Origin: Candidatus Vallotia laricis
Lineage (GTDB): Bacteria > Pseudomonadota > Gammaproteobacteria > Burkholderiales > Burkholderiaceae
NCBI RefSeq assembly: GCF_020541325.1
Contig: NZ_CP047399.1
Coordinates: forward strand, 620,001-684,000
Length of the DNA: 64,000 nt
Direction: 5' to 3'
This document shows positions 1 to 64,000 of this stretch, in pieces. The stretch's first letter is position 1; every line of letters starts with the position of its first letter. Below the pieces are notes generated by a model. It was not told the origin of the DNA and searched no databases. It was given only the letters and a program-made list of their open reading frames with translations. Position numbers and translations under genes: made by a program.

Positions 1-681
1 ATAAGCACGATCAAACTGTACTGGCACTCCAAATGCGATCGCTGCCATAATAGTAGCCTTATGTGCAGCGTCAACGCCCTCGATGTCAAATGACGGATCC
101 GCCTCTGCGTAGCCAAGACGTTGAGCATCAGCCAGCGCAGTCGCAAAATCTAGGCCGCGCTCGCACATCTCAGATAAGATAAAGTTTGTAGTGCCGTTAA
201 TAATACCGGCTATATACTGGATACGGTTCGCCGTTAAACCCTCACGCAATGCTTTAATGATCGGGATACCACCAGCTACCGCGGCCTCAAAGGCAACTAT
301 TACACCTCTAGCGCGAGCTGCTTCGAATATTTCAGTTCCATGAACCGCAAGTAACGCCTTATTAGCTGTCACGATATGCTTACCATTCTGGATCGCTTGC
401 AATACTAGTTCACGGGCAATATTGGTACCACCAATCATTTCTGCAATAATATCTAGAGATGGATCATTGACCACCGATGTAAAGTCCGACGTTAATGTTA
501 CGGTACGGAGTGGATCAACCAAGACTTTCTGAGCCTTAGCTGGATTACGTACCGCGATTCTCGTGATCTCGATTCCCCGGCCAGCCCGCCGGCCGATTTC
601 CTCCTGGTTGCGGCGCAATACATTAAACGTTCCGCTGCCAACGGTGCCAAAGCCTAATAATCCTACTTTGATCGGTTCCAT
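1..681 (-). CDS. hom: Homoserine dehydrogenase, N-terminal 227 residues (runs off the window)
   Basis: NADPH-dependent reduction of aspartate semialdehyde to homoserine, the branch point toward threonine and methionine; cytoplasmic. Seen: Rossmann start MEPIKVGLLGFGTVG with the nucleotide-binding GFGTVG at residues 10-15, the TANKALLA segment with the conserved Lys near 108, AAVAGGIPII near 133-142, GTTN near 163 and the catalytic-region EADPSFDIEGVDAAHK near 193-208. The reading frame is open to base 1 and the C-terminal part lies outside the window. The ATG at 681 gives the start usual for Burkholderia homologues. A decayed alaT lies just upstream in the same direction, as in Burkholderia. 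The intact frame suggests threonine/methionine synthesis is kept while alaT is lost. Confidence 0.95.
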   Translation of the reverse strand, partial: MEPIKVGLLGFGTVGSGTFNVLRRNQEEIGRRAGRGIEITRIAVRNPAKAQKVLVDPLRTVTLTSDFTSVVNDPSLDIIAEMIGGTNIARELVLQAIQNGKHIVTANKALLAVHGTEIFEAARARGVIVAFEAAVAGGIPIIKALREGLTANRIQYIAGIINGTTNFILSEMCERGLDFATALADAQRLGYAEADPSFDIEGVDAAHKATIMAAIAFGVPVQFDRAY

Positions 682-907
682 GATCCCGCGTGTGTATGTC
701 ATAAAAAGGGGCAACGCGCTCGTACGCTTGCAGTAGCCGCCCAGAAACCTTGCACTACAGCTTATCGAATTGCTCGGGTTATGGACATTAGGTAAAAATG
801 CGATCTAAAATTACTCAGGATCTAGCTAGTTAAATCCGGTGCGCTAATCCGGTGCGCTAAATTAGCAAAAACTCGCTCTTGCAGCAGCAGTTCTAGAATA
901 ATCTTAG

Positions 908-1652
908 CTATCGCACACTAGATAGATGGCTAGATCTATTCACAGAAACATGTATAAGGTCGCTTTCCATGAAAGACGGTAGTGGGTATATATGGTAAAA
1001 TGCGCTACCTCGGCGTATATAAGCCCCGTCGCAGATAATAATCTTATCGCAGATCTTATCGAAGAATACGGTTAGCTGGTACTGATATGCAAGCTTGAGT
1101 ATCAGTACCGCATTGGTCAGATTATGAAAGTTAGCAATCGCTGAGACTCGCATATTGAGCAAAATCTTCGCTTTAATACCGTCTGAATCTAACAGACGAC
1201 TACTATATTTGCCCCACCAGTAGCAGTTTTCTTCTACTAATAGACTAACTAGTTCTGCCAATAATAGGTCACTAAACCGTAGTAATGGCACTTTATCGTT
1301 ATCATTTAGCGGGCCTTGCATCGTTATCACTATTAACTCCGACGCGTTATTGCTAGTAAAAAATAGTTAACACCAACAATGTTTTTTGTTGCCCGTGATA
1401 CACAATAGATTTATACGCTGAAAACATAGACTTTGAGTCCGAAAAAAACTAGATGATGCCGGTAGGTTTCTAACTATATCAGTGGCACCCTCGTCTAGCG
1501 TATCGAAGACGAGAGCGTCAACATTACCAATGTTTGGCTTAATGACTTTGATACCCTTTTTCTTGAAAGCGTTTAACCTTATTTCAAAGAGATCTGTATA
1601 TGCCATAACAGATATTTAATAGCTTATTTAATTTTATGATGGACTTCTTCAT
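908..1652 (-). pseudogene. alaT: Decayed alanine/aspartate-type aminotransferase (AlaT-like)
   Basis: This is a ruined PLP-dependent class I aminotransferase. The probable original start is the ATG at 1652 (MKKSIIKLNKLLNICYG, like the family N-terminus with NKLLNVCYDIRG). After a frame change it continues from 1606 down to 1367 with IKVIKPNIGNVDALVFD and DIVRNLPASS (family: IKLNIGN, FDAPDE, RNLP). A further break leads to 1330-908, with LLNDNDKVPLL, DGIKAKI and DKICDKIIICDGA (family: LLNDGDEVLLP, DDIRAKI, DEVYDKIVYDG). At least two frameshifts are needed and the Lys-containing C-terminal half is not recognisable. Its place directly upstream of hom matches Burkholderia order. Inference: the transaminase producing alanine was lost recently enough to be read by eye. 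Confidence 0.85.
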
Positions 1653-1950
1653 ATCCAATGCCTTGGTAAAGAAAAGCTCGCTTACGATAAAAAAAGCGAC
1701 TATTCGCCGGATAGCGACCGATACAAAGGCCGCTCGCGTGATCTAACAGGCTTAAGGACACTAAAGAGTAATCTAGCGGATTTTAGCGTAGTCACACAAT
1801 GCATCAAACTATTCCCTTATCCGGTAAACCGCATAGCGGAATGCATTGAGCTCGGGCTGGTCGTTTCCATTATCTCATAACTCGAACTGATCGTCTCGTT
1901 TGCCACACGTGGTAAGCACCCATAAATATCAAACATATATAGACATTACA

Positions 1951-2340
1951 TTGAAATTACACCTAGATTCTACTGGTAGTATGAATACTGTCACTGGTTA
2001 TGGCGCTAACTATGTTGAGGTTAATCGACAACGCTACGATTACAGCATTTTAATATTCCCGCATCAGCCGGTTGTGCCGTGGCCGGTGTTTTCGTTTGAT
2101 ACGCTGATGCCAGAGAATTTTGACATGCTAGTTGCGTTTGCTGGCGAATCTAAGATTGAAGTCGTAATTTTTGGAACTGGAGCACGGCAACGCTTTGCGC
2201 ATCCACGAATAACTAATGTACTGACACGCCAGTGTATTGGTATCGAGACAATGAGTTTTCAGGCTGCGTGTCGTACCTATAATATCCTTATGTCAGAGAG
2301 ACGCAAAGTCGTACTCGCGATTCTAATCGAAAAAATATAA
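1951..2340 (+). CDS. Mth938-like (DUF498) domain protein
   Basis: Small protein of the Mth938/NDUFAF3-like family; bacterial members are uncharacterised, and the eukaryotic relative NDUFAF3 helps assemble complex I. The TTG at 1951 gives KLHLDSTGSMNTVTGYG right at the N-terminus as in Burkholderia homologues, and the product is 129 residues, close to family length. ATGs exist upstream at 1900 and downstream at 1981, but the former adds 17 unconserved residues and the latter removes the conserved LHLDSTG. Family hallmarks seen are the VVIFGTGARQRF-type segment (residues 68-78 region) and the C-terminal QAACRTYNILMSERRKV. It is intact although it sits between two pseudogenes. No biochemical role can be assigned. 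Confidence 0.8.
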   Translation: MKLHLDSTGSMNTVTGYGANYVEVNRQRYDYSILIFPHQPVVPWPVFSFDTLMPENFDMLVAFAGESKIEVVIFGTGARQRFAHPRITNVLTRQCIGIETMSFQAACRTYNILMSERRKVVLAILIEKI

Positions 2341-2956
2341 ATATAGCTAATATATGTCAGATCTTTAGTCATTTTTTGATATGTAATAAACATGCGCACC
2401 TGCACATGCCATACTCTGAAATCTACTAAAAATAGATAATTGATAGGAATGTTTTTCCCTAATACGGCTGATATTCTATTGCTGGGTTACACGTAGACTA
2501 CGTATACTTAATTATTGTCAGTACTAATAACCAGCTAGCTACTGCCAGATGCTTATGAGGGTAATTGCGTGCGATTCGCAAAGCGTTATTATAGCTAAAC
2601 TTCAACCGTAAATCGGGCTTTGGCGCATGAATTCAATTTCTGCTACGTATATTTTTCTAGAAAAATCTAATATATATAAGCATATAGTTGCCGCTTAAAA
2701 TTAGTATGGATTCGGTTAATTATTCTAATTTTTTAAATTTTTAATGTCAAAATTATATCTATTAATCGCAGTAGCTTACCATTAATAGCTTTTATGCTAT
2801 GCAATAAGCGTTATTCTTTAGATCAATTAATGCTCATTCTATGACGCTATTTCGGGCTTGAAGTTTTGCTGCTATTGGTAGCAATATGCTCGGCGTAGCT
2901 ATTCTGTTGCAGAAAAAGATTTTCTCCTATTAAGAGAACTGAATGAGATAAAATAT
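2341..2956. other. Non-coding, AT-rich gap
   Basis: About 0.6 kb with frequent stops in all frames. I see no gene, RNA or convincing regulatory site; it is presumably decayed DNA of the same block as the broken aminotransferase that follows. Confidence 0.6.
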
Positions 2957-3531
2957 GAGCACAATCCCCTTGCCTTTTTTGCCGTTCGTTCGACTTATGT
3001 TAATGAGGAAACAATGTCCGGCGTCGTTGATGTTCTATGCAGTGGTTAGATTACTACCGGCCCGCAAAATGCTCGTTTTGAAGCGGCGCTCTCTTAGTGC
3101 TATGGCTGGTCAGTGCGAACTTTTAATTTTAAGGTACCCGCCGCACGATAGCCATCGCATTGTGTATCGCCAGTATTAGACCCAGCGACGAAGTAATAAC
3201 TACACCGTATCTAAGTAGCTGCTAGCAATATGATCTACGAGGTTGGTGCAACCCCAGTATTCGCTGAATTAGCTTTATACGCTCGCTTACACGTAATAAA
3301 AATATTATAGCAATTGAGGGTGGTGCGCTTATAATAAATAACGATAATAAAGCACAGCTCGCTTAAAAGTACCGGCTTCATGGTATAACGCGAACTGATT
3401 TTGACGGAATGGAATACGATCTACGTAGAGGTAAGTACAATTTAACTGATGTTGCTGCACAAGTCGGGTTGGGATCGCTCGCTCGCTTAAATGAAATTAC
3501 AGAGTTCTATACTAGAAGTACTTTGCTATGA
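2957..3531 (+). pseudogene. Decayed DegT/DnrJ/EryC1/StrS aminotransferase (ArnB-like)
   Basis: One plus-strand frame reads, across several stops, EETMSGVVDVLCSG, ITTGPQNARFEAALS and VRTFN, the N-terminal signature of sugar aminotransferases such as ArnB (family: SGWITTGPKN). Shifted frames then give DEVITTP and EVGATPVFAE (family: GDEVITP, GATPVFVDI). After a deletion of roughly 100 codons that includes the PLP-lysine region, the frame shows IEGGALIINND, YRLHGITRTDFDG and GKYNLTDVAAQVGLG (family: AEGG, KYNLTDI). Known: ArnB makes UDP-4-amino-4-deoxy-L-arabinose for lipid A modification and polymyxin resistance. Assignment to the family is firm; assignment to ArnB rather than another sugar aminotransferase is inference. 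Stops lie for example after CSG, and a TAA at 3364-3366. Confidence 0.8.
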
Positions 3532-4341
3532 GATATTAATTGAAAGTGCAGTTTAAAATTAAATTACTGCTCAGTAAAGAGACTAATGCTTTAGTCTATT
3601 CTACTAAGTAGATTCGAAGAGCGTTTCTAGCCAGCGCATATAAAACTAAGGTAGTACTAGATAAAATATATCCTAAAATCTTTAAATTTTAGAGGAAATT
3701 ATAAATATAATATATAAGTTAGAGCAGAATATTACCGCCGTAATCAAACAGATAGTTAATATGAGTAATATTAACTATCTGCACCTCTAGTTATAAGTTA
3801 TATAGTAGACCTAAGTAGTAATGCACGCTTTAAAGAAGTAATAATTATAAGAAAAAATGAGATAAAATTAGGTAATACGTGTTAGACTGACTCAGTACTA
3901 TAAGAGATATATTTGATAATATCTCACTTGTATTTTTAATAAAAACGGTATTTACTACTAGTAGTCAATATATAAATCTATAGATGATTAGGTTTTTGAA
4001 AAAAATGGAATAATAAATCTAAGTGTCTTTAATCGCTGCAAGTATTTGAATAAGAGCAATACAATAATATATATATGTGTATCGTACATTTTCCTGTTCT
4101 AGTTAAAAATAAATTTTTTATAAAACATGCAAGTGGAAAAGCTTGCGATTAAGAAATTAATTTATTCGTAATTTAAAGCCACTAAATATATTTAGTATAT
4201 TAATACTATTCCATACTAAGAAAGTAACATCTAAGATAACGGAAAATATAATGCCAAACATTTATATGCTGTCAGTCTACTAAAGATGGATGTGTATCCA
4301 TTATGGAAATGTAACATTGCGTGCAAGCACAAAAAATGCAC
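3532..4341. other. Non-coding, AT-rich gap
   Basis: About 0.8 kb of stop-rich sequence downstream of the broken aminotransferase and convergent with pit. I see no gene. It may hold further unreadable remains of the same cluster. Confidence 0.55.
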
Positions 4342-5352
4342 TTATAGCAACTTCTTCCCTAGCCACCATCCGGCAGCAGAAAGTGCGGCGGATGCTGGAA
4401 TTGTCAGAATCCAAGCCCATATAATATTGCTAGCGACACCCCAACGCACAGCTGAAAGTTTCTTCGTCGCTCCAACCCCAACGATCGCACCAGTAATTGT
4501 ATGCGTCGTCGAAACTGGAATTCCTAACCATGACGCTATAAATAATATAATTGCACCACCAATTTCTGCGCAAAATCCACTAACCGGTTTGAGCCGCGTA
4601 ATGCGCTGCCCCATTGTGCGCACAATTCGCCAACCACCAAATAATGTTCCTAACCCCATTGACATATAGCAGCCAACGATTATCCATGTCGGCGGAGCAG
4701 AATCGGCAAGAGATGATGCTCCCGTTGCTATTAACAGCATCCAAATAATACCAATTGTCTTTTGTGCATCGTTACCTCCGTGTCCCAGGCTATATAGAGA
4801 CGCAGACACAAGTTGTAACCTTCGAAAATAACAATCAACACGACTTGGCCGCATCCGGAAGCAAATCCAAGAGACCAGAAGCATAAAAAGCGACCCGAAT
4901 ACAAAACTAAGTAAGGGCGATAAAAAAATGCAAGAGATTGTCTTCGTCAATCCGCTTATATTCAAAGCGCCCCACCCTGACTTAGCAATTGCCGAGCCAA
5001 CTAGGCCTCCAATTATGGCATGCGAGGAACTTGATGGAATCCCGTAATACCAAGTTACGATGTTCCAGCCAATGGCCCCAAATAAAGCGCCGAATACTAC
5101 GTAGTGATCGATAATACTAGGGTCGATCGTGCCCTTACCAACTGCAGTCGCTACTTTTAAATGAAATATAAAATATGCAATGATATTAAAACTAGCGGCG
5201 AATACTACGGCCTGATACGGCTTAAGTACTCCTGTCGACACGACAGTCGCGATTGAGTTTGCTGCGTCATGGAAACCATTCATGAAATCGAATATCAACG
5301 CTACAGAAACTAGTAGCGTAATTACCCATATAGCAAGTTGAATCGAATGCAT
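4342..5352 (-). CDS. pit: Inorganic phosphate transporter, Pit family
   Basis: Low-affinity inner-membrane phosphate (metal-phosphate)/H+ symporter. 336 residues, the usual length of the short betaproteobacterial Pit proteins. The two duplicated family signatures are visible: NGFHDAANS near residues 25-33 and HGGNDAQKTIG near 191-201, each followed by a small-residue segment containing PSSSSHA (about 107-112) or PVSTTHT in the second half. Many hydrophobic segments alternate along the chain. It lies 12 bases downstream of a DUF47 gene in the same direction, a common pair in which the DUF47 protein modulates Pit. It ends next to decayed DNA. No defect seen. Confidence 0.93.
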   Translation of the reverse strand: MHSIQLAIWVITLLVSVALIFDFMNGFHDAANSIATVVSTGVLKPYQAVVFAASFNIIAYFIFHLKVATAVGKGTIDPSIIDHYVVFGALFGAIGWNIVTWYYGIPSSSSHAIIGGLVGSAIAKSGWGALNISGLTKTISCIFLSPLLSFVFGSLFMLLVSWICFRMRPSRVDCYFRRLQLVSASLYSLGHGGNDAQKTIGIIWMLLIATGASSLADSAPPTWIIVGCYMSMGLGTLFGGWRIVRTMGQRITRLKPVSGFCAEIGGAIILFIASWLGIPVSTTHTITGAIVGVGATKKLSAVRWGVASNIIWAWILTIPASAALSAAGWWLGKKLL

Positions 5353-5364
5353 TAGCTACTCCGT

Positions 5365-5991
5365 CTATGCATTTTCTAGTACAATGCCTTCGATAATGTT
5401 AGCGACATCTTCGCATTTATCTGTCACGGCTTCGAGCAACTCAAAAATTGCCTTTAGCTTAATTAACGTTTTAACGTTATCTTCTTCACGAAATAGCTTA
5501 GATATTGCTGATCTCAATAGTCGATCTGCATCAGACTCGCAACGATCAATCTCTTCGCAAGCCTTCAGGATCATACTGGCGCGCTTCATATCATGTAGCA
5601 TAGCTACTGCTATTTGAACACGCTCGCAGGTGAGTCGGCAGACATGCGCAAGTTCATTTGCCTCGGAGGTAACTATCCGTACATCATATAGCGATACCGC
5701 GGTAGCAACATCCTCCATTAAGTCAAGAATGTCGTCCATAGTCGTGATCAGCTTATGAACTTCGTCTCGATCTAGCGGTGTGATGAAGGTTTTATGTAGT
5801 AAATCGATACATTCATGCGTTAGCTTGTCTGCACGTTTTTCATTTGCTTGCACGTTTTTTTTGTGCAACTCCGCATTAGGCAGATCTTCGATTAACCGCT
5901 CGAGTTCGAGACTAGCATCGACTATGCATTTTGCGTGAGCATTAAATATCTCGAAGAACTTGCCTTCAGTAGGCATAAAGCGTCCGAACAT
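5365..5991 (-). CDS. DUF47 (PhoU-like) Pit accessory protein
   Basis: Cytoplasmic all-helical protein of the DUF47/PhoU-like family, generally encoded with Pit transporters and thought to regulate them. 208 residues when started at the ATG at 5991 (MFGRFMPTEGKFFEIFN), the conserved family N-terminus; an upstream in-frame start at 6021 would add ten unconserved residues. Typical features seen: ELERLIEDLP, ITTMDDILDLMEDVATAVSLYD around residues 85-110, and ICEECD-type helices in the second half. It is the first gene of a two-gene unit with pit. Regulation is not visible in the sequence. Confidence 0.88.
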   Translation of the reverse strand: MFGRFMPTEGKFFEIFNAHAKCIVDASLELERLIEDLPNAELHKKNVQANEKRADKLTHECIDLLHKTFITPLDRDEVHKLITTMDDILDLMEDVATAVSLYDVRIVTSEANELAHVCRLTCERVQIAVAMLHDMKRASMILKACEEIDRCESDADRLLRSAISKLFREEDNVKTLIKLKAIFELLEAVTDKCEDVANIIEGIVLENA

Positions 5992-6163
5992 GAATCCCTC
6001 GGAAGTAATAGGCGCCAACACAGGAGTGCAATATTACATCTAAACGTCGCTAGACTAGCCGAAAAAATATGCGCTCCCACTCTACGATAACATTATGATA
6101 ATAAAGTGCGGGACTAACTAGATACTTAATAGGTAATACTTCTAAATATTAATTATATTTTGT

Positions 6164-7540
6164 CTAAAATGATGATACACCAGCAAAATTATCAAATTTT
6201 GTATGCGGACCCAAAAATGTTAGGCGAATAGGTCCAATCGGCCCATTTCGCTGTTTACCAATAATAATCTCGGCTATCCCCTTATCAAGGCTATCTGGGT
6301 TATAGACCTCATCACGATAGATAAACAAAATTATATCTGCATCTTGCTCAATTGCACCAGACTCGCGCAGATCAGACATCACAGGTCGTTTATTTGGCCT
6401 CTGTTCTAAGCCTCGGTTGAGCTGAGATAGTGCAATAATCGGCACGTCAAGTTCTTTAGCTAAGCTTTTAAGAGAACGCGAAATTTCAGAGATTTCTGTT
6501 GCTCGGTTTTCTCCTGATGATGAGCCACTCATTAACTGAAGATAATCAACAACAATCAACCCTAGCTTACCGCACTGACGCGCTAATCTTCGCGCTCGCG
6601 AGCGCAATTCCATTGGATTCAGCCCGCCTGTCTCGTCGATAAAAATCTGTGCCTCACTCATCTTGCGCACCGCATGCGTTAGCTTAGGCCAATCTTCATC
6701 AGTTAGTCGTCCGGTACGCATTCGGTGTTGATCGAGTCGACCAATCGAACCAAGCATCCGCATTACAAGTTGTATGCCAGGCATTTCCATTGAAAATACA
6801 GCAACCGGCAAACCATATTCTACTGCAACATATTCACCGACATTCATCGAAAATGCAGTTTTTCCCATTGATGGCCGTCCCGCAACAATAATTAATTCGC
6901 CACCATGCATTCCCGAAGTCATTCGATCTAAGTCAATAAAGCCAGTTGGTGTACCTGTCACATCACTCGGATTGTCTGTGTGATATAAAGCATCAATCCG
7001 CTCAACTACTTGTGTTAATAGCGGCCCAATTTCAAGAAATCCTTGAGTGCCACGTTGGCCTTCTTCTGCGATCGAGAAAATTTTAGCCTCGGCTTGGTCG
7101 AGAAGCTGCCGGACTTCTTTACCCTGTGGATTGAGAGCATCACTAGCAATTTCGTCAGCAACAGTTACTAGTTTTCTTAAAACTGCCCGATTTCGTACAA
7201 TCTCGGCGTACCGCCGGATGTTCGCTGCGCTTGGCGTATTTTGCGCAAGCGCATTCAAATAGGCGAGACCGCCAATACAATCCGTCTGGCCCGCTGTAGA
7301 AAGTGACTCAAACACCGTAATTACATCTGCCGGCCGAGAGGTAATAATTAGTTTTCCGATATGCTGGTAAATAAGCTGGTGATCAAAGCGATAGAAATCC
7401 TGATAATCTAGAAAGTCTGCAATTTGATCCCACGCGGCATTATCAAGCAGCAAACCACCCAGCACTGACTGTTCCGCTTCGATTGAATGAGGCGGAACTT
7501 TTAGTGATTCAAGTTGCAAATCGTTATTCAACGCGTTCAT
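6164..7540 (-). CDS. dnaB: Replicative DNA helicase DnaB
   Basis: Hexameric 5'-3' helicase that unwinds the chromosome at the fork and recruits DnaG primase. 458 residues, normal for the family. N-terminal domain begins PPHSIEAEQSVLGGLLLD (residues 16-33). The RecA-like domain carries Walker A GRPSMGKT at 221-228, and downstream Walker B LGLIVVDYLQLM and the SQLNRGLEQRP loop. The C-terminus has RESGAIEQDADIILFIYR and IIGKQRNGP. No intein or truncation. It lies downstream of the rpsF-priB-rpsR-rplI operon and is separated from it by a clear terminator, so it probably has its own promoter. Confidence 0.97.
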   Translation of the reverse strand: MNALNNDLQLESLKVPPHSIEAEQSVLGGLLLDNAAWDQIADFLDYQDFYRFDHQLIYQHIGKLIITSRPADVITVFESLSTAGQTDCIGGLAYLNALAQNTPSAANIRRYAEIVRNRAVLRKLVTVADEIASDALNPQGKEVRQLLDQAEAKIFSIAEEGQRGTQGFLEIGPLLTQVVERIDALYHTDNPSDVTGTPTGFIDLDRMTSGMHGGELIIVAGRPSMGKTAFSMNVGEYVAVEYGLPVAVFSMEMPGIQLVMRMLGSIGRLDQHRMRTGRLTDEDWPKLTHAVRKMSEAQIFIDETGGLNPMELRSRARRLARQCGKLGLIVVDYLQLMSGSSSGENRATEISEISRSLKSLAKELDVPIIALSQLNRGLEQRPNKRPVMSDLRESGAIEQDADIILFIYRDEVYNPDSLDKGIAEIIIGKQRNGPIGPIRLTFLGPHTKFDNFAGVSSF

Positions 7541-7586
7541 GGAAACCGATTATCAATAATTCAGCTATTCACGCAATGGTATGAAA

Positions 7587-7623
7587 TAAAAAAGCAGGAT
7601 TGGGTTTACCCGAATCCTGCTTG
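7587..7623 (-). terminator. Rho-independent terminator of the rpsF-rplI operon
   Basis: Read on the minus strand, GCAGGATTCGGGT and its complement CCCAATCCTGC form a strong stem with a small AAA-containing loop, followed by TTTTTTAT. It lies about 30 bases beyond the rplI stop codon and before dnaB. Confidence 0.9.
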
Positions 7624-7651
7624 CACATAATAATAACAGTATGAGGCAATA

Positions 7652-8104
7652 TTATTCCTGTGCGTTTAGCACTGATACTGTGACATCTGTCACTATATCC
7701 GTGTGCAATACTACTTGTATTAGATGTTCACCAAGAGTCTTAATCGGACCCTTTAATAGTCGAACCTGCGCTTTTTCGATAGCAAATCCTTGCTGTTTAA
7801 GTTCGGCAGAGATGTCTTGATTCGTAACTGAGCCAAATAGACGACCATCAACACCCGACTTCTGCCTAACCTGCAGCGTTAGGCTTTTTAGCTTTTCACT
7901 TTGCGTTTGTGCGGCAACTAGCTTATCGGCTGCTATTTTCTCGAGTTCTGCACGCTTCACTTCAAATTCAGTGATCGCATTTTTGGTCGCGTGACGAACC
8001 TTTCGACGAGGAATTAAGAAGTTACGTGCGTAGCCGTCTTTAACTTTAACAATATCGCCGAGATTACCGAGTTTAACGATTTTTTCTAATAAAATAACCT
8101 GCAT
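7652..8104 (-). CDS. rplI: 50S ribosomal protein L9
   Basis: Large-subunit protein that binds 23S rRNA and extends from the ribosome, aiding frame maintenance. 150 residues, standard length. N-terminal domain [32 protein letters not shown] (shown here in part: the [21 protein letters not shown] signature is complete). A charged central helix follows at residues 50-75, then the C-terminal domain with [12 protein letters not shown]. Last gene of the rpsF-priB-rpsR-rplI operon, 19 bases after rpsR. Nothing unusual. Confidence 0.97.
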
Positions 8105-8123
8105 TTGCCTTCCTTTTTCTGAA

Positions 8124-8399
8124 TTAGGCCTTGTGCAAGTCCGTATACGGTATTAGCGCAAGAAATCGAGCTCGCTTAATCGCTGTATTAAGCTGGCGTT
8201 GATAGTGGGCTTTTGTTCCAGTCAGCCGCGCTGGCGTAATTTTACCATTTTCTCCTATAAAATCTTTCAGTGTCTCAATATCTTTATAATCGATGTATGT
8301 AACGCTAGCAGCGGTGAAGCGGCAGAATTTTTTACGCTTAAAAAGCGGGTTTTGTTGTTGGCGACGTTTATCAAATTTTTTATTAGTGGGACGAGCCAT
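8124..8399 (-). CDS. rpsR: 30S ribosomal protein S18
   Basis: Small-subunit protein that forms a heterodimer with S6 on the 16S rRNA platform. 91 residues from the ATG at 8399 ([17 protein letters not shown]), the same length and start as in Burkholderia; an ATG two codons upstream is less likely. The core [17 protein letters not shown] and [20 protein letters not shown] are all present. It overlaps the end of priB by 17 bases, so the two are probably translationally coupled. Confidence 0.97.
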
Positions 8400-8706
8400 G
8401 ATCATTAATTTTTTCTATATCCAACAATTCTGTAATGTGAAATATAAGAATATTTGCGTTATAGTGTTTTCGTGCTAGAAAACCATCGAAATTTACACAA
8501 ACATCTAGTTCACAATTCATTATTTTACTACTAATGTCGCCGACAGCTAACGCTGAAATTGTCAGCTCAATATGGCGACTAAAGCCAGCCTCAATAGCCT
8601 CAGATTTGTGTTGTAATACACAACTTACAATTGGAATACCTGATGGTGTATAACGCACTGGATCGCGACTAATGATGCTAGCTACTAGTTGCAATCGGTT
8701 TAACAT
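8383..8706 (-). CDS. priB: Primosomal replication protein N (PriB)
   Basis: Single-stranded DNA binding protein with an OB fold that works with PriA in restart of stalled replication forks. 107 residues, near the family length of about 100. Seen: [21 protein letters not shown] at the N-terminus, [17 protein letters not shown], and the C-terminal [11 protein letters not shown]. Encoded between rpsF and rpsR exactly as in most beta- and gammaproteobacteria. Its last residues extend slightly beyond the usual HITEL.DI end and overlap the rpsR start by 17 bases. The central loop is somewhat divergent, but the frame is intact. Confidence 0.92.
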
Positions 8707-8757
8707 ATAAGTATAACAGACTTTGACTTTTTCTGAAATTAAGTCTCAGTTTTATGA

Positions 8758-9129
8758 TTACCCTTGCGGGGTTTGTGGTTGCACAGCCGATTTTTTTGCT
8801 TCTTCGCGCTGCACTTCTTTCATCATTAGTGATGGACTAGTTTCAGCTTTCTTTGTTTTGACAATAAGGTATCGCAAAACCGCGTCATTAAATTTGAATG
8901 CGTGTTCTAGCTCGCTAAGTGCGAGTTTATTACATTCTATGTTTATGCAAACATAGTGTGCCTTTGCGAGTTTTTCGATCATATAAGCCAACTGTCGTCG
9001 ACCCCAGTCTTCAATACGGTAAATATGATTACCGTGACTAATAATCATTGATTTATACTTCTCGATCATTGCGGGTACTTGCTTGCTTTGGTCGGGGTGT
9101 ACAATGAGTGTAATTTCATAGTGACGCAT
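8758..9129 (-). CDS. rpsF: 30S ribosomal protein S6
   Basis: Small-subunit protein that pairs with S18. 123 residues, as in Burkholderia. [19 protein letters not shown] at the N-terminus, the [22 protein letters not shown] strand-helix region (about residues 40-61) and VLRYLIVKT near 87-95. The C-terminal tail is Glu/Lys/Gln rich. The start has AAGGAATTCCT just upstream. First gene of the rpsF-priB-rpsR-rplI operon, with a promoter about 65 bases upstream. Confidence 0.97.
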
Positions 9130-9193
9130 AGGAATTCCTTATGGATAGAAGCCACTTGAGCGTCGAACTGATGTGGCAAGGAAAGAAGTAATC

Positions 9194-9222
9194 ATTGTAG
9201 CTTACCCGCTAAGTATATTCAA
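9194..9222 (-). promoter_or_regulatory. Likely sigma-70 promoter of the rpsF operon
   Basis: On the minus strand a -35 box TTGAAT and a -10 box TACAAT are separated by exactly 17 bases. The -10 box ends about 65 bases before the rpsF ATG. No other well-spaced pair is as close to consensus in this upstream region. Confidence 0.6.
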
Positions 9223-10140
9223 TCAATTATCTGTTTTAGAGTAATTTAAATCAGTCTTAATTATTTAAGCACTCTTATCATTAAGGTAAATCTTACCGTA
9301 GACATAGCTAGAGGTGCTTTAATAACGCAGCGTCGTATAGCATATGTTCTAAATTTAACGAGCTTCAAATTCCTATGGTTCACAAAAAATTTTTCTATGC
9401 TGTATACGCCTTAGCGTGTTACAGCTAAGGCGCGAATTTTATACCGATAAAATTTTAGAACTCTAATCAATAGTAGATTTCTCTAATTGAGAACTAAGCC
9501 ATTGAGAATTTCGGCTTACTAATAGCTATATAAGTTGAAAACAATCTTAATGAACATCTTAGAGATGATTAAGTTTTATAATGAGAGATTCCGTGTAAAA
9601 TTATATAATGCATCCGTCTGCAAAATATTTTAAAGTTTTAATTATAGTTAACGGTACAATTACAGCTTATTTTTAATATCTCGAAGAGAGATATTAACTA
9701 GAATATAAAAGCTCTTAAAATCCTCGACACATTTTCTATAAAAATACTAATAATTTTGTACAAAATTTTATTTTTTAGAAATTTAATTAAATAGCATTAT
9801 TAATGCCGTGCGCACTGCTAAGAGCACTTAATAGTAATAAAGAATCTTTTATGCGAGGAATGAAAAGTTTTTAAGTAGTTTGCTTAATTAGTTAATATTC
9901 TTGTAAGAAATATATTTTTACTCACCGCCTTAGTATCATGGTTATTGTTTCTACATGGATAGGCATCCGTTTATAATAGATGACATTGATATTATAAAAT
10001 AAGAGAAGGGTAATGTTAACCTATAGCTGGGACTCTAAGGGTTGTTGTCAATTATAATCAGTAACTTTTGAGTTTTATTTATTTGGATGCACGTATTATG
10101 GGGATGCAATCCAGCTATTCTGTACGTATTTTATACGAAA
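9223..10140. other. Non-coding gap with one strong hairpin
   Basis: About 0.9 kb, AT-rich, stops in every frame. The only structure is the inverted repeat CGCCTTAGC/GCTAAGGCG at 9407-9415 and 9424-9432 (8-base loop), followed on the plus strand by CGAATTTTAT, resembling a terminator left behind by a lost gene. Confidence 0.55.
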
Positions 10141-11169
10141 TTAATACTGATCAAATAGGCTTTGTAATATCAATGGCTCGCTCCAACCGCGCGAGAGTGC
10201 AAGCATCAATAGTACACGCGCTTTATATGGATTTAGCGTGCCAGCGCTAACTAGACCTAGCATGTCATCTGGTGCAGCACCATTACGCATTACATGCCCA
10301 GACCCAACACGAGAGGAACGCACTACCGCAACGCTGCGTGCTCGCGCACTAACCAGTGCTTGCTGCAACGTTGAATGAATAGAACCATTTCCAGTTCCAG
10401 CGACAACGATTCCACGTACGCCTGCATCAACTAGCGCATCAACAATTACACGAACCGCACCAGCATGACTAACAACAATCTGGACCATAGGTAGCGGATT
10501 CTGTGTATCTATATCATTCAGCCTAAATACTGATTTAATCGTATGAGCGCGCGTTACACGTCGCTGAAATTCAATCCGTCTGTCCTGGACCCAGCCCAAT
10601 ACACCACTTTCGGGTGACGCGAATGCGTCAACCGCATAGGTACTCACTTTCGTGATATCGCGTGCGCCATGAATCCGGTTTGCGAAGGCAACTAGCACGC
10701 CACGTGCTACTGCATCCGGACACGCAGCAAGTGTCACCGCATCGAGAAGATTCAGTGAGCCATCAGACGATAATGCGGTAAATGGTCGCATTGCCGCAGT
10801 TAGTACAACCGGTTTGACGCTCGCAACGGTTAAGTGCAACCAATATGCAGTTTCCTCAAGAGTATCAGTGCCATGCATAATTACGAGTCCGTCAATATCA
10901 TCCTGCGCCAGCAATACATTGACTCGGTGCGCTAATGTAACCCATAGTGAGTCGTCAAGATCTTTACTATCGATTCCCGCAATTTGCTCAGAACGAATCG
11001 CTGCAACGCTATCTAATTCTGGTACAGCGGAGAGTAGTCGGTCTACGCTGATTACGCCAGCCTTATAGCCGCTAGTCTGAGCTGCGACTGGCGCTTCTCC
11101 TGCAATTGTTCCACCGGTCGCTAATACTGCAACTGTAGGCCGCTTCTGATGTGACACAGCTGCGCTCAT
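10141..11169 (-). CDS. Asparaginase (type II-like L-asparaginase/glutaminase family)
   Basis: Hydrolyses asparagine to aspartate and ammonia. 342 residues, normal for the family. First catalytic motif LATGGTIAG with the nucleophile Thr near residue 21, second motif [12 protein letters not shown] at 99-110 containing the T-D pair and, further on, the conserved Lys in VVLTAAMRP. The C-terminal part has HAGAVR and [11 protein letters not shown]. No signal peptide is obvious, so a cytoplasmic enzyme is likely. The ATG overlaps the stop of the upstream ABC-F gene (ATGA), implying coupled translation. The C-terminus is intact. Confidence 0.9.
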
Positions 11170-12758
11170 TCAAGACCCTGGCTAGCTAGAAATTCGTCGT
11201 AGCGGCCCGGAAAGTCTACAATTGAGCTATCCGCTCGGACCTCTATAATTCGATTTGCCAGTCCATTAACAAATTCACGGTCGTGCGATACAAAGATCAC
11301 TGTGCCCTCGTATTTCTCAAGCGCGATTTGTAGAGACTCAATAGACTCCATATCCATATGGTTCGTCGGCTCGTCCAGCAGCAACATATTGTGCCGGCCA
11401 AGCATTAGCTTTCCCCATAGCAAGCGACCTCTCTCACCGCCCGAGAGCACCTTAACGGACTTCTTTGCATCGTCGCCAGAAAATAGTAGACGCCCGAGCG
11501 TGCCCCGCACCATCGTTTCGTCGTCTCCGCCTTGACGGAACTGGTTGATCCACTCAGTTAATGTTATATCCTCTGGAAAATCTTCAGACGTATCCTGCGG
11601 TATGTAACCGATATTCGCATTCTCTGCTAAATGCACACGCCCATGATTTAAATGCAATTTTCCACATAACGCACGAAGCAATGTAGTCTTCCCGGCACCA
11701 TTTTCACCAACAATAGCAATCTTTTCCCTTGGCTGTACAGATAGGCTCAGATTCTGAAAAATTATGCGATCATATTTCTTCGTAATTTGTTTTGCGAGTA
11801 CTGAAATATTGTGTAATTTTTTGTCGAACTCAAAACGGACGAACGGGTTCTGTCGCGATGATGGCCTGAATTCTTCAAGCTTAATTTTATCGATTTGCTT
11901 GAGCCGACTTGTCGCCTGGCGAGCTTTAGATTTATTGGCGGAGAAACGACGAACAAAATCTTGAAGATCCGCAATACGCTCTTTGGCTTTCATATTCGCA
12001 GCAGCTTGTCTCTCTCGCGCCTGAGCCGAAGCGAGCATATAATCATCGTAGTTGCCCGGATAAATCTTTAGCGTTCCGTAATCCATGTCTGCCATATGCG
12101 TGCAAACCTGGTTTAGGAAGTGACGATCATGAGAAATAATAATCATGGTCGAATTGCGCTCATTCAGGATGTTTTCGAGCCATCGGATTGAGTTAATATC
12201 CAGATTATTTGTTGGCTCATCCAGCAATAGTAAGTCCGGATCAGAGAACAAGGCCTGCGCTAAAAGCACGCGCAGTTTCCATCCGGGTGCAATCTTATTC
12301 ATCAGTCCATTATGATTCTCTATCGAAATGCCGATACCAAGCAACAATTCGCTTGCACGCGCCTCGGCGGTGTAGCCGTCATACTCAGCAAACTTCGCCT
12401 CTAACTCTGCCGCTCGCATGTAATCGTCATCACTTGCTTCCGGGTTCGAATAGATTGCGTCACGCTCACTTATTGCCTTCCACATCTCGGTGTGGCCGAC
12501 TTTGACTACGTCAAGAACTCGCATATCCTCGTACGCAAACTGATCCTGGCGTAGCTTTCCTAGACGCATATTCGACTTAAGCACAACGGTACCAGAACTA
12601 GGCTCTAGGTCGCCACCAAGGATTTTCATCAATGTGGATTTTCCGCAGCCGTTCGCACCAATTAGTCCGTAACGTCTACACTCGCCGAACTTAACGGAGA
12701 TATTTTCGAATAAGGGCTTGGACCCAAATTGCATTGTAAGGTTCGCAGTAGACAGCAC
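11166..12758 (-). CDS. ABC-F family ATPase, YbiT-type
   Basis: Soluble tandem ABC ATPase of the ABC-F group, whose members bind the ribosomal E site and relieve stalled translation. 530 residues, the usual YbiT length. First Walker A GANGCGKS near 34-41, first signature as [17 protein letters not shown] (the APGWK form is typical of YbiT rather than a defect), Walker [14 protein letters not shown]. An interdomain linker rich in Arg/Lys (about 245-290) follows. Second Walker A GENGAGKT near 352-359, [15 protein letters not shown], and [13 protein letters not shown]. No membrane segments. It overlaps the downstream asparaginase by 4 bases. YbiT assignment is by motif recall, not search. Confidence 0.9.
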
Positions 12759-13973
12759 AGGGACGTCCTCCGGGCGGAATGCGGGGAAAGTTTGGTTATT
12801 TTAACATCTCATTGCTTGTAGATGAGCCAGCAATGTGTCGAAGAATACGGGATTAATATGCCTAGTACACTAATAATTAAGACTATAGGCTTTTAGCCCT
12901 ATCGCTCTAGATAATAGCTAAAATCACGCTTTATAAGCTATATGTTTTTACAAAATTTAAATAGATTTTATTGCTAAATAGAAGTGGTTAGTTTGTACTT
13001 TCATGAGGCGTTGCATCTAATCTATTTTAGATTCCTTCCGGAAATTCCGGATGGGTAGATTAAAGACTACATCTTATATATACCATCGATGCTGCTGCAT
13101 CTAATAACACGATAGAAAACAGATGGCGCCTTCAATAAGATTTCATCTTGCAATTTGGGTTCGTAATCCGATTGCAAGACATTGCTACAGATCAAACTGC
13201 TTAACTATAGTTAAGCAGCGTTCTGGGCTTGGGTTATTGATAGAGTCAGCATCACGTGCTATAGATTAGCATTAAAAATCTCTGAAATTAGAAAGTGCTG
13301 TATGCTCAATAAAATATTTCTAGAGGCTAGCAAGCACCCATCCCTAGACAGGATAGACATCTTAAGATATACAGCGCTAATATCTCCAATATTTTTAATA
13401 TCTCTAGCAGTATAGGATATGCTGTTAGGGTGAGCGTCCACCGGACATTATCAAAATTTGCCGCGTTTATTTGACTCTTTGGCTCAAAAGTATAAGAACG
13501 ATGTAAATATTAACACTCTAAAGCACATTAACATGCACCTTGGAGCTTAGTGCACCTTTATAGCTTCAATACCTATATACTTCGAACAGGCATATAGCAA
13601 CGCTTGTACTCGTTTCCCGGTACGCGATCTATGCAAGAGTTACTAACTATCTCCAGCAGTCTGCTAGCTTAAATACCGAGAAATATCGAGCACTGCTATG
13701 CTCAATATCGGAGCGAAGATCTTCTGTACTAATATAGAAAAAACAGCATACCACGATGTGACCATTTACCAACAGTGCGTATCGGCGAAATTTCATAAGG
13801 CATCACTAAATTATAAGCCCCACCCCCCACTCTAGCTAAGTGGAAATAGCTTACCCCCCCCTGACGAATGCATCTAGCTGAGCTGTTGTATAGCGAGGGC
13901 TCAACACAATTGAAAATAGCCCTCCCCCTACAACTAGAGAATTGCACTTCTAGTGCATAGCTAGATCAGTCGT
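12759..13973. other. Non-coding gap with a 22-bp perfect palindrome and C-runs
   Basis: About 1.2 kb of decayed sequence. It contains a perfect palindrome at 13197-13218 (CTGCTTAACTA and its exact complement, no loop) and two C-rich runs (13823-13828 and an 8-C run at 13854-13861). I recognise no gene. Confidence 0.5.
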
Positions 13974-14042
13974 CAAATGCCAAATGCCAAATGCCAAATG
14001 CCAAATGCCAAATGCCAAATGCCAAATGCCAAATGCCAAATG
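13974..14042. repeat. Heptanucleotide tandem repeat (CAAATGC)
   Basis: Nine exact copies of CAAATGC followed by a partial tenth (CAAATG), uninterrupted. In the minus frame it reads as a repeating GIWHLAF heptapeptide, but the surrounding frame is not a recognisable gene. Confidence 0.98.
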
Positions 14043-14177
14043 TAGAAACTGCAGAACAATATCTTAGCCAAGAGACGATGAGCGACGTATTACACGAGCA
14101 TGCATGATAGCGCGCCTCAATCGGGGTAACCTGTGCAGCACAAGCCAGCAATCGTCAGCTGACACACTAATACCTAA

Positions 14178-14384
14178 GCGTATTCTAGCGTGCTTTACGC
14201 TAGATATAAGCATGATCCTTCGGTGATTGTCGCACCCATCAGGGCGCCGTTGCCACCAGACTGGTACCTGGTCAATGCCTATACCGAGATGTCGCGTCAT
14301 ATTCAATAGTTTAGACGAGAACCCAACAGAATAGGTATTGTCGATCTCCGCTACGATGCTGAGCTTACGCTAGATAGATATTGA
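14178..14384 (+). pseudogene. Fragment of an unrecognised decayed gene
   Basis: After a TAA at 14175 a frame stays open except for one TAG at 14307-14309. It reads with protein-like composition: DPSVIVAPIRAPLPPDWYLV, then NAYTEMSRHI, the TAG, and FRREPNRIGIVDLRYDAELT. The Pro-rich APLPPDWYLVNAY segment and the VDLRYD strand look like a globular bacterial protein, and the mix of amino acids is unlike nearby shadow frames. I do not recognise the family. It is flanked by the heptanucleotide repeat and by decayed DNA. Confidence 0.4.
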
Positions 14385-16196
14385 TAGCAGATACATTTAG
14401 TACTCTATGAGTATAGACCTGGGTGCCTCTAGCTAGTCTTATACTTGGCTTTATCAGATCGGCAATACCAGAGCCGATTATTAGATGATAATAGTCGGAC
14501 CGTACGGCATGCTCTCGATTAGGAGAATATGCGTTGTCCGTACCAATACATCGTCGTCTATTTTCACATATTCGAAATAAACATTCGAGATCGAAGATAG
14601 CCTGGATGGCTATAATAGTGCACAATGACCTCCTTCTCGTTGTAATGCGCTACTACCAGATAATTTACATCTGCGTGCCGATCGCGCGCAAGTTATGGCG
14701 CGCTGCGCATTTCTACGCCAATCTGAGTCGCGTTTTTCCTTCAAGTTTAGGAAAATTATTATCGATTCCTATGCTGTCGACGCTGAAAGATTCAAAACCG
14801 GACTATGCTCGCAACGCAAGATGAGTCAACTCAGCCCATAAATCGCCTGGTACCCCAGGGTATGCCTAATATTTTTTTGAATATCTTTATTAATTATCTT
14901 AATTAAATTAATACGCCATTGAACTTAGTTCGATAACCTTGATAATAACATCTTTTGTAAATTTAATAAGGTATATCACGTACTACTATATTAGTAATAA
15001 TACAGTATATGGTATAAATCAGATGGAGTTACTAAAATAGTAGAATCAACCCCGATCTAAATAGTCATAATAATTTTATTAGTGTATAATTTTATCTAAT
15101 TACATCCTAGTTTTATCAAAAGGTATTGAAGCAGTTTTTATATATCTTCTTAAGAATCAAAGCGTGATTCGGAGACTGCCTCCAGCATATTATACGACAC
15201 GAGAATAATATGATTTAACTATATAAGTATTAATGCAATCTGACTATGATTGCATATAGCAATGTTGAGTAACCGTCTAACGCAGAACTAACCCGTTGAA
15301 ATCACAACAAAAAATCTTTTAGAATACAATGAATATTTTCTGATATCGTCGTAATCTAAAACGACTATAAAAATGCAAAGAAGAAAAAATTATCTACTTC
15401 AATCTACAGCAAAAAACTACTATTAATAGTACTTAAATGTCTCGTATAGAAAGCTATATGCTCTCATCTATAGACATATTAATGTTTCTATCTCTTCCTG
15501 ACTAGAAACCTTTAACACTACTCGATTATTTAGCGCACTCCCCCTATAAGTCGATAATAATTAGGGGTGATATTATTAATCAGAAAACTTTTAGTATTTT
15601 TCTGACTTTTCGATTTAAGCATGAGATAGAGGTTAATTGATAAACCACTATCATTTTTCGCGCTCCATTCTTAAATAAAATTCAACTATTGGTTTCAAGC
15701 TCGTTTACTTATTGAGAAGTAAATAGGCGAAACAGGTCAACTTATTCTCTAATTAAGCTGAGTTAAGTCGTAAGTCTACACTGTTTACCTTACGTCACTT
15801 GTATACTGGAGTTAGGTTAGGATGAAATGTAAAAAGAGAGGAAGATATTTACTTTGAAACTAACGTGATAGCTTCAGCTTCCTGCTTGAAGCTCTTATAG
15901 AGAAAATCTATACATTAAAGTTTCTACTATTATCTTAGCTACATTAAAGTAGTCTAAACCTAGAAATTTGCAACGTAGCTACTGAGTAGTATTAGCAGCT
16001 TAAATACCTATCATAGATAGGTGAGACGCTGCGTTGTATACCAAATGAGTATTGACTACGCAATATAATTAGGATTTTTGCTGCATGCTTTCTTTGGGAC
16101 ATGCTATCTGTCACGGCATTAAGTTAGAGTGACCAACTCTGCCACACAATGCTATTAAATCAGAATTTATTAATGTCGATATGTACACATATACTC
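14385..16196. other. Non-coding gap downstream of pgeF
   Basis: About 1.8 kb. A few short frames exist (for example a 96-codon plus-strand frame at 14534-14824), but none shows a motif, a good start or family-like composition. A short palindrome CCTATCATAGATAGG lies near 16010. Probably erased genes. Confidence 0.5.
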
Positions 16197-17081
16197 TTAA
16201 GTCAGCCATATTAATGCCGCCATGCGGCCTGTCGTATGATCCCGTCGGTAGGAATAAAAACGGGATGGGTCGCTAAATGTACATGCATGGGGGCCGCTCA
16301 CGTAATGTACACCAACACGTGCTAGCCTTATGCGAGCTAGTTCGCCGAGATTCGCTAAGTATTTATATTGGCTATCACTATATACATCTATAGTGTTATT
16401 AACACACCCAGTTAACGCAATAAATGCCGCATTGGTCGCATCACGCTCATCGGGCCAAGACGCTTCTAGAAACGAAGTACGCACCTCTTCCCCAACTTCA
16501 AATACACTCGGCCCGATTGATGGGCCTAGGTACGCGTGTAGCGAGTTACCTGCGCGCCGTGAACTCGGAATTAAAGAGCGAACCGAGTCGACGGTATTCT
16601 GAATGACGCCACCAATAAGACCACGCCATCCACCATGTACAGCGCCGATAGCGGAGCCATCTTCATCGCAAATTAATATCGGTATACAGTCGGCTACTAA
16701 TATTGCACAAACTATCTTACTGCGGTTAGTTACACTAGCATCAGCCGTTAGAAAATCTCTATTTATTACTTTGTCTGCACGAACGACGCATGTGCCATGC
16801 ACTTGCTTAAGCCATGCCACATGTGCGCCTACCAGCGATATAACACGTCGACGATTTTCACGAACTGCATCTATATTATCACCAGTATGCAGACCTAAAT
16901 TTAAGCCGCCAGGAACGCATTTTTGGTTTTTCAACATACCATATTTTCCACAGCTCACTCCGCCATCACGCGTAGTGATCAGGGCACATACGCGGGAACT
17001 TACGCGCCAGTTAGGTCTAATACAGTTAGATATCGATAATTTAGTAAAGCCTTGAAATGTCGAGCTATCCATCAAATTCAA
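16197..17081 (-). CDS. pgeF: Peptidoglycan editing factor PgeF (YfiH/laccase-domain family)
   Basis: Family of copper/zinc-binding oxidoreductase-like enzymes; E. coli YfiH (PgeF) removes wrongly incorporated amino acids from peptidoglycan precursors. 294 residues. Metal-site motifs are visible: LKQVHGTCVV (His near 94), LVADCIPILI (Cys near 133) and GAVHGGWRGL (His near 150). The N-terminus has TTRDGGVS and LNLGLHTGD and the C-terminus ACTFSDPSRFYSYRRD. The ATG at 17081 overlaps the end of rluD by 17 bases, the same rluD-pgeF pair as in many proteobacteria. Followed by 1.8 kb of decay. Confidence 0.9.
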   Translation of the reverse strand: MNLMDSSTFQGFTKLSISNCIRPNWRVSSRVCALITTRDGGVSCGKYGMLKNQKCVPGGLNLGLHTGDNIDAVRENRRRVISLVGAHVAWLKQVHGTCVVRADKVINRDFLTADASVTNRSKIVCAILVADCIPILICDEDGSAIGAVHGGWRGLIGGVIQNTVDSVRSLIPSSRRAGNSLHAYLGPSIGPSVFEVGEEVRTSFLEASWPDERDATNAAFIALTGCVNNTIDVYSDSQYKYLANLGELARIRLARVGVHYVSGPHACTFSDPSRFYSYRRDHTTGRMAALIWLT

Positions 17082-18144
17082 AATTACCCTTTTTCGTCAG
17101 AAGTGTATTACATTCCTCATCAAGCACGTTTAATAGCCCGAGAGTAGAAGTTAATTTCTCCAGATCCTTCGGCATTTTTGAGTGCCAAGCTACCGGAACG
17201 TTAGTAGACGGATTTAAAAGCTCAAGCCGACACGCATGAAGCGCTTGTCGAGCAAATCCATGGGGAAGAGTGGGCTTTTTCCGCGAGTTGCGCACACAGC
17301 CGTACATCTGGTCTCCGAGTAATGGATAACTAGCATGCGCGAGATGCACTCGGATTTGATGCGTGCGTCCAGTATATAAATCACAGTATAGCCTCGATAC
17401 CGGATGTCCGGACCATGAACTAGTAGCTACAGTTACGAAGTGTGTATGCGCGGGTTTGCTGGTAGCTCCAGTAAGAACTGCCATTCGCGTGCGCTTATGT
17501 GGATCACGCCCAATCGACTCACTAATAGATCCGCTGGGCGGTGTCACGCCCCAGGTAAGCGCGATATAGCGACGCTTAACCGTATGCGCCCGCAACTGTC
17601 TGAGCAAATTGATCTGTGCAGCTAATGTGCGCGCGACCACTATTAAGCCCGAGGTGTTTTTATCTAAACGGTGCACAATGCCAGCGCGCGGTAGTCTGGC
17701 GGCATCTGGATAATGATAAAGCAGACCGTTAAGCATCGTGCCACTCCAATTGCCCGGGGCTGGATGCACAACTAGCCCGGCCGGCTTGTTAATTACAACT
17801 AGGGTTTTATCCTCGTAGAGGATCTCCAATGGTATTGGTTCAGGCACGAACGCTAATGCTTGCGGTAGCAGATCTGGAGCGAGCCGTACGGTTGCACCTG
17901 GATGCACCCGCTGACGCGTCCACCCTCGTATGCCATCTAGAGTCACTCGGCCTGCATCGATCCATATTTGAAGTCGGCTACGCGAGAAGGTTGGAAATAG
18001 CCTCGCAAGCACCTTATCTAGCCGCTCGCCCGCCAGTGCTAACGGTACCTGCGCAATCTGCTCATCTAGGCAAACTGGACTTTCACTTAGACTATAATCA
18101 TGCATACAGACACCGGAACTGGGCCGGTTATTAGAATGATTCAT
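17065..18144 (-). CDS. rluD: 23S rRNA pseudouridine synthase RluD
   Basis: Converts uridines 1911/1915/1917 of 23S rRNA helix 69 to pseudouridine. Started at the ATG at 18144 (MNHSNNRPSSG) the protein has 359 residues; the ATG at 18105 is an alternative, and a longer frame from 18219 would run into bamD. Seen: S4 RNA-binding domain beginning ERLDKVLARLFP, the linker VVINKPAGLVVHP, the catalytic-Asp motif GIVHRLDKNTSGL, and DLYTGRTHQIRVHLAH. Divergent from bamD with only 16 bases between starts, so both promoters must overlap coding DNA. It overlaps pgeF at the 3' end. Confidence 0.93.
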   Translation of the reverse strand: MNHSNNRPSSGVCMHDYSLSESPVCLDEQIAQVPLALAGERLDKVLARLFPTFSRSRLQIWIDAGRVTLDGIRGWTRQRVHPGATVRLAPDLLPQALAFVPEPIPLEILYEDKTLVVINKPAGLVVHPAPGNWSGTMLNGLLYHYPDAARLPRAGIVHRLDKNTSGLIVVARTLAAQINLLRQLRAHTVKRRYIALTWGVTPPSGSISESIGRDPHKRTRMAVLTGATSKPAHTHFVTVATSSWSGHPVSRLYCDLYTGRTHQIRVHLAHASYPLLGDQMYGCVRNSRKKPTLPHGFARQALHACRLELLNPSTNVPVAWHSKMPKDLEKLTSTLGLLNVLDEECNTLLTKKGNFEFDG

Positions 18145-18160
18145 CTGGATTTTACTAAAA

Positions 18161-18949
18161 ATGCGAGTGCTGAATATATTGAGGATTGCTGCTATAACTA
18201 TCACAACGGTAATTGTCACCGGGTGCTATAGTTTTCCTGAGAAAATAGATGAAATGGCAGGATGGACAAATCAAGAATTATACCTGGAGGCTCGGAATGC
18301 TTTTACCTCCAGTGACTGGAGTCGGTGCTCGAAGTACTTTAAATTGCTAGAAGAGCGTGATCCATTTGGTTCTTTCGCACAACAGGCACAAATTAACATT
18401 CCATACTGTCAATGGAAAGATAATGAAAAGGAGGCAGCTAAACAATCAGCAGACCGGTTTATTCAGTTATATCCGGATCATCCGGATATCGCATATGTAT
18501 ATTATCTAAAAGGATTAATTGGATTTAATAATGATCAAAGTCTATTGGATTATTTTATAGCTCAGAATATAGTCGAATATGACCCAGAGATGTTACATAA
18601 CGCATACGATTCGTTTCGTATCATCGTCGAAAAGTATCCTCGCAGTAAGTACGCGCTTGATGCTACACAACGTATGCGTTACATCGCAAACGTATTAGCT
18701 GAACATGAAGTAAACACCGCCGATTATTATTACCGTCGCGGTGCATATGTTGCCGCTATCAACCGTGCGCAAATAGTGCTAAAAAAATACAAAAATACAA
18801 CAGCAACTGAGGACGCTCTACATATAATGGTATTAGCATATCGAAAACTCCAGCAGAAACAACTCGCTGACGATGCCCAGCGCGTGCTTATACTAACGTT
18901 TCCAGATAGCGTATACGTAACCGGCCGCACCCATACGCTGTCTAAATAA
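18161..18949 (+). CDS. bamD: Outer-membrane assembly lipoprotein BamD
   Basis: Essential periplasmic lipoprotein of the BAM complex that inserts beta-barrel proteins in the outer membrane. 262 residues. N-terminal hydrophobic signal followed by the lipobox VTGC with the lipidated Cys at 22. TPR-like helices include FAQQAQINIPYCQWKDNE, DHPDIAYVYYLKG, YPRSKYALDATQRM and ADYYYRRGAYVAAINRA, matching Burkholderia ComL/BamD closely. With bamB in this window it shows that an outer membrane is maintained. The last residues of the Burkholderia protein after VTG are shortened. Divergent from rluD. Confidence 0.95.
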   Translation: MRVLNILRIAAITITTVIVTGCYSFPEKIDEMAGWTNQELYLEARNAFTSSDWSRCSKYFKLLEERDPFGSFAQQAQINIPYCQWKDNEKEAAKQSADRFIQLYPDHPDIAYVYYLKGLIGFNNDQSLLDYFIAQNIVEYDPEMLHNAYDSFRIIVEKYPRSKYALDATQRMRYIANVLAEHEVNTADYYYRRGAYVAAINRAQIVLKKYKNTTATEDALHIMVLAYRKLQQKQLADDAQRVLILTFPDSVYVTGRTHTLSK

Positions 18950-20290
18950 AACATTAGAGTTAATAATATGTGACATGGTGCTTTACTTAGGATCGATCAG
19001 ATTACTTTTAAAGTGTTCTGTCGAGCGGCCCGCAACCAAGACAATATACTATTGTACTATTATAGATTTCATAATGGGAATGCTATCGCATAACGTTACT
19101 ATATACACGAATGTTATTATTGATAGTGTAGATCATTTACTAAGTCGCGCAGACCACGCTAAGATTTTCTAACTCTTATAAAAGAAAATAGAAATACTAA
19201 TTTACCAGTAGTAGTGAAAATCTTTCTAAATTATCTGTCCGGAGGTATAAAAAATGCGGTGGATTTTTATACGCTGCACATAATTCAGTTAAATTTCTGC
19301 TTTTTTATTAAAGGACTCATGGGTTACATACTCTAACGCAATTAGATGAGCAACTAACGCAGTAAAGCAGTATTGCCTTAGAGGCGATGATTTCTTTTCT
19401 CGGTCGGCGCTTTCTAGATAATAACGCACCTCCTCTAGTTAGCACAGCGCTTGATCAAGCATCACCCGGCTATACTTCGCGCCGTGAATTAGTTTTGTTT
19501 GAAATATTTTGTATCTTTATACAGAGTCTTGGCATAAATAAGCCCAAGAAAGCAAGCTCAGCACGTAACTTGCTGGGCTTTCTGCTAGAGACTAAGTATT
19601 CAATTACACAGATATATACAATACAAAATATAGCATCTATCTATCGGACGAGTATGACGAACCAGAAAATTATTGCTAGATTAAGCATCTACCTACAGAT
19701 TTGGGTCATATATCACTATCGTATGAATAGTCAGATTCAATTTGGCGTCGGAATTAGCAATAATTAAAGATATAGGAAAATTGTCCACTCTTCAGTATGA
19801 ATATCACTAAAACCGACAGAGTTATGACTAGTCCTAATGGAATATGGGTACTTTGGTGTAATATTTCGGTGCTGTTACTTGTAGTCCAACTCACACGGCG
19901 CAAGCTCGCATGAATATACTGAGTGAGTTTGGTTTTGACTAACAAATCCACCATAAATTAGTCAGGATATTATATAGTGCTTTATACTAAATACCACTAA
20001 ATCTATGGATACAATAGATAGTTAGACACTGCCCGCTTGAGATATTTACGATCCTATATCGTAATAGTTTGTATCCTATATAGGTATAGGATTAGCTGTA
20101 CTAACGTACAGCTCGCCACTCAACATTTAAATACTGAGAGCTATCGAAAATATGTCTGCTAGGTTAATTTTGATCCTGCCTATAACTCATCCCAGAAAAT
20201 CTGGAGAAAAATAATAAATCCACATAATAAGTATTATTAGATAATAATCTAGGCTTGATTAAATTTAGCAATATTTGGGCCGGCCTGTTG
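18950..20290. other. Largely non-coding gap with one decayed frame
   Basis: About 1.3 kb. A plus-strand frame from 19312 to 19767 is open except for a TAA at 19363. From an ATG at 19387 it would give 126 residues including ALDQASPGYTSRRELVLFEI. I do not recognise it; composition beyond residue 50 is AT-driven. Probably a pseudogene remnant. The rest is stop-rich. Confidence 0.4.
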
Positions 20291-20314
20291 CAAAAGCCGC
20301 CTTATCGGGCGGCA
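20291..20314 (-). terminator. Rho-independent terminator after purA
   Basis: On the minus strand GCCGCC-CGATAA-GGCGGC forms a 6-bp GC stem followed by TTTTG, about 65 bases beyond the purA stop. Confidence 0.85.
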
Positions 20315-20376
20315 ATAACAATCCTAAATATAGATGCTATTAGTCGTTATATTGGGCTAATTCAGTAGTGTCAAAA

Positions 20377-21774
<1,398 letters not shown>

Positions 21775-21831
21775 CTACCTACGTTTTTGGATAGAACTAT
21801 TGATGATATTCAAATGCAATATTTTTAATTT

Positions 21832-22980
21832 TTAGCGTAGCTCAACAGTCCAAGCAGCACCTTGCTGAACAAGTACACGGTCGCAAGCAAATTCATCTAA
21901 AGTGTGCTCATGACCAGGAAACGCCTGGATCACTGTCTCCCCGCTATCTCGCAACAGTGCTACAGTAGCACGCAGCGCAGCATCATGATTCCATGGCGCC
22001 ATAATGGCACTAGAGCGTGCCTGTCTCGGCGAAATTCTAGCTACTTCACGCAAGTCTAGCGAAAAACCGGTTGCTGGTCTTGCTCGCCCGTACGCAAGAC
22101 CAATATAATCATAGCGACCACCGCGTGCCACAGCATTCGGCACGCCATCGACATATGCGCAGAACATTACACCACTGTGATATGCATAACCGCGTAAATC
22201 GGCCAAGTCAATTGCTACGTGCGTATCGTCAATCTGCGCCACGAGAAATTCAAGCTCATTCAGTGCACATGTGAGCGCTGGCCATGCTGGTAGTCTAGAG
22301 CGCGCCTCATCAATCACTGATGCGTCTCCATAAAGCATTGGTAATGCGAGCAGTGCATCACGTACTGGCTTCTCTAAGCCGCGCGTAAGCTCATTCAGTC
22401 TAGGTACATCTTTACCAGCTAGCGCTTCATATAGCGCGGGACCTAGCTCAACAGCACGTTCGTCGGCCCCTAGAAGGGCAGCTAGCACACCTGCATGGCA
22501 TAAGTCTAGTCGTACTGGCCCCAACTCTGCGAGGCGCAAGCTATCAAGCATCAGTTGCTGTATCTCAACATCTGCTTCTAATCCTGCATGTCCGTAAATT
22601 TCGGCTCCGATCTGAATTTGATCCCGTGTTGCATGCAAACCACGTGGACGCGTATGTAACACGTGGCCCGCATAACACAGTCGCGTAACGCCCTGGCGAT
22701 TTAGTAAATGCGCATCGATACGCGCGACTTGCGGGGTAATATCTGCACGTAATCCTAGCATATGTCCAGATAACTGATCAACAAGCTGGAATGTGCGTAA
22801 TGCTAGGTCACTACCGCTACCGGTTAACAATGACTTAAGATACTCAAGAAGCGGTGGCATGACCATCTCATAGCCATACGAACGGAAACGATCAAGTAGC
22901 ACACGACGAAGCTCTTCGAGCTTGCGAGCGCCCGATGGCAACACATCGGAAATATTTTCAGGCAACAACCAAGTTGGCAT
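21832..22980 (-). CDS. hisZ: ATP phosphoribosyltransferase regulatory subunit HisZ
   Basis: HisRS-like protein without an anticodon-binding domain; it forms the octameric ATP phosphoribosyltransferase with the short form of HisG and confers histidine feedback. 382 residues, usual length. Seen: [20 protein letters not shown] at the N-terminus, [18 protein letters not shown] (motif 2-like) and [24 protein letters not shown]. It has no charging function because of a different active site. Its presence implies a short-form hisG elsewhere and retained histidine synthesis, likely relevant to a host. Lies between hflC and purA as in Burkholderia. Confidence 0.94.
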
Positions 22981-23240
22981 GAGCTCAAATCTAATAGCGT
23001 GACGTAGTATGGTTTGATAAGCTCGCCGACATTAGTAGAAGTATAACCTAAGATCAATTGCCATCGGCATGCCGCCGAATTTGCGTTAGCAGCGGTTATT
23101 CTAATATTGTCAAGAAGTGTACTGGTATAACATCGGCGAAATACTACAGATTAAAATACATCTGATCAGGAGCTGGGGTGTAAAGCTATGGCGCACTTTT
23201 TGCAAGAATTAGCCACATCCGATCGGAGAGTCCGTACAAC

Positions 23241-24143
23241 CTAGTGCTTAGATCTCTTTGAAGTTGGAGTAGCTAACAAGCCTGCAGGATTTTTCATGAA
23301 TCGGAAGAATTCGCTGTTCGGATCAGTGATTACTATATCACCTTTACCCATACTTCGCCGATAGGCCTCTAAGCTTTTATAGAAAGCATAGAATTTTGGA
23401 TCTCGACCGAATGCGTTTGCATAGATCGCCGCAGCCTTAGCATCTCCGTTTCCTTTAATCTCCTGCGCTTTTTTATATGCATTAGCAATAACTACTTCAC
23501 GTTGCTTATCTGCGTCAGCACGAATGCGCTCAGCCTCGGCAGCACCTGTTGAACGTTGCTTATTAGCAACTTGTTGGCGCTCCGCCTTCATTCGCTGATA
23601 TACAGATTCACTGATATTCTCAAGTAAATCAACACGACGTAGCCGCACATCAACAATATCGATTCCCAAGTTTGATGCATCACGCTCAACCTTTTTACGA
23701 ACCGCCTTCATCACAATCTCGCGTTCGTTAGAAACCACCTCCGAAACTGTGCGTTTTGTGAACTCTTCGTTTAGCGCTGCGCAGATGACCTGGATTAATC
23801 GATCTTGTGCTAGTGAGGCATCACTACGAACACTAATGTAGAACTTACGTGGATCGATAATCCTCCATTTTACAAATAAGTCAACAAGTAGATTCTTTTT
23901 TTCAGAAGTGATGTAGCGATCTGCCTCTAGATTATCAATTGTCTGGATACGCTTATCCATATAGACTACATTTTGGAAGGGTGGTGGAGCCTTCAAATGT
24001 AGCCCAGGCGCTGAAATAATCTTCTTGACTTCACCAAATGAAAAAACGATTGCATACTTCCGTTGGTCAACAATAAATATCATTGAGGATCCAACAAGCA
24101 TCATTATAAATATGGTAATAACGAGGGCGATAATTCGATTCAT
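23241..24143 (-). CDS. hflC: HflC, band 7/SPFH membrane protein
   Basis: With HflK it forms the membrane cage that surrounds and modulates the FtsH protease. 300 residues. One N-terminal transmembrane segment (IIALVITIFIMMLVGSSMIF, residues 4-23) and a periplasmic SPFH domain beginning VDQRKYAIVFSFGEV. The coiled-coil region shows MKAERQQVANKQRSTGAAEAERIRADADKQREV-type repeats (about 185-220, given here by position) and then NAFGRDPKFYAFYKSLEAYR. It follows hflK after 11 bases. Intact. Confidence 0.95.
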   Translation of the reverse strand: MNRIIALVITIFIMMLVGSSMIFIVDQRKYAIVFSFGEVKKIISAPGLHLKAPPPFQNVVYMDKRIQTIDNLEADRYITSEKKNLLVDLFVKWRIIDPRKFYISVRSDASLAQDRLIQVICAALNEEFTKRTVSEVVSNEREIVMKAVRKKVERDASNLGIDIVDVRLRRVDLLENISESVYQRMKAERQQVANKQRSTGAAEAERIRADADKQREVVIANAYKKAQEIKGNGDAKAAAIYANAFGRDPKFYAFYKSLEAYRRSMGKGDIVITDPNSEFFRFMKNPAGLLATPTSKRSKH

Positions 24144-24154
24144 AACATAATCCC

Positions 24155-25507
24155 TTACTGACCTTTATCGCGATTTCGGAAAAGATCTCGAGATCGGGGC
24201 ATGTTGTGATTAACTGGTGTATTAAGTATGGGTTGATCTTGAGCTGCCTGCGTATCGGACAAGCTTTCATCTGCTAACACTTTATTCTGAAGACTATTTT
24301 CAGAAATATTTTTGCCAACTTGTGGATAGGAGCTATGCGAAAGCATTACTTTGTCTAATGGGAGGTACAGAAGGTTATTGCTAACCTCGCTATCTACCAT
24401 TATTTTTGTGACATTTGTGTAGATTTGTTGCATTGTATCTAGATACATCCTTTCACTGGTAACGGCTGGTGCTTTCGCGTACTCAGCTTGTACTTGATTA
24501 AAGTGCGCAGCATCGCCTTCAGCTTGAGCTACTACTCGGGCAAGGTATCCGTTAGCATCCGCCACTATCCGAGCGGCAGTGCCTTGAGCGCGCGGTACTA
24601 CGTTATTTGCATATGCCAGGGCTTCATTCTTCGCACGCTCACGATCCTGCCCAGCTTTTACGGCATCATCGAATGCAGATTGCACTTGCTGTGGTGGCTG
24701 CACATTCTGCATTGTTACGCTGCTCACGCTAATACCTGTCTTGTACTGATCCAGTATCTGTTGGATTTGCTGGGACAATTCCAGTGCGACCTGTTCACGT
24801 CCTTCATACAATACATAGTCCATCGTGTTTTTACCTACGATTTCACGCACCGTGGTTTCAGCGGCCTGCGTTACTGCGTCCTCTGTATTGACATTATTAA
24901 AAAGGAATGCAGCTGGATCTTTCACACGATACTGGACCGAGAAGCGTACATCGATGATATTTTCATCTTGAGTTAGCATCGACATGTCTTTTAGGTTTGT
25001 CGAACGAATCATATTGTCTCGTCCGATTTCAGCAGAGCGTACCTGTGAGAGATTAACACTTTCATTGCTTTGGAAAGGATACGGTAAGCGCCACTGAATT
25101 CCAGAACCGGTAGTATACATATATCTACCAAATTGCAGTACGACACCAGCTTGTCCTTCCTGCACAATATAAATACCACTAGCTATATAAATAGCAATTA
25201 GTGCACTAAGAATGATTCCTAAACCTAAATATCCACCATAGCCACTATTTGAGTTTGGTGGATCAGGTCTCTCACTTTTGCTCCTAAGATCTCTTTGACT
25301 GAACAACCGTTTGATTTGGTGATTAAAGTTGCGCCATAACTCTTCTAAGTCGGGCGGACCTTCTTGGTTAATTTTGTTGGTATTGCCTTGATTCTGTGGA
25401 TGTAATGATACATTGCTATTTCCTTGGCTGCTCCATGCTGGAGCAGTTATTGAAAGTAGGGCGTTTGTACGCTGCCATACACTTTGAATGCTTTTGTTTT
25501 TGACCAT
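24155..25507 (-). CDS. hflK: HflK, band 7/SPFH membrane protein
   Basis: Partner of HflC in the FtsH-regulating complex. 450 residues, typical. The N-terminal 90 residues are polar, Asn/Gln/Pro rich, with PPDLEELWRNFNHQIKRLF, a normal HflK feature. One transmembrane segment lies around residues 94-116 (IILSALIAIYIASGIYIV). The SPFH domain starts VQEGQAGVVLQFGRY and contains ENIIDVRFSVQYRVKD. The helical tail carries VVPRAQGTAARIVADANGY and AQAEGDAAHFNQVQAEY. Upstream gap to hflX is 152 bases and includes a short duplicated CAGCCGGTTATT. Confidence 0.95.
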   Translation of the reverse strand: MVKNKSIQSVWQRTNALLSITAPAWSSQGNSNVSLHPQNQGNTNKINQEGPPDLEELWRNFNHQIKRLFSQRDLRSKSERPDPPNSNSGYGGYLGLGIILSALIAIYIASGIYIVQEGQAGVVLQFGRYMYTTGSGIQWRLPYPFQSNESVNLSQVRSAEIGRDNMIRSTNLKDMSMLTQDENIIDVRFSVQYRVKDPAAFLFNNVNTEDAVTQAAETTVREIVGKNTMDYVLYEGREQVALELSQQIQQILDQYKTGISVSSVTMQNVQPPQQVQSAFDDAVKAGQDRERAKNEALAYANNVVPRAQGTAARIVADANGYLARVVAQAEGDAAHFNQVQAEYAKAPAVTSERMYLDTMQQIYTNVTKIMVDSEVSNNLLYLPLDKVMLSHSSYPQVGKNISENSLQNKVLADESLSDTQAAQDQPILNTPVNHNMPRSRDLFRNRDKGQ

Positions 25508-25659
25508 ATTACAGCCGGTTATTGCAGCCGGTTATTACGAAATGCAGTTATCGTATAACTGCATTATTAGCTACTGCGTCAGTTTTGTTTGAATACAACT
25601 CCATTATGTTCAGGATGAGTAACATGATTATTGGTGACAATATTATTTAGATCGCACCT

Positions 25660-26748
25660 TCACTTTTGTAAGCTAAGCGCTTTTTCGGCTATCACATCGT
25701 ACAAAGCATTAAGTCCTTGACCAGTCCGCGCACTTAAAAAAATGCACTCAATATTTCCGTGATCGTTCCTCTTAATAGGGTTACCTTGGTTTATTAACTC
25801 AGGTTTTTGGTCAATCTTATTGAAGATAATAATTTGTGGAACTGATGCTGCGCCAATCTGGCATAATATATCATTGACCTGCTGAATTTGATTTACATGC
25901 ACTGCGCTAGACGCATCGACGACATGCAGCAGTAAATCAGCATGCACAGTCTCCTCTAACGTTGCGCGAAAAGCCGAAACTAATTGGTGTGGTAAGTCAC
26001 GAATAAAGCCAACTGTATCAGAAATCACGACATTGTTCGCTTCACGGAGATAGAGGCGGCGTGATGTCGTATCTAATGTTGCAAATAATTGGTTGGCTAC
26101 GTAGGTTTTTTCTTTGGTTAATGCATTAAATAGTGTTGACTTTCCGGCATTTGTATAGCCAACTAATGACACTGACAATTTACAATTACGATCGCGCTGT
26201 CTTCGCTGTATACCGTGTTGACGCTTAAGTTTACTTAATTTGCTGCGCAATATTTTAATTCGTTTACTAATTAACTGCCGATCAGTCTCCAGCTGAGTTT
26301 CGCCAGGACCTCGCAATCCGATTCCACCTTTCTGCCGTTCTAGGTGGGTCCACGCTCGCACTAAGCGAGTAGACATATATTGCAGCTGCGCTAGTTCTAC
26401 TTGTAACTTACCCTCATAACTACGCGCGCGTTGCGCAAAGATATCAAGAATCAGGCTGGTACGATCAACGACACGTCGCTCTAGCGCGTATTCTAGATTG
26501 CGCTGCTGTGCGGGCGATAGTGTATGGTTAAAGATAACAATCTTTATATTATGATCTTGAATACCGCATTGAAGTTCTTTAAGTTTTCCACTGCCTATAA
26601 AATATGCAGCATTTGGACTGGATCGTCGCCCCGTTAGCATAAGCACCGGGCAAGCTCCAGCACTATTGGCGAGCGCACCTAGTTCCTCAAATCCAGCTTG
26701 AAAAGAGCCTCTTCCAAAATCTATGCTAATAAGCGCCGCGTTAATCAA
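25660..26748 (-). CDS. hflX: Ribosome-associated GTPase HflX
   Basis: GTPase that binds 50S/70S ribosomes and splits stalled or stress-damaged ones. 362 residues, a little short but complete. N-terminal HflX domain with FGRGSFQAGFEELGALANSA, the GSGKLKEL segment, and the linker GGIGLRGPGETQLETDRQL (about residues 138-157). G domain: G1 GYTNAGKST, G3 DTVGFIRDLP, G4 NKID. Between hfq (56 bases upstream) and hflK, the standard hfq-hflX-hflK-hflC order. Confidence 0.95.
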   Translation of the reverse strand: MINAALISIDFGRGSFQAGFEELGALANSAGACPVLMLTGRRSSPNAAYFIGSGKLKELQCGIQDHNIKIVIFNHTLSPAQQRNLEYALERRVVDRTSLILDIFAQRARSYEGKLQVELAQLQYMSTRLVRAWTHLERQKGGIGLRGPGETQLETDRQLISKRIKILRSKLSKLKRQHGIQRRQRDRNCKLSVSLVGYTNAGKSTLFNALTKEKTYVANQLFATLDTTSRRLYLREANNVVISDTVGFIRDLPHQLVSAFRATLEETVHADLLLHVVDASSAVHVNQIQQVNDILCQIGAASVPQIIIFNKIDQKPELINQGNPIKRNDHGNIECIFLSARTGQGLNALYDVIAEKALSLQK

Positions 26749-26804
26749 GTTGATAAAATATTAGATGTGGAAAGAGTTTTCATGCAATTAGCGGGTACCT
26801 ATCT

Positions 26805-27050
26805 CTACATCGGATTAGACTCTTCTGAATCAGGATAAAAGTTCACTAATCGCGCGGGTACGACAGTCGAGATTGCGTGCTTGTACACCATTTGTGTAAC
26901 AGTATTGCGAAGCAATACTACATATTGATCAAATGACTCGATATTACCTTGTAGCTTAATACCGTTAACTAGATAAATCGATACAGGCACATGCTCCTTG
27001 CGTAGTGCGTTTAGAAACGGGTCTTGTAACAGTTGCCCTTTGTTACTCAT
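26805..27050 (-). CDS. hfq: RNA chaperone Hfq
   Basis: Hexameric Sm-like protein that pairs small RNAs with mRNAs. 81 residues, as in Burkholderia. Sm1 region [19 protein letters not shown] and [19 protein letters not shown], and Sm2 motif [12 protein letters not shown] (about residues 57-68), all intact. A short C-terminal tail ends SEESNPM. Its retention implies sRNA regulation still operates in this reduced genome. 120 bases downstream of der. Confidence 0.97.
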
Positions 27051-27170
27051 AGAAAACTCCGAGTTAATCTTTTCAGATTAATAGTATAAGCGACAAAAAA
27101 GATAACGCTGGGAATCCTTTTACTATAGATTTAATTTAATGCACTTAATAGGCAAATAATCACAGAAGAT

Positions 27171-28505
27171 TCAGTCTAAGTCTGTATAAGGATTACGACT
27201 AAGACGAAATTCTATGCGCAATGGGGTGCCATCTAAGCTAAAAGTTTCTCGAAAACATCTTTCTAGATAACGTTTATACGTATCGGTAACCGCATGTAAA
27301 GCATTACCGTGAATCACAATAATTGGGGGATTTTGCCCTCCCTGATGGGCATAACGTAGCTTAGGGCGAATTAGGCCGCGCTGGCGTGGCTGCTGGAACT
27401 GTACGGCAGCGATTAGTGCCCGTGTAAGCTTAGGTGTTGATAGTTTGGCCATTGCGGCTGTGTACGCTGCATTCACCGAGAGCATTAATGCACCTATTCT
27501 TGTCTTTTCTACTGCTGAGATATAATGCACGCTTGCAAAGCTGAGGAATTTGAGCTTGCGAGCTAAGTCAGTTTTAGTGCGTTGACGCACGTGTTCATTG
27601 AGGCCATCCCATTTGTTAACCCCAATCACAAGAGCCCGACCCTGCTCAACAATAAAGCTGGCAATATGTGCATCTTGCTCCGAAATATCCTGCTGTGCGT
27701 CAAGAAGCAGGATTACGACATGAGCATCAGCGATCGATTGCAGTGTTTTAACTACCGAGAACTTTTCGACTGCCTCAAACATCTTCCCTCGCTTTCGAAG
27801 ACCGGCGGTATCGATCAGAGTATATTGTCGACCATGGCGCTTAAAATCGATATAAATAGAATCGCGCGTTGTTCCAGGTAGATTGAATGCAATCATTCGC
27901 TCCTCGCCAAGCAAGGTATTTACTAATGTTGATTTACCTACATTAGGCCGACCTACGATAGCTATTTTTACTCCATGTATCTTGTGCTCTTGGTTGTGTG
28001 ACACTCGGTCTGTATAGGCAAGAGTAAGCGCTTGTTTAATCATCTCAGTAACGCCATCTCCATGTGCGGCAGAGATTGCTCGTGGGTCGCCCAAGCCGAG
28101 TTCATAGAAATCCGCCGATACTGCACTATATTTCATGCCCTCAGCCTTGTTAACAACCAGAAAGATTGGGCGACCTGTTTTGCGCAAATAATGGACAATT
28201 GTCTTATCTTGCTGCATAAGGCCATTACGGCCATCGACTAAAAATATTACTACATTAGCTTCCTCAACTGCTCGACGCGTCTGCTGGGCCATCTGATATA
28301 GAATGCCATCTTTGGAAACTGGCTCAAAACCTCCTGTATCTATGACTAGGTAGGGTCGTTCACCGACTCGTCCTTCGCCATAATGGCGATCTCGCGTTAG
28401 TCCTGGAAGCTCTGCGACTAGTGCATCTCTCGAGCGCGTCAACCGGTTGAACAGCGTAGATTTTCCAACATTAGGGCGCCCAATGAGTACAATTACGGGC
28501 TTCAT
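27171..28505 (-). CDS. der: Ribosome assembly GTPase Der (EngA)
   Basis: Essential GTPase for 50S subunit maturation with two G domains in tandem and a C-terminal KH-like domain. 444 residues. G1 of domain 1 [12 protein letters not shown] at residues 8-19 and of domain 2 [12 protein letters not shown] at about 183-194; G3 DTGGFEP and [11 protein letters not shown]4 NKAEG and NKWD. The KH domain has [12 protein letters not shown] and [11 protein letters not shown]. bamB lies 30 bases upstream. Confidence 0.97.
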
Positions 28506-28535
28506 GTTACTTTTCCAAAACGCACATGTGCTGAC

Positions 28536-29678
28536 TTATTGTAGTCGGAAACCGTATAAATCACCGTCGCTGGTCTGCACAACTAATGTGTTCCCAGCAA
28601 CAACCGGTTGCGCAATTATGGATCCGCTTGTCTTTCTACGCGCAACAAATTCCCCGGTATCACGTGATAGAAAGTGAATAAATCCGTGGCAGTCGCCGAC
28701 CACTACTATATTACCGATAATTGTTGGCGCAGTGACAGCGTATCCCTGTAGATGCACGTTATGCCATAGAGACTTCCCGTTTGTGGAATCGTATAGCGAT
28801 ATGCCAGACCCTTCGTCTGTAGATACTACCGCATAATCATCTTGAGCTAATCCACTATAACTAGAAAACGGTTGTTTCCACAGTACGCGCCCGCTTAAAA
28901 CATCAAAACAACCAATTTGCCCCTGGAAATTTACCGCACAAGTTCGTGAGCCTACGACCGTAGGTGCACCGACTACATCATGAATACGCTCAACCTCAGT
29001 TGTACCATGTGGATAGGAAACTAATGTTTGCCAGTATTCATGACCATTTTGCAAATTGATTGCAGAAAGCGATCCATCCGGGAAACCTGCTAACAGCATA
29101 TTCTTACCCGCTAACGTAATACCAGCGATAGTCTGCAGATTTAAAGGCACCGAGCGGTTTACATAAACCCATTTTTGTTCGCCAGTCCGTGAGTTGAATG
29201 CCGTAATACGTCCATCAATCGTCCGTACAAGTACAAAATCCTGACCTACTGCTGGTGGTGTAATGATTTTTCCAAGCACATTTGCTTTCCATAAGATCTT
29301 TCCATCATTGTCAAGCACAAATACGCTACCCTCAAGCGTGCAAACTGCAGTTATCATTCCATCGCTGCTGACACCAGCGGACAGGTCTACGCCTAATTTT
29401 GTGCGCCAAATTTCTTTGCCATTAGTCGCATCAATCTTTAGCACGGACCCGTTTTTGCTGGCTGCATATACATAATCGCCTACAGAAGATGGGACGAAAA
29501 AATATCTCCCAGATCTTCCTACACTAATCCTCCAAACTTCAGATATCTCATGCGCAGTTTTGATCGGGATTAGCGCCGTCGAGGAACAATGTATACCTTT
29601 AGTAAACGAGCATGCAGCAAGCATGGCTGGTGGAAGTAGGTAGGCAAACAGTCGAACGTAATAGATAACAAAATTCAT
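28536..29678 (-). CDS. bamB: Outer-membrane assembly lipoprotein BamB
   Basis: Eight-bladed beta-propeller lipoprotein of the BAM complex. 380 residues. Signal peptide ending in lipobox LAAC (Cys at 23). PQQ-like blades are visible as repeated G.V..L...GK..W patterns: NGSVLKIDATNGKEIWR, GSVFVLDNDGKILWKA, GRITAFNSRTGEQKWVY, GSLSAINLQNGHEYWQ and GQIGCFDVLSGRVLWKQ. It sits between hisS and der, but the yfgM gene that normally lies between hisS and bamB is missing. Intact. Confidence 0.94.
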   Translation of the reverse strand: MNFVIYYVRLFAYLLPPAMLAACSFTKGIHCSSTALIPIKTAHEISEVWRISVGRSGRYFFVPSSVGDYVYAASKNGSVLKIDATNGKEIWRTKLGVDLSAGVSSDGMITAVCTLEGSVFVLDNDGKILWKANVLGKIITPPAVGQDFVLVRTIDGRITAFNSRTGEQKWVYVNRSVPLNLQTIAGITLAGKNMLLAGFPDGSLSAINLQNGHEYWQTLVSYPHGTTEVERIHDVVGAPTVVGSRTCAVNFQGQIGCFDVLSGRVLWKQPFSSYSGLAQDDYAVVSTDEGSGISLYDSTNGKSLWHNVHLQGYAVTAPTIIGNIVVVGDCHGFIHFLSRDTGEFVARRKTSGSIIAQPVVAGNTLVVQTSDGDLYGFRLQ

Positions 29679-29999
29679 TAATTAATAACATATAGGCGGT
29701 TAATAGAAATTAAACTGATAATCGATCAATAACATAGAAAACTACGATCTTATTATCCCTATAAACCTATTTCGCATGTCTAATCTACAATATTTACTTA
29801 CAAGTATTTTATAGCAGCCGACGTCACGTTGAGTAATGAATTAACAGACATACTAAGGCATGTCTCTAGATCCATTAGAATATGCTTGGACTAGTGGTTG
29901 TCTCCTAGGTTTGCTGGCCATGTTTAGAGCACGGCTGCCTGCAGCATCTAAGATTGTATAAGCAGCATTCACTGCAGTTTATACTTACTCGTCATTTGA
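29679..29999. other. Gap at the place of yfgM
   Basis: 321 bases between hisS and bamB, where Burkholderia and E. coli carry yfgM (periplasmic chaperone/TPR). Only a weak minus-strand trace near 29870-29980 (NAAYTILDAAGSRALN, loosely like the TPR C-terminus AAY.LALD.L) remains, and I do not rely on it. Confidence 0.5.
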
Positions 30000-31337
30000 T
30001 TAATACTTTTTCGTCTTGGCTGCTATTAAATTAGTTAGAAATTCAGCCAAGCATTTAGTTGGCACCCGTTGTTGAATACGATCTGCGTTCGTGATCGTTC
30101 GATCGCTACGAAGCAGTTTGATCGACACTTCATCCTGCCGCACCTCGTCGTCACCAATTATCACTGCATACATAGCACCGCTCACATCAGCGAACCTCAT
30201 CTGTGACCGCAAACTTACCGACGTATTGTCTGTGCTGCAATGCAAGACCACATCTAACCCCGTATCGCGTAGCTGTTCAGCCATAACAAATGCACGACTA
30301 TGAGCTACATCGCCTTGGTACACAATATAAACGTCGCAACCGTCGTCTGATGGAACCGGATTATCCTCGCGTAGCAGTTCCAAAATACGCTCGATACCTA
30401 AAGCCCAGCCGCACGCCAGTGCTGGCTTACCACCTAGTTGTTTGATTAGGGGGTCATATCGGCCACCACCGCCGACGCTACCTTGCGCACCAAGCCTGTC
30501 AGTTACCCACTCAAATACTGTCATATTATAATAGTCCAACCCTCGAACAAGCCGAGGATTAATAGTAAATGAGACATTATTCGCACTAAGCAGGGATTGC
30601 ACTCCCTTAAAATGCCCGAGCGATTCCTCCCCGAGGAAGTCAATTATCTTAGGTGCATTCGCTGCAATATCCTGCAGTGCAGGATTTTTTGTATCTAGCA
30701 CACGTAATGGGTTCGTATATAGCCGATGCTTTGAATCATTATCGAGCAACTCGATATATTTCTCTAGGTAGGTAATCAATTGATCTCGGTGAGCGGCGCG
30801 TTCATGTTTGTGCCCCAGGGAATTTAATTCAAGACGAATACCTGTAAGTCCTAAGTCGCTCCAAAGTCGCTGGCACATCAAGATAATTTCCGCATCTACA
30901 TCCGGACCCGCGAATCCAAGTGCTTCGACACCAACTTGATGAAACTGTCGATAGCGACCGCGTTGTGGACGTTCGTGGCGAAACATCGGCCCGATATACC
31001 AAAGCCGCTTGGGGCCATCGTATAGCAGGTTATGTTCGATCGCCGCACGGACTACCGCAGCAGTATTCTCGGGACGCATCGTCAATTGCTGCCCATTTAA
31101 TGAATCGACAAAGCTATACATTTCTTTTGTAACAATATCCGTTACTTCACCGATACTTCGCCTAAATAATGACGTATATTCAAGAATTGGGGTACGGATG
31201 TTCCGATATCCATAGGCATGCAATATCGATTTGATAGCGTTCTCAAGAAATCTCCACAGACCGACGTCGCATGGCAAGATATCGTTCATTCCTTTAACGC
31301 CGGTTAACTTATCTGGTTTGTGTTTATTTTCTATCAT
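30000..31337 (-). CDS. hisS: Histidyl-tRNA synthetase
   Basis: Class II aminoacyl-tRNA synthetase charging tRNA-His. 445 residues. Start [22 protein letters not shown] as in Burkholderia. Motif 1 region [17 protein letters not shown], motif 2 [16 protein letters not shown], histidine-specific [15 protein letters not shown] and [10 protein letters not shown], motif 3 [11 protein letters not shown]-terminal anticodon domain with DVYIVYQGD. ispG lies 47 bases upstream, matching the ispG-hisS order. No defect seen. Confidence 0.96.
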
Positions 31338-31384
31338 GTCGATTCTAGGATACTCCGGGTTCAGAATGTGCGTAACATGCTTTT

Positions 31385-32668
31385 TTAGCTCGCTACTGTT
31401 ACACTATAAGTACGCCGGACATAGTCGTTAACGATATCCTGAAATTGCTCCACGATGCGCGTTCCGCGCAGCGTGGTCGTTTTCACGCCATCGATGAACA
31501 CAAGCGCCGCTGGATTTTCGCCAGTTCCCGGCAAGCTAATGCCGATATTTGCATGCTTAGACTCGCCGGGACCATTAACGATGCAGCCCATAACTGCGAT
31601 ATTCATCGTTTCGACACCAGGATACTGTTTTTTCCACACTAGCATCTGCGTTCGAAGATAGTTTTGAATTCGTGATGCTAACTTCTGAAACACGGCACTT
31701 GTAGTACGACCACACCCTGGACATGCAATCACCATCGGCATAAACGAGCGTAGCCCCATCGTCTGTAAAATTTCCTGGGCAACAATAACTTCACTAGTAC
31801 GTAAAGCCCCTGGTTCCGGCGTAAGCGAGACACGAATCGTATCACCAATGCCCTTTTGCAATAGCACCGATAGAGAAACAGCTGATGCAACAATACCTCT
31901 TGAGCCTATCCCCGCTTCGGTAAGTCCTAGGTGTAAGGCAAAACTACAACGAATCGATAGCTCCTGATAGACTGCAATCAGATCTTGCACACTGCTAACC
32001 TTGCACGAAAGCACAATACGATCATGTCCTAAACCAAGTTCGATAGCACGCTCAGCCGAACTAATTGTGGACTGGATCAGTGCTTCGTACATCAGGCTTG
32101 ATACATTCCATGGTGCTACACGTCGTGAATTCTCATCTATCATGTGAGCAACTAGATCCTGGTCTAAGCTGCCCCAATTCACGCCAATTCTCACTGGCTT
32201 ATTATAGAAAATTGCTGCCTCAATAATCTGATCGAATTGCACGCTTCGCTTAGCGCCCTGCCCAACATTACCAGGGTTGATTCGGTATTTCGAGAGTGCT
32301 TGCGCGCAATCCGGGTAGTCGCGCAACAGCTGATGACCGTTATAATGGAAATCGCCAATAAGGGGCACGTTTACGCCCATACAATCAAGTTTCTCACGGA
32401 TTACTGGCACCGCGGTTGCGGCCTCGGGTGTATTAATCGTGATACGAACTAGCTCAGAGCCTGCTTGCGCAAGATCTTTAATCTCAATGGCCGTACTAAT
32501 TGGATCGGCAGTATCGGTGCTCGCCATAGATTGCACACAAACTGGTGCGCTACCGCCAATCATTACTGAATGGTCTTGCCAGCGTACTATAACCGCATGC
32601 GCTTGACGCCTTGGAGCAGAGCCAGCAAATACTTGTTTACTCGACACTATAAAGCTCGCTATCAGCAC
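31385..32668 (-). CDS. ispG: 4-hydroxy-3-methylbut-2-enyl diphosphate synthase IspG (GcpE)
   Basis: [4Fe-4S] enzyme of the non-mevalonate isoprenoid pathway, acting just before IspH. 427 residues, the usual proteobacterial length. Seen: [34 protein letters not shown] (substrate loop), [21 protein letters not shown] and, for the cluster, CPGCGRT and the later [10 protein letters not shown] with conserved cysteines. Intact, so isoprenoids for undecaprenyl phosphate and quinones are presumably still made. Upstream gap holds the remains of the rodZ 3' end. Confidence 0.96.
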
Positions 32669-33104
32669 AGTACCGGATTCAAACAGAACCCAGAAGGAAT
32701 TGAATTATGTCACCGTATAATACATTAATCTTTGTAGCATTATGGCGTAGCAAAATTGACTGCCCATAGGCTTACTACACTAGCTATATCTAGTATCACT
32801 GTAGACTAGATCGTGAGACGTTTCTCTGAAATTTAGAAGAAATGACGATATATTATGATGATATGTTAAATTAGACTAACTGTCTGCGACACCTTGATGA
32901 TTCCCCCATCCTTACTATCAAATAGTCATGCCGTCTAGTGTTACCAACATATCTCCCGGCATAGCGCTTACCAGAATTGTAGGAACACTAAAGCTAACTC
33001 CCCTTGACTACCTCGTATTGCGGAAATGTAATAAGTATGCTCAAACTAATACTAATTACATACCTAATAATAGAGTGGTGATATCTATAACTATATTAGT
33101 ACTG
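32669..33104 (-). pseudogene. rodZ: Decayed 3' end of rodZ
   Basis: Downstream of the shortened rodZ, the minus strand between 33001 and 32918 reads FSVPTILVSAMPGDMLVTL then DG, ending in tandem stops. This resembles the end of the periplasmic RodZ domain (typical PL.V.IGNA.GV.VT.NG). The stretch between is full of stops. Reading it as the lost C-terminal domain is inference. Confidence 0.4.
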
Positions 33105-33611
33105 TCAAGCTTTCAGCGAATAAGCTAACTCTCCTCCGCCAGCAAACCATACTGCTACGATTGCCGCTAATGTAATCACAAGTCCGACGATCCACATCCA
33201 CGGCCGAAGTCTGGGGGTGCCTCTAAAATTCATAACGATACGTTCTCGTGGTAATCCAATGCCACTGTTTGTGGGTAGTGAGATATCGGGCTTAATTGGT
33301 ACACCAGCATCTCGGAGAGTATCGATTAATGGCATGGGATTAATCCCGATCATTTTCGCATAGCTGCGCACTACGCCAATTGCAAACATCGTATCCGGCA
33401 GGTGGCTGTAATCTCCTAATTCTAGCTCGCGCAACTTGTTCGGCGAGACTTTTAAGCGCGCGGATACATCTTCAATTGACCAGCTTTTAGCCTTGCGTAG
33501 CTTTTCAAGCTGCGCACCAACCCGCCGAGCGGATTCTATCGCAACGCTCGGATCTAAATTTTTATCTGTGACACTCGAGTTATGGAGCATCGGATGCTGC
33601 TGATTATCCAT
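33105..33611 (-). CDS. rodZ: Shortened RodZ: helix-turn-helix plus one membrane segment
   Basis: RodZ anchors MreB and helps set rod shape. 168 residues against about 330 in Burkholderia. The cytoplasmic HTH_25 domain is intact: VGAQLEKLRKAKSWSIEDVS and LKVSPNKLRELELGDYSHLP (residues 32-72), VVRSYAKMIGINPMPLID. A basic juxtamembrane region and the transmembrane segment PWMWIVGLVITLAAIVAVWF (about 137-156) follow. The frame then stops shortly after the membrane, so the periplasmic domain is lost. In E. coli the HTH and membrane parts suffice for MreB binding, so this may still work. It sits between ispG and rlmN as usual. Confidence 0.8.
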   Translation of the reverse strand: MDNQQHPMLHNSSVTDKNLDPSVAIESARRVGAQLEKLRKAKSWSIEDVSARLKVSPNKLRELELGDYSHLPDTMFAIGVVRSYAKMIGINPMPLIDTLRDAGVPIKPDISLPTNSGIGLPRERIVMNFRGTPRLRPWMWIVGLVITLAAIVAVWFAGGGELAYSLKA

Positions 33612-33875
33612 CCTTAATTCCTTATAGAATTCTTTGCGCTGCTCTCTGCCTTGCCATACCGATGACCTGATTGAATCAAATGTTTAAAAAATTGGATCAG
33701 AAAGGGCTATTTATCAGAAAGATAATAACCTACGAATTATAATTCGTGATGGGAGCGAATGACATAAAATCAGTAGAACGCAATATATCCTACCTAGATA
33801 GCATTCCCTTGGATATCGTTACTATCCCAGATTTTCCAAAGCAGGATCTTATTTACGTTTTGTTCCCCTCCGTTA

Positions 33876-35015
33876 TCATATATTATTAGAGCACTTACTA
33901 GTCAGTATGAGACCAGCATTGGTGCCTTGTTGCACGCGCTCTGCCGCCCTGGTGCGATCACGAACCTCGCCCACTAACTGGCCGCAAGCTGCATCGATAT
34001 CAGAGCCACGTGTTCTACGCACGGTCGTTGTAACACCACCATCCATCAGAATATGCGTGAACCGCTTAATCCTCTCCGCAGAAGAACACAATAGTCTGGA
34101 TCCGGGAAATGGATTGAAGGGTATCAAGTTAAATTTACACGATACATCGCTAGTTAATTCAAGTAGCTGTTGTGCGCACTTATCGCTGTCATTAATACCA
34201 TCCAGCATGCAATATTCGAACGTAATAAAATCTCGTGGCGAGACACGAAGATATCGGCTACATGACACCATTAATTCTTCAAGCGGGTGCTTTTGATTCA
34301 GCGGCACTAATTTATCGCGCAACGCGTTGTTGGGTGCGTGCAATGACACGGCTAGTGCTACAGGTAACTCATCTGCGAGCCGGTTAATCATTGGCACAAC
34401 CCCGGATGTAGAAAGTGTTACTCGGCGACGTGATAATCCGTATGCGTGGTCATCAAGCATCAATCGCATAGCAGATACTACTGCATCGAAATTTAGTAGT
34501 GGCTCACCCATGCCCATCATCACAACGTTCGTAATTACTCGCTCACCCGCAGAAAATCTGCCGTGAGTGGCACGTAGAGCAAACTCGGTCATCCATAACT
34601 GCCCAATAATCTCTCCAACGACGAGATTACGCGAGAAACCTTGTTTTCCAGTCGAACAAAAACAACAGTTTACAGCACAGCCAGCCTGTGATGATATGCA
34701 AAGCGTACGGCGTCTTTGCTCTGGAATATAAACAGTCTCTATAGCATTACCTTCGCCGACATCGAGTAGCCACTTTCTCGTGCCGTCTGCAGATGTGTAA
34801 TCTTTGAGAACCGCTGGATAGCGGATTGATGCGTAGGTTTTGAGCTTATCACGTAGCGATTTCGCAAGAATAGTCATTGCGTCAAAATTGCTCATACCCC
34901 GATGATGAATACAATGCTGCAACTGACGAGCACGAAATGGTTTTTCTCCAAAACTCGCGCAGTACTCGACCAGACCTGTAGGATCAAAATCAAGAAGATT
35001 TACTACGTTAGTCAT
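33876..35015 (-). CDS. rlmN: Dual-specificity rRNA/tRNA methyltransferase RlmN
   Basis: Radical SAM enzyme methylating C2 of A2503 in 23S rRNA and A37 of some tRNAs. 379 residues. Start [19 protein letters not shown], then [18 protein letters not shown]. Radical SAM cluster motif [17 protein letters not shown] (about residues 112-128), [10 protein letters not shown], and the Cys-bearing end [15 protein letters not shown] containing the second catalytic cysteine (C near 355). ndk lies 16 bases upstream, the typical ndk-rlmN-rodZ-ispG order. Confidence 0.96.
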
Positions 35016-35031
35016 TATTGCGCTTAGTTTT

Positions 35032-35481
35032 TTAAAAAGTGCCTGACGAAACGTTACGTTGAGAGTAGACGTTTATTTCCGGAAAGAAGAAGGCGATCTC
35101 AGTAGCCGCTGTTTCCTGCGAATCAGAGCCATGTATCGCATTAGCATCGATGCTAACCGCAAAATCCGCACGAATTGTACCTGTTTCAGCTTTCTTGGGA
35201 TCAGTCGCACCCATAAGCCTACGATTCTTCGCAATCGCATCGTCACCCTCAAGCACTTGAATCATAAGTGGGCCTAATATCATAAATTCAATTAGATCCT
35301 TAAAAAAAGGCTGATTTTTATGTATCACGTAAAACTTTTCCGCATCCGAGCGCGACAGATAGGCCATATTGGCCGCTATAATTTTTAGCCCGGCGTTCTC
35401 AAAACGACTATATATTTGACCAATCACATTTTTTGCGACAGCATCGGGTTTGATAATCGATAAAGTTCGCTCTATCGTCAT
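35032..35481 (-). CDS. ndk: Nucleoside diphosphate kinase
   Basis: Transfers the gamma-phosphate among NTP/NDP pools through a phospho-histidine. 149 residues against the usual 141; the surplus is the C-terminal tail after [11 protein letters not shown]. Seen: [38 protein letters not shown] and the active-site NAIHGSDS with the catalytic His near 118. It begins a likely ndk-rlmN-rodZ transcription unit and is divergent from the BI-1 gene. Confidence 0.96.
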
Positions 35482-35603
35482 GAAAAAGCTCCGAAAATGA
35501 GGGAATTATAGGGCCTACACAACTGCCATCCTAGCATGAAGCGGTGTATCATTACCGAAAGAGCCCACAATACCGCAAGACTATAACTTATATGACGCGC
35601 AGC

Positions 35604-35632
35604 TTGACATTAAATTGTCGTCATAAGATAAC
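35604..35632 (+). promoter_or_regulatory. Possible sigma-70 promoter of the BI-1 gene
   Basis: TTGACA and GATAAC are separated by exactly 17 bases, about 50 bases before the ATG at 35682. The -35 box is perfect; the -10 box matches consensus at four of six positions. Confidence 0.5.
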
Positions 35633-35681
35633 TAAGGCGATGCAAGCATCGTTAGTAAGGCAAATACTGTAAGGAGAAACT

Positions 35682-36386
35682 ATGGCTGACCCTCATATCT
35701 ATAGGTTTGGGCATACCGACACCATTGTGTCTACTAAAACTCAACATAAAGTACTACGTAATACATATTGGCTATTAGCACTGTCGATGATTCCAAGCGT
35801 GTTTGGTGCATGGATCGGAGTCATAACAGGCTTTTCTCTATTCACCGCTACTTCGCCAATAATAAGTGTGTTAGCTTTCCTTGTGATCGCGTTTGGCTTT
35901 ATATTTGCAATCGAGCAGACTAAGCACCGAGCAATAGGTGTATTCCTCTTGCTTGGCTTCACATTTTTCATGGGTCTCATGCTTTCGCATCTCCTAAGCC
36001 TTGTGCTTGGATTCACAAATGGCACATCATTGATCATGCTAGCTTTTGGTGGAACCGGTTTAATTTTTGCCACGATGGCAACTATTGCCACAGTAAGCAA
36101 GCGAGATTTTTTTGGCTTGGGTAAATGGTTATTTGTTGGCGTATTTGTGATGGCATTTGCCTCTATCGCAAATATCTTTTTACAACTCTCTGCTCTTATG
36201 CTAACGGTGTCGATTTTATCAATTATAATCTTCTCCGCCTACATGCTACTAGACGTGCAACGTGTAGTTAAGGGCGGAGAAACAAACTATATTAGCGCAG
36301 CGTTAATGATTTATTTAGATTTATATAATGTGTTCACGAATCTGCTAGTGTTCCTCGGCATTTTAGGTGGGAACCGCAATAACTAA
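35682..36386 (+). CDS. Bax inhibitor-1/YccA family membrane protein
   Basis: Integral inner-membrane protein of the BI-1/YccA group; E. coli YccA modulates FtsH, and other members are calcium-leak channels. 234 residues with seven or so hydrophobic helices starting at WLLALSMIPSVFGAWIGVIT. Family features: the ISVLAFLVIAFGFIFAIE segment, GFTNGTSLIMLAFGGTGLIFATM, and the C-terminal INAL.LYLDLYN-like AALMIYLDLYNVFTNLLVFL. RBS AAGGAG precedes the ATG by 7 bases. Given hflK/hflC in the window, a role in the FtsH network is plausible but inferred. A hairpin follows the stop. Confidence 0.92.
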   Translation: MADPHIYRFGHTDTIVSTKTQHKVLRNTYWLLALSMIPSVFGAWIGVITGFSLFTATSPIISVLAFLVIAFGFIFAIEQTKHRAIGVFLLLGFTFFMGLMLSHLLSLVLGFTNGTSLIMLAFGGTGLIFATMATIATVSKRDFFGLGKWLFVGVFVMAFASIANIFLQLSALMLTVSILSIIIFSAYMLLDVQRVVKGGETNYISAALMIYLDLYNVFTNLLVFLGILGGNRNN

Positions 36387-36393
36387 GTTAGAT

Positions 36394-36421
36394 AGACGGG
36401 CGTGCGTGAGCGCGCCCGTCT
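36394..36421 (+). terminator. Hairpin after the BI-1 gene
   Basis: AGACGGGCG and CGCCCGTCT form a 9-bp GC-rich stem just after the stop codon. There is no T-run, so termination would be weak or Rho-assisted. Confidence 0.6.
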
Positions 36422-37330
36422 AATGAGCGATAGCTCTGATATGGTCTGCAAAATTTTTCTTGTTAGTTACATATTGAAGTGTACAATCCATAAAATCAGC
36501 AGTGTCCAAGTCACGTATAATTCGCACTTATTACTACGTTAATTCTTCGCTACACTTAATAGTGATTACCATCTTCCCGCATAAGCTATCCGAGTGACAA
36601 TGCTGAAATATTTAATCCAAAACAGTTTTAACTAGCCGTTTAGATTAATACAGTAAAAAGATAAAAATGGTCGCGTGTCAGCACCCCATCTTACTTAGCT
36701 AATTGTGATACGTAGTACTAGTTGTAATAATTGAATTATAAGCCGCTTAACGCAATCTGCGGAAATTAGAAATAGTTTATTTTGGTGTGGTTTAGGTAAA
36801 ATTAGATTTAGTTTATTACAATGTACTGATGCGTATGTACTTATACATACATAATATAATATAGATTATTATCCAGAATATGTCTTTATGGGTAAAGTAT
36901 ATAACATTTTAGTTAAAAGATTAATTTTTGCTTTATTTATTCTAGATTTTTTATTGTGGCGAAAGCTAGTTTCCTAGATTAATAGCCCCCCCCCCACTTA
37001 TTTATAAATCTTAAAATACAGTATTGATTTGTTCAAATTTACACGTCTTTTTTCAGAAAATGTCTGGTTTTTAAAAAACTTTTTTAACTAGTTAAGCAGT
37101 TAGTAAGTTTTTTACTTAATAATTGTAAGATTTTTATATCTGTGCAGCTTGTCTCCGACATAAACAATGCGTCTATTCTCGGGGGGGGATCTTAGCATTT
37201 CACTTTGTGAAGTGCTAAGAGTTATATTCTTATTCTTTGATTTATCGAGATGACTTAGAACTCGCCTGCGGATAGGCGTATAAAGTGAATATTTCCATAT
37301 GCTATTTTGATAGTACTGGAATGGATCTGA
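36422..37330. other. Non-coding gap with a 10-C run, an 8-G run and a long hairpin
   Basis: About 0.9 kb. Contains a 10-base C-run at 36986-36995 and an 8-base G-run at 37181-37188. Next to the latter is the 13-bp near-perfect inverted repeat CTTAGCATTTCAC/GTGAAGTGCTAAG at 37191-37219. Burkholderia carries rpoS downstream of nlpD here; I can read no rpoS remains. Confidence 0.5.
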
Positions 37331-37729
37331 TTACTGACGCGAATCGTATAAATACGCTGCTGAATTAGTTTTAGATACAATTCTAGACGAATGGGAGATA
37401 TTCGTTTTTGGTGGAACAACTAGTAATAACTGATCAATTTTGATGAGCGTATTTGTTAGGTTATTCCACAAAGCGATGTCGCGGTAATTCTGATTATTCT
37501 CTAGTGCGATCCGATATAAGGTGTCACCTAACTTCACACGATAGTATCCTAATGGCGCTGGAGAATCTGATAGCTCAATTGATACTGTAACGCCGCTACC
37601 GGAAAGAAGCGTGGTACTATGATCAATGATGGGGGTAGGCTGCTCTGGCCGCATCGAACATGCCGTTAGCATTACTAGAAGTGCTACGATAAAAATCGTT
37701 TGCTCAACCTTCACCAGATTTGCGTTCAC
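37331..37729 (-). pseudogene. nlpD: Truncated NlpD: lipoprotein with LysM, M23 domain missing
   Basis: NlpD is an outer-membrane lipoprotein that activates amidases for cell separation. Only 132 of about 250-300 residues remain. Seen: hydrophobic signal ending in lipobox MLTAC (Cys at 24), then a LysM peptidoglycan-binding domain YYRVKLGDTLYRIALENNQN and IALWNNLTN (about residues 62-100). The chain ends at SAAYLYDSRQ and the catalytically degenerate M23/LytM domain that contacts amidase is absent. Upstream lies a ruined surE, matching the surE-pcm-nlpD-rpoS block. It could still be made as a LysM lipoprotein, but loss of its known function is likely. Confidence 0.75.
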
Positions 37730-38438
37730 ACTTTACTCCGCAATATGCTCTTCAAGACTACATTATAAATTGTGACGTTTTCCACTCTAGGCTAGCTTAA
37801 TAATAAGAGCACATATTTCTTGCAACTGTAAAGACCATTAGGTGATATAGGATGCTAAGCTTTCTAGATATCCCCCCTAATATGTTTGGGGGGGGCGTAG
37901 CTATAAAAGACACTTATAGTGTCCATTAATAACAGTATCAAATAGTCTAATCTCTTGAGAAATTATAGTCTCTCCTACTATTATGGTAGGAACGAATTTT
38001 TATAAGCCTATCGGATGCGTATTCGTTTTTGACGGGCTTATATAATGACTTTTCCGAGCAAATATATGCGGATCTGAAAAATAGCTTTGCACTACCACCA
38101 ATTTTCGCATAAACACGATGGTTAGAGGAAGCCTTTTCTAGGGCTTGATAAGAGGCCTAGTCTTTTAATAAACTCGTGTAGCCTGCATCTACTGACTAAT
38201 AATTGTATAGTTTACAACTGTTTCGGCGCTATTTCTTCTTGAAAAAGTTTCATATTTTATAAATAAAGCCCATACGTAGATTCTACTAATTTCAACTAAT
38301 ACAGTTGTATATCAAATACTCTCCTTGAATTAAAATCTTCGTGCATTCGCATGTTTATCAGCTTTAGGGCAGTCTCGATGCTAACAGTACGGATCTAGTT
38401 ACACTAATCTAGTACGTTTATAGATTAAATTGAGCACT
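37730..38438. other. Gap at the place of pcm, with an 8-G run and C6/G8 inverted repeat
   Basis: Lies between ruined surE and truncated nlpD, where pcm (protein-isoaspartate methyltransferase) belongs. A minus-strand stretch near 37930-38020 gives AYKNSFLP and, in another frame, TIIVGETIISQE, loosely like Pcm AYEDSALPIGHQQTISKP. CCCCCC (37872-37877) and eight Gs (37888-37895) flank a 10-base spacer. Confidence 0.4.
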
Positions 38439-39070
38439 CTATATCCATTCCCGTAGCGAAGAAATCAATTGCATATCAGTCAAATCTAGTTGTAGCAGTG
38501 TAAGTAAGATACGCCAGCTGTCGCACTGCATGAAAGTCTGCGCCTTCGCTTGCAAATATATAGCCCTAGCCCATCACTTGAGCGGATCGCTTGCTCGGAT
38601 TGTGATGGCTATACTGACCGATCTGAGTAACACGACAGTTCTTATTTCAGAATAAGTCGGATCTAGGATATATATTTATATTTAGTAGCGTATAGGTAGA
38701 CAGTAGTGCTTGTAACTAATATTCTTAATTCTAAGTGTGCCCAATCTTTGTTCACTAGCGAAACCGATTAATGGAATACCGAACTAAAGTCTTTAGACAT
38801 CTTCCGCAGCAGTGCTAAAATACAGCGTATTTTCACCTGTGTTCTGTCTATTTTTAGTATCAAATACTACCTGAGTCTGGCTTATTACCCAGTAGCCAGG
38901 TTAGTATCACGTGTACACAATTAGTAAGCGTGCAATGCATATTGCGAACATTATTTTCGGCAGCAAAGACTAAGATAAGTATAAGTCTCCATAACGTTAA
39001 CGAGTTTGATGCGCCATTATAATAATACTCCGAACAACCATCATTACTTAGCCTAAGTGTGTAGGTGCAT
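38439..39070 (-). pseudogene. surE: Decayed surE (5'/3'-nucleotidase, survival protein E)
   Basis: A ruin with readable islands in correct order. TLRLSNDG (family: RILLSNDDG) joins by a deletion to NGASNSLTL (family: CSGASNSLTL). Then come CVHVILTWLL (family: SVHVALTGLL), GENTLYFSTAAED (family: GEDTLYSGTVAAA), VTQIGQY (family: VTRLGKR) and ASEGADFHAV (family: SEGTDFHAV). It finishes in a shifted frame with LQLDLTD and LREWI before the stop at 38439. Several frameshifts, at least one stop and a deletion of the metal-site region exclude function. Known: SurE dephosphorylates nucleotides and is a stationary-phase factor next to pcm, nlpD and rpoS. Confidence 0.9.
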
Positions 39071-39484
39071 GGTAAGCGTGGTAAGAGCGAGTGCTAGATA
39101 ACTGTTATCATTACTAAACAAAATCTTCATGAAGTAATTATCACTAAAGCCGTCTTACGATAGAAAGTGCAGCTTTAAACTAACAAAGCACGCACTAAAA
39201 AATCCTGCAAAAATTATCTCGGCAACAAATAGCATATAAAGACACGGGGAATTTAGAGTAGCTACGGTTAGATATGTTACAGAATTGGGGGGGGCATGAG
39301 CATATGATGCCTTCGGTGTTAGAGGTGTTATCGGAGCGAGCAGCCTCGGATAGAACCGAGAGCCTGCTATCTAGCGGCGTAGCTACAGAACGCATAACGT
39401 CAAGGACATTTATTTGTGTACGCTAGAGATAACGAAGTAGTGTATCTCTCGCAAACTATTAATCTTACTTCGCGCTGTAAAATT
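39071..39484. other. Non-coding gap with an 8-G run
   Basis: About 0.4 kb between recR and the surE ruin, with eight Gs at 39287-39294. No gene recognised. Confidence 0.6.
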
Positions 39485-40087
39485 TTAGACTGAGCGACGG
39501 TCTAGTATCGCACGGGCGATCGTGCCAGCATCGACATATTCAAGTTCACTACCGACAGGTACACCCCGAGCGAGACGCGTGACAGTTAAGCCCCGAGATT
39601 TAAGCATTTGGCCTAAATAATGCGCAGTTGCCTCGCCTTCGTTTGTAAAGTTAGTGGCTAACATAACTTCAGTGACCACACTATCAGTAGCTCGGCGCAT
39701 TAATCTGTTGAAATAAATCTCACATGGCCCGATACCGTTAAGCGGGCTTAGGCGCCCCATTAGTACAAAATATAGCCCGCAATAAGTAAGTGTTTGCTCA
39801 AGCATAATTTGGTCCGTAGGCATCTCGACCACACATAGCAGTGTTGAATCACGCCGCTCATCTCTGCATAGCTCACATACTTCATGCTCAGTAAACGTAT
39901 TACATCGTTCACAGTGCTTAAGTACTTGTGTCGCGTGCAGCAGAGACCGGCCAAGTCGTTGCGCTCCCTCTTGATCATTTTGCATCAAGTGATAAGCGAT
40001 GCGCTGCGCGGACTTTGGCCCAATACCAGGCAGTCTGCGAAGCGCATCAATCATTGTTGCTAGCACGGAAGGTTGCCTCCTCTTCAT
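39485..40087 (-). CDS. recR: Recombination mediator RecR
   Basis: With RecF/RecO loads RecA on gapped DNA. 200 residues when started at the ATG at 40087 ([20 protein letters not shown]), the family N-terminus; the frame continues 39 codons upstream but those overlap ybaB and are not conserved. Seen: helix-hairpin-helix [16 protein letters not shown], zinc motif C-x2-C...C-x2-C ([16 protein letters not shown], about 56-71), Toprim domain [26 protein letters not shown], and the C-terminal [17 protein letters not shown]. Directly downstream of ybaB as in dnaX-ybaB-recR. Confidence 0.96.
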
Positions 40088-40160
40088 ATATGGTTTGTGC
40101 CAATACGGACTAGCAGTTGAAACGCGACACATGCGTTCATAGAAGGGGGCCTGTGTAAAA

Positions 40161-40487
40161 TTATAATGGCAGTTTAAAGCCTGGTGGCAGAGAAAACTCT
40201 GCACTCATGCCAGACATTTTTTCCTGTGCTATTGCCTCTGCCTTACGCACTCCATCATTAAATGCAGCAGCAACTAGATCTTCAAGCATCTCTTTATCAT
40301 CGGTTAATAAACTCGGATCGATTGAGACACGACGCACTTCGTTTTTGCAGGCCATCGTTACTTTTACCAGACCAGCACCAGACTGGCCCTCAATTTCAAT
40401 ATGCGTGAGTTGCTCCTGCATCTTCTTCATGTTCTCTTGCATTTGCTGCGCTTGCTTCATCCAACTAGCCAGTTGACTCTTCATCAT
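40161..40487 (-). CDS. ybaB: Nucleoid-associated protein YbaB/EbfC
   Basis: Small DNA-binding dimer that sits between dnaX and recR in most bacteria. 108 residues, as in Burkholderia. Met/Gln-rich N-terminal helix ([20 protein letters not shown]), then [24 protein letters not shown]-type strands (about 36-59), [20 protein letters not shown], and C-terminal LPPGFKLPL. Intact, 59 bases after the dnaX stop. Confidence 0.95.
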
Positions 40488-40546
40488 AATAGAACTCCTT
40501 CAAATAAATAAGAATACTGCATTATCCTATAACATGTAGTTAATGA

Positions 40547-42769
40547 TTAATAATGAACGGCCAGTGGGCGAATCGAATCTAGCACGATTGTTGCCCCAAA
40601 CTCGCGGATTAACCCCCGCACAAACGGGTCCGAGTTAATCTCCTGCTCGGCTTTCTGCTGTTGCTGTGCCCGGCGCGCGAATTCTACAGCTGCAGCTGTT
40701 TGGTATGCAGGGCCGACAGATACGGTTACATGAATCAGCCTACCCAGAACCTGTTCAATTGCAGTTTTCAACCTATTAACGTGTGCTACATTGGTATATT
40801 GTGGAACCGATACTCTTAATACAAGTTCGTCACAGTTACACGCTATAAGCTCACTATGAAGTGCAAGCTGGTATGCAATGCCGCGGAGCGGGAGTAATGT
40901 CACTAACGTTGGCCAATCGCCGTCATAACCAAGAGAATTAAGAGATATATCCGGCACTGGAGACGGTACCGTAGTCCGCACGTCGTGTGTAACGTTATCT
41001 ACCATTGAGGTGAAATGAGGTGTATTAACATCGAAGGTACGGTTAGAAGCAGAGAGTGGTACGGACTGGTTGTTTGGCAACGTATCATTTCGGGATACGA
41101 ATGATTCCGATTTAAAAGAAGTTCTTTGTATGCCTGGTTTTATGCTCACCTCAAATGGAGAGTTCTTTAATGCGACCGCCGGTGTACGAGTGCACCTACT
41201 GGAAATACTATCTACTTGGCTCCGCAGACTAAGTATCTTGCTCTTAGCAAGAGTATTAACGCACAATATGTCTAGATATGAGACAGCTGCTTTGGATAAG
41301 GATGGGGCAATAATATCCCCCTTTAATTCAAGTTGAATCGAAGAGGATTCCGTTACATCCGATAGTGCATTCGCTATCTTCACTTCGTGAATCTCATCTA
41401 GCCGTGACCGAGCTGTATCTATACCACCTAAATCAGCACTAATGTTGATCTGCCCTATTGCATTCATGCACATTACTTGCATGCTGCGTTCTTCTGCTTG
41501 TATTACCTCGTCCGTATTAGCCCTATCTTGTACAAATTTAGGTAAGCGGGGAAAATATATGGACGCTTTCCCTGTCTCGGGGACGCATATTCTACTAGAT
41601 ATTAAGCCTTCGGCATCTGGATAGCCCACTAGAGGTGTGCTAGAAGTAGGCTGCGTATCCCCTGATACAGACCCGCATGCCGTATGCATAGTATCGAACA
41701 CAAGCATACGCAATAGCGCCATTGTGAAACCAGCATACCCATCCGGGGCCAGACCTAGCTCAGCACGACCAATTGTTGCGATCTGATAATACAACTGCAC
41801 ATCTTCCGGTGCTATCTGCGCCGCAAAATGCCGAATATTCTCTGCCTCAGGCCATTCGTCTAGTATCGAATCTGGAACTATCTGCGCCCACGCAATACGA
41901 TGCAGCAATCCAGACAAATCTTGTAGCGCAGTCGAGAATGAGAGGCTGCGTGCCGCTATCTCATCAGATATTGAGAGAACTGTAGTACCATCGCGTATAA
42001 TAATCGCATCGAGCAGCTGTGTTAGATAACTCTGGTCTAGTGCACCAAGCATGCTGCGTACAGCTTGTTCAGTAATCATGCCAGCTGAATACCCAATCGC
42101 TTGATCAGTTAACGACAGTGCGTCGCGCATACTACCGTCAGCAGCGCGTGATAACAGACGCAATGCTTGCATCTCAAAACTAATACCTTCGTTAGCTAGT
42201 ATAAGTTCTAGGTGCGACACAATATAGCCTATTGGCATTTGTTTGAGGTTAAACTGCAAACAGCGTGATAATACTGTGACAGGAATTTTCTGGGGATCGG
42301 TTGTAGCAAGAATAAACTTCACATGCGATGGAGGCTCCTCGAGCATTTTGAGCATTGAGTTAAAAGCATGATGAGTTAGCATATGTACTTCATCAATCAT
42401 ATAAATCTTGAAGCGCGCATCGACTGGTGCGTATACAGCGTGCTCGAGTAGTGCCGCCATCTCGTCAACACCTCGGTTGCTGGCTGCGTCCATTTCAAGG
42501 TAATCAACAAAGTGACCTTCTTCAATTTTGCAGCATGCCGTACATACACCGCACGGAGTAGCAGTAATACCGGTTTCGCAATTGAGCGACTTTGCCAAGA
42601 TCCTCGACAATGTTGTTTTGCCGACGCCGCGCGTTCCAGTAAACAAATAGGCGTGATGCAACCGTTGCGCTTGCAAAATATGGGTGAGTGCACGCACTAC
42701 GTGTTCCTGGCCAACTAACGATGCGAAATCTCTGGGTCTCCACTTACGCGCAAGAACTTGATGAATCAT
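40547..42769 (-). CDS. dnaX: DNA polymerase III subunit gamma/tau
   Basis: Clamp-loader ATPase and organiser of the replicative polymerase. 740 residues. AAA+ module: QVLARKWRPRDFASLVGQEH, Walker A GTRGVGKTTLSRILAK (about 45-60), zinc-binding cysteines in NCETG...PCGVCTACCKIEEG, Walker B MIDEVHMLT, sensor 1 LATTDPQKIPVTVLSRCLQF. After residue 370 the linker is Ser/Ile rich and divergent, then a tau C-terminal domain with YDGDWPTLVTLLPLRGIAYQ and ALVDPFVR-like SDPFVRGLIREFGATIV. The linker retains open frame despite divergence. The 4.5S RNA gene lies about 210 bases upstream. Whether a gamma form is made by frameshift cannot be told. Confidence 0.95.
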   Translation of the reverse strand: MIHQVLARKWRPRDFASLVGQEHVVRALTHILQAQRLHHAYLFTGTRGVGKTTLSRILAKSLNCETGITATPCGVCTACCKIEEGHFVDYLEMDAASNRGVDEMAALLEHAVYAPVDARFKIYMIDEVHMLTHHAFNSMLKMLEEPPSHVKFILATTDPQKIPVTVLSRCLQFNLKQMPIGYIVSHLELILANEGISFEMQALRLLSRAADGSMRDALSLTDQAIGYSAGMITEQAVRSMLGALDQSYLTQLLDAIIIRDGTTVLSISDEIAARSLSFSTALQDLSGLLHRIAWAQIVPDSILDEWPEAENIRHFAAQIAPEDVQLYYQIATIGRAELGLAPDGYAGFTMALLRMLVFDTMHTACGSVSGDTQPTSSTPLVGYPDAEGLISSRICVPETGKASIYFPRLPKFVQDRANTDEVIQAEERSMQVMCMNAIGQINISADLGGIDTARSRLDEIHEVKIANALSDVTESSSIQLELKGDIIAPSLSKAAVSYLDILCVNTLAKSKILSLRSQVDSISSRCTRTPAVALKNSPFEVSIKPGIQRTSFKSESFVSRNDTLPNNQSVPLSASNRTFDVNTPHFTSMVDNVTHDVRTTVPSPVPDISLNSLGYDGDWPTLVTLLPLRGIAYQLALHSELIACNCDELVLRVSVPQYTNVAHVNRLKTAIEQVLGRLIHVTVSVGPAYQTAAAVEFARRAQQQQKAEQEINSDPFVRGLIREFGATIVLDSIRPLAVHY

Positions 42770-42919
42770 CGAAAATTATATCAGTAATAATCGGGGCGAT
42801 ACTCGCGAAGTTGGCCATCTAGGCTTGCGATGCGGGTATGCCAGTAAAGAACGGGGGAATATGAGGCATGAGGCAAAAACTGGTGCATAACGCATAGGCA
42901 TGTTATCACCAGGCTACCC

Positions 42920-42959
42920 TGGGTAAATTAGTCTAAACTTGGGTAAATTAGTCTAAAAT
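42920..42959. repeat. 20-bp tandem duplication
   Basis: TGGGTAAATTAGTCTAAA plus two bases occurs twice head to tail, in the gap between dnaX and the 4.5S RNA gene. Confidence 0.95.
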
Positions 42960-42982
42960 CAAGATAATTTCGAGAAGAAGGT

Positions 42983-43078
42983 GACGAGCCCAACCCTCGG
43001 CACTAGCGGAAAATGGCTATGGCTGCTTCGTTCCCGATCTGACCAGGTTGACCTTACCGCCATGCGAGGAGGCCCGTC
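42983..43078 (-). ncRNA. ffs: Signal recognition particle RNA (4.5S RNA)
   Basis: RNA scaffold of the SRP that binds Ffh and targets membrane proteins. On the minus strand the Ffh-binding hairpin reads CCTGGTCAGATC, a GGAA tetraloop closed by G-C (GGGAAC), then GAAGCAGCC, the hallmark of bacterial SRP RNA (E. coli: CAGGTC, CGGAAG, GAAGCAGCC). The ends pair: 5' GACGGGCCT with 3' GGGCTCGTC, giving 96 nt, a usual length. Further pairing arms CTAGTGCCGAGGG are as in betaproteobacteria. Ends are set by the pairing, so each may be off by a few bases. Located upstream of dnaX as in relatives. Confidence 0.92.
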
Positions 43079-43311
43079 AAGAAACATTTTAGCACTAGAT
43101 TATATCGCAACGCTAGTACGCCCGACATGGAACAAATTACGTTAAGATTGCGACTATAGAATATGCGAACGATCAGAGGGGGTAGGTCTTGCCCCTACGT
43201 TTCGCGAAGACTGCCGTTCGACGATATGCTGACGTTGAGCGGATTTTTGGAGATCGGGTGTATCGAGCATTATAAAGCTATACCCCCCGTAAGCTTAAAG
43301 GTAACGCAATA

Positions 43312-43638
43312 ATGAGCGAACAAATCAAGCATATTACTGACACTTCGTTTGAGCAAGACGTGCTTAAGGCAGACAAGCCCATCCTACTCGACTTTTGGGC
43401 AGAATGGTGTGGCCCGTGCAAAGTGATTGCGCCGCTACTAGACGAGGTGGCACGTGAATATAGCGATCGCCTGCAGGTTGGGAAGATCAATGTTGATCAG
43501 AATCCAGAAACACCGGCTAAGTTTAGCGTTAGAGGAATCCCGACATTAATTCTGTTTAAGAACGGTGTAGTGGCTCAAACTAAGGTTGGCGCATTATCGA
43601 AAGCACAAATTACAGCACTTATTGATAGTTATATTTGA
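43312..43638 (+). CDS. trxA: Thioredoxin 1
   Basis: General disulfide reductant (ribonucleotide reductase, PAPS reductase, peroxidases). 108 residues, normal. Active site WCGPC at residues 32-36 in [16 protein letters not shown], cis-Pro segment [12 protein letters not shown] (about 74-85), C-terminal helix [12 protein letters not shown]. The start ATG follows the RBS-like AAAGGTAA. Followed by a hairpin and then rho, the common trxA-rho arrangement. Confidence 0.97.
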
Positions 43639-43662
43639 TTCTCGTCAGTATTTAAACCCTGG

Positions 43663-43693
43663 CGGTGCTTGTTACATTTTGTAATAAGCACCG
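43663..43693 (+). terminator. Hairpin between trxA and rho
   Basis: CGGTGCTTGTTAC and GTAATAAGCACCG pair over 13 positions (one G-U) around an ATTTT loop. No T-run follows, so it may attenuate or protect the trxA mRNA rather than terminate fully. Confidence 0.65.
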
Positions 43694-43809
43694 TATTCGG
43701 CTATGCTGATATCATAAAGCGAATACGTTTCAAACCGTATAATAATTAAGCCCGTCGCCTGACGGCTCCCCTTTTGTCGCTTCTTCTCTTTCCTTAGCGG
43801 GATTCCTGT

Positions 43810-45072
43810 ATGTATTTGTCCGAGCTCAAGTCGCAACACGTATCCGCTTTGATCGAAATGGCTCATGGTCTAGAAATCGAAAATGCGAATCGCTTGCGCA
43901 AACAGGAGTTAATGTTTGCAATTTTAAAGAAGCGGGCCAAGACTGGTGAAACAATTTTTGGCGACGGAACACTCGAAGTACTGCCAGATGGTTTTGGTTT
44001 TCTACGCTCACCTGAAACATCGTATCTAGCGAGCACTGACGACATTTATATTAGTCCGTCGCAAATCCGACGTTTTAACTTGCACACTGGCGATACAATC
44101 GAGGGCGAAGTGCGTACGCCAAAAGACGGGGAGCGATATTTTGCACTTGTCAAAGTAGATAAAGTTAACGGACATCCACCAGAGGCGTCGAAACATAAAA
44201 TTATGTTCGAAAATCTCACGCCACTACATCCAAATAAGCCCCTGTCTCTCGAGCGAGATATGCGAGGCGAAGAAAATGTCACTGGACGCATCATTGATAT
44301 GATCGCACCGATCGGAAAAGGCCAACGCGGACTCCTAGTAGCGTCGCCAAAGTCTGGAAAGACTGTAATGCTTCAGCACATTGCGCATGCAATTAAGTCG
44401 AACCATCCGAATGTTATATTATTTGTACTACTAATCGACGAGCGCCCTGAAGAGGTTACTGAAATGCAACGTTCGGTAGCTGGTGAGGTAATTGCGTCTA
44501 CGTTTGATGAACCAGCAGCGCGTCACGTGCAGGTTGCTGAAATGGTCATAGAAAAAGCGAAGCGACTCATTGAGATGAAGCACGATGTAGTGATTCTACT
44601 AGACTCTATCACGCGTCTCGCGCGTGCTTACAACACTGTTGTTCCGGCGTCGGGCAAAGTCTTAACTGGAGGCGTAGACGCCAACGCATTACAACGCCCG
44701 AAGCGTTTCTTTGGTGCAGCACGGAATGTCGAAGAAGGCGGTTCGCTCACAATTATCGGCACTGCGCTTATAGAAACCGGAAGTCGGATGGATGATGTTA
44801 TTTATGAAGAGTTTAAGGGAACCGGCAATATGGAGGTACATCTAGAGCGACGCCTTGGGGAAAAGCGGGTTTATCCATCAATCAACCTAAATAAATCAGG
44901 TACCCGTCGAGAAGAATTACTCATTAAGCCAGAAATCCTGCAAAAGATTTGGGTACTGCGTAAGTTTATCCATGATATGGATGAAATCCAATCCATGGAA
45001 TTCCTGCTTGATAAACTAAAACAGACTAAAAATAACTCGGAGTTCTTTGACATGATGCGCCGTGGTGGATAG
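43810..45072 (+). CDS. rho: Transcription termination factor Rho
   Basis: Hexameric RNA helicase ending transcription at C-rich sites. 420 residues, normal. N-terminal [18 protein letters not shown], cold-shock RNA-binding domain [19 protein letters not shown] and [18 protein letters not shown]. Walker A in [15 protein letters not shown] (about 173-187), Walker [18 protein letters not shown]-loop [21 protein letters not shown]-loop [17 protein letters not shown]. Intact with no insertion. The downstream gap to rpmE2 is unusually long. Confidence 0.97.
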
Positions 45073-46472
45073 TTTCAGAGTACACATCTTTGATCTATAG
45101 CTCTTAGCAATACATTAGCCGCAGATGCTTGTGCCAGTGGGTCATCTTCTGTAAATAAAGTGCAAAAGTTTATATAAGTATGGTAAAAGCATGGTGCTGA
45201 AGATTTGTTCGAGATACTATCTATATGTTCTTAACCATATGTCTGTATAAACCCCAAGATAAACGTACTACGTAAATCTTGGTGAGCTAAAAAACAGTGC
45301 GCCTTAAGATAGAGCTTCTATACGATTAGAGGCTGGTTAATATGATGTTAAATATGATGTTAAAACAGCTAGAATTTATAGCGCACGTGTGAGTTACAGC
45401 ATGCTATAAAGATAGCACCACTCTAGGCTTATAAAAACTCTATTTTTACCGCGCGCTGCGTAGAATAGGCGTTAGCTGTGACCGCTAAAATAGCTGTGAT
45501 AACACCCTAGTATCTATATATATGGGCAGTATTATGCGACCTGACTCCTGGGGTACTCTTCGGTTATTAGCGATTTCGGTTGTTAGCAATAACAAGTATT
45601 ATCTTAAGCATTTATAGTAGTATGAGCTAGTCGCGCATATTAGTCCGTTCTCTGTAAGAAACGTATTTTGTCAAATCTACCATTTTTAGTATTAGATTCT
45701 TCTAAAATACCGGAAAACATTAGACGTTGTACCCTGAATTGGGGAAATTACTAGTAATTTACGGTATCGCTACTGTAGCTACGCTCCCACTCAAAAATCG
45801 CTATGACAGGATGTATTTAGTAAAACTTTAACTTTATGCGCAGGAGCACCTATCTAATAACTATTCCTTGCCGCGCACAGGATATTGAAGCGAATCTGAC
45901 GGAAATATTTCTTACTGGATAGTTTCTTAGTTTTACCAAAGAAAAAGCATGATGATCATGGATGAGAACGATTAAACTAACAGACCTACTATAGATACTA
46001 GTGCTTAGACTTTTACCGGTTGCAAACTAGATTTTTAAAGGCATAAGTAAAAAACAGATTTCATGGTATAAACAGATTGTGATCTACAAAACTATCGATA
46101 ACTAAGTTAGTAGCCTATAGCTTATAAGCGGATGATAATAGATCAGCAAAGCCTGGACATAGCTATCTAATAAAACAAATCATCTAAAATACCCCCCCCT
46201 AATTAACACCTGGACTTGATTCCACTACATCTTTTATTTTATATAGGATAAATACAATTATCTAATCCCCTTGCTCTGAATCTAGATAATAAGTTCTCTA
46301 AATACTATTGAGATTTATACTATCTGCTTTTAATTATTTATTAATATAAAATCTAGTTACCAACGCGCTAATTCATAATTCTTGTTTTTCTATTTTTGTC
46401 AAAGCCTCTCAAACTAGTGTTGAGGTGAGTATTACTCCGCAGCAATTGCTATCACTTAAAATTAAACGCATT
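45073..46472. other. Expanded non-coding gap between rho and rpmE2
   Basis: 1.4 kb where relatives have a short spacer. It contains an 8-C run at 46192-46199, a duplicated AATATGATGTTA near 45340-45364, and a minus-strand frame ending at 45075 (LFTEDDPLAQASAANVLLRA, then IDQRCVL) that looks like the C-terminus of a lost protein. No intact gene seen. Confidence 0.5.
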
Positions 46473-46739
46473 ATGAAAAAAAATATTCATCCCGATATTC
46501 ATGCAGTCGCATTCCAGGACATGTCTAATGGAAAAACATTTATCATAGGCTCAACAATTAAGACCCGCGAGAAGATTGAGATTGATGGAAAAATTTATCC
46601 TCTCGCGAAGGTTGAGGTATCTTCTGAATCGCACCCCTTTTATACTGGTGAACAAAATAAGTTTTTAGATACGACTGGCCGAGTTGAAAGATTCCGACAA
46701 AAGTTTGGAAGCCTTGCTAGTGCAAGGATCGCGAAGTAA
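46473..46739 (+). CDS. rpmE2: 50S ribosomal protein L31, type B
   Basis: Bridges the ribosomal subunits. Started at the ATG at 46473 ([20 protein letters not shown]) it has 88 residues, the length of Burkholderia L31B; the frame is open for 16 more codons upstream, which are not conserved. Seen: [33 protein letters not shown] and [11 protein letters not shown]. It lacks the CxxC zinc motif, so this is the zinc-free type B paralogue, usually used under zinc limitation but the main form in Burkholderia. Confidence 0.93.
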
Positions 46740-46760
46740 ACATTGCCCGCATAGATCGAA

Positions 46761-46770
46761 GGGGGGGGGG
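46761..46770. repeat. 10-base G-run
   Basis: Ten consecutive Gs 21 bases after the rpmE2 stop codon, in otherwise AT-rich DNA. Confidence 0.97.
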
Positions 46771-46812
46771 CGCTATAGGTACCTGCTAATGTTGCTCGCA
46801 ATATACTACATA

Positions 46813-46838
46813 GGGCTAGCTACTAATGTAGCTAGCCC
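46813..46838 (+). terminator. Perfect 11-bp hairpin downstream of rpmE2
   Basis: GGGCTAGCTAC-TAAT-GTAGCTAGCCC, a perfect stem about 75 bases after rpmE2. No T-run follows (CGCCCCGG does), so it is terminator-like only. Confidence 0.55.
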
Positions 46839-48019
46839 CGCCCCGGATAGCGGTTCTCTTTCTTTATCTAATAGCGCCGATTTAGATACCTAAATACTGT
46901 ATTGTTTTTTTAAGAACGGATCTTATAATTAGGCATAAGGGTCATGTAATCTAACAGATAAGCGATCCTCAGCTACCAACGTATTATCGCATGTATCTTA
47001 ATAACAATTTGTATTATTGTGGTGTGAGATAAATAGTCTATTTCTCTATAATTTTTAGAAAAACAATCCGCACGATTTATTTCGATAGCTCAATGGCACC
47101 TAGCGAACTTCTCTATGAGTAGGCGTATTTTGTAATATGGTACTTATTTAGTATAGTACATATCTATTATATTAGCTAGAATTCTAATTAGAGCACTGAG
47201 CAATTTGCTATTACTCCTGAATTACAGGTCTACGCCGATAGTACTTATTAAGAGCGTTAAACTTCACTCAACTAACTAACACTGCAAAAAATTCCTCAAA
47301 TCGATAGGGTAATGATAAACTCAGTTATGCATACTGCGGCATAGTACAGACGGACGACGGCGAAGATAAGAACGCTCTATGAGGCGCCCCATAGATTAAA
47401 ATCGTGCTCAGATTGTTACGTTTGCTAGAAATTCATTGCTAACAACTGTATTCCTTTTATATAAGTATATACAGCGAACTGCTTACGGTTTTTACTGCTT
47501 CTGAATTATTAGCTTTGAAGCTCAGTCGAAATTAATACAGTTTACTGATTTATTCAATACTAAGCATCGTAATATTTTAGTATGAATAATCTAGATTGAG
47601 GCCCTGATGACTAACTCCCCATATTCTAGCTATAACTTTATGCAACTACTAGACTAGGATCTAAGCCAGAATTTAGGCTACTTTAAGCTTATGGATAGTA
47701 TTAGTGCGGTACTATAAGTCAACCAAGGGTGTTCTGAAAAAGCACTCGCTAACTAGCGATAGTACGTTAGTAGATATGAGAATCTCTCAATAATATTATT
47801 TAATATTGTAAATACAGATCATGCTCTTGGTATCCTAAATAAGAATGTGCATAAAAAGATTTTCTATATGGGATTAGATTTACGCAATGCTCTAGCACAA
47901 CACACGTCTTTTAGATATCACATCCTAAGTTTTACCTTAGGGGTAATAATTTCTTAGATAAAAAACAAGATATATATCATCTTATATTTTTTTATTTGAA
48001 TAGTAATATTAACTAACAT
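46839..48019. other. Non-coding gap
   Basis: About 1.2 kb, stops in every frame, no motif recognised. Confidence 0.6.
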
Positions 48020-48045
48020 AAAAAGCCTGCTTGCGCGGGCTTTTT
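48020..48045 (-). terminator. Terminator after tRNA-Asp
   Basis: AAAAAGCCTGC-TTGC-GCGGGCTTTTT forms a stem ending in T-runs on both strands; it follows the tRNA-Asp gene by about 6 bases on the minus strand. Confidence 0.85.
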
Positions 48046-48050
48046 AACTT

Positions 48051-48127
48051 TGGCGGAGTGGACGGGACTCGAACCCGCGACCCCCGGCGTGACAGGCCGG
48101 TATTCTAACCAACTGAACTACCACTCC
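48051..48127 (-). tRNA. tRNA-Asp (GTC)
   Basis: 77 nt. 5' GGAGTGG pairs with CCACTCC, D arm GTTCAGTTGGTTAGAAT, anticodon loop CTGTCAC with GTC, T arm GGGTTCGAGTCCC, and a genomic CCA end. Confidence 0.97.
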
Positions 48128-48170
48128 AATGAGTTTTATAGTGTTATATGCTATTTACTTTTAAAGTAGA

Positions 48171-48246
48171 TGGCGTCCCCTAGGGGATTTGAACCCCTGT
48201 ACTCACCGTGAAAGGGTGATGTCCTAGACCCCTAGACGAAGGGGAC
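48171..48246 (-). tRNA. tRNA-Glu (TTC)
   Basis: 76 nt. 5' GTCCCCT pairs with AGGGGAC, anticodon loop CTTTCAC with TTC, T arm GGGGTTCAAATCCCC, genomic CCA end. It lies 43 bases upstream of tRNA-Asp and is probably cotranscribed with it. Confidence 0.97.
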
Positions 48247-49093
48247 ATAAATTTTAACTATAGTTGATTATGGATAACTTCTTTACGTTTGTGAAGTCTT
48301 TTTTGATATTTCTTGATTTCAATGAAAACTTCATACATGTCAACTAGACACAATAATGTACCCAGAATTAAAAATATTGCTTTTAGCAATAGCAAGAATT
48401 CGGGGCATAGATTAAGAACTGCTCTTAAATCGGTCTGGATTTTGATATGTTACATGTCTTAAGCTACACTATGTGTAAGTTTTTTAGGTCATTGGTAGTA
48501 AATATGCATACATTAGATAGGATTAGACATCCTAAATATATCTATAAATACTACTTATTTCTAATCAAGCCAAGATTTAATAACGTACGAATCATTTTGA
48601 TATCTATATCCTCAAATAATTTTGAGTATTAATTTTTCCACATCATTTTATATATAAATATATAGTTATTAACTATATTAAGAACTCATAGTAATTTTTA
48701 ATGATTTATATTTACGATTTATGCCGTGAATTATATTCAATTATAATTTTTTTATGATATAGTCACATACTATATTTATTTTTTAAATAGAAATTATGGT
48801 TCTAAAGAAATTATACTATATATAAATACTGTTTTGTAATGATTACCAAGTAAGTTAATGAGTGCTTGTGATTATAGTAGATTACTATTGATAATAAATA
48901 ATTTAATGTAAAAATTTTTTACATTTTAGTGGTAATTTCAGCACTAGAATTTTAAGGTTTTATTATTTTTTTAAATAAAAAATGGAATTGTTTTTTGCGA
49001 AAACCAATATTTTTAGGCTGACCAAAAAACAAATGAAATATATAAAATATATTATTTGTGGTAAATTTTACTTGTATTTGTGTTATATGAGTG
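48247..49093. other. Very AT-rich non-coding spacer between tRNA genes
   Basis: About 0.85 kb separating tRNA-Ala from tRNA-Glu. Frames such as the one at 48447-48632 have AT-driven composition only. No gene or RNA seen. Confidence 0.65.
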
Positions 49094-49166
<73 letters not shown>

Positions 49167-49230
49167 AGTACGAAAATTTTAAAAAACAATTTTTTGTAAA
49201 GTCTTCTTGTGCGTGATTTTATATCTTAGA

Positions 49231-50631
49231 TCAAGGCAGCGCCACTTGTAGCCGCTTGAGTACCGTCTCTCGGCCGAATAGATACAGAACTGCATCAATG
49301 GGTGGGGTATGTTTTGTTCCAACTATCAGTAAACGCACTGGGATCGCTAGCTGAGGCAGCTTTAGTTTGTAAGCTTTTAGTACTACCTCCAACGCCATAC
49401 CAATTGCATTCTTCGTCCAAGGAATCCCAGAAAGGGATTCAATAAATCTAGAGAGCGCTATACGTACAATATCCGTTAGATATTGTTTTATCTCATGCTC
49501 TATAGGTGCCGGTGTCCGATAAAATATTACAGCGTTTCTAGCAATCTCCCTGACGGTATTCGCACGATCCTTCAACAATGCGACAACCTCATCCAGCGGA
49601 ACTCCCTGCGTAGCATCGACATTTAGCTCAATCAGTATTGGTAGTACAAGTGACGTGAGCCGTGAGTTGTCAATGTTTTTCAGATAATACTTATTTAGCC
49701 ACTTCAGTTTATTATCGTCGTATCGCGCTGGAGATTTACCCAAATGCTCGAGGTCAAACCATTCTATGAACTGTTCTAATGAGAATATTTCTTCATTGCC
49801 ATGAGCCCAACCAAGCCGGGCAAGGTAATTTAATATCGCTTCAGGAAGGTAGCCCTCATTGCGATACTCCATTATGCTCATTGCACCATTGCGCTTACTC
49901 ATTTTCTCGCCTTGCTTATTAAGCACAGTAGGCAAATGCCCATAAATAGGTGGTGTGCCGCCTAGAGCACGCAAGATATTAATCTGGCGTGGAGTATTAT
50001 TCAGATGATCATCACCGCGAATTACGTGTGTAATCGCCATATCTAAGTCATCAACGACAACGCAAAAGTTATATGTAGGGGTGCCATCAGATCGCGCAAT
50101 AATTAGGTCGTCAAGCTCATCATTAGCAATCTCGATGCGACCTTTAACTGCATCATCCCATATTACTGTTCCGGTAATCGGATTATTAAATCGTATGACA
50201 GGCTGCACGCCAGATGGGGGAGCTGATAGAAATTTACCTGGTTTAGGTCGCCAAGTACCGTCATATCTAGGCTTTAGCCCTGCCTCGCGCTGTAGCGAGC
50301 GCATTGCATTTAGTTCCTCGATCGACATATAGCACCGATATGCTAAGCCCTGGTCAAGCATTTTCCTGACTACCTCGCGATAGCGATTCATCCTCTGCAT
50401 CTGATAATATGGCCCTTCGTCGAAATTAAGCCCTAACCACTTCATGCTATCAAAGATGGCTTGTGTAGCCGCCTCGGTTGAGCGCTCAAGGTCCGTATCC
50501 TCAATTCGAAGAATGAAAGTCCCGTAATGTTTCCTGGCAAGAGCCCAGGGATAGAGCGCGGAGCGAATATTACCAAGGTGGATAAAACCAGTTGGGCTCG
50601 GCGCGAAGCGGGTACGTACGGAAGTAGTCAT
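49231..50631 (-). CDS. gltX: Glutamyl-tRNA synthetase
   Basis: Class I synthetase charging tRNA-Glu (and tRNA-Gln if non-discriminating). 466 residues, normal. HIGH-type motif [19 protein letters not shown] at residues 9-27, [25 protein letters not shown], and KMSKR in [10 protein letters not shown] (about 245-254). C-terminal anticodon domain intact. It is 65 bases upstream of tRNA-Ala in the same direction. In Burkholderia gltX also neighbours tRNA genes. Confidence 0.96.
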
Positions 50632-52303
50632 TAAAATAATAGATTCGAGACCTAGCCGCGGGATTAATCACGACGTTATTATATCGGTATGCTTAAATTA
50701 CCCCACCTATAACATATGCTAATGACCTAGTCATCGTGGCGCATAAATACTATCTGCGCTGATTATGCTTGAGATTTCGTTGAAATATCTGTTGTTTTGC
50801 GCGGGCTGTTTCCTATATACCCAATCTCCAAAATCCGACTAGGATAATCACTAACTCTCTGGGGAGGCAATATCGATATATCACTAAATTTTGTACTTGG
50901 TACACGTAAGAAGCTTAGAATATATAAATAGATTCGCCTTAACGATCAATATGCATCTCTATTAAGGACCAGGCGATAACTTGATACAAACATTGTACTA
51001 TATAACTACACATCGAATTAAGTGATATAGATATCAATTAAAAGAATTTTCTCTAGGATATGAATTGTGCAGTCACTCTGAAAGCTACTCGAGCGCTGTT
51101 ATTTCAACAGCAGTTCTGAGAATATCTCTGAGTCGTGCAGCTTTATACCGCTAACTATATACACTTTTCTGCTCTAGTATTAGAATTTTTCTTCTAGCTT
51201 CCCATGTCATCCGTCGGTGTGCATTCTATTTACTCTATTTATCAGAACGGATAATAACTCGATCGAATAATTTATTCTAAAGTTTATTTTTCTGCTAGTT
51301 ATTTAAAATAATGTATTAATTATGATTATCGTATTTTAATGTAATTTATTATTTACTAAATTCGTCCTATAAAAAATTGTTCGTATTATACAATAATCTA
51401 CTCTAATTCATGTTTACATCACGTAATTTAAAAAATCTTGACAAATTTATGTAGCCATGTTCAAGCCTGATATACGTAGCATAGCGTTTCAAGATAATTG
51501 ATTAGACCACCATTATGGTAAACATAATATATTTGAAATAATGCAAATATAATCGTGTAATGCACGTTATTAGTACTAACATATATATATACGAAAGACT
51601 ATCTATGAGAATAGATATTGTCTTAAGCATTAGACACTAATATAAGCCGAGCAACGAGATCTCTAATATCAATTTTGCAATAGATTTCATTGCGTTTTAG
51701 TGTACGGTACCGTCGTGGTATATAACTAACATAAAGAGTACGGTACGACCTTCTTTATAAAAGCTAAAAGCGTGCTACCGCGTCATGAAGTAATACTATT
51801 CCCCTATCAAAGCATTATTGAGATGATTATTTATTTCTAATAGTCTTTTAAAGTTTAGCTCAATTCGCATAGTGGTATTAATAATATACCCCTAAAACCC
51901 CTAAAGCATCTCTAGTGCGTCTGAATGTTAGATAATTAATGTCTAAATAAACGTTAGATCAACTTAAAAAGTTACTTTTGAAACACAACGAATTTATACA
52001 TTCGTAATGTGTAAGCACAATATCTAACACACTAAATGCCAATAACAGAATATAATCTAATGGGCACAGGAATTCTTGATCAAAGTATAAAACCCTCCGA
52101 GGTTAGACTCCTATAGAACAAGGTCAGTAATCTAAGAAATACCCAGAAATCAGAAAGAAAATAATTTTCAATTGTAATCATAAAAACAGCCTAGAGTTAA
52201 ATTTATATGATTTTTTATAAAAATCGGTACTAAATTAGTATGTCTCACTTATGCATGAGAACACTAATAGTTCGATTAATATGCGATGATATGGGAAGTA
52301 CTT
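50632..52303. other. Non-coding gap
   Basis: 1.67 kb between gltX and fabI, stop-rich on both strands, becoming very AT-rich around 51250-51450. No motif or RNA recognised. Confidence 0.6.
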
Positions 52304-53095
52304 ATGGGTTTTTTATCTGGAAAGCGCATTTTAATTACTGGTTTACTATCAAACCGATCGATTGCGTACGGTATCGCAAAAGCCGCTCACCGAGAAGGTG
52401 CGAGACTTGCCTTTACCTATGTTGATGAACGTTTTAAAAAACGTATAACTGAGTTCGCTGCCCGCTTTAGTAGCGATTTAGTTTTTCCCTGCAATGTGGC
52501 TCATGACTCGCAAATCGATACACTATTCATATCGCTAAAGCGGTATTGGGAAAACCTAGATGGACTTGTGCATTCTATCGGCTTCGCGCCGCGAGAAGCG
52601 ATCTCTGGTAATTTCCTCGACGGCCTATCGCGAGAAGGATTCCGAATCGCTCACGATATTTCTACCTACAGTTTCTCGGCTATGGTTAAGGCTGCCGCCC
52701 CAATGTTAGAAAACACCGCGTCTTTACTAACTTTGACATATCTAGGCGCCGATCGAGTAATACCCCACTATAATATAATGGGACTTGCTAAAGCTTCATT
52801 AGAAGCCAGTATACGCTACCTCGCGGCTTCGATCGGGCCGAGAGGTATACGTGTCAACGGTATTTCAGCAGGTCCGATTAAAACGCTAGCGGCCGGTGGT
52901 ATTAAAGACTTTAGCAAAATTTTACAATTTGTCGAGCGAAACTCACTGCTGCGCCGGAATGTAACTATCGAGGAAGTTGGAAACGTAGCTGCATTCTTAC
53001 TCTCAGAGCTGTCCTCAGGGATTACTGCTGAGATTATTTATGTTGACAGCGGCTTTAACGCAGTAGCTTGTGGATTGCCTAGCTTAGTCGAATAA
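52304..53095 (+). CDS. fabI: Enoyl-[acyl-carrier-protein] reductase FabI
   Basis: NADH-dependent last step of each fatty-acid elongation cycle. 263 residues from the ATG at 52304 ([20 protein letters not shown]), the Burkholderia start; the ATG at 52286 adds six unconserved residues. GGGAAG lies 8 bases upstream as RBS. Seen: [12 protein letters not shown] nucleotide-binding turn, [12 protein letters not shown], the catalytic Tyr/Lys pair in [21 protein letters not shown], and [14 protein letters not shown] substrate-loop region. Isolated between long decayed gaps yet intact, suggesting strong selection. Confidence 0.95.
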
Positions 53096-53549
53096 TTATA
53101 GTTATACGAATCACGTCTATACATTTTTTAAGTACTTAAAAAAGTCATCAAACTATCTCCTTTATGTTTTATCTTATAAGAGCCTTGTAGGGGGGGGCTA
53201 GTTATTAGTACTGGTGCTTTGTGTTAACACTGCCCAGAATACTAGAGGCACCCTAAATTGCTAATTACTACGCTTATTAAACAGACCTATCTTGCAATTA
53301 AAGGACGGGTGTATTTTCGCAGAAGGCGCATATACCTACACAGCCCGTCTTGCTATATTGGTTTGATAGATAGGCTGCCCTCGCCAGAGGCGGCGAATAT
53401 AGTTTTTCGGAAAACTTTCGAGAAATATACAGATATTTAGCACTAGCTTCAATCTAACGCATTACTCTAAAACCTAGATTACTCACGCCCGATAACTCTT
53501 CCTGTATTCTATACCTGACCAAATTTAAACTTTTTGCTGAAGCTCTAGA
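53096..53549. other. Non-coding gap with an 8-G run
   Basis: About 0.45 kb between fabI and the converging iron operon, eight Gs at 53190-53197. A 60-codon frame at 53258-53440 shows no recognisable motif. Confidence 0.55.
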
Positions 53550-54971
53550 CTATACCCAGACATAGAAAATGAGCCACCATGCGCTATCAGCAACAGATAA
53601 TGCTGCGATAAAACATAATAGTGCTCCTGCGCTTCGTAAAACACTAGAACCGATGCGACGCATATGTTTCATAACGATTTTTATCGCGAGATATAGGCTT
53701 GCTATATTAGCCATTACTAGCAATGCAAGCCCTAAGTTTTGAACCCAGCTAACTAATAATAGCAGATGCTCACCGCGCAACAGCGATATAGTGGTAGCCG
53801 ATAAGCCTAGAAACACGCTAATACCGGCTATTGGAATTAATGCCTGCGTAAAATGATGTAGCCGTAATGTACTCCACCGGCCGAGTATAAAATTACCACA
53901 TGCAATACATCCGAGCAGTGTTGTACCATAGAAAAAGCCAGTCGTAACTATGTAACTAATTACTAAACTTCCATCTAGCCACGAGAATACATCATTCTGT
54001 TCGGGGTAGTGCGTAAAAATAAACCATGATGCATTAGTTTCTAGTGGCCATAAGATACGGTGATCGATTAGCCATGTAGCTAGAAATTGCTTAATTAAGA
54101 TAAATAACGGGCTAACGCTCCAATGAAACGCACCGTTCGCAATACCAAGCATCCCATATAGAATTAACACGGTATCCCAACGGCTTGCTCCTTGCTCACC
54201 TAGCTCAACAACTTCTTGTGCTGGTGAGCGCCATTGCAGTGAGATCGCATCTCGATAGCCGCTGCAACGACCGCACATATGACAGGCTGACGCTCCTTTC
54301 ATGCTTCTCAATGGCACTAGGGGTGCGCAATTCACTGGAATTGCTCGACGGTCATGCTGATTTTGCATGTATGAAAAACGCCATGCATACCCATCCACCC
54401 GATAATGGAGCGGAGCAAATCGCGCTAGCAGTGCGAATACGCCATTAACTGGACAGAGGTACCTACACCATACTCGTTTTCTCCGACCGTATAGTAAACC
54501 AATGATAACAGCAGCAATCGTTGACCCACCAAGCACTAGCAGCGCAGCCTTCGGATACTGATACACACTAATCATTTGCCCATAGATGGTCGTGAGTACG
54601 AATGCAATAAATGGCCATCCTCTCCAGCGTATCCAACGCGGAATTGACCCCCCCAAACCATAATTACTAGCAAACTCAGATAATGTACCTTCTGGACATA
54701 GCACACCGCACCATACACGCCCAAGTATCACCATCGATAGCAAAACAAACGGCCACCAGATTCCCCACAATACAAATTGCGCAAATACTGTGAGATTGGA
54801 CCAGATATGCGCGGTATCTCCCGGCAGTGACATGAACGGCGGAATTAAAATTAAAATCGCATAAGCAAACAAAACAATCCACTGCACACTTCGGATTATC
54901 ACATAATGGCGCTGCATCCAGTGTCCAGCCCTTGTTAACCGGCTAGTGTGTAGAGCGGGCAGTAGATTCAT
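53550..54971 (-). CDS. ftrD: FtrD-type membrane polyferredoxin of iron uptake
   Basis: Last gene of an FtrABCD-type operon; FtrD homologues are NapH-like membrane iron-sulfur proteins thought to handle electrons for iron import. 473 residues with about ten hydrophobic segments. Cys motifs: VWCGVLCPEG (C88, C92), VWCRYLCPVNG (C169, C173), a ferredoxin-like ACHMCGRCSGY (C230, C233, C236) with C215 before it, and GCIACGN in the C-terminal half. Overlaps ftrC by 29 bases, implying coupling. A 7-C run at 54648-54654 lies inside the gene, in frame and apparently without damage. Confidence 0.85.
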   Translation of the reverse strand: MNLLPALHTSRLTRAGHWMQRHYVIIRSVQWIVLFAYAILILIPPFMSLPGDTAHIWSNLTVFAQFVLWGIWWPFVLLSMVILGRVWCGVLCPEGTLSEFASNYGLGGSIPRWIRWRGWPFIAFVLTTIYGQMISVYQYPKAALLVLGGSTIAAVIIGLLYGRRKRVWCRYLCPVNGVFALLARFAPLHYRVDGYAWRFSYMQNQHDRRAIPVNCAPLVPLRSMKGASACHMCGRCSGYRDAISLQWRSPAQEVVELGEQGASRWDTVLILYGMLGIANGAFHWSVSPLFILIKQFLATWLIDHRILWPLETNASWFIFTHYPEQNDVFSWLDGSLVISYIVTTGFFYGTTLLGCIACGNFILGRWSTLRLHHFTQALIPIAGISVFLGLSATTISLLRGEHLLLLVSWVQNLGLALLVMANIASLYLAIKIVMKHMRRIGSSVLRSAGALLCFIAALSVADSAWWLIFYVWV

Positions 54972-55812
54972 ATGTAGCCACCTGGGTACATGAGAATTGT
55001 CGGTTCTGGGTCCGACGTAGCAGCACCCAGACTACTAACCAGAACAATGCATATGCGAGTAGGTTGGCTAGTGCTAGATGTGCTCGATATCCAGTTAACG
55101 TCGCTACTACTGAGCCGACTATACCTGAGTCATCTAAAATATAAGATGTATCCCAAATCATATCGATCCCGGTAGGAATGACCCCTTTATCAATTAACTT
55201 ATCGATGCTAGCCTCGAATAAACCGACGCTAAGGAATAAGAGTATGATTTCTGTTGCACGAAAAAATGTACGCCACGCAAATATCCGACCACCAAGTTGT
55301 ACCAGATAAAACGTAAGAAACGCAAGAGCTATACCAACTAATACCCCTAGCCATTGTATCAAGTCAATATGGCCCGACCGGCCGAAGCCCAGGCCATATA
55401 AAAAAATTACAGTTTCACTACCTTCTCGAGCACACGCAAGTGCTGCAAGCAGTGAGATGCCAAACCAATTTGAATTACGCTTTTTTTCAGCTAAAGACAT
55501 TTCTATGTCGTACTTAAACGTACGACCATGCCGCCGCATCCATAGCACCATCTGTACGATGAGTGCGCACGCAAGTAGCATGATCGCCGCCTGAAAATAA
55601 TCCTGCGCATCACTAGATAGTACTTCGGTGAGGCCGACTAGCATAGCACCCAAGCTAATTGCCGCTAGTAATCCTGCACCAACACCAAGCCATAACCAGA
55701 GTAATCCCTGACGTGCGGAAGCATCGCCGTTATTTAACCAGGCATGCAGAATGCCTATTACGAGTAGTGCTTCGATGCTTTCTCGCCATACAACAAACAG
55801 AATTTGACCCAT
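54943..55812 (-). CDS. ftrC: FTR1-family iron permease (FtrC/EfeU-like)
   Basis: Inner-membrane iron channel related to yeast Ftr1 and E. coli EfeU. 289 residues, seven predicted helices. Both REXXE iron motifs are present: RESIE at residues 10-14 (VVWRESIEALLVIG) and REGSE at 129-133 (ACAREGSETVIFLYG). The C-terminal tail after residue 268 is polar. Located between ftrB and ftrD, 31 bases after ftrB. Intact. Confidence 0.92.
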   Translation of the reverse strand: MGQILFVVWRESIEALLVIGILHAWLNNGDASARQGLLWLWLGVGAGLLAAISLGAMLVGLTEVLSSDAQDYFQAAIMLLACALIVQMVLWMRRHGRTFKYDIEMSLAEKKRNSNWFGISLLAALACAREGSETVIFLYGLGFGRSGHIDLIQWLGVLVGIALAFLTFYLVQLGGRIFAWRTFFRATEIILLFLSVGLFEASIDKLIDKGVIPTGIDMIWDTSYILDDSGIVGSVVATLTGYRAHLALANLLAYALFWLVVWVLLRRTQNRQFSCTQVATYESTARSTH

Positions 55813-55843
55813 TACTTCTTCCTTCGCAATAGCTAATAGCCCA

Positions 55844-56188
55844 TCACTCTGAAACTATTACGCCTTGCCCGCTTTGATGGAAATCATCGAAGAATTTATA
55901 TTCACCTGGCGATAGTGGCGCTATTACGATAAATGACTCAGCGCCTGGCGCCAGCACTTTTTCCTTGCGCAGTTGCATGCTTTCAAACTCAACAGCACCT
56001 TGTCCAGTATTGTATAACTCTAGTTTAATACGCTGATCGGCCGGTACCTTAATACGCGTCGGATTAAGCTTGCCGTCAGCTATCTCTAACCGAAATGTAG
56101 GTAAGTCTGCAGCGTATCCAAGGCTGCCAAATATAATGCTCCAGGATAGCAAACACACTATACCCCGAAATTTAATAGCGTATTTCAT
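55844..56188 (-). CDS. ftrB: Periplasmic cupredoxin-like iron-uptake protein (FtrB)
   Basis: Small periplasmic protein of the cupredoxin_1/EfeO-like domain type, believed to oxidise or pass iron to the permease. 114 residues. Signal peptide with hydrophobic core IVCLLSWSIIFGSLGYAAD, cleavage probably after GYA. Mature part: FRLEIADGKLNPTRIKVPAD, VEFESMQLRKEKVLAPG and LSPGEYKFFDDFH, a beta-sandwich pattern. It begins 3 bases after the ftrA stop codon. Confidence 0.88.
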   Translation of the reverse strand: MKYAIKFRGIVCLLSWSIIFGSLGYAADLPTFRLEIADGKLNPTRIKVPADQRIKLELYNTGQGAVEFESMQLRKEKVLAPGAESFIVIAPLSPGEYKFFDDFHQSGQGVIVSE

Positions 56189-56191
56189 TAA

Positions 56192-56749
56192 TTAGTAACC
56201 ACCTTTTTTACCAATTCCAGCGAATGGAAAGTCATAATGTAATTCGAACGGCTTAAACCAAGGACCAACACCGGTTTCTTTATCAATATGGCGACCAAAA
56301 GCTGTGCGTCCAGTCTGCTCGGGTGGCGCGACAAACATATTCAAGTGGTATTTTCCAGGCCCAGAAAGCTTCACATTATCACCGTAGTGCGGACCATCGC
56401 TTGCTACCATCGCCATTAGATTACCCTTTTGTATGTAGTTTGTGCCTGGTTTTGTTAACTCGTAGTCTACTCGAAGGTATGGCATCCAATCACCCTCAGC
56501 AAACCCAGTTAGGTTATTTTTGGTTACATGGATATCTGCCTCCAGGTGAATGTCTGAGTTAGACGCTTTGCGCATCATGCCCGCTGGGTCCATTGTAATC
56601 GGTTGCAGATATACTGCACCGATTTCCATGCCGCCCTGGATCTGTGGCTTACCTAGCGGATACTCGGCAGCCATTACCCTGGGAGTATTTATTGATAAAG
56701 CAAATGATGCTACCGCCGCAATAGCACGGATCAGACGAAAATAGGTCAT
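56192..56749 (-). CDS. ftrA: Periplasmic iron-binding P19-type protein (FtrA)
   Basis: Homologue of Campylobacter P19/FetP, a copper- and iron-binding periplasmic dimer needed for iron import. 185 residues from the ATG at 56749; the frame continues 36 codons upstream, but these lie in the regulatory region. Signal peptide ALSINTPRVMAAEYP with cleavage near MAA. Family hallmarks: KPQIQGGMEIGAVYLQPI (with metal-binding Glu/Met), DIHLEADIHVTKNN (metal His), GDWMPYLRVDYEL, GPHYGDNVKL and GKYHLNMFVAPP. First gene of ftrABCD. A Fur-box-like sequence lies about 35 bases upstream. Confidence 0.9.
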   Translation of the reverse strand: MTYFRLIRAIAAVASFALSINTPRVMAAEYPLGKPQIQGGMEIGAVYLQPITMDPAGMMRKASNSDIHLEADIHVTKNNLTGFAEGDWMPYLRVDYELTKPGTNYIQKGNLMAMVASDGPHYGDNVKLSGPGKYHLNMFVAPPEQTGRTAFGRHIDKETGVGPWFKPFELHYDFPFAGIGKKGGY

Positions 56750-56782
56750 TGATATTTTTCCCGATAGTATATAAAGATAGAA

Positions 56783-56800
56783 ATAAGAACAATTCTCACT
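56783..56800 (-). promoter_or_regulatory. Fur-box-like operator of ftrABCD
   Basis: On the minus strand AGTGAGAATTGTTCTTATT matches the proteobacterial Fur consensus AATGAGAATTATTCTCATT at 16 of 19 positions, with an inner 7-1-7 dyad TGAGAAT-T-GTTCTTA. A -35-like TTGTTC inside it and TACTAT 17 bases on would make a promoter overlapped by the operator. Confidence 0.65.
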
Positions 56801-56986
56801 CAAAACTAGTCTAGCATTGATCTGCAATGTTATCCAATGTTGGCATGTGTAACACACTAGCTCGATGACCCGACTTTAGACCGAGGGATTTATTATTATG
56901 ACAAATTTGCGATTCTGTAATTATTATAATTGCTTTAGTATTTTCGCGGCTTTTCGAACTTAATATTCTTCGCATACTCTAGAATC

Positions 56987-57169
56987 TTAACGTTTTTTAA
57001 TTTTTTTCTCGATTTTCTTATCTGACATTTTTTGATTTTCTCTTACCCCTCCCTGCTGCACGCGAAATGCCTCTTGTACATTACCTACCACATACATATT
57101 ATTAATTTCGTCTTTAATTTGATTGACGACAATATGTGGTGTAGTTTCATAAAGTGGATTACTAATCGT
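56987..57169 (-). pseudogene. Short Lys-rich frame, probable 3' remnant of a lost gene
   Basis: Sixty codons open between stops, reading NPLYETTPHIVVNQIKDEIN, then NMYVVGNVQEAFRVQQGGVR and a highly basic end KKIEKKIKKR. The non-AT-driven middle (VVGNVQEAFRVQQGG) suggests true coding origin. Possible ATG inside at 57097 would give 37 residues, but no good RBS is seen. I do not recognise the family. Lies between ihfA and the ftr operon. Confidence 0.4.
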
Positions 57170-57862
57170 TTACTAAAATCAATTATTTATTTTTTATAGA
57201 AGAGACTCTTCGTTAGAAGTTTATACATAAGATATTATATCTCGTGCTTATTAAGATCTTCAAATCTTGATCTCATCTTATTGTTTTTTGTTTTACTTAT
57301 TGTAATGCAGTTAATAGAAATCTCAATTGGTTCCTTTATGGCGGTTATTCATCGAAAAGGAACTAATTGAGCATATCAGCATAAAAAGTAGTATAGCAAA
57401 ATCCTTAATAAGGATATGGATTTTTAAATAAATAGCGAATGCTACTGTACTAATTACAGCTCTATTTTTAATTAGAATGTTTCTAAATCTATATTTAATA
57501 AATTAGCGACATGGGTAGTATATAAAAATCGTCGAAAAGAGTAAGATAACAAATTGGGTCCAACTGAGATGCTAAGCTCAGTTAGCTGGACCTGCCTAAG
57601 TTACTATTAACGATGCAGCACCCTATGCAGCGCAGTAGTGACGCATACTGTTTGTTGTAAATCTCTGCTTACAAAGCAGATTAATAATATGATTTGTAAA
57701 TAACATTTTATATTAGCAATACTGGAATTAGTTTCCACAGTGCCTAACCAGGGGTTAACTACGCGAATACTCACCCTAATTAGTATCTTAATAAAATTGA
57801 TATATGACAGTATTAAAGATAAAACTGATTCTAATATCGCTATATCTAGCGTAACTGCAGGT
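57170..57862. other. Non-coding gap downstream of ihfA
   Basis: About 0.7 kb, AT-rich with scattered stops. An imperfect repeat of GGTCCAACTGAGATGCTAAGC-like sequence near 57556-57597 can fold but is not a tRNA. No gene recognised. Confidence 0.5.
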
Positions 57863-58153
57863 TTATGATATCTGATTTACCTGCGCCTTTAACTTTTTAC
57901 TAGCATAGAAAGTTACCACGCGCCGCGCAGAGATTGGAATAACTTTTCCAGTCTTCGGATTACGTCCCGGACGTTGCGGTTTGTTGCGTAACTTAAAGCT
58001 TCCAAAGCCAGATATCTTAATGCTTTTACCGTCTTCAAGCGAATTTCGAATTATTTCAAAAAATGCTTCGATTATGTCTTTTGCTTCACGTTTACTGAGA
58101 CCGACCTGGTCGTATAGCAACTCGGCTATCTCGGCCTTTGTCAACGTTGGCAT
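57863..58153 (-). CDS. ihfA: Integration host factor subunit alpha
   Basis: DNA-bending HU-family protein, pairs with IhfB. 96 residues from the ATG at 58153 ([20 protein letters not shown]). Burkholderia proteins often have a longer N-terminal lead, absent here. Seen: [44 protein letters not shown] with the DNA-intercalating Pro near residues 63-64, and [14 protein letters not shown]. Follows pheT after 147 bases, the typical pheS-pheT-ihfA order. Confidence 0.95.
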
Positions 58154-58300
58154 TGCTGATGCCGTTAGAGTGCCGTAAGCAGAATGGTATAACTTATAGC
58201 ACTGCGTTGCGCAGCAAGCAGTGCTTCAAATTTATTCGGGTTCATTAGATACTTATTGTATAAAAATAGTTTTTAGTTTTTTGATCGAATAGAATTTAAT

Positions 58301-60769
58301 TCAGCTGCGCAACCTTGCACCAAAAACTTGCGCTAAACGTTCTACTAGGGTTTTCATGGCAAGTTGAATTACCTTATTCTGAAGAGACCTATCAGAATCT
58401 TGTAAGGTTACTCGGAATGCAAGACTTTTTTCGTTAGCCAATAGCCCGTCTAAAACGCTACCGGCATCGGTTTTCTTCGCGTCGCATGTATGGAATTCAT
58501 CAAATAGAACCATTTTTTGAGCGAACTGAAGCGCATTATTATCAAGCCTAGCCCGATCAAATTCATCAAGTATTGATTGAACTTCGATATTCTTCTGCAC
58601 AACCACCGCAATATCACGATATACTGGTGGGAGTTTAGAGATATTAGTCACGCTTGGAAAAGCATGCGTTGCCACCCTATCAGCTTCGATCTCAAATAGT
58701 ACTGGCGCATGCGAAAAATCATATTTTCGTAGCAAATACGGGTGCAGTTCACCGATCCAACCGATGATATGACCATCGATTTCTATCTGAGCACTGCGCC
58801 CAGGGTGCAGTGCTGGATGTGAGGCTTTTATGAAGCGGGGTAGAGTTGGTGTGCATAGTGCCTGCACGTCACCTTTTACATCAAAGAAATCAACATGTCG
58901 CTCCGCTACTCCCCATTGTTCGTCAACGACTGAGCCATAAGCAAGCGCACCAATCATCTTTGGTTGGGTCAAGCCTTCTACGGTTAATATATTTGCTTTT
59001 ACTGTCGGATCTGCGCGAAACACTCGCCCAGCCTCAAATACGCGAATACGCTTTACACGCCTATTTATGTTGTACCGTAGCACATTAACCAAGCTTCCAA
59101 ATAATGTGGAGCGCATTACTGACAGCTGGCTTGCAATTGGATTAAGAATTGAGATTGGGTGCTCATTACCGGCAAAATCCCGCTCTGATTCTGCATCAAC
59201 AAAGCTAAAATTGACTGTTTCTACATAGTCACGTGTCGCTAGCATGCGACGTAACGCATGGATTGAACGCTGTCTCTCTTTCGTAACTCGTATTTTACTC
59301 GTTACTACCGGCAGGCGTAGGGGGATCTTTTCGAATCCCCAGATACGGGCAATTTCTTCGATCAAATCTTCCTCAATCTCGAGGTCAAAACGGTAAGTTG
59401 GAGGTGTTACAATAAACACCATATTATCTACTGTGCGTTTAAACGATAGATGTAAACGTGTGAAGATACTATTAATCTCGTTCGAATTAATTGGCACGCC
59501 AATAATTCGGCTTGCCTGTGAGACGCGCATCGAGATCGGTCTATACTCTGGTAGATTAATTATCTGATCTTCCACCGGGCCCACGTTTCCACCGCATATT
59601 ATCGTTATTAAGTATGTCAAGTACTCAATATGCTCAACAGTAGTTGCGTAATCTACACCTCGCTCGAAGCGATACGCAGAATCAGTCAAGAGATTATATT
59701 GACGAGCTCGTCCACGGATGCTATCCGGCCACCAAAATGCTGTTTCTAAATAGATATGCTTGGTGTTAAGTGTTACCGCTGTATTATCACCCCCCATGAT
59801 ACCAGCTAGGCTTTCAACACGCCCCAGATCATTTGCGATTACGCCGACCGATTCATTCAGATAAACTGTATTACCATTAAGCAGTTTTAGCGTTTCTCCA
59901 CGCTCTCCCCAACGCACACGCAAACCACCATTAATTTTATCTAGATCAAATATATGTGATGGACGACCGAGCTCAATCATCACATAGTTTGAAATGTCAA
60001 CTAGCGCTGAAATGCTATGTTGTCCTGCTCGCTCTAATCGCCGAACCATCCATGTTGGCGTGCTGGCCAAAGGATTAACATTCTGAATTACTCGGCCAGA
60101 AAATCGTCCGCAAAGATAAGGCGCGTCGATACACACTGGTAAGTGTGCATTGCAGGTAACCGGAATAAGGTTGTGAGAAATCGTAGTTAGTGGTGCACGA
60201 GTAAGCATAGCTATTTCGCGTGCGATGCCGAATACTGATAAGCAATCAGCTCTATTTGGTGTCAGCTTAATCTTGAAAATTATATCATCAAGTTGCAATA
60301 CATCGCGGATATCGCGTCCTATCAGAGCATCGCTTGGTAGCACTAATAATTCGCTATAATTATCCGACAACTTTAGTTCGCCAGCTGAACATAGCATACC
60401 CTGGCTTTCGAGGTCGCGTACTTTCAATAGTTCAATCTTGAACGAAGCGCCGCCCACTTCTTCTTTGGGTGGCAATGTTGCGCCGACTAACGCTGTCGGC
60501 ACTCTAATACCAGGCACCACATTTGGCGCACCACACACGATTGTTAAAGCTTGTCCACTGCCAACGTCAACTTTGCACACCTTCAACTTATCTGCATTCG
60601 GATGCTTAGCAACATTTAGCACTTTTCCTACGACAATTTTCGATGTCGGTGGTGCCACTGGCACTAATGACTCAACTTCAAGACCCGCCATCGTCAACAC
60701 ATGCGATAGCTCATCAGTAGATAATTTCGGATTAACAAAGCTTCTTAACCAGGATTCTGCAAATTGCAT
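58301..60769 (-). CDS. pheT: Phenylalanyl-tRNA synthetase beta subunit
   Basis: Large subunit of the PheRS tetramer with tRNA-binding and editing domains. 822 residues from the ATG at 60769 ([20 protein letters not shown]), the conserved start; an upstream in-frame start would overlap pheS. Domains in order: N-terminal OB tRNA-binding region [21 protein letters not shown]3/B4 editing domain, B5 with HLSFKR region, catalytic-like core with YRFERGVD and [11 protein letters not shown]-type segments, and FDX-ACB anticodon domain at the C-terminus ([15 protein letters not shown] to the end). Slightly longer than the usual 810. Intact. Confidence 0.96.
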
Positions 60770-60785
60770 GGAGTGAAAAATTGAA

Positions 60786-61811
60786 TTAGACAAACTGACG
60801 CAAAAAACGTAGATCACTCTCGAAAAACGTACGCAAGTCGTCCACACCATAGCGAAGCATTGTTAATCGCTCAAGACCACTTCCAAAGGCAAAGCCAATA
60901 TAGCGCTGATGATCAAGGTTCATATTGCGTAACACGTGTGGATGTACCTGTCCAGAGCCAGAAATTTCGAGCCAACGACCTGCGTTTCTGCCACACTCAA
61001 ATCTCATATCGATTTCGGCGGATGGTTCGGTAAACGGGAAGTATGATGGACGAAAACGCACAAGGATATCCTTGCGCTCGAAAAACTTTCTTAAGAAATC
61101 TGTATAGACACCTTTTAAGTCTGCAAAACTAATATTCTTGTCAATCCACAGCCCCTCTACCTGGTTAAACATTGGAGAGTGCGTTGCATTGCTGTCAACA
61201 CGGTAGGTACGCCCCGGGAAAATACTTTTTATTGGTGGCTTTGTCATTTTCGCATACCGGATTTGCATTGGACTTGTATGGGTACGCAATAATAATGCCC
61301 TACCATTTTCGTCTTTCTTATTCAGGTAGAAGGTATCCTGCATCGATCGTGCTGGATGGTTTTCTGGGCTGTTAAGCGCGGTAAAGTTGTACCAATCGGT
61401 TTCGATTTCGGGGCCATCGACTATATCAAATCCAATTGAATTAAAAATCTGCTCGATGCGCTCCCAAGTTTGCATTACTGGGTGTAAGCTGCCTACGCTC
61501 GAACATCGCCCGGGCAGTGTTACATCGACTTCTTCAGACGTGAGTCGCTGATTCATCAAAGCATCAGCAATCGCTTTCCGACGCCTATTTAGTGCCGCCT
61601 CCACTTGAAGTTTAGCGATATTAATACAAACACCTTTGCTTTTTCGTACTTGCGGATCTAGCTGCTTACCTAAGCTTTTTAGCAGTTCCGTTAACGCACC
61701 AGTTTTTCCAAGGAAACGCGCCTTTTCATTTTCGAGCGTTACGGTATCCGCGGCATTATCAAAGGCGCGCTGCGCATCGGCGACAATACGCTTAAGATCA
61801 AGAGATCCCAT
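60786..61811 (-). CDS. pheS: Phenylalanyl-tRNA synthetase alpha subunit
   Basis: Catalytic subunit of PheRS. 341 residues from the ATG at 61811 ([20 protein letters not shown]); the frame is open 32 codons further but without conservation. Seen: coiled-coil N-terminal region with [19 protein letters not shown], motif 1 [40 protein letters not shown], motif 2 [13 protein letters not shown] and FPGRTYRVD, and motif 3 [17 protein letters not shown]. 16 bases upstream of pheT and 143 bases after rplT. Confidence 0.97.
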
Positions 61812-61954
61812 AATTTCAACGTTTGTCTGTAATGAAAGAGTTTTCGCTAAGCAAACATAGGGGCTTGAGCAGGAGCTCCATGTGTAAGTCTTTAAGTTAG
61901 CTGGCACAGCGAGTCGCGAAATATACTAATGGTACTAATAACCTATTATTATAA

Positions 61955-62314
61955 TTAGCTGGCAACAGCAATCTTTACCTGACTTACAATCGCAGAAAAA
62001 GCTGCTTTATCAAATATTGCCATGTCGGCAAGAACCTTACGATCAAGTTCACTAGATACTTTTTTCAATCCGCTCATGAACATACTATAGGTGATACCGT
62101 GTTGACGTACTGCTGCATTAATACGTGCGATCCATAAGCGCCGGAAAAGGCGCTTCCTGTTGCGACGATCGCGGTATGCATACTGACCAGCACGCATAAC
62201 CGCCTGCTTCGCAATCCGAAATACACTATTGCGACGGCCACGATAACCCTTTGCGAGATTAATGATCTTTTTATGACGGGCGCGTGCGGTAACTCCACGT
62301 TTAACGCGTGGCAT
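61955..62314 (-). CDS. rplT: 50S ribosomal protein L20
   Basis: Binds 23S rRNA early in assembly and in many bacteria represses the infC-rpmI-rplT mRNA. 119 residues, standard. [58 protein letters not shown], and [20 protein letters not shown]. Strong RBS AGGAGAG precedes the ATG. 28 bases after rpmI. Confidence 0.97.
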
Positions 62315-62342
62315 ATTTCTCTCCTATGAATTTGATTTAGAG

Positions 62343-62540
62343 TTACGCAAACGGCATCATTGCACGAACGGAATTGATATCTGACGTATGAACATCTGTA
62401 CTGCCACGCAGGTGGCGTTTATTCTTTGTCGTCTTTTTCGTCAAGATGTGACGCTTAAAAGCTTGACCGCGCTTAACAGTACCACCCGGACGCACGACAA
62501 AGCGCTTAGACGCACTTTTTTTGGTTTTCATCTTAGGCAT
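62343..62540 (-). CDS. rpmI: 50S ribosomal protein L35
   Basis: Small basic large-subunit protein. 65 residues from the ATG at 62540 ([20 protein letters not shown]), the normal length; two codons further up is a non-conserved start. Ends [15 protein letters not shown], with the HL-type motif [19 protein letters not shown]. Between infC and rplT. Confidence 0.97.
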
Positions 62541-62722
62541 TGCTACCACTCCAGTTTTTGGACACGGGGGCTGAAGACTTTACTCTTATGAGCTCCAGGA
62601 ACTACTTGTGGTCGGCGCGTTTTTGCGTTTAAGAGGCGCTCTTTTACAAGACAGAGCATTACTTTTGGATGTAGTCTTCCCTATTGAAATCGGCACTATG
62701 CCGCGCGCATAGTTTACATCTA

Positions 62723-63247
62723 TTATTTCTTCTTTTTAGGGGCTAGAACCATAACCATCTGACGACCCTCCATCTTTGGCATTTGTTCTACCTGACCATA
62801 GTCATCTAGATCCTGGCGAAGACGGCTTAACATGCGCGCACCAATTTCCTGGTGGGCCATTTCTCGTCCGCGAAAACGCAACGTAACTTTTGTCTTATCA
62901 CCTTCCTCAAGAAATCTTGTCAAGTTGCGCAACTTGACGTTGTAATCTCCATCATTAGTGCCCGGTCGGAACTTTACTTCTTTTACCTGGATCACTTTTT
63001 GTTTAAGCTTTGCTTCATGCTGCTTCTTGGATTCTTGGTATTTAAATTTGCCATAGTCCATTAAGCGGCATACGGGTGGATTCGCCTGCGGAGCAATCTC
63101 GACAAGATCGACATCTTGCTGCTCCGATAAATGGAACGCCTCAACCAGCTTTACGATACCAATGGGTTCTCCATCAAGACCCACTAAACGCACTTCTGGT
63201 GCATTAATCTCACCGTTGATACGGTGTAACGATTTATCAGTAGCGAT
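62723..63247 (-). CDS. infC: Translation initiation factor IF-3, ATC start
   Basis: Prevents subunit re-association and proofreads the initiator tRNA and start codon. No ATG begins the conserved N-terminus. The frame upstream of a GTG at 63193 continues unbroken through [11 protein letters not shown] to an ATC at 63247 (then [13 protein letters not shown]), preceded at a good distance by AGGAAA. This gives 174 residues, the family length, so a rare ATC start is chosen. infC in E. coli starts with AUU and is autoregulated through it, and the same logic probably holds here. Seen inside: [56 protein letters not shown] and the C-terminal [18 protein letters not shown]. Confidence 0.9.
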
Positions 63248-63301
63248 GTTCAGTTTCCTATAAAAATCAAAAAACTACCGCGATGTACTGCATATATCTT
63301 A

Positions 63302-64000
63302 CTAAGATACCTGCAACTCATTGCGCAGGCGATCGAGAAAGTCTTCGAATAGCATCACACCTAAGTCGATGCCGCCACGGGCGCGCACGGCTAACGTTTG
63401 CTTATCGCGCTCTTTGTCACCAACAATTACTAAATATGGGACTTTTTTTAGCGCGTATTCTCGTATTTTATAGCTAATCTTTTCGTTACGCAAATCGGCG
63501 GACGCCCTAAACCCTTGTTTTTTCAACAATTGGGTAACAATATTTGCGTAGACAACTGAACTTTCTGCAATATTGAGCACAATAACTTGCATTGGAGCTA
63601 GCCATAATGGCATCGCACCAGCATAGTGCTCAATTAAAATGCCAAGAAAGCGCTCCATCGAACCTAAAATCGCTCGGTGCAATATTACTGGGCAGCATCG
63701 ACTATTGCTTTCTGATACATATTCCGCTCCAAGGCGCTTTGGTAGTACAAAGTCTAGCTGAAGAGTTCCGCACTGCCACGATCTTCCCAGGGCATCCTTA
63801 ATATGGTATTCAACCTTTGGACCATAGAAGGCTCCTTCGCCATTAAGTTCTTGCCACTGTAGACCGCAGGCAGATAGGGCCGCACGCAAGCCCTGCTCTG
63901 CGCGATCCCATGTATCATCTGTGCCTGCGCGTTTTTCTGGTCGCAGTGCTAGTTTGATGTTGATCTGCCGGAAGCCGAAATCTTTGTATACACTCATCGC
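63302..64000 (-). CDS. thrS: Threonyl-tRNA synthetase, C-terminal 230 or so residues (runs off the window)
   Basis: Class II synthetase charging tRNA-Thr. Only the C-terminal portion lies here, the frame being open to the window edge. Seen: [55 protein letters not shown], motif 3 region [21 protein letters not shown], and the anticodon domain with [34 protein letters not shown] and [12 protein letters not shown]. The next gene is infC (54 bases to its ATC), the standard thrS-infC order. A Met near 63997 is internal. Confidence 0.96.

Follow-up and report, generated by a model that had tools for sequence, protein, structure and literature searches.

A broken arnB among the relics of lipopolysaccharide genes in the adelgid symbiont Candidatus Vallotia laricis

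What does a shattered sugar aminotransferase gene tell about the outer membrane of an insect symbiont? In Burkholderia cenocepacia, both viability and the export of lipopolysaccharide (LPS) are reported to depend on the L-Ara4N that LPS carries, and mutants in arnT stay alive when lptG is changed (PMC5377068). A sequence-only reading of the DNA analysed here had proposed that a broken ArnB-like gene marks a lost L-Ara4N modification of lipid A and therefore a changed LPS. The question is whether this symbiont carries an altered LPS or has no LPS left to alter. The window is the whole 64,000-nucleotide stretch analysed, bases 620001-684000 of contig 1 of Candidatus Vallotia laricis (G000; 1.13 Mb, two contigs). 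This bacterium belongs to the Vallotia group of adelgid symbionts, placed in Mycetohabitans in GTDB. We compared it with seven congeners: three with genomes reduced to about 1.2 Mb (G002, G003 or V. tarda, and G005 or V. cooleyia) and four with genomes of 3.3-3.8 Mb.

All the peptides on which the proposal was built were found in plus frames, in the order given and together with stops. ITTGPQNARFEAAL, EVGATPVFAE and SG share one plus frame, DEVITTP, IEGGALII and KYNLTDVAAQVGLG lie in a second one, and stops occur in every frame. With the intact ArnB of G002 as the tblastn query, the region was matched at window 2955-2993 (13 residues), 2969-3271 (43% identity, E 5.3e-16) and 3283-3501 (77% identity, E 3.6e-29, one stop). 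The DegT/DnrJ/EryC1/StrS family profile PF01041 matched the 3' part of the relic above its cut-off (E 1.7e-9). The 5' half contains stops and a frame change, a deletion lies near 3271-3295, and the match is broken off after about 3500. The proposed central deletion was borne out by the DNA match to G002, where the alignment breaks off at L024:9979 and starts again at 10216 while the window moves just from 3271 to 3295; about one-fifth of arnB was deleted mid-gene. The final third of the gene is also missing, as the match to the G002 gene stops at window 3500. This missing end, like the arnT tail listed in Table 1, goes beyond what had been noticed from the letters alone.

The surroundings of the relic are those of a dismantled operon. 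In all seven congeners, the same site holds arnT-arnB-arnC-arnA(formyltransferase)-arnA(decarboxylase)-arnD, and the aligned parts of these six genes have no in-frame stops except two in the arnC tail of V. tarda. We considered this arnC as possibly damaged and rejected the idea because its stops fall in the C-terminal tail; the gene was counted as intact. The left boundary of the site in V. laricis is an open frame with 73% identity over 128 aa to a G002 protein (gene L024:6996-7385), and the right boundary is a transporter gene that adjoins arnD in G002. The sole NCBIfam match of the G002 transporter at E<=1e-20 was PitA, with 128.9 bits under a cut-off of 800 bits. Between these boundaries, the arnT remnant matched the end of G002 arnT by blastn with 77.6% identity over 67 bp (E 5e-7), a score reached in none of 200 block shuffles; the remainder of arnT was not detectable in the stretch around the site. 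At the position of an ArnF-like flippase gene, the flippase of G004 gave no tblastn match to the V. laricis stretch at E<=1, and the longest open run listed for window 2600-2990 has 36 residues. Downstream of the relic, the counterpart of the AT-rich segment in G002, from arnC to arnD, measures about 3.9 kb. No remnant was detectable in 3501-4341, where 148 of 200 block shuffles scored at least as well as the best match. Only the arnT tail and the broken arnB survive at the arn site, and, judged by this gene content, L-Ara4N synthesis is lost in V. laricis.

Table 1. Features at the arn site of V. laricis (window coordinates) and intact flippase genes of congeners (locus coordinates).
Feature	Coordinates	Strand	Evidence or property
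Small ORF, intact, left boundary of the arn site	1900-2340	+	146-aa open frame
arnT 3' remnant (last codons; lipid IVA L-Ara4N transferase)	2554-2620	+	blastn to G002
Decayed spacer at the position of the ArnF-like flippase gene	2621-2954	+	no significant remnant
arnB pseudogene (UDP-L-Ara4N aminotransferase)	2955-3531	+	tblastn, PF01041, peptides in frames
AT-rich decayed DNA replacing arnC, both arnA halves and arnD	3532-4341	+	26.4% GC, 0.8 kb
Phosphate transporter gene (PiT type), intact, right boundary	4342-5352	-	336-aa ORF, DNA alignment
Intact ArnF-like flippase gene	L026:9062-9430; L027:10468-10836		

Could the relic be a different sugar aminotransferase of the DegT family? The two fragments by themselves do not separate the models, since ArnB fits the first better and PseC the second. 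The intact G002 orthologue (L024:9664-10812, between arnT and arnC) reached 317.4 bits on the NCBIfam ArnB equivalog model, below the cut-off of 631 bits. However, ArnC, ArnT and ArnD of the same G002 operon also fall under their NCBIfam cut-offs, and both ArnA halves are above theirs (NF005414, NF008872), so these cut-offs look tuned to other taxa. ArnD of G002 had no Pfam match at E 1e-5; otherwise the arn proteins of G002 match their expected families. At full length, the orthologue scored 355.6 bits on PF01041 and was matched better by the ArnB model NF008658 (E 9.4e-95) than by PseC, which came second (E 1.5e-88). Its top solved chain, by far the best, was 4lc3_A, a putative UDP-4-amino-4-deoxy-L-arabinose--oxoglutarate aminotransferase (E 5.1e-190), and the next three chains in the PDB are likewise named ArnB or its enzyme. 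With an orthologue between arnT and arnC at this site in every one of the seven congeners, we rejected a PseC-type aminotransferase and attach next to no probability to any other DegT-family identity. The relic is, by its homology and operon context, arnB, and the broken DegT/DnrJ gene had been named correctly.

An intact arnB elsewhere in the genome would have told against a lost modification. A search of the whole V. laricis genome with the PF01041 profile and an ArnB piece found no second arnB. The sole other PF01041 match (C1:463644-464003, E 6.5e-7, above the cut-off) falls in an intact 423-aa IscS-type cysteine desulfurase gene (742 bits, cut-off 548), which the ArnB piece as query did not recover. 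Queries with ArnC, ArnA and ArnD, genes whose fate the sequence-only reading had also wished to know, gave in V. laricis just two weak matches of about 30% identity to the formyltransferase part; in G002, V. tarda and V. cooleyia, the same queries gave full matches beside similar weak ones. With the operon gone from its site and no second arnB found, the suggested loss of the L-Ara4N modification of lipid A holds. Viral contigs searched with an N-terminal ArnB piece contained no relative, and a plasmid search returned five records from Cupriavidus and Variovorax with 45-49% identity.

The loss does not stop at the arn operon. Profile searches of the same eight genomes, V. laricis and its seven congeners, found no LptF, LptG, LptC, WaaA or KdoO (Kdo hydroxylase) in V. 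laricis, and each of these proteins in all seven congeners, KdoO being broken in V. cooleyia. LpxC is a remnant with nine stops, and intact in seven of seven congeners; LptD is a fragment, with frames of 785-893 aa in all seven; and LpxK is broken, being present in all seven, as two overlapping frames in G004. BamA, an Omp85 protein used as control, is intact in all eight genomes. A site-by-site comparison of contig 1 with G002, with stops counted per aligned piece, located the relics between intact neighbours. In the lpx cluster beside bamA, the best aligned piece has 11 stops for lpxB and seven for lpxA, and lpxD remains as three pieces with stops, yet fabZ, which lies between lpxA and lpxD, is whole, with 88% identity to G002. 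Between ftsZ and secA, lpxC has 11 stops in one aligned piece. The adjacent lpxK and kdsB have 12 stops each in their best piece, gmhB (heptose phosphatase) and galE six each, and lptD, beside an intact surA, is in three pieces with five, eight and four stops. At their site, lptF and lptG are fragments. Where the kdsD-lptC-lptA-lptB block occupies 6.0 kb between its neighbours in G002, V. laricis has 0.8 kb without a match, and for waaC-kdoO-waaA 5.3 kb corresponds to 0.4 kb without a match. The state of kdsB, kdsD, lptA, lptB, gmhB, galE and waaC refers to G000 against G002 at the expected sites. The open frames near lpxC in V. laricis are presumably mur and fts genes, the name of ftsZ having been confirmed; a damaged murG was considered and rejected, because its stop lies only in the C-terminal tail and the gene counts as intact. 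Loss also reached a gene outside the LPS pathway, as nothing in the V. laricis stretch matches rnhB, the neighbour of lpxB in G002.

The committed lipid A steps are thus lost with the breakage of lpxA, lpxB, lpxC, lpxD and lpxK, and Kdo transfer and LPS export with the absence of waaA and lptC and the breakage of lptD, lptF, lptG and kdsB. Because the tested lipid A, Kdo, inner-core and Lpt genes are broken or absent, most likely no LPS is left to modify, and, on the genes tested, the V. laricis lineage very probably makes no LPS. Of the proposed consequence of arnB loss, the missing modification stands, and an altered LPS does not.

When did this happen? A tree was built from three flanking proteins, four more flanking genes having been dropped as missing from some stretches. 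It separates V. laricis, G002 and V. tarda from V. cooleyia and the four large genomes with a support of 100, and joins V. laricis with G002 with a support of 67. G002, V. tarda and V. cooleyia keep the tested LPS genes, apart from the kdoO broken in V. cooleyia; since these three reduced relatives keep them, the loss falls on the V. laricis branch. The relics, their sites, the intact copies in the sisters and this branch are read directly from the genomes. As a measure of decay, we counted V. laricis changes at first and second codon positions that are the same in all five orthologues compared (four in the case of the transporter), within alignable parts, which for arnB amount to about half of the gene. 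By this count, 32 of 293 sites were changed in arnB (0.109), 244 of 1800 in lpxA-D (0.136), 264 of 1536 in lptD/F/G (0.172) and 77 of 1838 in the functional genes (transporter, fabZ and bamA). The decay of arnB exceeds that of the functional genes (p 1e-5), so arnB was clearly released from selection. It does not differ from that of lpxA-D (p 0.23), which indicates that the arnB relic is not older than the lpx relics, and over the alignable parts it looks younger than the lptD/F/G relics (p 0.007). The changes have a GC-to-AT bias, but this was set aside as a sign of decay because the functional genes show the same bias.

The relatives that keep the operon appear to need it. Between G002 and either V. 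tarda or V. cooleyia, dN/dS was 0.06-0.15 for arn genes and 0.05-0.21 for the other genes compared, rough values given the high dS (0.7-2.5); lpxA, lpxB and lpxD as well as arnT, B, C, A, A and D of G002 and V. tarda are under purifying selection. Residue D31 of LptG is kept in all five genomes checked (G002, G003, G004, G005 and G007). Purifying selection together with D31 fits a continuing need for L-Ara4N in these relatives. According to NCBIfam, the short gene that separates arnT from arnB is ArnF-like (E 2.6e-18; 66.6 bits, below the cut-off of 99). Five of the seven congeners (G001, G004, G005, G006 and G007) carry it intact; in G002 (L024:9276-9524) and V. tarda (L025:9017-9151) it is broken. 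With the flippase gene broken and the arn enzymes kept, these enzymes persist in the two relatives without a flippase gene at its site, which suggests a second flippase or a tolerance of flippase loss.

We consider it highly likely that the broken arnB is the residue of an otherwise deleted arnT-B-C-A-A-D operon and one of many relics of an abandonment of LPS. Within the host, selection for an outer leaflet with LPS would have ceased, and the genes for lipid A, Kdo, the inner core, Lpt export and L-Ara4N might then all have decayed. L-Ara4N synthesis could have been lost as its acceptor and exporter were also going, rather than via an LptG by-pass. Genes with other jobs would have stayed under selection, such as fabZ for fatty acids, bamA and surA for outer membrane proteins, and the division and wall genes near lpxC. 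We infer that the cells have no LPS and that selection relaxed by life in the host was the cause. A loss that began with L-Ara4N is also conceivable: if LptG exports only L-Ara4N-bearing LPS, export would then have broken down and the remaining pathway genes would have decayed in turn. Such a sequence would follow from the dependence known in B. cenocepacia, and the larger deletions of the arn operon than of lpxA-D, as well as the flippase gene already broken in the two nearest relatives, point the same way. Yet the decay of arnB is not above that of lpxA-D and is below that of lptD/F/G, and the two flippase-less relatives keep all six arn genes and lpxA, B and D under purifying selection, which makes this order rather improbable.

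Two further readings have far less in their favour than this order. If only the L-Ara4N modification had been lost, a changed LptG could export unmodified LPS, as LptG D31H accompanies the survival of B. cenocepacia that lacks arnT (PMC5377068), and the arn operon is indeed gone from its site. But at their site lptF and lptG lie in fragments, profiles did not find them, and LpxC, WaaA, LptC and LptD are broken or missing. A change in LptG that permits L-Ara4N loss, which had been suggested as worth seeking, finds no place in V. laricis, where lptG itself is destroyed; with D31 unchanged in five relatives, we rejected the LptG suppressor route. A lone loss of ArnB was rejected as well, the tested LPS genes being broken or absent too. 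If the assembly is right, LPS production through an altered LptG is accordingly very hard to credit. Only one assembly is available, so an assembly or sequencing error might be suspected; scattered substitutions at conserved codon positions, more frequent in arnB than in functional genes, along with deletions, spread-out stops and the same picture at eight separate LPS loci whose neighbours are intact, make such an error extremely improbable. Preferring a joint abandonment of LPS and its modification, we can also imagine, tentatively and with no great expectation of being right, how dependence on L-Ara4N might have been escaped in Vallotia. The flippase could have been lost in the common ancestor of V. 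laricis, G002 and V. tarda, leaving a supply of L-Ara4N that was inefficient or needed another flippase; V. laricis would then have discarded LPS, exporter and modification together, while its sisters keep LPS and modification. If so, the linked requirement of L-Ara4N and LptG itself would have shaped the path to an outer membrane free of LPS.

LPS loss in reduced symbionts is already known, and V. laricis is a further, fresh case with close relatives that keep LPS genes. B. cenocepacia has the same biosynthetic genes, and the LptG residue D31 is kept in the Vallotia relatives; V. laricis differs in that it escaped by the removal of LPS and LptG and not by a point change in LptG (PMC5377068). 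The closest parallel is the loss of lipid A in symbionts of stink bugs, the Edessa clade (PMC8032781). As described there, lpxC was likewise lost between ftsZ and secA, and lpxD and lpxB were lost with the neighbouring fabZ kept; peptidoglycan genes are retained in that clade, and those near lpxC are open in V. laricis. The Edessa symbionts are extracellular and keep rnhB beside lpxB, whereas the V. laricis stretch has no rnhB match. V. laricis also differs in belonging to Burkholderiaceae, in relics that are still readable and in having lost the arn operon too. The same report states that every one of its genomes above 1 Mb keeps the lipid IVA pathway and that smaller ones, with exceptions, have lost it (PMC8032781); V. 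laricis has 1.13 Mb. For V. tarda, an adelgid symbiont with syntenic loci and a similar genome size, most genes for lipid A, core and Lpt are described as kept (PMC8692619), and it has the tested LPS genes as published, whereas V. laricis has lost them. Of 20 kb of the second V. laricis contig, 55% matches the V. tarda plasmid at 78%. Wolbachia is described as Gram-negative without Kdo2-lipid A genes (PMC3087551) and shares the host-bound end state without a lipid A pathway, which in V. laricis is read from the genes tested. In Wolbachia, the loss is placed in the ancestor of the whole family (PMC3087551), whereas in V. laricis it concerns one branch within a genus, with most relics in place. 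In the literature searched, taken without supplementary files, a loss of LPS in Vallotia is nowhere reported; the one paper there that names both Vallotia and lipopolysaccharide describes retention in V. tarda (PMC8692619). PMC8857208, which treats V. cooleyia and V. lariciata, nowhere uses the terms lipopolysaccharide, lipid A, LPS, outer membrane or cell envelope in its main text, and lipopolysaccharide and lipid A are unmentioned in PMC12696581.

The value of this group of symbionts lies in sisters with and without LPS genes at nearly equal genome size, the dead genes still being in place. They allow one to ask how an outer membrane looks when LPS goes but BamA and SurA stay, and how relatives of bacteria with L-Ara4N-dependent LPS export lose that requirement. 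Across 41 genomes, V. laricis and 40 relatives, LpxC was broken in V. laricis and missing in four: G010, G012 and G020, of 0.2-0.5 Mb, and G039, of 3.7 Mb. G039, from the same order and listed as 100% complete, matched neither LpxC nor a 75-residue ArnB piece, and this large-genome relative may lack lipid A. For Nitrosomonas europaea, PMC3087551 reports lpxK as the only gene detected.

Several smaller observations concern the relatives. V. cooleyia, in which KdoO is broken at G005:C1:919578-920109, still has waaA, the arn genes, lpxA-D, lpxK, lptC, lptD, lptF and lptG. In the 3.8 Mb genome of G004, the two overlapping frames of lpxK (C2:498377-499307) reflect a frameshift, either genuine or introduced during assembly. 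No match to kdsC was found in G002 between kdsD and lptC (L206:9423-9673), where E. coli K-12 has kdsC. Lastly, window 715-1567 on the minus strand holds the remains of another aminotransferase, related to a 410-aa gene that is intact in G004 (L027:13439-14671) and also broken in G002, V. tarda and V. cooleyia.
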